Assembly (NCBI GenBank): GCA_029261965.1
Contig: JAJDAH010000480.1
Location: 1 to 39,930, forward strand
Direction of reading: 5' to 3'
Length of the DNA: 39,930 bases
DNA from: Polyangiaceae bacterium
GTDB lineage: Bacteria > Myxococcota_A > Polyangia > Polyangiales > Polyangiaceae
Every line of letters starts with the position of its first letter. Positions within the stretch are counted from its first letter, which is position 1. The notes beneath the pieces are model-generated. The model was not told the DNA's origin. It worked only from the letters and a program-made list of their open reading frames with translations, and searched no databases. The translations under genes were made by a program, and so were the position numbers. Below are positions 1 through 39,930 of this stretch, one piece after another.

Positions 1-1
1 C

Positions 2-700
2 AAGATCCCCAACCGGCTACAAGCTATCAGCGCACCCTCGATGATCATGTTCGCGGTGACGCTCTCGTTCGCCGCCATCGATTTCGTGATGAGCCTCGAA
101 TACGTGTTCTTCAGCACGATTTTCGGCGTGTACATCGTCGCTGGCGCCGTCTCGAGCTTCCACTCGCTGTTCGCGCTGACGCTCATGTGGCTTCAGAGCA
201 AGGGCAAGCTCGTCAAGGAAGTGACGGCAGAGCACTACCACGACCTCGGCAAGATGATGTTCGCCTTCGTGGTGTTCTGGTCCTACATCGCCTTCAGCCA
301 GTTCATGCTGATCTGGTACGCCGACATCCCGGAAGAGACGTTCTGGTTCAAGCACCGGTTCAACGGCGCCTGGGGCGACCTTTCGTGGGCGCTTCTATTC
401 GGTCACTTCGTGATTCCCTTTGTCGGGCTCATCTCGCGCTGGGTGAAGCGCGACAAGAAGAAGCTGGCCTTCTGGGCATTCTGGCTTTTGACGATCCAGT
501 TTTTCGACCTGTACTGGTTGATCAAACCCGCGCTGAGCCCGGAGTCGGGTGACCTCGGTCTCGGCGCGACGGACATCCTGTGCCTCGTCGGAACCGTCGG
601 GGTGTTCATCGCCGGCGTCGCGCACAACGCGGCGGGCAAGAACCTGATGGCCGTCAAGGACCCGCGCCTCGAAAAGTCGCTGGCGTTCGAGAACATCTAA
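2..700 (+). CDS. actF: Alternative complex III subunit ActF, C-terminal part (5' end cut by window)
   Basis: This is the C-terminal ~232 residues of an NrfD/PsrC-like multi-span membrane protein. The reading frame is open to the first bases of the window, so the start lies outside. It has the ActC/ActF-type segment DFVMSLEYVFFSTIFGVY near the beginning, followed by about five more hydrophobic helices and a cytoplasmic-looking end (VKDPRLEKSLAFENI). In alternative complex III, ActF is one of the quinol-site membrane subunits of the bc1-independent quinol:cytochrome c oxidoreductase. The SCO and caa3 oxidase genes immediately downstream fit the usual ACIII-oxidase supercomplex operon. ActF is preferred over ActC because it is the last act gene before the oxidase genes; that choice is inference. 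Confidence 0.85.
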   Translation, partial: KIPNRLQAISAPSMIMFAVTLSFAAIDFVMSLEYVFFSTIFGVYIVAGAVSSFHSLFALTLMWLQSKGKLVKEVTAEHYHDLGKMMFAFVVFWSYIAFSQFMLIWYADIPEETFWFKHRFNGAWGDLSWALLFGHFVIPFVGLISRWVKRDKKKLAFWAFWLLTIQFFDLYWLIKPALSPESGDLGLGATDILCLVGTVGVFIAGVAHNAAGKNLMAVKDPRLEKSLAFENI

Positions 701-715
701 CGGGGCGCGAGCACG

Positions 716-1303
716 ATGGCCACGACTCAAGACAAACAGAACCTGCCCGTCATCGCGACCGTCGGTCTGGTGACGGCGATAGGCATGCTCGTCATCAGTG
801 TCACGGTGACCGCGCTCGTGCGAAGCGAGGTCACCAAGCAGGAAGTCGAGAAAGGCTCGACCGCGAACCTCCGTGCCATCAACGAGCTCGAAGCCGAGCA
901 AAACGAAAACTTGACGAAGGGTAGTCTACCCATCGACAAGGCCATGGCGGCGGTCATCGCCGATCTGAAAGCGGATCCGTCTTCGGCAACACCTCCGAAA
1001 CCGGACGATGTCGAGGATGAGCCCGATGCAGGCGCCGATGGCGGCGACGGCGGCGAGGACGAGGACGGCGGCGCCGAAGAAACCGACGACGACGACGACG
1101 ATGACGAGCTGGGCGAAGCACCTGCACCGGCGCCCGAAGGTGCTACGCCTCCAGCACCGCGCCCGACGCCCGCCGCGCCCACCCCGAGGCCAGCGCCACC
1201 GCCAGTCCCGGCCCCCGAAGCTCCGGCTCCGAGCCCACCCGCTCCTGCACCCACGCCGCCGGCTCCAGCACCTTCGCCAGCACCGCAGCCCCCGCCTCAA
1301 TGA
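716..1303 (+). CDS. Small membrane-anchored acidic/proline-rich protein of the ACIII-caa3 operon
   Basis: This 195-residue protein has no family I recognise. It has one N-terminal transmembrane helix (about residues 11-33), a short soluble segment (about 34-90) that includes SLPIDKAMAAVIADL, then an acidic Asp/Glu/Gly run (about 98-130) and an Ala/Pro-rich tail to the end. Only the first 90 residues look like a folded or conserved part. It starts 15 bp after actF and its stop overlaps the next start (ATGA at 1300-1303), so it is translationally coupled to the SCO gene and belongs to the respiratory operon. A role as an accessory subunit of alternative complex III or of the oxidase is inference from position only. 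Confidence 0.7.
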   Translation: MATTQDKQNLPVIATVGLVTAIGMLVISVTVTALVRSEVTKQEVEKGSTANLRAINELEAEQNENLTKGSLPIDKAMAAVIADLKADPSSATPPKPDDVEDEPDAGADGGDGGEDEDGGAEETDDDDDDDELGEAPAPAPEGATPPAPRPTPAAPTPRPAPPPVPAPEAPAPSPPAPAPTPPAPAPSPAPQPPPQ

Positions 1304-2160
1304 AACTCGCGCTTCTGCCTCTCGTTCTCGTTTTCGCCCTCGTCGGTACGGCGAGCGTGAGCGCCGAGGCGAAGCCGGTAGAGATCAAGGAGCGAACCGA
1401 GCAGCTCCCGCAGCGTCTCGAAGGAATCGACGTTGACGAGAAGCTCGACGAGCTCTTGCCGATGGACACCGAGTTCGTCGACGAAAACGGCAAAAACGTC
1501 CGGTTGGGAGACTACTTCGGCGGCGACCTGCCGGTCGTCGTCACCCTCAACTACTCGAACTGCCCAATGCTCTGCAGCCTACAGCTGAACGGGTTCGTCG
1601 ACGCACTCAAGCAGCTCGACCTCACCGCCGGCAAAGACTTTCGCATGCTCACCTTGGCGATCGACCCCGAAGAGACGCCCGACCTCGCGCGGAAGAGCAA
1701 GGCGCGTTACGTCGGCCAATACGAACGACCGGAGGCCGCCGAAGGCTGGCACTTCTTGACGGGCAAGTCCGTGAGCCGAGTCGCCGACGCGATCGGTTTC
1801 TCCTACGCTTACAACGAGAAGCGCAAGGAGTGGGTCCACGCCGCGGCGCTCATCGTCGCCACCCCCGAAGGGAAGATCGCGCGGTACCTCTACGGCATCG
1901 AATATCACCCGAAGACGGTGCGACTCTCGATCGTGGAGTCGTCCGAAGGAAAGATCGGTTCGACCATCGACCGCCTCCTGCTCTACTGCTTTCACTTCGA
2001 CGAGACCGAAGGGCGCTACGCCCCAGTGGCGATGAACATCATGCGGCTCGGCGGCGGCATGACCGTGCTCCTGCTCGGTGGATTTCTGGGTCTCTTTTGG
2101 GTTCGTGAGTCGCGAAAGTCGCGTCAGCAGCGAACCGCGACGACAGGTTCAGCTCGATGA
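1300..2160 (+). CDS. SCO1/SenC-type copper chaperone for cytochrome c oxidase
   Basis: 286-residue SCO-family protein that delivers copper to, or keeps reduced, the CuA cysteines of oxidase subunit II. It has a signal-like hydrophobic N-terminus (residues 1-22), a thioredoxin-like fold with the copper-binding CxxxC motif (Cys88 and Cys92 in NCPMLC) and the conserved distal His (His180 in WVHAAALIV). There is an additional hydrophobic segment near residues 250-268 followed by a basic tail, which would anchor the C-terminus in the membrane; many SCO proteins have an N-terminal anchor instead. It overlaps both neighbours by ATGA, and coxB follows directly, so chaperone and client are co-translated. 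Confidence 0.93.
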   Translation: MKLALLPLVLVFALVGTASVSAEAKPVEIKERTEQLPQRLEGIDVDEKLDELLPMDTEFVDENGKNVRLGDYFGGDLPVVVTLNYSNCPMLCSLQLNGFVDALKQLDLTAGKDFRMLTLAIDPEETPDLARKSKARYVGQYERPEAAEGWHFLTGKSVSRVADAIGFSYAYNEKRKEWVHAAALIVATPEGKIARYLYGIEYHPKTVRLSIVESSEGKIGSTIDRLLLYCFHFDETEGRYAPVAMNIMRLGGGMTVLLLGGFLGLFWVRESRKSRQQRTATTGSAR

Positions 2161-3161
2161 TGACACTACTCAACATGCAGCCTTCTCCCCAGCCTGACCG
2201 CCCGGCTCTCAAGCTCGCCGAGCGCACCGAGTATTGGATGCCGCCGCAGGCCTCCACGGTCGCCGAAGAGCTCGACTGGCTGTTCTTCCTCATCTACTGG
2301 GTGTCGCTCTTCAGCTTCTTCGCCGTGGTCGGCGCGATGATCTATTTGATCTGGAAGTACAAGGCGACGTCACGAGCCGCCAACGAGCAGCCCGAGCCTT
2401 CGACGGATCACAACACGACCCTCGAAATCACCTGGTCGGTGATTCCGCTCATCGCGGTCATCGGCATCTTCGTGATCGGATTCAAAGGCTTCGTCAACAT
2501 GCGCACGCCGCCGAAGGACGCCTACGAGATCCATGCGATCGGGCAGAAGTGGAGTTGGGCGTTCAAGTACTCCAACGGGCAGGTCAGTGACGAGTTCCAC
2601 GTCCCAGTCGATACGAACGTGCGCGTGCTCATCAGCTCGAAGGACGTTCTGCACGCATTCTGGGTTCCCGCGTTTCGAGTCAAACAAGACGCCGTCCCTG
2701 GGCGCTACACGGACGTTTGGTTCAACGCGAACACCGCCGGTGAATACGTGCTCGAATGCGCGGAGTATTGCGGGACCAGCCACTCGGACATGCTCGCCAA
2801 GGTCGTGGTGCACGAGCCTGGCGGGTTCGACAAGTGGATGGACGAAAAGATCAAGCTCGAAGAGGCGATGCCACCCGCCGAGCTCGGAGAGCTCGAGTAC
2901 GGGCGGCAGGGCTGCAAAGTCTGCCACTCGATCGACGGCACCCGTCTGACCGGGCCTAGTTTCAAGGGCCTGTTCGGCAAGCAAGAAACCCTGGTCGGCG
3001 GCGGCACCGTCACCGTCGACGAAAACTACATTCGCGAATCCATAAACGAGCCCCAAGCCAAAGTGGTCGCGGGCTATCCGCCGTCGATGCCGACTTACAA
3101 AGGCCAGCTCAGCGACAAGCGGATCATGGGTATCGTCGAATACATCAAGACTTTGAAGTAG
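2157..3161 (+). CDS. ctaC: Cytochrome c oxidase subunit II with fused cytochrome c domain (caa3 type)
   Basis: 334-residue subunit II. Two transmembrane helices (about 42-66 and 91-112) precede a periplasmic cupredoxin domain with the full CuA set: His166, Cys201, Cys205, His209 and Met212 ([12 protein letters not shown]). A fused mono-heme cytochrome c domain follows, with CxxCH at 253-257 and a probable axial Met311 in PPSMPTY. The fusion makes this a caa3 oxidase that accepts electrons through its own heme c, which suits direct transfer from alternative complex III. The start overlaps the SCO stop (ATGA); Met1 and Met2 are adjacent candidate starts. There is no lipobox, in contrast to some caa3 subunits. 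Confidence 0.96.
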
Positions 3162-3175
3162 CCGGAGAATCACCG

Positions 3176-4858
<1,683 letters not shown>

Positions 4859-4860
4859 GG

Positions 4861-5664
4861 ATGAGCCAGACCACGGCTGACGCCCACGGGGACGGTCATG
4901 ACGACGATCATGACCACTACCCAGTCAACGAATACCCGTACGTCGCACACCACTTCGACAGTCCGGAACACCAGTTCGAGGCCGGCAAGTTCGGCATCTG
5001 GCTGTTTTTGGTCACCGAGGTGCTGTTCTTCAGCGGGCTGTTCTGCGCATACGCGATCTACCGGGCCATGCGCCCGGAGGTCTTCGAGTACGCGCACTAC
5101 TACCTCGACAAGAACCTCGGCGCGCTGAACACGATCGTGCTGCTCGTCTCGAGCTTCACGGCGGCCTGGGCGGTTCGAGCCGCTCGGCTACGCCAGAAGA
5201 ATCTGCTGATGCTGCTCATCGTGATCACCATCGGCTGCGCCTTCACCTTCATGGGCGTGAAGTATTTCGAGTACAGCCACAAGTTTCACGACCAGTTGCT
5301 GTGGGGATTGAACTTCAATCCCGCACACCCGGCCTGGGAGCTGCCTTCCTTCCAAGCGAAGCATCCAGAGCTCTACGCGAAGATCCAGGAAGCGCTGGCT
5401 GCCGGCGGGCCCGAAGCCGCGGCGAAAGTGATGCCCCAACCGGCGAACACCCACGTCTTCTTCAGCATCTACTTTTTCATGACCGGGCTGCACGGGGTGC
5501 ACGTCATCGGCGGCATCGTCGTCTGGATCTGGATGCTCATCAAAGCCGCAAAGAACCAGTTCGGCCCGAAGTACTTCGGCCCCATCGACTTTGCCGCTCT
5601 GTATTGGCACTTGGTCGACCTCGTGTGGATCTACCTGTTCCCGTTGCTCTATTTGATTTCGTGA
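4861..5664 (+). CDS. ctaE: Cytochrome c oxidase subunit III
   Basis: 267-residue COX3-family protein with five predicted transmembrane helices (about 43-67, 88-108, 114-134, 198-227 and 244-266), the common short bacterial form. The N-terminal 40 residues are rich in His and Asp (AHGDGHDDDHDHY). Helices 3 and 4 are separated by a long soluble loop (about 140-197) containing an Ala/Glu-rich stretch, longer than in the mitochondrial protein. The conserved FFMTGLHGVHVIGG and YWHLVDLVWIYLFPLLY segments identify the family. The start is 2 bp after the ctaD stop, with AGG just upstream. Confidence 0.95.
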   Translation: MSQTTADAHGDGHDDDHDHYPVNEYPYVAHHFDSPEHQFEAGKFGIWLFLVTEVLFFSGLFCAYAIYRAMRPEVFEYAHYYLDKNLGALNTIVLLVSSFTAAWAVRAARLRQKNLLMLLIVITIGCAFTFMGVKYFEYSHKFHDQLLWGLNFNPAHPAWELPSFQAKHPELYAKIQEALAAGGPEAAAKVMPQPANTHVFFSIYFFMTGLHGVHVIGGIVVWIWMLIKAAKNQFGPKYFGPIDFAALYWHLVDLVWIYLFPLLYLIS

Positions 5665-5682
5665 GCGGTCGGAGAGACTTCA

Positions 5683-6303
5683 ATGGCTGACAAAGACGAC
5701 GACACGACCGAAGAAGAAGAGACGGAATCCTCCGAAGAGGAAACCGAAGAATCTAGCTCCGAAGAAGCCGACACGTCGGACGACGACGACTCGGAGGACG
5801 AGGGCTCGGACGACGGCGACACTCAGGAAGACGACCCCGAAAAGGAGTTCTTCGAGCCCGCGCCGGCACCCGCTGATCACGAACACGAGCACGAGGGCCA
5901 CGACGACCACGACAACCCGATGGGCCACGCGCTGCCCGTCAAGATGCTCGGCGGCGTGCTCGGCCTGCTGCTCGTTCTGACGGTGGTCACCGTCGCCGTC
6001 ACCTACGTGGATCTCGGCGTACTCAACCTCGCCGTGGCACTGCTCATCGCCACGGTGAAAGCCGGGCTCGTCGTCACGGTCTTCATGCACTTGAAGTGGG
6101 ACAAGGTCCTGAACACCTTTGCTTTCGTGAGCTCGGTGCTCTTTGCGATCCTCTTCGTTTCGCTCGCGATGACCGACCGAAGCGAGTACCAAAAAGACAT
6201 CGACAGCTACATCGAGGACAATCCACCAGCCGAGCCTGCAGCTCCTGCGCCGGCAGCCGCTTCAGCCGCAGCACCCGCGGCCCCGGCGCCCTCAGCCCAC
6301 TGA
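5683..6303 (+). CDS. ctaF: Cytochrome c oxidase subunit IV (prokaryotic COX4 type) with long acidic N-terminus
   Basis: 206 residues. The core (about 82-165) has three hydrophobic helices and the COX4_pro-like segment ATVKAGLVVTVFMHLKWD, placing it as the small fourth subunit of the oxidase. The first ~80 residues are almost only Glu, Asp, Ser and Thr and end in a His-rich DHEHEHEGHDDHD patch; the last ~25 are Ala/Pro-rich. Usual family members are about 100 residues, so both tails are extra. It is the last gene of the oxidase operon, 18 bp after ctaE, and is followed by a bidirectional terminator. Confidence 0.88.
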   Translation: MADKDDDTTEEEETESSEEETEESSSEEADTSDDDDSEDEGSDDGDTQEDDPEKEFFEPAPAPADHEHEHEGHDDHDNPMGHALPVKMLGGVLGLLLVLTVVTVAVTYVDLGVLNLAVALLIATVKAGLVVTVFMHLKWDKVLNTFAFVSSVLFAILFVSLAMTDRSEYQKDIDSYIEDNPPAEPAAPAPAAASAAAPAAPAPSAH

Positions 6304-6310
6304 CCCATTC

Positions 6311-6346
6311 AGATAGAAAAAATACTCGCGACTGAGTTTTCTATCT
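6311..6346. terminator. Bidirectional terminator between the oxidase operon and dacB
   Basis: A perfect 10-bp inverted repeat (AGATAGAAAA at 6311-6320, TTTTCTATCT at 6337-6346) is separated by 16 nt, which contain a further ACTC/GAGT pair. The arms carry A- and T-tracts, so either strand would give a stem with a U-rich descending arm. The dacB stop codon (TAG, 6341-6343) lies inside the right arm. Confidence 0.75.
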
Positions 6347-7792
6347 CTTCGCTTCGGCGGCAATCACCTCGACGACTTGGTCGATTCGTCGTCGAACGGC
6401 GCCGTGGGCAGCCAGGCCGTTGACCACGAAGGCGAAGGCGACCATTGGCCGTCCACCGGGGTCGAGAACGTAGCCACTGAGCGCGTCCGCCCGGGCGAGC
6501 GTGCCGGTTTTTGCTCGGATGCGGCGGCTTTTGCCGTGAGAACGAAACCGGGAGCGGAGCGTGCCGTCGGCGCCACCGACGGCAAGGTGGGCCACGAACT
6601 CGTTCGACACCTTCGAGTCCTGCGCGAGTGCCCTGAGAGCTCCGGTCAGAGACTTGGCCGACAACCGATTGGCGTCGAACAACCCCGAGCCGTTCCGCAC
6701 GACGATGCCGCGATGGTACGCACCGATCTTTTTCATCCAATCGGTCACGACCGCCGCGCCGGCCGCGCTCGTACCGGGTGCACCACGGGCCTCGGCGCCG
6801 AGGGTCTTCAACACCATCTCGGCGTAGAAGTTGTCGCTCTCCTTACCGAGCTCGGCGAGGAGCGCGCTCAGCCGCTCTGATCCGACGTAGGTGAGCCGCC
6901 GCTTCTCATCGGCACCGCCGGAGCTCACTCCGCCTTTGACGTCGACACCGAGCTCACCGAGCAGGTGCTTGAAAACGAACCCCGCGACCAGCCGCGGGTC
7001 GTCGACACGTTTCTGGAACCTGAGCCGCGGCAGCCCGTCGGACACGTGGCCGCCGACCGACGCCCTCAGCGGGAGGCCGACGCCGGGATGCAAACGAAGG
7101 CGAACCCCCTGTCCCGACCCGCGCGGCTTCGTGGCGACACTGCCTTCGACGCCGACGACACCGGGTGGATCGAACCAGACCTTCGCCGGTTGCCCGGGCT
7201 CTGCGGCCAACACGTTCATCGTCACCGCGTTGCGATCGAGCGAAAGAGCGCTGACGGGTGCGCGGAAGCTCGCCCATTCGTTCGGTTGCTGCTCGAACGC
7301 CGGGGGGACGAACTTTTCGTCGAACCGGCTCTGGTCGACCTCGATCCCGCCGGTGACGCGACGGAGGCCCCGTTTCTCGAGTGATCGCGCGAGCCGCCAA
7401 AGATCGGCGAGCGTGAGCGACGGGTCGCCGTGGCCGCGCAGCACGAGGCGTCGAGCGACGCCGCCCTCGACGCGCCCGTAGACGCCGGTCGTGTACCGAA
7501 AGCTAGGACCGAGGCGGGCCAACGCCGCTCCAGCCGTGAGCACCTTGGCATTCGAAGCCGGATTGAGCGGGAGCCGCTCCGAGGAGGCGCCGAGGACGGC
7601 GCCGGTCTCGACGTGTACGATCGAAACGCTCGCGCGGCCGCCGCGGCTCTCTACCCAGGCTCGGAGCCCCTCCACTGCCCGCTCGTGAGCCGAGCTCCCT
7701 AGAGCGCGCGCGTCGTCGGCACGCGCCTCGGACGCCGGCGACACGATGCACAGGGGCAACGTGGCCAGCGCGACGGCGACGAAGTGCTTCAT
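6341..7792 (-). CDS. dacB: D-alanyl-D-alanine carboxypeptidase/endopeptidase, PBP4 (DacB) family S13
   Basis: 483-residue periplasmic penicillin-binding protein of peptidase family S13, which trims D-Ala from, or cuts cross-links between, peptidoglycan stem peptides. It has a signal peptide (residues 1-25, cleavage near SEARA) and the catalytic triad motifs SNAK (Ser80, Lys83), SDN in ESDNFYAEM, and KTG in RAKTGTLARADALSG. The start at 7792 is chosen because the signal peptide begins there and AGGGAG lies a few bases upstream; the frame is open for 45 more codons but those read as non-signal sequence running toward the divergent gene. It is transcribed divergently from an orphan solute-binding protein. 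Confidence 0.92.
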   Translation of the reverse strand: MKHFVAVALATLPLCIVSPASEARADDARALGSSAHERAVEGLRAWVESRGGRASVSIVHVETGAVLGASSERLPLNPASNAKVLTAGAALARLGPSFRYTTGVYGRVEGGVARRLVLRGHGDPSLTLADLWRLARSLEKRGLRRVTGGIEVDQSRFDEKFVPPAFEQQPNEWASFRAPVSALSLDRNAVTMNVLAAEPGQPAKVWFDPPGVVGVEGSVATKPRGSGQGVRLRLHPGVGLPLRASVGGHVSDGLPRLRFQKRVDDPRLVAGFVFKHLLGELGVDVKGGVSSGGADEKRRLTYVGSERLSALLAELGKESDNFYAEMVLKTLGAEARGAPGTSAAGAAVVTDWMKKIGAYHRGIVVRNGSGLFDANRLSAKSLTGALRALAQDSKVSNEFVAHLAVGGADGTLRSRFRSHGKSRRIRAKTGTLARADALSGYVLDPGGRPMVAFAFVVNGLAAHGAVRRRIDQVVEVIAAEAKR

Positions 7793-7889
7793 GGCTCCCT
7801 GAAACGCCACGAGGCCCGAGCCTATTCGGTTTTTGCTTCGCCCCCGAGTTTGTCGCGCACGACCCTGCTCGGTTGCTAAAACCGCGGTC

Positions 7890-9395
7890 GTGAATCGCTG
7901 GCGAATCGCGGTCTCCGTCGCCGCCATGCTTTCGTTTTTTCCCTCGGCGTGCCGCCAGCCGGATCATGCGCCCCGCGCGCTCGAAATCGTCGTTCCCACC
8001 GAGGCTTCGATTCTCGACCCACGGTTTTCGACACGCTCCCTCGACATCAAGGTGACCAGATTGGTGCACGCGGGGCTGGTCGGTCTGGACCCGGACACCC
8101 TCGAGCCGGTCCCATTGGTCGCCACTGGGTGGAAATTCGTCGACGAGCGGACCCTCGTCCTCCATCTGAAGAAAAACTTGACGTTTCACAGCGGTCGTCC
8201 GCTCGAGCCCGCGGACGTGTGCGCCACCATCGCTGGACTGGCCGATCCGTCGCTCGGGAGCCCGCACCGCGCCGTCGTTCGTGCGATCGGTGGCTGCTCA
8301 GTCACCGGCGGGCACGAGGTCACCATCCGACTCGCCGAGCCACGCGCCACGCTCTTGAGCGATCTCGAAGTGCCGATTCTGAGGCGAGACGAAATTCTGC
8401 GCGCGCCAGCTCCGGACGGCGACCTCGACGGCCTGGGCCCCTATCGGATCTCGCGCCTGCACCCCGGATCGGTCGAATTGTCCCCGGCGAGAACCGGAGT
8501 ATTGCCCGAGCCTGGCCGCCGCGTGGTCGTACGCACGGTGCGCGACGCCAACGCCCGGGCGCTCAGGCTGCTCGCTGGGCGAAGCGACATCGCACCCAAC
8601 GCAGTGCCCCACACCCTCTTGCCAACGTTTTCCGGACGCGATGGGCTCGAAGTGGTGAGCCGGCCAGGAGCGAACGTCACCTACCTGTTGTTCCAGAACG
8701 ACCGCCCTCCGTATGACCGGGCGGACGTTCGGCGAGCCATTTCCATGGCCATCGACCGAGAAAAGATCGTGCGAACACTGCTCGGTAGCCACGCGCAAAC
8801 AGCCGGCTGGATTTTCCCCAAGGGCCACTGGGCCAACCCCGACGGCTACGACCCGGTCGCTTTCGACGAAGACGCAGCGCGCGAGGTACTACGACAGCTC
8901 CCGCCGGCGTCGCTGCTCACGAGCACGGACAGAGCACGGGTCACGATCGCCCGTGCCATAGGTCAGATGCTCGAGGACGCGGGGCTCGAGGTTCAAATCA
9001 TTCCGCTCGATCTCGGGGTGTTGCTCCAGCGGCTCGACCAGGGCGACTTCTTGATGGCAATTTTGCAGATGCCCGAGCTCACCGAACCGAACATCTTGAA
9101 ATGGTTCTTTCACCCGAGCGGAGTCCCCGGTGAGGGCGGCGAGGGGCGCAACCGCGCGCGATTCCGGTCACGCCGTGCTGGGGAGCTGTTGGACCGCGCG
9201 TCGGAGGAGCGAGCCATCGAGCTACGCCGGAGCGACTACGCCTCGCTCGCGGGCCTCATGAGGGCCGAGCTGCCGGTGCTTCCGCTCTGGCACGAGGACC
9301 AGGTGGCCGTCGTCAGCCGGCGCGCGAAGGGCTTTCGGCTGAGCGCCGAGGGTCGCTGGCTCGCGGTCGCGGCGATTCCGGGCCCTGGGCGTTGA
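7890..9395 (+). CDS. Extracytoplasmic solute-binding protein, family 5 (peptide/nickel type), likely lipoprotein
   Basis: 501-residue SBP_bac_5 protein (DppA/OppA-like). The typical N-terminal lobe features are present: EIVVPTEASILDPRFST, then LVHAGLVGLDPDTLEPVP and a segment around LKKNLTFHSGRPLEPADV. The GTG at 7890 is chosen because it begins a signal sequence ending at a Cys (FFPSAC), a weak lipobox; an upstream start at 7833 adds 19 unlikely residues. No permease or ATPase gene lies nearby, so it is an orphan binding protein. The ligand is unknown; the neighbouring DacB makes muropeptides or D-Ala-containing peptides an inferred possibility. Confidence 0.85.
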   Translation: MNRWRIAVSVAAMLSFFPSACRQPDHAPRALEIVVPTEASILDPRFSTRSLDIKVTRLVHAGLVGLDPDTLEPVPLVATGWKFVDERTLVLHLKKNLTFHSGRPLEPADVCATIAGLADPSLGSPHRAVVRAIGGCSVTGGHEVTIRLAEPRATLLSDLEVPILRRDEILRAPAPDGDLDGLGPYRISRLHPGSVELSPARTGVLPEPGRRVVVRTVRDANARALRLLAGRSDIAPNAVPHTLLPTFSGRDGLEVVSRPGANVTYLLFQNDRPPYDRADVRRAISMAIDREKIVRTLLGSHAQTAGWIFPKGHWANPDGYDPVAFDEDAAREVLRQLPPASLLTSTDRARVTIARAIGQMLEDAGLEVQIIPLDLGVLLQRLDQGDFLMAILQMPELTEPNILKWFFHPSGVPGEGGEGRNRARFRSRRAGELLDRASEERAIELRRSDYASLAGLMRAELPVLPLWHEDQVAVVSRRAKGFRLSAEGRWLAVAAIPGPGR

Positions 9396-9419
9396 ATTTC
9401 CCCGAAATCGCTGTAATCA
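9392..9419 (+). promoter_or_regulatory. Candidate promoter for the 9427 gene, leaderless arrangement
   Basis: TTGAAT (9392-9397), 16 nt, then TAATCA (9414-9419), with only 7 nt before the GTG start at 9427. Transcription would begin at or next to the start codon. No Shine-Dalgarno sequence is visible. This is a motif match by eye only. Confidence 0.4.
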
Positions 9420-9426
9420 CGGGTCC

Positions 9427-9954
9427 GTGTCCAGATGGGTGCCCGGATTCTTCGTGCTCGCCGCGGTCTTCGCGCTAGCGCAGCCAGCGGCCGCTGACGA
9501 ACCCGTGCGCATCGAGCGCTACGACGCGGACGCTTACCCCCCGAGGGGCACCGGAACGCGCCTAGTCCTCGGTGGCGCTGGCGCAACGGCGTTCTGGTAC
9601 GGGGCAGCCGTCGGCATTTCGTACCTGAATCCGAACAAGCCGGGGGCGGACGATCTCCGAATCCCCATCGCCGGGCCGTGGATGACGCTGGCAGACACCG
9701 GGTGCAGCCCGAGAAACCCGCAGTGCGGGATCTTCGGTCGAGTTTTGCGCGCGATTTTCGTGACCATCGACGGCGTGGGACAGGCGGGCGGTGTCCTAGT
9801 CATGGGCGAAGGCATTTTCCTCCGAACGAGCTCGGCCCCGCCAAGAACCCAACCGAGACCGCAGCCGCCGAAATTGCGCCGGAAACCGACGGTCTCCGCG
9901 GCTCCCATCGTCACGGGCGACGTTTTGGGCGTCAGCGTGTTTGGTCGATTCTAG
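9427..9954 (+). CDS. Secreted or membrane-associated hypothetical protein
   Basis: 175 residues, GTG start. A signal peptide (about residues 1-23, cleavage near PAAADE) is followed by a hydrophobic Gly-rich segment (LVLGGAGATAFWYGAAVGISYL), a Cys pair in DTGCSPRNPQCGIF and a second Gly/Val-rich hydrophobic stretch (VTIDGVGQAGGVLVMGEGIFL). The C-terminus is basic and Pro-rich (PRTQPRPQPPKLRRKP). I do not recognise the family. The pattern of two hydrophobic hairpins suggests a small envelope protein. It follows the solute-binding gene by 31 bp but seems to have its own promoter. Confidence 0.65.
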   Translation: MSRWVPGFFVLAAVFALAQPAAADEPVRIERYDADAYPPRGTGTRLVLGGAGATAFWYGAAVGISYLNPNKPGADDLRIPIAGPWMTLADTGCSPRNPQCGIFGRVLRAIFVTIDGVGQAGGVLVMGEGIFLRTSSAPPRTQPRPQPPKLRRKPTVSAAPIVTGDVLGVSVFGRF

Positions 9955-9971
9955 TTCCGCGCGATTCATAG

Positions 9972-11711
<1,740 letters not shown>

Positions 11712-11747
11712 CGTCGCCGATCGGTCGAACGCTCGCCTCGTGGGACG

Positions 11748-12680
11748 TCAGAACGTCGCGATCTCGAGCTCGGGGCCCGCGCTCACCTCGACACGCTCGC
11801 TTTTCAGCAGATCGCCGTCGAGCACGTAGGGCCCGGGCCGTTCCCCGAAATCGACAGCGAATTTCCCGACCAAGTCGTCGAAATTGCCGGGACCGACGAG
11901 GGGTCGACCGAGCAACACGCGCCAGCACTGGGGACCGAGATGCCGACTTCGAAGCGGCGACGCCACGAGATGGGGCCGCTCGGCACGTTCCCCGCCGCGG
12001 TGGGTCACCCGCATGTGGAGTCCCAGATCTCGCATCACGGATGAGACGATCAGGCTGTAGCCCGCCGCCGGCAGCACCTGGCCGTCGACCTCGAGGCGGC
12101 ATGCCAGCGGATCGAGGACCTTCGTCGCGAGCTCGCTAGTCGTGAACGAACCGACGAAGATGCGCGCGACGAGCCGGGCGGCGGTTTTGGTGCCGCCGGC
12201 TCCCGCGGCGTAGTACTCGACGAAAAACCGCGCGACGAGGCCCGTTCCAAAAATGAAGCCGATTCGCCGGGAGCCATCGCGCTCGGTCACTCGAAGGCTC
12301 GCGCGCGATTGCGTCGCGAGCGACTGGGGGGCGGAGGTCGCACGCTTCACGGTCGCGAGCAGGCTGGCCCGATGACCGAAGTTTCTCGCGGTCGTCGCTA
12401 CGGTCCCGCCGGGAGCAAAAACGAATTGTGGAAGTCGTCGGGCGGCGCGAGCTTCGTCGAACGCGGTGACCCCGGCCATGAAGGTGCCATCGCCCCCGCA
12501 AAGGACCACGAGCGGGCTCGGATCAGAATCGACCACACGCTCGGCAACGTCGGCGAGCTCGGCGAGGGTGCGCGTCGGCCAGACCGGTGCGTCGAGGGCT
12601 GCCGCGCGGACTTTCGGCAGCAACTCCGCCCGGCGCCGGAACTTCTCCGCGTTCGTGTTGACGACGATGTGGACAGCCAC
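11748..12680 (-). CDS. Diacylglycerol/sphingosine kinase-like lipid kinase
   Basis: 310 residues, GTG start. The DAGK catalytic domain is shown by IVVNTNA at the N-terminus, the nucleotide-binding GGDGT (residues 62-66) and the downstream APGGTVATTARNFG segment. The C-terminal half is the usual beta-sandwich. Such YegS/DgkB-type enzymes phosphorylate diacylglycerol or other lipids at the membrane and recycle lipid headgroups; the exact substrate cannot be read from the sequence. It ends 36 bp from pyrG, and its start is only 22 bp from the divergent lipoprotein gene, so promoters must lie in the coding starts. Confidence 0.87.
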   Translation of the reverse strand: MAVHIVVNTNAEKFRRRAELLPKVRAAALDAPVWPTRTLAELADVAERVVDSDPSPLVVLCGGDGTFMAGVTAFDEARAARRLPQFVFAPGGTVATTARNFGHRASLLATVKRATSAPQSLATQSRASLRVTERDGSRRIGFIFGTGLVARFFVEYYAAGAGGTKTAARLVARIFVGSFTTSELATKVLDPLACRLEVDGQVLPAAGYSLIVSSVMRDLGLHMRVTHRGGERAERPHLVASPLRSRHLGPQCWRVLLGRPLVGPGNFDDLVGKFAVDFGERPGPYVLDGDLLKSERVEVSAGPELEIATF

Positions 12681-12702
12681 AGGCCTGTGCTATCACCAAC
12701 CC

Positions 12703-14001
12703 GTGCGCCGACGCTTCGGATTGATCCTGGTCGCGGTGTGGCTTCCGATCGCGGGGCTTTCGGCGGGCTGCGCGCGGTCGGGCGTGATCGATGCCGCCCT
12801 CGATGGTGACCTGGCGACCCTGAAGCGCGAGGTTGCCTCCGCGCAGGAAAAAGGCCAGCTCGAACGCGAGGATGTGGAGAAGCTCGCCGAGGCCGTCGCC
12901 GGGCGCGAGGTGCGGTCGACCGAAGGTGAGCCAGCGATCGACCGAATCAACCGGGCGCGCGCATGCGTTCGCCCCCTGGCCCGTGTGCTGCGCGACCGCG
13001 CAAAAAAGTCCGACGATGCCGCAGCAGCCGCGGCGCTCGTGCTCGCCGACGCTGGCATGCTCGACCGGGCCGCCGCCCTGGAGCAGCACGCGGATTCGCT
13101 GAGCGGCCCGTGGCGTGCGGTGGCTGCGCGCGTATCGTCGACCCCCGAAGACGCGGCGCGACGGCGCCCTCTATTCGCCGATCCCGACGAGCGCGTGCGA
13201 CGCGCCGCGCTCCAGGCTGCGGTGGAAGCTCGAGACCCCGGAGATCTCGAAGCCCTGCTCGAAGCCGCACGGCTCGATCCCGATCCTCTGAACCGCAGCG
13301 TCGCGACCCGCGCCGTCGGCGCCGTCGGTGGCGAGCGCGCAGTGCTCGGATTGAAGGACCAATGGGCGCGAGCCGACCAGACGACCAAGGTCACCATCGT
13401 CGCCGCTTGGGGCATGCCTGCGGCCTGGAAGACCGGCGGAGAGCGCGAGCTCTTGTGGGCCGCCGAACGCACCAAGAATCTTCCGGCGCTCGCGGCGGCG
13501 GAGGAGCTGATGCGCCACGGTGCACCTTCGGCCGAAGTGGGCGTCGCCCTGTTGGCCCGCGGGATCCGCGACGGCACGTTTGCCGAGCGCTCGGTGGCCG
13601 CCCGTGTGGCGCCTCTCGACGGCCCGGGCGTGCTCGAAGCGCTGGAGAAGGCTGCCAAGGACAAGGAGCAAGACGTTCAGGTGATCGCGCTTGCCCGGCT
13701 TTTGGACGACAACGGCCATCACCAGAGCTCGATCGCCGAGCTCAGGAAAATCGCCAAGAGCGAGGGGGACCGGGCTCGTCGTGCGCGCGCTGCCTTGGCG
13801 GCTGCAGGCGACTCGTCCGTACGCCCATATCTCGTGAAGTACCTGGCTTCGAAGAGTCCTGGAGAGCGGAAAATGGGCGCCGTCGGCCTTTTGCGCCTCG
13901 GTGACTACGCCAAAGCGGCCTCGGTGCTGGCCGACACGAATCCCCGGATCCGCATGGAAGTCGCCTGCACGGTGCTGGCCAGGCGCCCCAGCCGTCGCTG
14001 A
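12703..14001 (+). CDS. HEAT-like repeat lipoprotein
   Basis: 432 residues from the GTG at 12703, chosen because it begins a lipoprotein signal (basic RRRFG, hydrophobic core, LSAGC). An upstream ATG at 12466 would run antisense through the lipid kinase and is rejected. The rest is Ala/Arg/Glu-rich helical sequence with HEAT-like repeat features such as RRAALQAAVEARDPGDLEAL and LNRSVATRAVGAVGGERAV. HEAT-type lipoproteins act as scaffolds; no enzyme motif is seen. TATCAC lies 6 nt before the start and there is no Shine-Dalgarno sequence, so the mRNA may be leaderless. A strong terminator follows. Confidence 0.75.
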   Translation: MRRRFGLILVAVWLPIAGLSAGCARSGVIDAALDGDLATLKREVASAQEKGQLEREDVEKLAEAVAGREVRSTEGEPAIDRINRARACVRPLARVLRDRAKKSDDAAAAAALVLADAGMLDRAAALEQHADSLSGPWRAVAARVSSTPEDAARRRPLFADPDERVRRAALQAAVEARDPGDLEALLEAARLDPDPLNRSVATRAVGAVGGERAVLGLKDQWARADQTTKVTIVAAWGMPAAWKTGGERELLWAAERTKNLPALAAAEELMRHGAPSAEVGVALLARGIRDGTFAERSVAARVAPLDGPGVLEALEKAAKDKEQDVQVIALARLLDDNGHHQSSIAELRKIAKSEGDRARRARAALAAAGDSSVRPYLVKYLASKSPGERKMGAVGLLRLGDYAKAASVLADTNPRIRMEVACTVLARRPSRR

Positions 14002-14028
14002 AAAGGGGCTCGCACAGGCCCCTTTTTT
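14001..14028 (+). terminator. Rho-independent terminator after the HEAT-like lipoprotein gene
   Basis: AAAAGGGGC (14001-14009) pairs perfectly with GCCCCTTTT (14018-14026) around an 8-nt loop and runs into six T residues (14023-14028). The stop codon's last base is the first base of the stem. Confidence 0.9.
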
Positions 14029-14070
14029 CGCCTGTCGGCGATTCCGCGGTCGAGCTCTTCCCCGGGACCG

Positions 14071-14098
14071 TTGATATCACGGCCCGGAATCGTGTAAA
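14071..14098 (+). promoter_or_regulatory. Candidate sigma70-like promoter for tatT
   Basis: TTGATA (14071-14076), 16 nt, then TGTAAA (14093-14098), 11 nt before the ATG at 14110. A GGAG sequence sits 2 nt before the ATG, too close to be an ideal ribosome site. By-eye match only. Confidence 0.5.
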
Positions 14099-14109
14099 TC
14101 CGCGGAGCG

Positions 14110-15045
14110 ATGCGATTATTTCGAGTGCTGGCAACGGCGCTGCTCGGCGGCGCTTTGACGGTGGGGGCGAGCGGGTGTCTGAAGAAGGCACTCGTCAACG
14201 GACAGATCAAGAGCACCCGCGATGGGTCGGCTGCGCTCAACACGCTGCACGACTGGGAGGTCGCGCGGGCGGCGGGTCAAGCCGGTCTCGGCACGCTCGA
14301 GGGCATGCACTCGCTGGCCCCCGAGAACGTCGACGCTCTGTTCATGCTCACCCGCGGTTGGGGTGGCGCGACATTCGGATTCACCGAAGACGACTACGAA
14401 GCGGCGCTCGCCAGAGGCAACGACGTCGAAGCCGAGTATCACCTCGCGCGTTCGCGCGCCGGTTGGAACCGCGCGGTGCACTATGGTGTCGAGCTGCTCG
14501 GGCACTACGCGCTCGGTTTCCAGGACGCGAAAAGAAACGTGAGCACGATGAGGGCGTGGGTCGTGGAAAACTTCAACGATCCGGAGTTGGCGGAGGACCT
14601 CGTTTGGGTCGGCTACGCCTGGATCGGGCGCGTAGCTTCCTCCTCGGACATGCCTGAATTCGTCGGCGAGCTCTACGTCGGCGTCGAGCTCGTCAAGCGA
14701 AGCGTCGAGCTCGACCCGAAGGTCGCCCACGGAACGGGCCATACGATCCTCGGCGCGTATCACGCGCGGACCGCGCAATCCGAGCTCGAGGACAGCAAGA
14801 AACATTTCGACATGGCCATGAAGGTCAATGGCGGGAAGTTTCTCGCCACCCCACTCAACTTCGCCACGCGCTACTACTGCGCCAAGCGCGACAAGGCGAC
14901 GTGGGAAAAAATGCTCAACGACGTGCTCGCGCACCCCGACGACCTTCCGGAAGCGCGCTTGCAGAACACCATCGCCAAACGAAGGGCGCGGCGGTACCTG
15001 ACCCACCCCGACGTCTTCACCGAGAACTGCGGCTTCGATCTCTGA
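14110..15045 (+). CDS. tatT: TatT-family TRAP transporter-associated TPR lipoprotein
   Basis: 311-residue lipoprotein (lipobox ASGC, Cys23) matching the TatT family, the T component of TRAP systems first described in Treponema. These TPR-like proteins form a trimer with a pore, bind the TRAP receptor (P component) and are thought to pass ligand to it. Recognisable features are the N-terminal ANGQ-like segment (LVNGQIKSTRDGSAAL), ENVDALFMLTRGWGGATFGF, and long helical repeats through residue 300. The adjacent DctP, DctQ and DctM genes complete the system. It ends 252 bp before the receptor gene; that gap holds no gene. Confidence 0.88.
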   Translation: MRLFRVLATALLGGALTVGASGCLKKALVNGQIKSTRDGSAALNTLHDWEVARAAGQAGLGTLEGMHSLAPENVDALFMLTRGWGGATFGFTEDDYEAALARGNDVEAEYHLARSRAGWNRAVHYGVELLGHYALGFQDAKRNVSTMRAWVVENFNDPELAEDLVWVGYAWIGRVASSSDMPEFVGELYVGVELVKRSVELDPKVAHGTGHTILGAYHARTAQSELEDSKKHFDMAMKVNGGKFLATPLNFATRYYCAKRDKATWEKMLNDVLAHPDDLPEARLQNTIAKRRARRYLTHPDVFTENCGFDL

Positions 15046-15297
15046 TCGGGGTTTCAGGTACTCACGGTGCCGGGCCACCGACGTGCCCCGCAAAATCGCT
15101 CCCTCAGACCCACGCAAGTGGCTGAATTTCAGTCGGTTTTCTGGTTTTTCCCGTGAACAGGGACGCAACTTTTATCCTCGGTCATTGATCTGATTCAGCC
15201 GCTCGACCGTCTCACTTGGGGCCGGTTCTCGGTCCCCCATTCATCACCGCTTTTTTTGAACAGCTCGCAGCACCGCACCATGAAGGAGTCCAAGCCC

Positions 15298-16281
15298 ATG
15301 ATTCGTAAGCTGAGCGCAGCAGTACTCGCCGCGTCATTCGTTCTCGCCGGCACCGTCAGCGAGGCCGAAGCCGCAACCAAGGTGAAGCTCGCCACGCTCG
15401 CGCCGAAGCGCAGTCCGTGGGGCAAGGTCTTCACCACCTGGTCGAAGGCCGTGAAGAAGATGACCAAGGGTGGTGTCGACGTCACCTGGTACTGGAACGG
15501 AACCGCGGGCCCGGAGAAGGGCGTAGTCGGCAAGATCAAGTCCGGCCAGCTTCACGGTGCGGCGATCACCGCCGTCGGGCTTTCGGCCATCTACAAGCCG
15601 ATTCTGGCGCTTCAGTTCCCCGGCGCCTTCAAGACGTGGGCGGACCTCGACGCGGCGCGCGCCAAGCTGGCGCCCGACTTCGAAGCGGCCGTCAAGGCCG
15701 AAAACTTCATGATCACGGGTTGGGGTGACGTCGGCATCGGCCGTGTGATGAGCAAGGGGTTCTTCGTCAAGCATCCGAACGACCTCAAAGGCAAGAAGCC
15801 CGCGGCAATTCGCGACGACATCATCGCGCCGAAAATCTACGAGGTCATCGGCGGAGTCACCCCGGTGCCCGGATCGGTCACGGAGTTCCTGCCCAAGCTC
15901 AACAGCGGCGAGATCAACGTGATGAACACGCCGTCGCTCGCGGCCGAGCAGCTCCAATGGGCCTCTCGCCTCGACCACATCAACACCAATGCCACATACT
16001 TCGGCATCGGCGCCGTCGTGATGAGCAAGAAGGCGCTCAACAACCTGCCCGCCGACCAGCGCGACATCCTGCTGAAGACCGGCAAGAAGGCGGCCAAGGC
16101 GCTGACGCGCCGCATTCGCAAGGCTGACGATCAGGCCTTCGACCGGCTGAAGAAGAAGATGAAGGTCCACGACGCGACGCAGTCGGAGAAAGATGCCTGG
16201 AACAAGGTGTTCAAGGCCGCCTGCGGCCGGCTCAAGGGCGCGATTCCCGGCAAGGTGCTGAGCGACATCGGCGCCTGCTGA
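15298..16281 (+). CDS. dctP: TRAP transporter substrate-binding protein DctP/TatP
   Basis: 327-residue periplasmic TRAP receptor. Signal peptide about residues 1-25 (cleavage near AEAAT), then KVKLATLAPKRSPWGKVF, typical of the DctP N-terminal lobe. The region around MSKGFFVKHPNDLKGKKPAAIRD corresponds to the segment that in classical DctP proteins contains the carboxylate-gripping Arg. The ATG at 15298 is chosen: AAGGAG lies 9 nt upstream (15283-15288) and the signal peptide begins here; a TTG at 15256 is less likely. Next to TatT, it is the P component of a TPAT system. The substrate is unknown. A strong terminator separates it from the permease genes. Confidence 0.92.
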   Translation: MIRKLSAAVLAASFVLAGTVSEAEAATKVKLATLAPKRSPWGKVFTTWSKAVKKMTKGGVDVTWYWNGTAGPEKGVVGKIKSGQLHGAAITAVGLSAIYKPILALQFPGAFKTWADLDAARAKLAPDFEAAVKAENFMITGWGDVGIGRVMSKGFFVKHPNDLKGKKPAAIRDDIIAPKIYEVIGGVTPVPGSVTEFLPKLNSGEINVMNTPSLAAEQLQWASRLDHINTNATYFGIGAVVMSKKALNNLPADQRDILLKTGKKAAKALTRRIRKADDQAFDRLKKKMKVHDATQSEKDAWNKVFKAACGRLKGAIPGKVLSDIGAC

Positions 16282-16307
16282 GAGCCCGCGACCGCACAAA
16301 AGCAGCC

Positions 16308-16342
16308 CGAGCCGGCCCCCCCATGGGCCGGCTCGAGTCTTT
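16308..16342 (+). terminator. Intra-operon terminator between dctP and dctQ
   Basis: CGAGCCGGCCC (16308-16318) pairs perfectly with GGGCCGGCTCG (16325-16335) around a 6-nt loop and is followed by AGTCTTTTGT. It would limit read-through from the receptor gene into the permease genes, giving more receptor than permease. Confidence 0.8.
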
Positions 16343-16472
16343 TGTATGCACGAGCTCGGACTCGCGCAGGCGCGCGGGGCCCGTCGACCAGTCAGCCGGG
16401 GCGAGGCCCATGGGCCCTCCTGCGCTTAGGTAATGACGGACGGCGTCAATTTCGGCATAAAGTCGGCTGCCC

Positions 16473-18095
16473 ATGGCCGGCGACGAGCGCGACGATGCCG
16501 ACGACGGCTCGGAGGAGGACGCGGGGAAGGACCCCGAGCCGACCGCCGAGGAGTCGAGCGGCAATAGCGACGAAGGGGACCGGCAGAAACCGGCGGCCTG
16601 GGGGCGCCCGCTCGTGCGACTGGACGAGTCGTGGACGAAGTTCGAGGCGTGGCTCTGCGTCGTCGTGCTCATCCTCGAAATCGTCTCGCTGAGCGCGTGG
16701 GTCGTGCTCAAGGGCATGAGCTCGCCGCCCGGCAGCGGGAGTAACGCTGGAGTCGTCTTTCGCGCCATCTTCGCAGCGCTCTTTCTCGGGCTCGGCGCCT
16801 ACTACGTGCTCAAGAAGCAGGGCGTCATGGCCCAGCGAATCGGGGCCATCGCCGGGATCTTCATCGGCATCTATACGGCGAAGTACTGGTCCAACGTCGG
16901 GGTCGACTACGCCTCCAACCTGCTCAACTGGTACCAGCAGGCGTCGTTCTTGACGCTGCTCGGTGGGCTGCGGGGCGTCGGCACGCGCCTCACCCTGATG
17001 TTGGCGCTGCTCGGTGGCTCGTTGGCGACCGCCGCGGGCAAGCACATCACGATCGACTTGGTCACGCGATTCATCAGCCCCAAGGCGCGAGTGCCCGTCG
17101 TGCTGATCGGTTGGGTCGGAGCGGCAATGGTTTGTTTGTCGGCCTCCTGGGGGTTCTTCGATCACATCGCCATCGAGAACTTCGGGGCGCGCGCTGACGC
17201 GAAGCCGGGGGAAAAGGTCGAAGCCGTCTACGACGAAATCGGCGAGCACTTTTTCATCGCGCGAAAACAGATCAAGCTCGACCTCAAGAGCACGCCGCAC
17301 ATCGTCTTCAAGAACGAGCCTTATTCCGGGTGGTTCACCGGCGCTGAGTGGAATCAGTGGCTCGACGACGAGGATTTCGCCGAACGCTACGGGAAAGAGA
17401 AAATCGACGGCCTCAAGGTGGAGCCAGACGAGCTGCGGTCCCCCATCTTGGTCGTGCCGGGCAAGGGCGAGCCGCGCGGTGAGCTGATCCACGCGGCAAA
17501 CCTCGTGTTTCCGCTGGGCCTGCTGATCATCGCCTTGCGCTTCTTGCTGCGGTCGCTCTTGGTGGTGAGCCGTCACGTCGGCATCGACTCCGAGTCCGAG
17601 GACGATCACTTCGACTCGTCGAGCGAGGGCAACGGCGGAGACGACGACGACGACGACGACGACGACGACAGGGAACCGGACAGCGCGAAGAAGAAGGACG
17701 TCAAAGACAAGTCCGATCCAGAACCCAAGGACAAGAAGCAACCGGACGAAACGGACGAAAAAGAGGCCGACGACGACAAGAAGACCGACGACAAGGCCGA
17801 CGACGAGAAGGCGGACGACAAGAAGGCCGACGACGAGAAGGCCGACGACAAGAAGGCCGACGACGAGAAGGCGGACGACGAGAAGGCCGACGACAAGAAG
17901 GCCGACGACAAGAAGGCCGACGACAAGAAGGCGGACGACGAGAAGGCGGACGACGAGAAGGCCGACGACAAGAAGGCCGACGACAAGAAGGCGGACGACG
18001 AGAAGGCCGACGACAAGAAGGCCGACGACGAGAAGGCCGACGACAAGAAGGCCGACGACAAGAAGGCCGACGACAAGAAGGCGGAGAAAGAATGA
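16473..18095 (+). CDS. dctQ: TRAP transporter small permease DctQ with inserted soluble domain and long charged tail
   Basis: 540 residues, against about 160-220 for ordinary DctQ. Order: acidic N-terminus (1-45), hydrophobic helices near 57-80, 90-112 and 120-140, then the DctQ-like core with RGVGTRLTLMLALLGGSLATAAGKHITIDLV and a following helix; a soluble segment of about 100 residues (roughly 228-335); a further helix (about 340-365); and an Asp/Lys/Glu tail of about 170 residues that ends in 19 units of ADDKK or ADDEK. The ATG at 16473 is used; CATAAA lies 11 nt upstream and no Shine-Dalgarno is seen. Its stop overlaps the dctM start (ATGA), so the two permease subunits are coupled. Confidence 0.82.
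   Translation: MAGDERDDADDGSEEDAGKDPEPTAEESSGNSDEGDRQKPAAWGRPLVRLDESWTKFEAWLCVVVLILEIVSLSAWVVLKGMSSPPGSGSNAGVVFRAIFAALFLGLGAYYVLKKQGVMAQRIGAIAGIFIGIYTAKYWSNVGVDYASNLLNWYQQASFLTLLGGLRGVGTRLTLMLALLGGSLATAAGKHITIDLVTRFISPKARVPVVLIGWVGAAMVCLSASWGFFDHIAIENFGARADAKPGEKVEAVYDEIGEHFFIARKQIKLDLKSTPHIVFKNEPYSGWFTGAEWNQWLDDEDFAERYGKEKIDGLKVEPDELRSPILVVPGKGEPRGELIHAANLVFPLGLLIIALRFLLRSLLVVSRHVGIDSESEDDHFDSSSEGNGGDDDDDDDDDDREPDSAKKKDVKDKSDPEPKDKKQPDETDEKEADDDKKTDDKADDEKADDKKADDEKADDKKADDEKADDEKADDKKADDKKADDKKADDEKADDEKADDKKADDKKADDEKADDKKADDEKADDKKADDKKADDKKAEKE
17796..18080 (+). repeat. 19 tandem 15-bp coding repeats (ADDKK/ADDEK) in dctQ
   Basis: Nineteen in-frame 15-bp units of the form GC(C/G)-GAC-GAC-(A/G)AG-AAG, differing mainly at the wobble base of Ala and in the Lys/Glu choice at position 4. 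The order by unit is E K E K E E K K K E E K K E K E K K K. Near-identity of the DNA suggests expansion by slippage or unequal recombination. Confidence 0.95.
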
Positions 18096-19777
18096 TCATT
18101 CTTCTCTTCGTTCTGGTTTTTGCTCTGATCGGCGCACCCGTGTTCGCCGTCATGGCGGGCACCACCGAGCTCTCCTGGCTGCTCCACGACAACGAGGAGC
18201 TGCGCTTCGTCCGGTTCCTGGCGCCCGATGTTCTCGACGAGCGCTTCGCCGGATCGCCGATTTTGGTCACGGTGCCGCTCTTTACTTTCATCGGCTATGT
18301 CATGGCCGAGAGCCAGACCCCGAGCCGCATCGTTCGGGCGTCGAATGCGTTCTTCGGGTGGATGCCGGGCGGCCTGGCCATCGTGTGCATCTTCGCGAGC
18401 GCGTTCTTCACGACACTGACCGGCGGAAGCGCGGTCACCATCGTGGCCATCGGCGGGTTGCTCTATCCCGCGTTGCGCAAAAAAGGCTACGCCGAGGACT
18501 ATTCCCTCGGTCTCGTCATGACCGGCGGCAGCTTGGGACTGTTGCTACCGCCGTCGCTGCCGATTCTCGTGTACTCGCTCGTTGCGGGTATCGACTTCAC
18601 CAAAGCCTTCAAGGCCGGGATCATTCCCGGTTTCATGGTCATCGCGCTGTTGGGCATCCACGCCGGCTACATCGGCATCAAGCAGAAGATCCCGCTGACC
18701 CGGCCGGACTTCCGCGAAATGGGCGCCGCGATGTGGATGATGAAGTGGGAGATGGGCATTCCCGTCCTCATTCTCGGCGGGCTGATGACCGGCCTCACGG
18801 GCATCGACGAAGTTGCCGCCCTGGCCGCCCTGTACGTCTGGATCATCGAGGTCTACGTCTACAAAGACCTCAAGTTCAAAGATCTCACGCGCATCGCCAA
18901 GAACTCCATGGCGCTCGCCGGCGCCGTGCTGCTCATCATGAGCATGGCCATGGCGCTGACGAACTTCATCATCAGCGAGCAGATCCCGAGCAAGATCTTC
19001 GAATGGGTCACGTCGATGGGCGTGACCGAACGGTGGCACTTCCTGATCACCCTGAACATCTTCCTCTACATCCAGGGCATGGTCATGGATGGGTTCAGCG
19101 CAATCCTCGTCGCCGTGCCGCTGTTGATCCCGTTCGCTGCGAAGTTCGAGCTGTCGCCTTTCCACCTGGCAATGATGTTCCTCTTGAACCTCGAGATTGC
19201 CTACCTGAGCCCGCCGCTCGGCCAGAACTTGTTCGTGGCGAGCTTCCGGTTCAACCGGCCGATGATTTCGCTGTATCGGATCGCCGTTCCATTCATCGCG
19301 ATCCTCCTCGTCGGGCTGGTTCTGCTGATGACAGTGCCCCAGCTTTCCACCGTCGCCGTCGAGGGCGACATCGCCCTCAGCCGCGCTCAAGCCGCGCGCT
19401 ACAACGAGCCTCCACGAGAAGCGTGGTTGATGCAGTGCGTGCAAGAGGACCGAAACAATCCGCTTCCGTGCACCGACGAGGACCGTGACAAGTTCGGCAG
19501 TGGAACCGACATCGGCCTCAAGATCGAAGAGCCCGAAGACGATCTCGAGGACGAAGACAGCGACGGGACTGATGGGGACTCGATGGACGAGCTCGAAAGA
19601 GACCTCATGGGCGAGGACGACGACGACGGCAGCGAGAGTGATAGCCTCGACGAGCTCGAAAAAGACTTGATGGGCGAAGACGACGACGAGGACGACGAAG
19701 AGAAAGACGACGGGGACGATGCCCTCGACTCCGACAACCTCGACGACCTCGAAGACGAGCTCATGAAGGACGATTGA
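18092..19777 (+). CDS. dctM: TRAP transporter large permease DctM with repeated acidic C-terminal tail
   Basis: 561 residues; residues 1 to about 415 are the DctM ion-transporter-type core with about 11-12 helices, including FFTTLTGGSAVTIVAIGGLLYP and GGSLGLLLPPSLPILVYSL, which match the family's signature loops. DctM drives sodium- or proton-coupled uptake of the ligand delivered by the receptor. The core is followed by a short segment with two Cys and then about 85 acidic residues containing three copies of a DELEKDLM-like motif. Ordinary DctM ends after the last helix at about 425-430. Its neighbours make it the permease of the TPAT system. Confidence 0.92.
   Translation: MIILLFVLVFALIGAPVFAVMAGTTELSWLLHDNEELRFVRFLAPDVLDERFAGSPILVTVPLFTFIGYVMAESQTPSRIVRASNAFFGWMPGGLAIVCIFASAFFTTLTGGSAVTIVAIGGLLYPALRKKGYAEDYSLGLVMTGGSLGLLLPPSLPILVYSLVAGIDFTKAFKAGIIPGFMVIALLGIHAGYIGIKQKIPLTRPDFREMGAAMWMMKWEMGIPVLILGGLMTGLTGIDEVAALAALYVWIIEVYVYKDLKFKDLTRIAKNSMALAGAVLLIMSMAMALTNFIISEQIPSKIFEWVTSMGVTERWHFLITLNIFLYIQGMVMDGFSAILVAVPLLIPFAAKFELSPFHLAMMFLLNLEIAYLSPPLGQNLFVASFRFNRPMISLYRIAVPFIAILLVGLVLLMTVPQLSTVAVEGDIALSRAQAARYNEPPREAWLMQCVQEDRNNPLPCTDEDRDKFGSGTDIGLKIEEPEDDLEDEDSDGTDGDSMDELERDLMGEDDDDGSESDSLDELEKDLMGEDDDEDDEEKDDGDDALDSDNLDDLEDELMKDD
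19577..19774 (+). repeat. Three repeats of a DS-x-DELE-x-DLM motif in the DctM tail
   Basis: Copies start at 19577 (DSMDELERDLM), 19640 (DSLDELEKDLM) and 19727 (DSDNLDDLEDELM), separated by Asp/Glu-rich spacers; the first two continue GEDDDD or GEDDDE. The hydrophobic residues (M/L, L, L, M) would line one side of a short helix. Confidence 0.85.
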
Positions 19778-19787
19778 CGCTTCGGGG

Positions 19788-21224
19788 TTAGAGCTTGATG
19801 CCGTGCCAGTCGCCGCTGGCGAACTTCCAGGTCATGACGCCGGCGAGGCCGATAACGTAGGCGACAGCAGCGCTCCAGATGCCAACCAGACCCAGCTCGA
19901 GAGTCACGCCGAGTAGCCAGGCGAGCGGCACCAAACACAGGAAGTGCAGCAGGAGCTCGGCGATCATGACGAACCGCGAGTTGCCCGCACCAAAAAGCGC
20001 CTGCGTGAAAATCATGCCAACGGCGATGACCGGAGTGCAGATGCCCATCATCCTCATCGGGAGCATGGCGGCCTCGAGAACCGCCGGGCTGTCGTTGAAG
20101 AACGAGATGATCTGGCGAGGAAAAATCACGCCTTCGAGAAGGCCGACCACACCAAAAATGATCAGGCCGAGTCGAATCGAGACCCAGCCGAACTTGTCGG
20201 CTTTTTTGGCGTCCCCCTCGCCGAGCGACTGACTGACGAGAGTAGCCGTCGACGTTCCGAAAGCGAGGCACGCCGTGAACGTGAGCTTGAGCACGCCGAC
20301 GACGACCGTCGTCGCGGCGCCGTTGACCGCTTCGACTTTTTCGCCGGGCTTCGGGACGAGAGCGGGCCCGTCCGGGCTGTCCAAGTAGCCGACGATGATG
20401 CTGAACAGCAAGAACCCACTCATCACCGCGATGGTCGCCACACCGCTCGGGATCGACAACTTGAGCACGTCCCAAGTCAGTCGCTTCGACCACTTTTTCA
20501 TGCGAAACGGTTGATAGAGTTCGAGGTACTTCGGGAACACCGCCCACAGCACCATGATGCCAAGACCGATCCACGTCGCGATGAACGCGGCGACGCCGGC
20601 CCCCGCCATTCCCATGCGAGGCGCGCCCCAATTGCCGAAGATGAACATGATGCAGAAAATGACGTTCGCGATGTTCATCACGATCGCGCTGACCATGTGC
20701 ACGTGAGTTTTTCCTATGCCGTCGAAGAACGCCTTGAACGAAAAAGTGATCGCCATGCTCGTGATGGCGAGCAATCGCCACTGGAGATACCCTTCCGCCG
20801 CCTCTCGCACCTCCGCCACTTTGAAAACGACCGGCAGAATCACCGGCAACAAGAGGTAGCAAATTGCGGTAAACGTGACGCCCGCGAGCGCCGAGAAGAA
20901 CCACGCGTTCAACAACACCGCACCGGCGTCGCTGTGCTTTTTTTCGGCGAAGCGCCTCGCCGTGATGGCCTGAGTACCCACTGAGATGGCGCTCAGAGAA
21001 CCGCCGAACATCCACAGCAGCACCAGCGAAGGAAAAAGCGCCGCCTGGGCGTTCGACGATTCCGGGTGGGGCAGCTGGCCGAAAAACCAGATATCGATTT
21101 CGTTGACAATGCTCTGAGTCATCATCGCCATCACCGTCGGAGCGGCGAGGCGGAGCACCACCCAATACGGCGAGCCCGTCGTGACTACGTTCGCACCGGA
21201 AGCGCTGATCGACGGGGACGCCAT
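19788..21224 (-). CDS. MATE family efflux transporter
   Basis: 478 residues with 12 predicted helices in the two-bundle arrangement of multidrug and toxin extrusion proteins. Family features include the N-terminal LRLAAPTVMAMMTQSIVNEID segment and the pseudo-symmetric second half beginning at about 250 (LKLSIPSGVATIAVMSGF). Between helices 7 and 8 there is an insertion of roughly 20 residues (SPDGPALVPKPGEKVEAV) not usual in the family. It is convergent with dctM, 10 bp apart, and no terminator-like stem is seen there. Export substrate unknown; drugs, dyes or metabolites are typical. Confidence 0.93.
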   Translation of the reverse strand: MASPSISASGANVVTTGSPYWVVLRLAAPTVMAMMTQSIVNEIDIWFFGQLPHPESSNAQAALFPSLVLLWMFGGSLSAISVGTQAITARRFAEKKHSDAGAVLLNAWFFSALAGVTFTAICYLLLPVILPVVFKVAEVREAAEGYLQWRLLAITSMAITFSFKAFFDGIGKTHVHMVSAIVMNIANVIFCIMFIFGNWGAPRMGMAGAGVAAFIATWIGLGIMVLWAVFPKYLELYQPFRMKKWSKRLTWDVLKLSIPSGVATIAVMSGFLLFSIIVGYLDSPDGPALVPKPGEKVEAVNGAATTVVVGVLKLTFTACLAFGTSTATLVSQSLGEGDAKKADKFGWVSIRLGLIIFGVVGLLEGVIFPRQIISFFNDSPAVLEAAMLPMRMMGICTPVIAVGMIFTQALFGAGNSRFVMIAELLLHFLCLVPLAWLLGVTLELGLVGIWSAAVAYVIGLAGVMTWKFASGDWHGIKL

Positions 21225-21337
21225 GAAGTGGCCCTAACGACTAGCAAACATGAGACCGGGGTGACCCTGCGTAAACCGCTTCGCGGTGGCGTGGACGCAA
21301 CTTCCGGCTCTTTTGGGATCCGGAGGGTCTCGGCGAC

Positions 21338-24160
21338 TCAGTCCTTGAGGGCCACGCGGCGGCTGCCGAGGTGCTCGAGGAGCGCCACGGCCTCGACATT
21401 GTCGGGGTGATCGGCGACGACTCGACGCAGCGTGGCCCTCGCCTCGGAGGTTCGGCCAACCGTCCGCTGCATCCGGGCTAGGTGCACTTGGGCCTGCGGG
21501 CTCTCATCCACTTTGGCCCACTGACGGGCCGCCCGAAGAGCGTCTCCCCAGGCCTTGGTGGCGATGGCTGACTTCGACCAGGCCTCGAGGGCCCGGGCGT
21601 GCTCGGGATGCTTCTTCGCGATCCGACGGAAAAAATCGTATCCCGCGATGACATTTTTCGCCATCAAGGCTCGGGCTCGCTCGAGCTCGGCTTCGACGGC
21701 GGCGAGCTGCTCTTCCGGGTCGTTCTTGGCGATCGCGGGCTCGGAGGACGGCGGCTGCTCCTCGGCTGCTTCCGCTTCTGCGGCCGGGGCGTCGGGTTTG
21801 CCCACGTCGGCCGGCGCCTCCGCGCGCTTGGGCTCCGCGTCGGGCTCCATTCCAGCCTCCACGTCGGCCTCTACGACGGGCGGGGGCTGCTCGGCGTTGG
21901 ACGCCGCGAGCGCGGGATTGACGGCAGGAGCGGGCGCTCGCTCGAGCTCGAACACCGGCTCGTCGACGTCAGGCAGCTCGATGACAGCCAGAACTAGCTC
22001 CGAAGATGCAGGCCGGAGCGCCGACAGCGTCGACCTCGCCGGCTCGACGACCGCCGCAGCCCGCGCGCGCACCTCGTCGCCGACCGAGGCGGTGGCGACG
22101 ACGGTGCCGATGATCGCCCCGAGGGTGGCCATGGCGGTGAGCGCCACCGCTCGGCGCCGAGCGCGGCGCCGAACCGGCTCGCGACGGGCTTCCTCGAGCG
22201 CCGCACGCATCTCGTCGACGTTCTGAAACCGCAACGCCGGCTCGCGATGGAGCGCTCGCACGATTGCCTCGTCGAGGCACGGCGGCAGGCCGCGCTGAGG
22301 AGCCCGGAGTCGGGGTCGCTCGGGGTCTTTGTGGAGCTTCACATCGAGTAGCTCGACGGTGCTGTGCCCCACGTGGGGCAACCTTCCGGTCACCAACTCG
22401 TAGAGCACGGCGCCGAGCGCGTAGACGTCGCTGCGGGCGTCCACGGCCTCGCCGGTAATCTGCTCCGGCGCCATGTACTCGGGTGTACCGAGCAGCGCCA
22501 ATCCGTTCTTTTCGTCGCCGGGCGCCTCGTCGATCGCAGCGCTCTTCGCGACCCCGAAGTCGAGCACCTTGAGCGAACCGTCACTCGTGAGAAACAGGTT
22601 TGCCGGTTTGATGTCTCGATGCACGACTCCAGCTTCGTGCGCCGTAGCGAGCGCGCGGCACGCTTGGATCCCGAGCTCGACGGCTTCGCGCCAATCGGTG
22701 CCTTTTTCCCGGTCCAGGTAGCGTTCGAGGGTCTCCCCCTTGAGCAGCTCCATCGCGTAGTAGGGCTGACCGTTGCCGGACACGCCGAAGTCGTGCAGCT
22801 CGACGATGCCCTCGTGGCGGAGCTTGGCGATCGCACGAGCCTCGGTGCGAAATCGCTCGGCCGCCTCGTCGCTGACCGCGCTCTCAACGGGCAGAACCTT
22901 GAGCGCGACCGTACGGCCGAGGTCCACATGAAACGCTTCGTAGACGACGCCCATTTCACCCTGGGCGATCTGGCGGACTATGCGATACCTCGTGCCTGGC
23001 AGAGTGCCTTCCTCCCCCGGATTTGCCGGAGCGGGGGTCGGCGACGCCACCGCAAGCAGGGGTTTCGGCTCGAGCTTGCGGGCCTTCGCGACGAGGCGAG
23101 CGAACTCCCCGCGTGAGCGTGCAGGCTCCGAGGGATAAAGGCGCTGCATCAGATGCGCGATCCGCGCACGAACGCTTCGCTCGCCGTTCGCGAGGCTCGG
23201 AGCGTGGGACAGGACGGAAGCCAGGTCCTTGGCCGCGTCCCGCGCCGAAGCGTACCGATCTTCGACGCGCGTAGCGGTGAGCTTGCCGATGATCGCGTCG
23301 AGCTCCGGGGGGGCGTCGGTCAGACCCGCGAGGGGCGTCGGGTGACGACTTCCTTTTCCGACGGCAGCCATGTGCGCCGAAGCCTCGCCGGACAGAAACC
23401 GCCGGCCGGCGATCAGCTCCCAGATCATGATGCCGAACGCGTAGAGATCTGCGGGCGGCCCCCCGGGAGTCTCGTTGGCCACCTCTGGCGCGACATACCC
23501 GGGCTTCGCGAAGACGATGCCCGCCACGGTCCGACAGCGTCGGTTTTCTCCGCGGGCCGTGCCGAAGTCGATCACCTTCACGTCGCCGGCGTAGCCGACC
23601 ATGACGTTTTGCGGGCTGAGATCTCGGTGGCAGATCTCGAGTGGTTTGCCGCTCGCGTCGGTCCGCTCGTGCACGTGCGCGAGCCCGTCGCCGAGGGTGA
23701 TGCCGACGGCTACGGCGTCGGCCCAATCGACGCGCACTTTGAGCTGCTGCGCCCGGTGGCGCACCTCGCTCAGGTTCCGCCCTTCCACGTGCTCGAGAAC
23801 GACGAACGGTTTTTCGGTTTCGTCCGTCGCCGCCTCGAGCACCTGAACGACGCCAGGATGCTGGAACTGAGCCTGGATGCGTGCCTCGTCGAAAAAGCGT
23901 GCAAGGAACGACTTGTCGTCGGCGTATTCGCGTCGGATGATTTTCACGATGCAGGGCCGCTCGGCGCCCTCGATTCCTCCGGTCGCGGCGAGGTAGACCT
24001 CACCCATGCCGCCGCGCGCCACGTGCCTCAGAAGGGTGAGCCGTCCAAACGCCCGCGGCAGATCGAAGTCGCCGCCCGACGATTCCGGCTTCGGTTTCGC
24101 CGGGGGCGCTGAATTCTTCTTGGGTTTTGAGGACTTGTCTTCGATCGGGGAGGCCGCCAT
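21338..24160 (-). CDS. Transmembrane Ser/Thr protein kinase with two kinase domains and a periplasmic helical tail
   Basis: 940 residues. Kinase domain 1 (about 39-320) has RGGMGEVYLA, Lys73, HRDLSPQN (Asp180), DFG (Asp198) and APE; the HRDLSPQN wording is common in myxobacterial kinases. Kinase domain 2 (about 391-655) has AQGEMGVVYEA, Lys421, HRDIKPAN (Asp516), DFG (Asp534) and GTPEYMAPEQ. Both have all catalytic residues. A single helix (671-693) follows a very basic patch, then a Pro/Glu/Ala-rich linker and a TPR-like C-terminus (about 830-935) outside the membrane. The ATG at 24160 is chosen; the frame is open to 24226 but those residues do not fit. Divergent from a small secreted-protein gene. 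Confidence 0.93.
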   Translation of the reverse strand: MAASPIEDKSSKPKKNSAPPAKPKPESSGGDFDLPRAFGRLTLLRHVARGGMGEVYLAATGGIEGAERPCIVKIIRREYADDKSFLARFFDEARIQAQFQHPGVVQVLEAATDETEKPFVVLEHVEGRNLSEVRHRAQQLKVRVDWADAVAVGITLGDGLAHVHERTDASGKPLEICHRDLSPQNVMVGYAGDVKVIDFGTARGENRRCRTVAGIVFAKPGYVAPEVANETPGGPPADLYAFGIMIWELIAGRRFLSGEASAHMAAVGKGSRHPTPLAGLTDAPPELDAIIGKLTATRVEDRYASARDAAKDLASVLSHAPSLANGERSVRARIAHLMQRLYPSEPARSRGEFARLVAKARKLEPKPLLAVASPTPAPANPGEEGTLPGTRYRIVRQIAQGEMGVVYEAFHVDLGRTVALKVLPVESAVSDEAAERFRTEARAIAKLRHEGIVELHDFGVSGNGQPYYAMELLKGETLERYLDREKGTDWREAVELGIQACRALATAHEAGVVHRDIKPANLFLTSDGSLKVLDFGVAKSAAIDEAPGDEKNGLALLGTPEYMAPEQITGEAVDARSDVYALGAVLYELVTGRLPHVGHSTVELLDVKLHKDPERPRLRAPQRGLPPCLDEAIVRALHREPALRFQNVDEMRAALEEARREPVRRRARRRAVALTAMATLGAIIGTVVATASVGDEVRARAAAVVEPARSTLSALRPASSELVLAVIELPDVDEPVFELERAPAPAVNPALAASNAEQPPPVVEADVEAGMEPDAEPKRAEAPADVGKPDAPAAEAEAAEEQPPSSEPAIAKNDPEEQLAAVEAELERARALMAKNVIAGYDFFRRIAKKHPEHARALEAWSKSAIATKAWGDALRAARQWAKVDESPQAQVHLARMQRTVGRTSEARATLRRVVADHPDNVEAVALLEHLGSRRVALKD

Positions 24161-24229
24161 AACGCCATGGTGCCAATGTAGGATAAGGTAGGCAAACTTC
24201 TGTCGCCGGCAAGTCCACGGACTCATTGA

Positions 24230-24241
24230 AGTTCCGGAACT
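24230..24241. promoter_or_regulatory. 12-bp perfect palindrome in a divergent promoter region
   Basis: AGTTCCGGAACT lies between the divergent starts at 24160 (kinase) and 24351 (secreted protein), about 70 and 110 bp from them. A palindrome of this length is a candidate operator for a dimeric regulator; no regulator is identified. Confidence 0.35.
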
Positions 24242-24350
24242 GGAATGATCACGCTCACCTGATTGTCCTAGCGGCGTGCCGGACTAGGCTTCCGCCAGCT
24301 CACTTGGTGGCGAAACACCGACTCGCCGCCTAAACTCCCGGCGCTTCCGA

Positions 24351-24764
24351 ATGGGTCGCTCCTCCACGACACACGCCCGCCGCCGCGCGCTGCAATGGGC
24401 CATCCGAGTGCTGATGCTCGTTGCGGCAATGAGCGCCAGCGCTCCGGCGTTGGCGCTGACGGTGGCACCGATGTGTGGAGACACCCCGGCGAGCGTGATC
24501 GCACCCATGCCCGCGCCCGCCGCTCAGAGCGGAGAGCTGCGCGCTGTGGAATGTGAGGATCTGGATCTAGCGGACCTCGGTCCAGCCACGCCGGGAGCCC
24601 CCGAAGCACTGCCGCTTCCGGCCGCTCGCGGCGATCAAGCCGCAGCCACCGGATTTTCGGTGCCCCCCATCCCCCGAAGCGGAGTCCAGCCCGCGGGCTC
24701 CGCCGACCTCGATCCCGCACGAAGCGGCATCAACCGACCAGTGTTCCGACCGCCGCGCGCGTAG
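24351..24764 (+). CDS. Small secreted hypothetical protein
   Basis: 137 residues. A basic N-terminus (THARRRALQW) and hydrophobic core (VLMLVAAMSASAPALA) form a signal peptide cleaved near residue 36. The mature part is Pro/Ala-rich with two Cys (MCGDT and VECED) that could form a disulfide, and a basic C-terminus (NRPVFRPPRA). I do not recognise a family. It lies 150 bp upstream of the first triple-DsbA gene on the same strand, so it may share transcripts with it. Codon use and the clear signal sequence support a real gene; function unknown. Confidence 0.55.
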   Translation: MGRSSTTHARRRALQWAIRVLMLVAAMSASAPALALTVAPMCGDTPASVIAPMPAPAAQSGELRAVECEDLDLADLGPATPGAPEALPLPAARGDQAAATGFSVPPIPRSGVQPAGSADLDPARSGINRPVFRPPRA

Positions 24765-24842
24765 ACGCCGTTCGCACCACGAGAAACGAAGAGACGGCCG
24801 ACATGCTCGAAGTCGGACGCTCCGTGCGAATGCCCCCATGGG

Positions 24843-24868
24843 GCGCGGGGATGATGCCATCCCCGCGC
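24843..24868 (+). promoter_or_regulatory. Strong hairpin in the leader of the first triple-DsbA gene
   Basis: GCGCGGGGATG (24843-24853) pairs perfectly with CATCCCCGCGC (24858-24868) around a 4-nt loop, ending 46 nt before the ATG at 24915. There is no T-run directly after it (a T6 tract starts about 20 nt later). A second palindrome, CCCCATGGGG (24834-24843), shares one base with the left arm, so the two can compete only marginally. It may be a terminator of the preceding gene or a leader element. Confidence 0.5.
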
Positions 24869-24914
24869 TCGAACGAGCACCCACTGAATTTTTTCGACGA
24901 AAGAGAGAAACAGT

Positions 24915-26852
24915 ATGAACAAGGGAACAGCCATCGTCGGCTTCATCCTCTGCTTCCTGGCAGGGGCGATGCTGACTTACGGAATCGACCGAAACCGCGG
25001 CGTGGCGGACATCGGTCCTGAATCGGCGAGCGCACGCGGCGGCCTCGACCACAGCGCCTCGCCTGTGCCGGTCACCAAGGACGATCCGGCGTGGGGCGAT
25101 CCGGACGCACTGGTCACCATCGTGGAGATCAGCGACTTCGAGTGCCCATTCTGCAGCCGCGTCAACCCGACGATGAAGCAGATCAAGGACACCTACGGGC
25201 CGAAGAAGGTGCGCATCGTGTGGAAGCACAACCCACTGCCTTTCCACAAGAACGCTCGCGGCGCGCACGAGGCTTCGCAAACCGTCTTCGCGGTCGCTGG
25301 CCACGAGGCATTCTGGAAGTTCCACGACTTGGCCTTCCAGAATCAGAAAAGCCTGAACGACGCCAACTACGAGACTTGGGCGGGACAAGCCGGCGCCGAC
25401 GTCGCGAAGTTCAAGGCGGCCTACTCGTCGAAAAAGCACGCCGCCAAGGTCGACAAGGATCTCGCCATGGCCCAGTCCATCGGAGCCCGCGGCACACCGC
25501 ATTTCCGGATCAACGGGGTGACCGTCAGCGGCGCGCAGCCCTTCCCGAAGTTCAAGGAAGTCATCGACGCCGAGCTCAAAGAAGCCGAAGCGCTGCTCAA
25601 GGGCGGAACGAAGCGCGCGGCGGTGTACGTCGAGCGCACCAAGGCCAACCACAAGGCCGCCCCGGCGAACCCGCAGCAGCAGCAAAAGGCCCAGGCGCCG
25701 CCGGTCGACACGACCGTCTGGAAAGCAGAGGTCTTCGACGAAGACCCGATCCAGGGCAAAAAGGACGCCCTCGTGACGATCGTCGAGTGGTCCGACTACC
25801 AGTGCCCCTTCTGCAAGCGTGTCGGGCCGACACTCAAGCAGATCAAGGACACCTACAAGGACGACGTCCGCATCGTGTGGAAGGACAACGCCCTTCCGTT
25901 CCACCCGCGGGCGAAACCTGCCGCGACGCTAGCGCACGTAGCGCGCAAGTCCGGCGGACACGACAAGTATTTCCAAGCCCACGACGCCCTCTTCGAGAGT
26001 CACCCGAAGCTCGAAGACGCCGATCTGCAAGCAGTCGCCAACAAGCTCGGCCTCAACTGGGACACCGTGAAAAAGGCGATCGACGGAGACACCTTCGGCA
26101 AGCTGATCGCCAAAAACATGGAGCTCGCGCAGGCGCTCCAGGCCCGCGGCACGCCGCACTTCTTCATCAACGGTCGTCGACTGAGCGGCGCGCAGCCCTT
26201 CGACAACTTCAAGAAGCTCATCGACGAAGAGCTCGCGAAGGCCAAAGCGATGGTCGCCAAGGGCACGCCGCGTGCCCAGGTGTACGCGACCATCATGAAA
26301 ACCGCGAAGGGTGAGGACAAGAAGGACGTGCCCCCGCCCACGAAGAGCGACCCCATCAAGGGCAAGCTCAACGCCAAGGTGATCGTGCACGAGTTCTCGG
26401 ACTTTCAGTGCCCCTACTGCAGCAAGGTTCTCCCGACGCTCGACCAGGTGAAAAAAGAGTACGGCGACAAGGTCGCCATCGTGTGGCACGACCTGCCGTT
26501 GCCATTCCACCAGGACGCGCCCCTGGCGTCCGAAGCCGCCCACGAGGCGTTTGCCCAAAAGGGCAACGATGGCTTCTGGGCGTTCCACGACAAGCTGTTC
26601 GCGAACCAGAAAGAGATCAAGCGCCCGGCGCTCGAGAAAATTGCCCAAGAGATCGGTCTCGACATGACGAAGTTCAAGGCCGCCCTCGACAGCAACAAAC
26701 ACAAGGCCAAGGTCGACGCGAACAAGGCCATGGCTCAAAAAGCTGGAGTGACCGGTACCCCTGGTTTCGTCATCGACGGGAACTTCATCAGCGGTGCCCA
26801 GCCCTTCCCGGCGTTCAAGGCCCAGATCGACAAGGCTCTGGCAAAGAAGTAG
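24915..26852 (+). CDS. Three-domain DsbA-like thioredoxin fusion, membrane-anchored
   Basis: 645 residues: one N-terminal helix (about 5-22) that would serve as anchor or signal, then three DsbA/Thioredoxin_4-type domains at about 50-240, 268-465 and 475-645. Each has an active site CxxC (CPFC 77-80, CPFC 297-300, CPYC 499-502) preceded by DFE/DYQ/DFQ, and a cis-proline loop (GTPHF, GTPHF, GTPGF). Each domain ends with a VSGAQPF-like block. Linkers are Lys/Gln/Pro-rich. The protein likely makes or isomerises disulfides in the periplasm. Typical DsbA-like proteins have one domain; no DsbB or DsbD gene is nearby. AGAGAG lies upstream of the start. Confidence 0.9.
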   Translation: MNKGTAIVGFILCFLAGAMLTYGIDRNRGVADIGPESASARGGLDHSASPVPVTKDDPAWGDPDALVTIVEISDFECPFCSRVNPTMKQIKDTYGPKKVRIVWKHNPLPFHKNARGAHEASQTVFAVAGHEAFWKFHDLAFQNQKSLNDANYETWAGQAGADVAKFKAAYSSKKHAAKVDKDLAMAQSIGARGTPHFRINGVTVSGAQPFPKFKEVIDAELKEAEALLKGGTKRAAVYVERTKANHKAAPANPQQQQKAQAPPVDTTVWKAEVFDEDPIQGKKDALVTIVEWSDYQCPFCKRVGPTLKQIKDTYKDDVRIVWKDNALPFHPRAKPAATLAHVARKSGGHDKYFQAHDALFESHPKLEDADLQAVANKLGLNWDTVKKAIDGDTFGKLIAKNMELAQALQARGTPHFFINGRRLSGAQPFDNFKKLIDEELAKAKAMVAKGTPRAQVYATIMKTAKGEDKKDVPPPTKSDPIKGKLNAKVIVHEFSDFQCPYCSKVLPTLDQVKKEYGDKVAIVWHDLPLPFHQDAPLASEAAHEAFAQKGNDGFWAFHDKLFANQKEIKRPALEKIAQEIGLDMTKFKAALDSNKHKAKVDANKAMAQKAGVTGTPGFVIDGNFISGAQPFPAFKAQIDKALAKK

Positions 26853-26869
26853 CAGCGCGAGTGGGGACA

Positions 26870-26891
26870 GGGCCCGGCCCCGGCCGGGCCC
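26870..26891 (+). terminator. GC-rich hairpin between the two triple-DsbA genes
   Basis: GGGCCCGGCC (26870-26879) and GGCCGGGCCC (26882-26891) form a perfect inverted repeat with 2 nt between them; weaker pairing (GAGT/ACTC) extends outward. No T-run follows, so it may be a weak terminator, a transcript-processing or stabilising stem. Confidence 0.45.
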
Positions 26892-26934
26892 GACTCCTCG
26901 CACCGGCGCGCGTGACCCGTCACACTGAGCCGGT

Positions 26935-28944
26935 ATGAAGAGCACCCCGAGGAACCGCCACGAGCGGGCTGTCGTAAGAAGGTCGATAGCTCGTTTCGTG
27001 GCGTTTCTGTTTCTCGGCCTCGGCCTTCTCGGCTGCGCGGCCCGAGCGCCCGGAGCTGGCGCGAACACCGCACCAGCCGAAACGACCGCACCAGGCGAGG
27101 CTGCGCCATCACTCGTTTTGGCCCCAAGCGGGTACGAACGCTCGTCAATCATCCCGGTCGGCGACGACGACGCCGTGTGGGGCTCGCGGGGCGCGCCCGT
27201 CACCATCGTCGCCTTCATGGATTTCCAGTGCCGTTTCTGTGGCGAGGCGTTCACCACGGTTCGAACGCTCGCCGACGAGTACGGCGGCGACCAGTTGCGG
27301 GTAGTCTTCAAGCACCATCCGCTCCCCTTTCATCCGCGCGCGATGCCCGCGGCCCTCGCCAGCGAAGCGGTGCTCGAAGTCGGGGGAGCTGACGCGTTCC
27401 TGACCTACGCCACCGAGCTGTTCGCCCACCGAACGGCGCTGAGCGACGACAACCTCCGGCTATGGGCCGCGCAGCTCGAGCTCGATGTCGAAAAGGTCGA
27501 GCAACATGCGCGCGGCCGGCGAGCCGCCGCAAAAATCGCTCGGCACGTCGAGTTGGCCGAGCGCCTCGGAGCTTCGGGCACTCCAGCGTTCCGGGTCAAC
27601 GGTCGAACGATTCATGGCGCTCAACCGATCATCAAGTTTCGCCAAGTCATCGACGACGAGCTCCGGGCCGCCGGAGACCTCGTGCGACAGGGGGTGCCGT
27701 CAGGCGCGGTCTACAACCGGCGGGTCCAAGCCAATTTCTCTCCCACCCCCGAACCCGGGGCTGCGAGTCGCCCGACGGTCGACGAGAATGTTCGCCAGTT
27801 CGTGCCGGTCGGAGATTCGCCGGCGCTCGGGCCGGCGGACGCGCCCGTCACCATCGTCGCGTTCCTGGATTTTCAGTGTCCCTACTGCGCGCGCGGCCTC
27901 ACCACGATGAAGAAACTTCTCGAGCTTTACCCGGCAGACGTCCGGGTGGTGTTCAAGCACAACCCATTGGCGTTTCATCCGAGGGCCGTACCAGCGGCCC
28001 TGCTCGCCATCGAAGCCCGAAGCCAGCAGGGCGAGCCGGGGTTCTGGACCGCGACGGACAAACTCTTCGCGGGTGATCTCGAGCCGTCCGGCCTACTGGC
28101 GATCGCAAACGACCTCGGTCTGACGACCTGGAAGGTGAAACGCGCGCTCGCACGCTCGACCCACGACGACATCGAAGAAGACGTCGCTCTGGCGTGGGAC
28201 GTGCGCGCCACGAGCACGCCGCACTTTTTCGTGAACGGACATCGTCTCGCCGGGGCAAAACCTCTCGAGGCGTTCACCGAGCGCGTCGTGGAGGAGCTGG
28301 CCGAGGCCGAGAAGCTCGGCCGAGCCGGCGTTTCCCGCGCCCATCTGTACGAGCAGCTCACCAAAGACGCCCGCCGCCCCGACCCTCCCGAGCGACGTGC
28401 CATCGGCTCGGCACCCGCGAGCGCGCCTTCTCGAGGCAACCGGAACGCGCCCGTCGTCATCCAGATGTTTCAAGACTTCCAGTGCCCCTTCTGCGGTCAC
28501 GTGGTGCCGACCCTCGAGGCCCTCGAAAAGGAATTCCCGGGAAAAATCCGTTTCGTCTGGCGGAACTATCCTCTCGGGTTTCACCACGACGCGCGTCCAG
28601 CCGCAGCCGCAGCCCTCGAAGCGAAAGCCCAACGGGGCGACGCGGCATTTTGGAAGATGCACGACCGGATCTTCGAGCACCGCGAGAACGGCATGAAAGA
28701 GGACCAGCTCGTGGCCCACGGTCAGGCGATCGGTCTGAACGTTCAGCGCTTCCGAGCAGCGTTGGCTGACGGCCGCCACGATGCGGCGATCGACCGCGAT
28801 TTGGCGGTCGCGGCGCAGCTCTCGGTCAACGGCACGCCGGCGTTCTTCGTCAATGACTTCTTTCTTTCGGGCGCCCAGCCGCTGCCCGCGTTCCGCAAGC
28901 TCGTGCACCTGGCGCTGCGCGAGGCCAAAACCAAGAAGCCCTGA
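26935..28944 (+). CDS. Three-domain DsbA-like thioredoxin lipoprotein
   Basis: 669 residues, a diverged partner of the preceding gene with the same three-domain plan. It is a lipoprotein (hydrophobic core then LLGC, Cys34). Active sites: CRFC (99-102), CPYC (315-318) and CPFC (517-520); cis-proline loops GTPAF, STPHF and GTPAF. Domain linkers are shorter and more Arg/Pro-rich than in the first protein. The first domain has Arg after the first Cys where Pro is usual, which should alter its redox potential. The two genes are 82 bp apart and probably arose by duplication of a triple unit. It ends 10 bp from the convergent kinase gene. Confidence 0.9.
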   Translation: MKSTPRNRHERAVVRRSIARFVAFLFLGLGLLGCAARAPGAGANTAPAETTAPGEAAPSLVLAPSGYERSSIIPVGDDDAVWGSRGAPVTIVAFMDFQCRFCGEAFTTVRTLADEYGGDQLRVVFKHHPLPFHPRAMPAALASEAVLEVGGADAFLTYATELFAHRTALSDDNLRLWAAQLELDVEKVEQHARGRRAAAKIARHVELAERLGASGTPAFRVNGRTIHGAQPIIKFRQVIDDELRAAGDLVRQGVPSGAVYNRRVQANFSPTPEPGAASRPTVDENVRQFVPVGDSPALGPADAPVTIVAFLDFQCPYCARGLTTMKKLLELYPADVRVVFKHNPLAFHPRAVPAALLAIEARSQQGEPGFWTATDKLFAGDLEPSGLLAIANDLGLTTWKVKRALARSTHDDIEEDVALAWDVRATSTPHFFVNGHRLAGAKPLEAFTERVVEELAEAEKLGRAGVSRAHLYEQLTKDARRPDPPERRAIGSAPASAPSRGNRNAPVVIQMFQDFQCPFCGHVVPTLEALEKEFPGKIRFVWRNYPLGFHHDARPAAAAALEAKAQRGDAAFWKMHDRIFEHRENGMKEDQLVAHGQAIGLNVQRFRAALADGRHDAAIDRDLAVAAQLSVNGTPAFFVNDFFLSGAQPLPAFRKLVHLALREAKTKKP

Positions 28945-28965
28945 GCCGCCCGGCTCAACCCTTTT
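28942..28965. terminator. Short inverted repeat containing both stop codons of a convergent pair
   Basis: TGAGCC (28942-28947) and GGCTCA (28952-28957) form a perfect stem with a GCCC loop. The first three bases are the stop of the plus-strand gene and the last three the stop of the minus-strand gene. CTTTT follows on the plus strand (28961-28965), so termination on that side is plausible but weak. Confidence 0.5.
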
Positions 28966-30958
28966 CGCGCTTCTCGATCGCCCGGATGGCCTCACTCAGG
29001 CGGTCGTCGGCCCGCATGCATGGGAAACAGTCCCTCGCCCCGTTTCGGCCGCACCCCATTCGATTCTCGTAGCGTCGCAGATACTTCAGCGCGCGCTTGT
29101 CACCGACGTTTTTTGCTCGCAGCAAGAGCCCGTGCATCTGCGCGCACTGCTTGGCGCTCCGAAGCCCGATTACGACGTTGAGAGCGGGTGACGAGTTGCT
29201 TTGGAACGACTTCGAAGCGAGAAATTTTTCGGCACGGGTGAGAACCTTCTGCTCGAGCCCCGGAGTGATCACGAGATCGTAGATAATGTCGGCGCCCGCC
29301 TCGAGCATCGGGCCTTCGAGCAAGTCGAACGCCGCGTCGCGTGCTTTTTTCCCGATGGCAGCGCGCCACAAGAGCTTGCCCGCCTTCGGATTCTTCCTGA
29401 CGTCGGTATCGATCGCGAGGGCGCGGCCGATGGCGGCGACTGCCGCGACCTCGTCTTTGCCAAGCTCGTGGGCTTTGGCGAGCTCGATCAGAATTTTCGT
29501 ATCCTTGGGGTGCTTCTTGGTGAGCACCTCGAGGGCTTCGACTCCATCGGCCTTGGCTCGAGCGAGCTCTAGAGCCAGCTCGGCATCGGGATTCGCCGGC
29601 ACGGTCGTCCCGTCGGACGCCGTGACCTCATCCGCCCCCTCAGGTCCCGAAGCCGAAACCACCCCCATGAGCACGGCACCCAGGCCGCCGAGCACGACGA
29701 CGGCGAGAGCCACCATCCAGCCTACCGGTGGAATCGAGCTGAGCGGGGCGGGCAGCCGAGCCACCCACGCGCCGACACCCGTCGAGTGAGCTCGATGCCC
29801 GCCGGACACCCGCCCATCGGCGATCGAGCCGTCTCGCACCGATGCGCGTACGACACCCGGCTGCAGCACGTCCGGGATCGAGCCTTGGCTCGGCAAACGA
29901 CCATCCGGCACCGAGCCTGTCGGCATGCGCGGGCGGCCCCCAGGCCACGAGCCAACTTCGCCGTCGGGATAGGAGGCGACATCCGACAGGGATCCGGGCC
30001 TCGAACCCATGGCGGAGCGAGGACTGCCGATCATCGCGTCGATCGCCGCCACGACGGCCTCGGCAGTCTCCGGCCGCTGGCCGACGTCCTTCGACAACAG
30101 GTGCTGAATGAACTGCTCCACCGTCGGCGGAGTCAACGAATCCGGCGCGACGTCCGCTAAGCTGGGAGGTGGCTTTTGTAGTTGTTGGCCGAGCACCTCG
30201 ACCTGCGTCTTTCCGCTGAAGGGTCGACGTCCCGAGACGAGCTCGTAGAGGATGACGCCGAGCGAGTAGATATCCGCGCGACCATCGACCGGTTGTCCGA
30301 GTGCCTGCTCCGGCGGCATGTACTCCGCCGTGCCGAACACCATGCCCACTTTGGTGATGGGCTTGTCGGCGTTCACGGTCGATGCATCGGTGGCGGCGTT
30401 TTCTGACGCTTGCGGCATCGGAACCCGGGCGATACCAAAGTCGAGAACCTTGACGAAGTCCGGTTCCTCCGGCTTGTCGACGAGCATGATGTTCTCGGGT
30501 TTCAGATCCCGGTGGACAATCTTCAGCGCGTGGGCGCTGGCGAGCGCCGACGCGATCTGCCGGCCCATCTTCAACGCGCGCTCGTAAGGCACCGGGCCCT
30601 TGTCGATCTCGTCTCGAAGACTTCGACCCTCGACATACTCGAGCACCAAGAAGATCGATCCGTCGTCAAGCTTGCCGAAGTCGGTAGCCGCAGCGACGTT
30701 CGGGTGGTCGATGTTCGCCGCAGCCATCGCTTCGCGCTCGAAGCGCGCCACGATATCGGGGACCTGACCGAGCTGGCGATGCAGCACCTTGATCGCGACT
30801 CGCTTGCGCATCGCGACGTGTTCGGCGCAATAGACGCGACCCATTCCGCCCTCGCCCACCAAGCGGTCGATCCGATAGCGATCCGCCAACACGGCTCCCG
30901 CGAGTCGCTCGGCGCTCGCCTCGTTCGCGGACTTCCCGGGATCGGGCGGGTCGGACAT
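28955..30958 (-). CDS. Transmembrane Ser/Thr protein kinase with Cys-containing periplasmic tail
   Basis: 667 residues. The kinase domain (about 28-315) is complete: GEGGMGRVY, Lys57, HRDLKPEN (Asp151), DFG (Asp173) and the MPPEQ variant of the APE motif. A Gly/Ser/Pro/Asp-rich linker (about 318-400) is followed by one transmembrane helix (about 415-440) and a helical, repeat-like external domain. The last 35 residues hold Cys636, Cys644 and Cys647, the last two as CFPC. It is convergent with the triple-DsbA genes and divergent from the MBL-fold gene. It probably senses an envelope signal and phosphorylates cytoplasmic targets; both are unknown. Confidence 0.93.
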   Translation of the reverse strand: MSDPPDPGKSANEASAERLAGAVLADRYRIDRLVGEGGMGRVYCAEHVAMRKRVAIKVLHRQLGQVPDIVARFEREAMAAANIDHPNVAAATDFGKLDDGSIFLVLEYVEGRSLRDEIDKGPVPYERALKMGRQIASALASAHALKIVHRDLKPENIMLVDKPEEPDFVKVLDFGIARVPMPQASENAATDASTVNADKPITKVGMVFGTAEYMPPEQALGQPVDGRADIYSLGVILYELVSGRRPFSGKTQVEVLGQQLQKPPPSLADVAPDSLTPPTVEQFIQHLLSKDVGQRPETAEAVVAAIDAMIGSPRSAMGSRPGSLSDVASYPDGEVGSWPGGRPRMPTGSVPDGRLPSQGSIPDVLQPGVVRASVRDGSIADGRVSGGHRAHSTGVGAWVARLPAPLSSIPPVGWMVALAVVVLGGLGAVLMGVVSASGPEGADEVTASDGTTVPANPDAELALELARAKADGVEALEVLTKKHPKDTKILIELAKAHELGKDEVAAVAAIGRALAIDTDVRKNPKAGKLLWRAAIGKKARDAAFDLLEGPMLEAGADIIYDLVITPGLEQKVLTRAEKFLASKSFQSNSSPALNVVIGLRSAKQCAQMHGLLLRAKNVGDKRALKYLRRYENRMGCGRNGARDCFPCMRADDRLSEAIRAIEKREKG

Positions 30959-31021
30959 GGGGTCGCTCAGTCTAGTCGCGACAGGTGGGCGGCGGGGTGA
31001 CTCGACTTCCTGAACCGCGAA

Positions 31022-31077
31022 GCTGAAAATTCAGCGGAATTTTCGACCCGGCCCGGGTTTTCGGGGCGGGCCCGCCC
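31022..31077. promoter_or_regulatory. Cluster of three palindromes between divergent kinase and MBL-fold genes
   Basis: GCTGAAAATTCAGC (31022-31035), ACCCGGCCCGGGT (31046-31058) and GGGCGGGCCCGCCC (31064-31077) are each perfect palindromes (the second around a single central C) within 56 bp of the 157-bp divergent gap. They are candidate operators or a compact set of stems controlling either gene. Confidence 0.4.
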
Positions 31078-31115
31078 GGAGAAACCGGCCGGAACCTGCG
31101 TGATAGTGTACGCCG

Positions 31116-31757
31116 GTGCTCGTCGAGACGTTCCCCGTCGGCCCGCTGGGCTGCAATTGCTCGATCATCGCGGACCCCGATTCCGGACTCGCGATCGTCG
31201 TGGATCCAGGGGGCGAGTTCGAAAAAATCCGCGGCGAGCTCGAGGCCCGCGACCTCAGAGCTCACGCGATCGTGCACACCCACACCCACATCGATCACGT
31301 TGGCGCAACCGCTCCGCTGCAAACTTGGTCGGGCGCCGAAGCCCACATCCACGAAGCCGATCGATTCCTCTACGACATGCTGCCGATTCAAGCCGCGATG
31401 TTGGGGATCCCCGAACCGGAAAAGTGCGACATGCGGGGCACTCTCACCGACGACTTCTCGATCCGAGCCGGGAAAATCGAGCTCGGCGTGTTGCACACTC
31501 CGGGGCATACGCCGGGCAGTGTGAGCTTCCTGGTCGACGTCGATGGCGAGCCGTGCCTCTTCAGTGGCGACACGCTTTTTCGGGGAGGCATTGGCCGAAC
31601 CGATCTCTGGGGCGGAGACCACGGCCAGATCGTGCGCTCGCTCGAAACGCGCCTACTGTCGCTAGATGACGGCACGCGCGTCGTCCCCGGGCACGGCCCG
31701 GAGTCGAGCATCGCCGTCGAACGACGCACCAACCCGTTTCTGCAGGGTTTGGGCTAA
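31116..31757 (+). CDS. MBL-fold metallo-hydrolase, glyoxalase II-like
   Basis: 213 residues, GTG start. The zinc-binding HTHTHIDHVG carries the HxHxDH motif (His56, His58, Asp60, His61); further ligands are the His in LHTPGHTPGS, the Asp in FSGDTLF and the His in VVPGHGPES. This is the YcbL/hydroxyacylglutathione-hydrolase-like branch, which hydrolyses thioesters or related substrates in the cytoplasm; short length (a full GloB is about 250) argues for the YcbL-like type. TAGTGT lies 6 nt before the GTG and no Shine-Dalgarno sequence is visible. Confidence 0.9.
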   Translation: MLVETFPVGPLGCNCSIIADPDSGLAIVVDPGGEFEKIRGELEARDLRAHAIVHTHTHIDHVGATAPLQTWSGAEAHIHEADRFLYDMLPIQAAMLGIPEPEKCDMRGTLTDDFSIRAGKIELGVLHTPGHTPGSVSFLVDVDGEPCLFSGDTLFRGGIGRTDLWGGDHGQIVRSLETRLLSLDDGTRVVPGHGPESSIAVERRTNPFLQGLG

Positions 31758-31788
31758 CGGGCAGCTCGGCCGCCAACCCGCGCGCACA

Positions 31789-33366
31789 TCAGTAGGGGTT
31801 GTCGCTTCCGCCAGGCGGCGGAGCGGGCGCGGGCGCCGGTGCGGGCGCTGGCGCTGGCGCTGGAGCTGGCGCAGGAGCCGGTGCGGGCGCCGGGGCTGGG
31901 GCAGGCGCAGCGGGCGGCGGCTCTGGCGGTGGCTCTGGCGCGGGCTTCGGCTTCGGCCGGGGCTTAGGCCGGGGCCTCGGCGGCGGCGGCTTGGGCTTGG
32001 GCTTGGGCGGCTCCGGGGCGGCCTCCGGCTCGGCTGCTGGTTCTGGCTCGGGATCCTTCACCTCCGCTGCTCCAGCATCTGGCGCCTCTTCTTCCCCGGC
32101 ATCCACCTCGGCGGGCGGAGGCTCCGGTTCGGGTTCGGCGGTCGGCTCTTCCACGGCCGGGGGCTCTTGCTCCGTCGAGGTGGTCTCCACCGGCGCGGGC
32201 TCTGGGTCTTTGTCGCGGTTCTGCCCGAAGAAATAGATGGCACCGCCGATAGCAGCGACTCCGAGCAGCAGCATGACCCCCTTTCCGAGCCCGCCACCCT
32301 CTTCCTCTTCGGGCGGTGGTGCGGCAGCGACGGCGGGCTTCTTCTTCTGCTTGGTGGCCGGCTTGGTTTCGCCTTTCAGCGGCTCCTTCTTTTTCTTTTT
32401 CTTCGGCTCGGCCTTCTTGTCGGCCTGGGTGCCCTCTTTGCCGTCCTTTTTTGCGGCTGCCTTCTTGTCGCCGTCCGAATCGTCGTCAGCCTTCTTGTCG
32501 TCAGCCTTCTTGTCATCAGCCTTCTTGTCGTCAGCCTTCTTGTCGTCAGCCTTCTTGTCGTCGTCGTCGACCTTCTTGTCGCTCTCGTCGTCAGCCTTCT
32601 TGTCGTCGGCCTTCTTGTCGTCGGGCTTCGCTTCGGCCTTTTTCTCGTCCGGCTTCGTTGTGTCACCCACCTCGTCCATCGACCCGCCCGCCTCACGAAG
32701 GGCGTCTTCGAGCAACTCGGCCGCCTGCCGCATCATCGTGCGGTCCTCCGGCGCGGGCTCGCCCGTCGACGGGTCGTCGGACTTGGGGAAGAACGTCGAG
32801 TCGTCGCCGCCTTTCGCCTCGGGGCGCGGCGGCTCCGACTTGACTGGAGTCGATGGTTTCGCCGCAGCGGCGCCCACCGCACCGAGACCGATCATCGTGG
32901 CTTTGCGGATCGGGCCGCCGGACGGGCCCCCGGCGGGTTTCGCGGCCGCCGGACTGGTCGACGCCGCCGCCGGAGCAGCCGACGGCCCGCCGCCGCCGCC
33001 CTCCTCGAAGGCCGCCTCACCGCCACCCCGCGCCGTGACGAGCGTATCGATCGTCGCCTTCGAGCTGGTGTCGATCTTGATGAACTTCACGCCCATCCCG
33101 GCGGGTTGATCTTCGCCGGCCGCCGGCGGCTCGCGCTTCCACACGACTCTGCCGACGCCCTGCATGACCTTCTGCTCCTCGGAGATTTTCACCTCGAACT
33201 TCAGCAGAGTTCCCGGAGGGAACGGAGACGGCGTCTTGATGAACATCCCGCCGCGGCTGATGTCGTGGGAGTGGTGATCGATGAACTCGTCGATGGTCGC
33301 GCTCTTGTAGCGGACCGTCATCGTCAGCACTTTCGCGCGCGGATCTTTTCGCGTGTCCTGAGCCAT
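31789..33366 (-). CDS. PilZ-domain protein with repeat linker, one membrane helix and TonB-like Pro-rich tail
   Basis: 525 residues. The PilZ domain (about 5-110) has RxxxR (Arg6, Arg10) and DxSxxG (Asp35, Ser37, Gly40), so c-di-GMP binding is likely. Then come an Ala/Gly/Pro linker, a helical part near 215-235, a Lys/Asp region with ADDKK repeats, a Lys-rich stretch, one hydrophobic helix (about 365-385) and a long tail rich in Pro, Glu and Lys ending in about 14 Ala-Pro pairs. The layout puts PilZ in the cytoplasm and the stiff tail in the periplasm. GGAGAGAGAG precedes the start. Family function is unknown; a link from c-di-GMP to envelope machinery is inference. Confidence 0.88.
   Translation of the reverse strand: MAQDTRKDPRAKVLTMTVRYKSATIDEFIDHHSHDISRGGMFIKTPSPFPPGTLLKFEVKISEEQKVMQGVGRVVWKREPPAAGEDQPAGMGVKFIKIDTSSKATIDTLVTARGGGEAAFEEGGGGGPSAAPAAASTSPAAAKPAGGPSGGPIRKATMIGLGAVGAAAAKPSTPVKSEPPRPEAKGGDDSTFFPKSDDPSTGEPAPEDRTMMRQAAELLEDALREAGGSMDEVGDTTKPDEKKAEAKPDDKKADDKKADDESDKKVDDDDKKADDKKADDKKADDKKADDKKADDDSDGDKKAAAKKDGKEGTQADKKAEPKKKKKKEPLKGETKPATKQKKKPAVAAAPPPEEEEGGGLGKGVMLLLGVAAIGGAIYFFGQNRDKDPEPAPVETTSTEQEPPAVEEPTAEPEPEPPPAEVDAGEEEAPDAGAAEVKDPEPEPAAEPEAAPEPPKPKPKPPPPRPRPKPRPKPKPAPEPPPEPPPAAPAPAPAPAPAPAPAPAPAPAPAPAPAPAPPPGGSDNPY
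31821..31915 (-). repeat. Ala-Pro dipeptide repeat tract
   Basis: The DNA alternates Ala and Pro codons with varied third bases, giving about 14 consecutive Ala-Pro pairs near the C-terminus of the PilZ protein. Codon variety shows it is kept at protein level and is not a simple hexanucleotide expansion. Confidence 0.85.
32461..32632 (-). repeat. ADDKK-type coding repeat in the PilZ protein
   Basis: Several in-frame 15-bp units encoding ADDKK, four of them consecutive, interrupted by DESDKKVDDDDKK. Ala is mostly GCT here, whereas the ADDKK units in dctQ use GCC or GCG, so the two arrays expanded separately. Confidence 0.85.
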
Positions 33367-33523
33367 CTACGCTCTCTCTCCAGTCCGGAAGGATCCCCCC
33401 GGCAGCAGTTTTTCAGCGTATATCGTACTGTGGTCCCAGAGTAACCCCAAACTTGCGTCGCGCTTTACGGGGCTTTTTGCCGATGCGATCGGCCGGCAGA
33501 ATGACCATGCTACCTTTGGCGCC

Positions 33524-33865
33524 GTGTCGGGAGAGCGTCACTTCCGGGCTTTGGCGAGGCGGCCTGTCACGCTCGCGGCCACTTTGTCTAGCCCTGGGCA
33601 GGGCTGGGAGCGAGAGGCGCGCCTCGTGAACCTTGGCCTCGGAGGCGCCTGCGTCGAAGTTAGCGAAGCGCCGGAGGTCGCGAGCACGGTCCAGTTGAGC
33701 GTGAGCTCGGCCACCCTCTGGGACCCGCTGGTCCTCAACGGCGAAGTCGCGTGGAACCAGAAACGACCGGACGAGGCCGCCAGGATGGGGATCCGATTCG
33801 AGCACGGCGCAGAACCGCGACTCAACGCCCTCGTCGAGCTGCTCGGCGCCGAAGGTTTCGACTGA
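33524..33865 (+). CDS. Small single-domain PilZ protein
   Basis: 113 residues, GTG start. RxxxR is present (FRALARRP) and the second motif reads NLGLGG, with Gly where the usual NxSxxG has Ser, which may weaken c-di-GMP binding. The central beta-barrel pattern continues through VQLSVSSATLWDPLVLNGEVAW and the end is a helix (LNALVELLGAEG). It lies 157 bp from the divergent large PilZ gene, so both may be regulated from the same region. TACCTT ends 7 nt before the start and there is no Shine-Dalgarno sequence. Candidate effector adaptor; partner unknown. Confidence 0.83.
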   Translation: MSGERHFRALARRPVTLAATLSSPGQGWEREARLVNLGLGGACVEVSEAPEVASTVQLSVSSATLWDPLVLNGEVAWNQKRPDEAARMGIRFEHGAEPRLNALVELLGAEGFD

Positions 33866-33894
33866 TCCCAGCGAGGCCCTCGGTATACGCGGGC

Positions 33895-35004
33895 TCAGGG
33901 CGATGGCCGAAGGCGAATGTAAAAGAAGTCGCGCGGCATGGATTGTTCGACGTATCCGCGCTTGCGATGCACCATCTTCGGCACGAGGGTCGAGGTAATG
34001 CGCCGCGGGGCGTCCGTGCTCGTTTGCCCCACGAGCAAGAAACGTGTCCACGAGTAGTTGATGTCGAGTAGCGCGACGCTCCTCGCACCCACGTGGCGCA
34101 TGCCTTCGGCCAAGCCCATCGCATCGACTTCCTCGCCGAACCCGTAGAACAAGATTCGGCCGCTCGCATCGATGCCTAGGCTCGAGCGTCGTCTCGTCTT
34201 TCGCTTCGGGTCGAGCCCGCCCCAGCGCCGAACCTGACGCCTTACGAGATCCTCGTGCAGCTCTCCGCTGTCCACCAGACACGGCGGCGCCTGGCGATAC
34301 GCCGCCATCGCCTCGCTCCGCTCCGATAGGCGCGCCCATGACCCAATCTCCACCAGACCGTCTTCACTCAGAAGGATTGCGCAGGCGTCCTCTCGCGGTG
34401 GCAGAAAAATATCGTCGCCAATCCTCATCCCATAGCGGCCGTGGTTCGACTTCCAACCGCCGTTGGTGACGGCGAGCACCGAATCGAGATGGGCCTTCGG
34501 TACGAGGCCAGAGCGCCGCTCTTTTTTCACCTTGGAGGTTTTCGGATCCTCGGTACCCGCGACCAAGTGGAGAGACGTCCTCGCCAGATCGATCGCCACG
34601 ACCGTGACGCGGTGCCACTTGCTCACCTTGTGTGGATGCACGACTGAACGGACCATGACGGGAGGCTCCACGCTCGCGGCGTGATCCCCCGCGGCAGCGT
34701 CCGCGAACGCCGTCCACTGGCCGTCGCCCTTCTCCGCCGAACGAGGATGAGGCGGCTCGAAGTCAGGCGGGGGGAACTGGGCGCCGCGGAACGCTGGAAC
34801 TTTCGGTGGTGGTGCGGCCGGAGCACCAGTCGGATGGGACGGTGCCGGGGCTTTGACTGGCTCGGCTCGTGGTACATCTGCAGCTGCGTCGCTGTCCCCG
34901 GGCGAGATCGGCGCCATGTCGGCGGCGGACTCCGGCGGAGACTGAGGATCGGCACCACACGCTGGGCCCAACGAGAGCAAACACGCACAAAACCATCTCG
35001 ACAT
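33895..35004 (-). CDS. Phosphodiester-glycosidase-like (NAGPA/DUF2233) lipoprotein
   Basis: 369 residues. A short signal ends at a Cys (SLGPACG) and a Pro/Ala-rich linker (about 20-105) leads to a domain of about 260 residues resembling the NAGPA phosphodiester glycosidase fold: VVAIDLARTSLHLV, AVTNGGWK, APPCLVDSGE, then RRRSSLGIDASGRILFYGFG and SVALLDINYS. Such proteins cleave sugar-phosphodiesters or act on exopolysaccharide; the family assignment is by pattern and moderate. It is divergent from the zinc hydrolase gene, 40 bp apart, around a perfect hairpin. Confidence 0.6.
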   Translation of the reverse strand: MSRWFCACLLSLGPACGADPQSPPESAADMAPISPGDSDAAADVPRAEPVKAPAPSHPTGAPAAPPPKVPAFRGAQFPPPDFEPPHPRSAEKGDGQWTAFADAAAGDHAASVEPPVMVRSVVHPHKVSKWHRVTVVAIDLARTSLHLVAGTEDPKTSKVKKERRSGLVPKAHLDSVLAVTNGGWKSNHGRYGMRIGDDIFLPPREDACAILLSEDGLVEIGSWARLSERSEAMAAYRQAPPCLVDSGELHEDLVRRQVRRWGGLDPKRKTRRRSSLGIDASGRILFYGFGEEVDAMGLAEGMRHVGARSVALLDINYSWTRFLLVGQTSTDAPRRITSTLVPKMVHRKRGYVEQSMPRDFFYIRLRPSP

Positions 35005-35009
35005 CGGGA

Positions 35010-35027
35010 CGCGCTAGAAATAGCGCG
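35010..35027. promoter_or_regulatory. 7-bp perfect stem with GAAA loop between divergent genes
   Basis: CGCGCTA (35010-35016), GAAA, TAGCGCG (35021-35027) in the 40-bp gap between the starts at 35004 and 35045. Either an operator or, as RNA, a GNRA tetraloop hairpin in the leaders of both genes. Confidence 0.4.
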
Positions 35028-35044
35028 CCGGCGCGTTCGAGCCA

Positions 35045-35914
35045 ATGTGTTCCTGTCGAGCCGGCTTGGTGCGCCAGCGGGGCGTCCGTGACGCGGGCGG
35101 CAGCGTGTGGCAAGTCCCCTTCGTGCGCGCGTGGGTCTCGCTCGTCATCGCCGCCGCGGTCGTAACCGCGGGTGCCATCGGGGTTGCAGGCCCAGCGGCG
35201 AGCACTTCGTCCGGAGAGCTCGCGGCATCGACGCGCTGGACCACCAAGTTCTTCATTTCGGATTCGAAGAAGCCTGGACCGACGGTCCTCGTCGTCGCCG
35301 GCATTCACGGCGACGAGCGCGCCCCCCCTTTGGCAGCGTCGCGGATACGCCGATGGCAGCCGAGCCGAGGAAAGCTCGTCGTGGTGCCTGAGGCGAATCG
35401 CCCCGCGTTGGCCAGCGGTACGCGGCACTCTCCGCGCACGAAGCATCCCGACCTGAACAGGAACTTCCCGACCAAGTGGCGCGCAAAGCCGCGCGGCGAA
35501 CTCGCAAGCGCGCTCTGGCGGCTGACTACCGATCTGACGCCGGACTGGGTCCTCGACCTCCACGAGGGTTGGGGGTTCAATCGTCGAAACAAGAAGACGA
35601 TGGGAAGCTCCATCGTCGTCGTGCCCGACGACCGCGTCACCGGGCGTACCACGCCCATGGCGAAACACTTGCTCGCAAACATCAACTCCTCCATCGAGCA
35701 GCGCACGAAGCACTTCACCAAAATCGCGCCCGGACCACTCGGCAGCTTCGCGCGCTCGGTGACCGAGCAGCTCGGCATTCCGTCTTTCGTCTTCGAAACG
35801 ACCCGACTGACACAACCGATAGAACTGCGCGCGTCGCAACACGAGCGACTGGTGCTGACGACGCTCACGCGCTTGGGCATGAAGCCCGTCGAAAGCAAGC
35901 GCCGGCAAGAGTAG
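35045..35914 (+). CDS. Secreted zinc hydrolase of the M14/succinylglutamate desuccinylase-aspartoacylase group
   Basis: 289 residues from ATG 35045; a GTG at 35105 or 35123 would place the hydrophobic segment (about 29-50) at the N-terminus as a classical signal peptide, and is a serious alternative. Zinc ligands are seen in GIHGDERAP (His88, Glu91) and in DLHEGW (His), and a DLNRNFP segment with the substrate-binding Arg is typical of the M14 fold. Substrate unknown: a carboxypeptidase acting on cell-wall peptides or an amide hydrolase are both possible. It is convergent with the CheX-like gene; the stop region forms an imperfect inverted repeat. Confidence 0.82.
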   Translation: MCSCRAGLVRQRGVRDAGGSVWQVPFVRAWVSLVIAAAVVTAGAIGVAGPAASTSSGELAASTRWTTKFFISDSKKPGPTVLVVAGIHGDERAPPLAASRIRRWQPSRGKLVVVPEANRPALASGTRHSPRTKHPDLNRNFPTKWRAKPRGELASALWRLTTDLTPDWVLDLHEGWGFNRRNKKTMGSSIVVVPDDRVTGRTTPMAKHLLANINSSIEQRTKHFTKIAPGPLGSFARSVTEQLGIPSFVFETTRLTQPIELRASQHERLVLTTLTRLGMKPVESKRRQE

Positions 35915-35936
35915 ACGTCCGCGGAAGGCCGTCGAC

Positions 35937-36371
35937 TCAGGCTGCAGCGCGGTCGACGAGATATAACGCGATTTCACCGCCGACATACTCGGCGACGACG
36001 CGGCGGCAGCCTTGCTCGAGGTGGCTGACTTCGTGTCGGCGGGCGCAGCAGGCTACGGGAATGGAAAAGCGTCCGCCGAGCTCCCGTTGGGCGCGACCGG
36101 TGGTGATGTTGAGCAACTCGGCGACCACGTCGGGAATCAGTCGATCCTCGAATTTGACATCGAGACCGCCCATGCGGCGGACGAGATGGAGAGCCACCGG
36201 TTCGGAAACGGCGAGCACCAGCGTCGACTCGCCGCCAATGAGGGTGTGCGCCGACACGTCGCAATAGGCCGGTTCACCGTCCCAGGTCTCCTCTGGACCG
36301 GCTTCGAGGTTGTCCTCGCCGACGGCGAGCAACACCTCCCTGAGGGCGTCGAGCAGTGTTCGCATCGTCAT
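35937..36371 (-). CDS. CheX-like phosphatase domain protein
   Basis: 144 residues. Contains the CheX/CheC-type helix with ExxN (Glu85, Asn88 in AELLNITTGRAQREL), the catalytic arrangement that removes phosphate from CheY-like receivers, and a C-terminal beta strand region (RRVVAEYVGGEIALYLV). The ATG at 36371 is chosen because its first bases overlap the receiver stop (ATGA); the open frame runs further upstream inside the receiver gene but has no sense. It is the last gene of the FIST-kinase-receiver operon and would reset the phosphorylated receiver. Confidence 0.8.
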   Translation of the reverse strand: MTMRTLLDALREVLLAVGEDNLEAGPEETWDGEPAYCDVSAHTLIGGESTLVLAVSEPVALHLVRRMGGLDVKFEDRLIPDVVAELLNITTGRAQRELGGRFSIPVACCARRHEVSHLEQGCRRVVAEYVGGEIALYLVDRAAA

Positions 36372-36733
36372 GGCAGATACGGCCGGATGCGCTCGGCGAG
36401 GTCGGTCGGTCGGACCGGTTTTTCGATGTAATCCGTGACGCCGGCTTCGCAGGCGTCGAAGATGCTGGACTCGTCGCTGACCGCGCTGATCATGATGATC
36501 GGCAGATCGAGCCCGTCGCCTCTCACCTTTTTGACGAAACTCAGCCCGTCGAGCACTGGCATGTTCCAGTCGAGCATGACGAGATCGAAGTTCGTTCCCG
36601 AAACCTTGCCGAGCGCCTCTTCGCCGTCGCAAGCCTCGGTGATTTCTACCGTCTCGTCGGGGTTGTGCTCTTCGATCGTCCGCCGAATGAGAATGCGCAT
36701 GACCGGCGAATCGTCGACGATGAGGACTTTCAT
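36368..36733 (-). CDS. CheY-like single-domain response regulator
   Basis: 121 residues, a stand-alone receiver. Acidic pocket Asp7 and Asp8, phosphoacceptor Asp55 (VMLDWNMPVLDG), Ser83 at the Thr/Ser switch position and Lys105 (EKPV) are all present. No output domain is fused. Its start overlaps the kinase stop and its stop overlaps the CheX start, both by ATGA, so kinase, receiver and phosphatase should be made together. Confidence 0.96.
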   Translation of the reverse strand: MKVLIVDDSPVMRILIRRTIEEHNPDETVEITEACDGEEALGKVSGTNFDLVMLDWNMPVLDGLSFVKKVRGDGLDLPIIMISAVSDESSIFDACEAGVTDYIEKPVRPTDLAERIRPYLP

Positions 36734-38367
36734 TGTTCGTGCTCCAGGCTGGGGTCGAGCGAGAGTTCGGCGAGGGCAGTTCTCTTGGGGAGCTCGAGGA
36801 CGAATTCGGTGTGTTTGCCGACCTCGGTGTCTACTCGGACGCGGCCACCTAGGGCGGCGGCGTTCTCGACGACGACATCCATGCCCACGCCACGGCCCGA
36901 GGCTTCGGTGACCGACGGGGCGGTGGAGAACCCCGGAAGAAAAATGAGCTCGAGCACTTGCTCGTCGTCGAGGGGATCCACCTCTTCGGGATTCGCCAGT
37001 CCGCGCTCGAGGGCTCGTGCGCGGATCTCTGCCGCAGAAATGCCTCGACCGTCGTCGCGACAGCTGACGCGGATCGTGTCCTCGGTTTCGGTGATGCGCA
37101 CCTCGATGCGTCCGTCTCGAGCCTTGCCGAGCCCCGCACGTTCCGCCGACGCCTCGAGCCCGTGCGACACGGCGTTGCGCACGAGTTGAATCAGCGCGTT
37201 CTTCACCCTGACGCGAAAGTGCCGCGGCACCTGACCGGCAAGCTCGTCGACGAAGGATAGACTTGCCACCTTGCCGCAGGCCTCGCCCTCGACGCGAATC
37301 GAGCCAGCGAGCAGGCGCTCGAGCTCGTGACGCCCGTCGTCCTGGTCGAGGCGGAGCGTGCTACGCATTTCGCTGATTCGCGAGCTCATCTCGTTGCCTT
37401 CGCGCAGGCGTTCCCTGAGCTCGTTCAGGGCTTCGAGCACACGAGCGACGACTCCCGTCGACTGCCCCTGCTGAAGCTCCCCAAGAAGACCTTCCATCCG
37501 GTGCGTCTTGTGCTGCACGTAGTCGAGGCCAAGCGCTCTCGCGCTCCCCTTCAACGTGTGCAGTGTGCGCGCGCACTTCCGCAATGACTCGACGGAGACG
37601 TCCGACGTTTGAAGCGAGCTTTCGATGTAGCCGAGCCCTCGATCGGTCTCTTCGATGAACTCCTCGTAGGCGCTCGGCGGCAGCATGAGAATCTGGTAGG
37701 CCGTCTCGACCTTGCGGGCTTGCTCTTTGACGCGACGTTCGAGCTCGCGGGTCAGCTCGTGCTCGGTGGTCTGGTCGTCGATGACGACCAGTACCTTCCT
37801 CACCGAGCGCTCGGAGTCGTCGGTGGCGTTCTTCCAGATTCTGGCGAATGAAATCGCCAACGATTTTTCGCGGACGAGTCCGTCTTCGGTGGTGACCGAG
37901 TGGGCGTAGTCCGTCAGCGGGTTCAGACGCGCGAGCATTGCGGGCTGCGTCCTGGGCAAAAACTGCAAATCGAGGAACCGTCCAAATTTCGCCCGAACCG
38001 GCCCCTCGGGCAGCAACTCGACGAACGGCATCGATTCCAAATCACCACGCTCGAGGATCTGCCCTGCGGCCCGGGAATATCCAGGGTTGATGGTTCCGTC
38101 GCGGTTGATCGTCAGAATCCCCTGAGTCACCGTGGCGAAAATTTCGTCCTGGTCTTCTTTCAGCGCCCGAAGCGCTTCGTAGCTCTTCTGGAGCTCGGCT
38201 CTGGTGTTCTCGACGAGGGTGCGTGCGCGATCGTGCTCCTGCTCGAGCCCAAAACAGAAATTCTCCAAGACTTCGTGCTGGGACTCGAGACGATCGAGGG
38301 CGTCCTCGAGATCGAGCACTTTTTCGCGCAGCTCCGCGCTCTCGTTCTCGTCGGTGGGGTCGGACAC
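36730..38367 (-). CDS. CheA-like Hpt-HATPase hybrid histidine kinase with PAS-like domain
   Basis: 545 residues, GTG start at 38367. Order: coiled coil (about 10-72), PAS-like domain (about 74-200, FATVTQGILTINRDGTINPG), a second coiled coil (about 200-228), Hpt domain with phospho-His270 in HTLKGSARALGL, then a CheA-type ATPase domain with the N box (QLVRNAVSHG, 395-404), DDGRGI (438-443) and the G2-like RGVGMDVV. No DHp helix pair or CheW-like domain is present. No transmembrane helix is seen, so it is cytoplasmic. The open frame extends to 38973 but overlaps the upstream gene. Its signal is probably from the PAS-like domain or the FIST neighbour. Confidence 0.9.
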   Translation of the reverse strand: MSDPTDENESAELREKVLDLEDALDRLESQHEVLENFCFGLEQEHDRARTLVENTRAELQKSYEALRALKEDQDEIFATVTQGILTINRDGTINPGYSRAAGQILERGDLESMPFVELLPEGPVRAKFGRFLDLQFLPRTQPAMLARLNPLTDYAHSVTTEDGLVREKSLAISFARIWKNATDDSERSVRKVLVVIDDQTTEHELTRELERRVKEQARKVETAYQILMLPPSAYEEFIEETDRGLGYIESSLQTSDVSVESLRKCARTLHTLKGSARALGLDYVQHKTHRMEGLLGELQQGQSTGVVARVLEALNELRERLREGNEMSSRISEMRSTLRLDQDDGRHELERLLAGSIRVEGEACGKVASLSFVDELAGQVPRHFRVRVKNALIQLVRNAVSHGLEASAERAGLGKARDGRIEVRITETEDTIRVSCRDDGRGISAAEIRARALERGLANPEEVDPLDDEQVLELIFLPGFSTAPSVTEASGRGVGMDVVVENAAALGGRVRVDTEVGKHTEFVLELPKRTALAELSLDPSLEHEQ

Positions 38368-38372
38368 GGTGC

Positions 38373-39266
38373 TCAGAAGAGGAACAGGAGGCGGTCGAAC
38401 TTGAGGCCGTGGTTGTGGGCGAGCACATTGCAGCCTTCGAGCGACGCCCGGATGTCGTGGGTCAGCGAATAACCCGACACGTTCTCGGGGCACATCAAAG
38501 AAGCGTCCTCGCGCGTGCGGCGAAAGTGCAAGTCCAGCTTCGCTGCCATCTGTTCGAGGTGCTCGTTCTCGCGCCACTTGAGGCTGGCGCACGGGGGGAA
38601 GGCCATGCAGAACGTGAGGCGATCGAGCCCGAGGGAGCAGGCCCGAGCCGCAAGCGACGGCCATTGCTCGTCGAAACCCGGGTGCTCGACGAAATCCGCC
38701 CAGTGATCCATCGCCGAGGCGTGGCGATGAAATCCAATTCCAACGCGTCGGATCCCGAGACGCACCGCACCAACGACTTGCTCGAGCAGCCGCTCGACGC
38801 CGCCGCCGTTGGGTTCGAGAAGCACGGTGTCTCCCGCACCTGCACAGGAGATCTGCGGTTGGGGATCGCCGCCGAGCGCCCAGATCGTCGCCAGCCCTTC
38901 GATCGGCACCATTCCCGAATCGAGCACCTGCGCCACTGCCGAGGCGCCGAGCTCTTTGGCAAGCGCGTGGCACAGTTGCAAGTCGCCCTCCACCACCGCC
39001 CGGATCGCCTGGGGCAGCTCGTCGAAGAACGTTCGGATCTCACGCAGTCCCCGGCCGTGTTGCTCGTTCGCACCTCGGGGGAACGACCGCAGAAAGTCGA
39101 CGAACGTGCAGCTCGCGCACTGCGCCCACTCGTCCATGGCCGGGGATTGTCCAAAGCCAAGGTTGGGCTGAGCATCGATGACGCGCAAGAACGAGCTGAA
39201 CCCGTAGTTACCGAGATCGGTCTCGAAATCCGCTCGGTGCCGATGACCAATCTGGACGAGCGGCAT
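38373..39266 (-). CDS. Unrecognised Cys-rich protein in a FIST/kinase signalling operon
   Basis: 297 residues, not matched to any family I know. It has nine Cys, including CASC near residue 51 and FCMAFPPC, plus many His, and mixes alpha and beta pattern without signal peptide or membrane helix. Motif-like stretches include IWALGGDPQPQISCAGAGDTV and RRVGIGFHRHASAMDHWADF. The ATG at 39266 lies 10 bp after the FIST stop and the protein ends 5 bp before the kinase start, so it is in the operon. The Cys/His content would suit metal or iron-sulfur binding; this is inference. It could be an enzyme that makes or reads the ligand of the FIST protein. Confidence 0.75.
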   Translation of the reverse strand: MPLVQIGHRHRADFETDLGNYGFSSFLRVIDAQPNLGFGQSPAMDEWAQCASCTFVDFLRSFPRGANEQHGRGLREIRTFFDELPQAIRAVVEGDLQLCHALAKELGASAVAQVLDSGMVPIEGLATIWALGGDPQPQISCAGAGDTVLLEPNGGGVERLLEQVVGAVRLGIRRVGIGFHRHASAMDHWADFVEHPGFDEQWPSLAARACSLGLDRLTFCMAFPPCASLKWRENEHLEQMAAKLDLHFRRTREDASLMCPENVSGYSLTHDIRASLEGCNVLAHNHGLKFDRLLFLF

Positions 39267-39276
39267 GCCAGACGTC

Positions 39277-39930
39277 TCAGCATTCGCGCAGAGCGAGGAA
39301 CGTGGCCGTTTCGTTGTGGAACCGGCACATCGGCGCCTTGTCGCCACAATTGGCGATCTCGCCGTAGGTGTAAAACCCTACGAGCGGAACGTCCTCACCG
39401 AACACTTCCTGGGCGGCGGTGATTTCCTTGTTCGTGCGACGACCAAGCACGACCTTGCGAGCCATGCACGAGAAAAAGAGCACCGCGTCCGGCTTTCCGG
39501 TCAGATGTTTCGTCGCCCGCGAAGCAGCTTCTTTGGCTGCGGCGATGACCTGGTCGGACTTGGCTCGCGTCATTTTGATCTTGGAGCCCTGGGGGATCTC
39601 GGCAGCGAAGCTCACCGCGCCGGTACCGCGATCGACCTGCATGGGAGCGCGCAGCAAGATGTACTCCTCCCCGGCTCGGAGCCCACGCTCGTCGACGAGC
39701 CCGGTTTCGTCGACCAGGGCGAACGGATACTCGACGCCGATGGCAGGCAGCTCCGACGCCTTCTCACCCAAGAACGTCGAGTACAACTCGAGCGCCGTCT
39801 GATCCTCGATCTTGTAGACGACGTTGCCTTCGGCTTTGGTCACCTCTTTGGCGACCCCGATCGGCTGCCAACCACTCATCACACCAAACCCTACTTCGAG
39901 TTCTATTTCGCTCTCGAGCATGAGGCCGAC
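39277..39930 (-). CDS. FIST sensor-domain protein, C-terminal part (5' end cut by window)
   Basis: About 217 residues visible; the frame is open to the window end, so the start and the FIST N-terminal domain lie outside. The FIST_C pattern is present: a GWQPIGVAKEVTKAEGNVVY segment, YILLRAPMQVDRGTGAVSFA, and near the end the signature PDAVLFFSCMARKVVLGRRT and VGFYTYGEIANCG, with FHNETATFLAL. FIST domains bind small molecules such as amino acids in signalling proteins. It leads the operon with the unknown Cys-rich protein, the kinase, receiver and CheX gene. Confidence 0.88.
   Translation of the reverse strand, partial: VGLMLESEIELEVGFGVMSGWQPIGVAKEVTKAEGNVVYKIEDQTALELYSTFLGEKASELPAIGVEYPFALVDETGLVDERGLRAGEEYILLRAPMQVDRGTGAVSFAAEIPQGSKIKMTRAKSDQVIAAAKEAASRATKHLTGKPDAVLFFSCMARKVVLGRRTNKEITAAQEVFGEDVPLVGFYTYGEIANCGDKAPMCRFHNETATFLALREC

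Follow-up and report, generated by a model that had tools for sequence, protein, structure and literature searches.

A TPAT-type TRAP transporter locus from a Polyangiaceae bacterium with a candidate periplasmic docking array on DctM

The window analysed here, a stretch of 39,930 nucleotides of Polyangiaceae DNA, carries four genes in the order T-P-Q-M at 14110-19777 on the plus strand. They encode TatT, DctP, DctQ and DctM, and their arrangement as an operon was confirmed. The initial annotation had called the locus a TPAT-type TRAP transporter, and the assignment was upheld by a lipobox-bearing T component of family PF16811, a DctP without the canonical arginine, and the T-P-Q-M order. As read from its sequence, the locus is a TPAT-type TRAP transporter with the following genes:

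14110-15045, plus strand: TatT, the T component lipoprotein, 311 aa, lipobox GASGC (PF16811, 111.7 bits; cut-off 26.5)
15298-16281, plus strand: DctP (TatP), solute-binding protein, secreted and basic (PF03480, 82.9 bits; NF037995, 199.7 bits)
16473-18095, plus strand: DctQ, enlarged small permease, 540 aa (PF04290, 27.2 bits over residues 173-229, cut-off 28.3; AlphaFold model)
18092-19777, plus strand: DctM, large permease with a C-terminal extension, 561 aa (PF06808, 247.8 bits)

The lipobox of TatT was recognised both by eye and by regular expression, and the protein is therefore a predicted lipoprotein. A phmmer search of TatT against the PDB returned two weak matches only, the better of which was a TPR protein (E 0.0027). 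For DctP, a start at 15298 (ATG after AAGGAG, opening a putative signal peptide MIRKLSAAVL...) appears more likely than the TTG at 15256. No lipobox was found in the window DctP, which has a charge of +19 over the 284 residues counted. Its family membership is documented by matches to 28 distinct solved sequences. Alanine replaces the carboxylate-binding arginine, the column having been fixed by alignment to 4nq8; among 95 aligned DctP proteins only that of locus L073 has arginine there. The Tp0957 structure likewise has alanine at the canonical arginine position, as described in PMC4646407.

The small permease scored just below the family cut-off, and its adjacency to DctM supports the DctQ-family assignment. 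DctQ had no sequence match in the PDB. Its AlphaFold model, built from an alignment of 28 sequences (window plus 27/28), gave nothing at E <= 0.001 in a Foldseek search of the PDB; with VIA-align the best Z was 6.1 over 48 residues, with no TRAP Q subunit among the matches listed. We did not regard DctQ as a new fold, since a lack of structural matches is no evidence for one. The canonical Q subunit is described with four membrane helices, TM1-TM4 (PMC9971032). In the window protein two extra helices and a long loop, both overlooked in the initial annotation, accompany the C-terminal tail:

16746-16889, plus strand: two predicted helices in addition to the canonical four, DctQ residues 92-139 (AlphaFold helices 92-112 and 118-139; presumed to insert in the membrane)
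17184-17504, plus strand: additional loop joining the last two membrane helices, DctQ residues 238-344 (pLDDT 90-97; presumed periplasmic by homology)
17586-18092, plus strand: K/D-rich C-terminal tail, DctQ residues 372-540, predicted to be disordered (ten-residue blocks at pLDDT 38-57)
17771-18082, plus strand: 15-bp tandem repeat encoding (K/E)KADD units of the DctQ tail (TRF: 21 copies, 91% matches)

The initial annotation had reported unusual tails on both permeases. Both tails are real, but they are unlike each other. That of DctQ, given as about 170 charged residues, measured 169 aa and includes a run of D at 17640-17669. A PilZ protein encoded in the window likewise has expanded KKADD repeats. 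DctQ tails were measurable in 70/160 loci, where the profile match reached the end of the protein, and in 69 after removal of a fused gene (L099). Eight of these 69 tails were at least 100 aa long and 61/69 were shorter than 100 aa (median 26). The K/D repeat was present only in the window among the 69. The DctQ tail is lineage-restricted, and the KADD tail was rejected as a family trait. In the five closest relatives, DctQ tails of 194 aa (L155) and 121 aa (L038) were unlike the window in sequence, and the other three were 27-52 aa. TRAP Q subunits are N-in/C-in and M subunits N-out/C-out (PMC9971032), and homology would place the DctQ tail in the cytoplasm. It is probably a cytoplasmic K/D minisatellite expansion with little sequence-specific function.

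DctM also matched TIGR00786 (282.3 against a cut-off of 268.45). Its AlphaFold model was built from 56 sequences (the window's own plus 55 from the 78 usable named loci), and the best Foldseek match of the core was 7qha_B, with a TM-score of 0.85 by target. The tail, initially described as about 85 acidic residues with a repeated motif, is indeed acidic and motif-bearing over about 91 aa, but the extension after the last helix is longer, at about 147 aa, and begins with a conserved module:

19340-19501, plus strand: conserved module with Cys449 and Cys460, DctM residues 417-470 (pLDDT 94-97 over residues 411-470, and alignment; periplasmic by homology)
19502-19774, plus strand: acidic motif array, DctM residues 471-561, mostly predicted to be disordered (ten-residue blocks at pLDDT 40-70)
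19580-19609, plus strand: motif copy 1, SMDELERDLM, DctM residues 497-506 (predicted helix 498-505)
19643-19672, plus strand: motif copy 2, SLDELEKDLM, DctM residues 518-527 (predicted helix 520-526)
19736-19765, plus strand: motif copy 3, NLDDLEDELM, DctM residues 549-558 (predicted helix 553-557)

The repeated motif is thus an acidic amphipathic one in three copies, and a pattern drawn from these copies turned up in 1 of 20,000 tail shuffles, once. Only one DctM was found in the genome, and its tail had no second match elsewhere in it (assembly 96% complete). GC3 was high across both tails (0.92 and 0.77) and the DctQ and DctM genes share 4 nt, as is typical of coupled genes. The sequence thus shows no sign of a frameshift or artefact behind the tails.

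The loop before the last DctM helix (RFNRPMISLYR) contains three arginines, and the first dozen residues after the helix contain no lysine or arginine. This pattern fits the positive-inside rule for membrane protein topology and a C-out orientation of DctM. By homology, the DctM extension should be periplasmic, on the side of the membrane where TatT and DctP work. This bears on an idea of the initial annotation, that the charged tails touch one another or the neighbouring permease subunit. Both tails are charged and their genes adjoin and overlap, but by homology DctM ends outside and DctQ inside (PMC9971032), and all 69 DctQ proteins measured, including the 61 with short tails, have a tailed DctM partner. 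With the tails on opposite membrane faces, contact between them is very improbable, and contact of the DctM tail with another protein, also raised in that annotation, is the preferred reading.

We sampled 197 loci by kinship and reduced them to 168 distinct ones by near-identity of the DctM core. DctM tails of at least 50 aa were present in 126/168 distinct homologues (one, L058, running off its contig), and the other 42 had less than 20 aa (one, L068, being cut by a contig end). All eleven of the closest distinct homologues listed had DctM tails, of 103-153 aa. The initial statement that normal members lack tails holds for solved TRAP permeases and the sampled tail-less TPATs; in the family to which the window belongs it fails, a DctM tail being the rule there. 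The Cys block was matched in 71/126 distinct tails, 53 of these 71 having exactly two cysteines. Within the 71 Cys-block tails the motif regular expression gave 62 matches, against a shuffled mean of 0.34 and a maximum of 3. As the expressions had been composed after inspecting the tails, a motif-free test was also run: internal repetition exceeded all 200 shuffles in 77/124 tails, two others being too short. None of four motif patterns matched 64/126 tails, many of which hold variants by eye. DctM tails of this kind are common in the window's clade, and many of them contain internal repeats.

Sampled homologues labelled as other phyla were without a tail, most with TatT nearby. A later Myxococcota set of 20 loci was hand-picked from the best T-component matches; 17 had a DctM match and one of these (L252) was incomplete, leaving 16. 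In 10/16 the tail was 12 aa or shorter. As tail-less homologues occur both in other phyla and within the phylum, neither TRAP nor TPAT transport in itself needs the tail. The T component lay within the examined stretch in 77/126 tailed and 31/42 tail-less loci; TatT therefore does not require the tail, and TatT as a general requirement for the tail was rejected. Lipid anchoring of DctP as a substitute for the tail was also rejected: the lipobox expression matched 0/34 tail-less and 2/61 tailed DctP proteins, and the two matches (L040 and L193) looked by eye like ordinary signal peptides. Counts of TatT lipoboxes across the loci were set aside, as the expression was too strict for TatT and passed over plain GC lipoboxes.

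The tail could be a periplasmic spacer or a cation-attracting acidic brush with no specific partner, its repeats arising by slippage while selection weakly favoured acidity and disorder. Net charge is negative in all 126 distinct tails, motif type and number vary between lineages, and the DctQ tail and PilZ protein already mentioned attest repeat expansion in this genome. However, the excess of motif matches in the Cys-block clade over shuffled tails and the short helices predicted at the motifs argue against this reading, as does L248 of the later set, whose tail is net positive and still repeats KDLLKQL. We consider it unlikely. The divergence of motif flavours between lineages would also be expected of a changing partner, such as a periplasmic or envelope protein (an outer-membrane or cell-wall factor, say) encoded outside the operon. 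No candidate emerged, the one DctM found in the genome has a tail without a second match there, and recruitment of an outside protein seems improbable.

Charge was compared among the possible partners within the operon. DctM tail charge and DctP charge were inversely correlated (Spearman -0.55, p 4.6e-6, n=61), and the relationship persisted in independent contrasts (r -0.39, p 0.002, sign-flip p 0.027; opposite direction in 35/52), although these p-values are optimistic because the correlation, first noticed at n=23, was found by exploration. Without the four most basic DctP proteins the contrasts gave r -0.25 (p 0.064, sign-flip p 0.10; opposite direction in 28/49). Neither TatT charge (r 0.16, p 0.25) nor DctM-core charge (r 0.15, p 0.26) was significantly related to tail charge in contrasts; uncorrected, tail and TatT charge were positively related (rho 0.65, n=76). 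As tail charge opposes DctP charge, we favour DctP as the partner. Tails without the Cys block showed no charge pairing with DctP (rho 0.02, n=23), and the correlation was not reproduced in the 16 later loci (rho 0.17, p 0.53), where a tail of +10 accompanies a DctP of +23 (L248) and tails of -19 accompany DctP of -7 and -3 (L245 and L251). Addition of the five later tailed loci gave a raw Spearman of -0.42 (n=66). DctP therefore remains a candidate partner. Its positive-charge columns were scattered along the sequence, with no mappable patch.

Alternatively, the DctM tail might dock TatT, not DctP, and hold a TatT ring over the permease. T. pallidum TatT is described with TPR-like helices (PMC5812351). 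Short acidic linear motifs at protein C-termini are ligands of some TPR proteins, as in the Hsp90 MEEVD/TPR case (PMC13107436). TatT accompanies the tail in the 77 tailed loci counted above, and a motif ends within 6 aa of the C-terminus in 19/71 Cys-block tails, against a mean of 0.02 over 300 shuffles. Yet TatT is itself acidic in 75/76 tailed loci (median charge -9), its charge does not track that of the tail after phylogenetic correction, and it is also present in most tail-less loci. Docking of TatT thus seems rather unlikely.

Our preferred reading, to which we give a probability of roughly 0.4, is that of a TPAT-type TRAP importer with a periplasmic multivalent docking array on its DctM, DctP being the favoured partner. 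The extension, in the periplasm by homology, would present the Cys module, predicted to be folded, and then an acidic linker, predicted to be disordered, with the motif copies. These motifs may engage a periplasmic partner through many weak contacts and thereby concentrate it near the permease; the favoured partner, soluble and basic DctP, would then be passed on to a docking site on DctM. More generally, and tentatively, Myxococcota TRAP permeases may have repeatedly gained fast-evolving periplasmic motif-array tails that recruit the solute-binding protein or the T component by multivalent weak binding. Neither such tails nor such receptor coupling were described among the literature matches listed (open-licence PMC papers; in one search the best 20 of 629). 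How a soluble binding protein is coupled to a TRAP permease is described as poorly understood (PMC9971032). A tail that recurs in a clade, is predicted to face the correct side of the membrane and has countable motif copies would make recruitment testable by deletion, peptide binding and copy number. If true, it would exemplify multivalent recruitment by linear motifs in the bacterial periplasm and provide a new kind of link between a secondary transporter and its soluble receptor.

Among solved systems, SiaQM (7qha, 8thi) and IseQM (9pym) share the DctM core fold and sequence family with the window. Their chains stop soon after the last aligned residue (415/427, 648/655 and 629/635) and leave no room for the tail module or array. 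The Treponema pallidum TPAT (TatPT, TatT and TatQM) shares a T component in the operon, a DctP with alanine for the canonical arginine (PMC4646407) and a TRAP permease, and the window DctP matched its chains 3u65 (Tp33) and 4di3 (Tp0957). In the window, however, Q and M are separate genes whereas T. pallidum is described with one tatQM gene (PMC5812351), and the window DctP shows no lipobox. Compared by description, the passages of PMC5812351 and PMC4646407 on TatQM make no mention of a DctM extension, extra DctQ helices and loop, or a DctQ tail. BstC of Methylococcus, a sterol-binding T-component homologue, is described in the same superfamily as TatT and with a hydrophobic cavity (PMC10942540); its gene adjoins sterol genes according to that source, unlike TatT in its TRAP operon. 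The ABC importers OpuA and GlnPQ are described as holding several linked binding domains close to the permease, where their local concentration is high (PMC11065425, PMC8025302). We draw this comparison as an analogy and claim no homology: those systems are covalent fusions driven by ATP, whereas the window would hold a non-covalent array on a secondary transporter.

The window is a complete contig (39,930 bases) from a genome of 9.59 Mb; one DctM gene and two T-component genes were found in that genome. The operon genes, and one further gene that bears on DctQ, were assigned as follows:

14110-15045, forward strand: TatT, Pfam/NCBIfam match
Frame open from 15256, start probably at 15298, forward strand: DctP, Pfam/NCBIfam match
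16473-18095, forward strand: DctQ, score just under the Pfam cut-off
18092-19777, forward strand: DctM, Pfam/NCBIfam match
31789-33366, reverse strand: PilZ-domain protein, PF07238

These matches, together with an Ala in DctP at the column of SiaP Arg-147, bear out the assignment to the TPAT type made in the initial annotation. The nearest named homologues carry the record labels Polyangiaceae, Byssovorax, Polyangium and Myxococcales, and most of these records are metagenome assemblies. The second T component (L036, G000:C129:9767-13444; 358 aa) lies in the same genome, where only one DctM was found, and adjoins an open frame that appears protein kinase-like by eye.

The initial annotation described unusual tails on both permease subunits, which was right and somewhat understated. 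The DctQ tail spans residues 372-540 and that of DctM 147 residues. Both proteins are tailed, but the tails are not of one kind and should be treated separately. That of DctQ is an ordinary low-complexity expansion, by homology on the cytoplasmic face of the membrane, and that of DctM a conserved motif-array extension, by homology on the periplasmic face, with a mechanism that is hypothetical.

The DctM core is a TRAP permease by sequence and by fold. TRAP M subunits are N-out/C-out (PMC9971032), so the 147 residues past the last membrane helix are expected to be periplasmic. AlphaFold models the protein confidently up to residue 470 (pLDDT 94-97 over 411-470), and this block holds Cys449 and Cys460, the sole other cysteine being Cys99. 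Beyond 470 confidence is low, with short predicted helices (498-505, 520-526, 553-557) at the three motif copies. Two proteins encoded at 24915-28944 on the forward strand (645 and 669 aa), with several DsbA/thioredoxin-like stretches, are of interest near a periplasmic Cys pair; no evidence ties them to the operon.

The distribution of DctM tails was assessed in 36 stretches of relatives, 80 named loci, 80 stretches of the order and the window, which yielded 197 DctM, 168 of them distinct. Tail length fell into two groups: at least 50 aa in 126 and below 20 aa in 42 (one of which ends at a contig edge), with none between. Among the named loci, 39/80 were tailed, with record titles naming Myxococcota, Myxococcales, Polyangiaceae and similar, or just "delta" or uncultured. 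Titles of the 41 tail-less loci named Bacteroidota, KSB1, Ignavibacteria, Gammaproteobacteria and other phyla or classes, or merely Deltaproteobacteria or bacterium. A further phylum-wide set of 20 loci, chosen by T-component hits, gave 16 usable DctM, with tails of 80-158 aa in five, 28 aa in one and at most 12 aa in ten. The tail is thus the rule within the window's order and patchy in the rest of the phylum.

The Cys block was found in 71/126 distinct tails, in a clade with DDLLKEMMG-like motifs. Further motif types include GETLDDL and LDLDALE in other families, MEEMMREA in several loci of a second DctM type (L215-L231), NLDLDALL in L251, and ESFEDF segments bounded by Cys in L122, L069 and L070. 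By eye, the motifs have a common shape, in which spaced pairs of hydrophobic residues come after acidic ones. In a motif-free test for internal repeats, 77/124 tails beat all 200 shuffles and 91/124 reached p<=0.05. The DctM tails of L221 and L222 hold two copies of PPEDLNCDGNVTIEEM-like segments, which may resemble dockerin/EF-hand calcium loops.

By independent contrasts, DctP charge tracked DctM tail charge in the opposite sense, and neither TatT nor DctM-core charge tracked it. Without phylogenetic correction, TatT charge rose together with tail charge (rho 0.65, n=76). The DctP effect comes from tails that carry the Cys block (rho -0.52, n=38); it was absent from tails without the block (rho 0.02, n=23) and from the 16 later phylum-wide loci, and weakened once the four most basic DctP were omitted. 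DctP columns gaining positive charge in tailed loci were scattered along the sequence. On these results DctP is favoured as the tail's partner for the window's clade only, and no more than moderately.

AlphaFold placed DctQ helices at 42-83, 92-112, 118-139, 144-156, 165-188, 203-237, 245-279 and 345-365. A canonical Q subunit has four helices and is N-in/C-in (PMC9971032); read against this, the simplest topology would comprise two added membrane helices (92-139) and a periplasmic loop of ~107 residues (238-344), and the loop might also contact DctP or TatT. A large DctQ is likewise typical of the window's clade in the alignment of homologues; where the neighbouring DctM has no tail, the Q gene is mostly an open frame of 157-219 aa. 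Nine identical residues, KPGEKVEAV, occur in the extra loop (17202-17228) and the adjoining MATE protein (19788-21224, reverse strand), encoded by synonymously differing DNA; this sharing may be chance.

The DctQ body was modelled confidently (281/540 residues at pLDDT >=90) and the tail with low pLDDT. Within the tail, a poly-D run precedes a 15-bp unit present in ~21 copies. DctQ tails could be measured to the end in 70/160 of the distinct set, including one fused QM gene. In the 69 non-fused DctQ the median was 26 aa, and eight were 100 aa or longer. These eight belong to the window, to L155 (K/D-rich with a different unit) and L038 (acidic), which are among the five relatives closest to it, and to five loci having another segment in common. 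The remaining three closest have 52 aa (L039), 27 aa (L156) and 37 aa (L040), and the KADD repeat occurred in the window alone among the DctQ measured. A near-identical 15-bp unit, on the opposite strand and encoding the same peptide, lies in the PilZ-domain protein, where KKADD repeats occupy the middle and a long A/P repeat forms the C-terminus. We read the DctQ tail as a cytoplasmic minisatellite expansion specific to its lineage. Tails in L049, L051, L067, L093 and L165 (177-218 aa), with the common segment RTLVGDLSELARAQE close to the end, are presumably cytoplasmic. The fused gene (L099, a MAG labelled uncultured Archangium) joins DctQ and DctM in a single open frame, and its DctM part keeps a C-terminal Cys-block tail of 64 aa in which the motif occurs once.

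At the SiaP Arg-147 column, Arg occurred in 0/61 tailed DctP; of the 34 tail-less DctP, 33 had Trp and one had Arg. The latter is from L073, whose DctM is distant (28% identity) and whose fetched stretch holds no T component. Because the window has Ala there, a typical carboxylate bound by that Arg is an unlikely ligand. Tp0957, as described in PMC4646407, has Ala at the equivalent position and a hydrophobic pocket, and by analogy a hydrophobic ligand for the window's DctP would be a guess.
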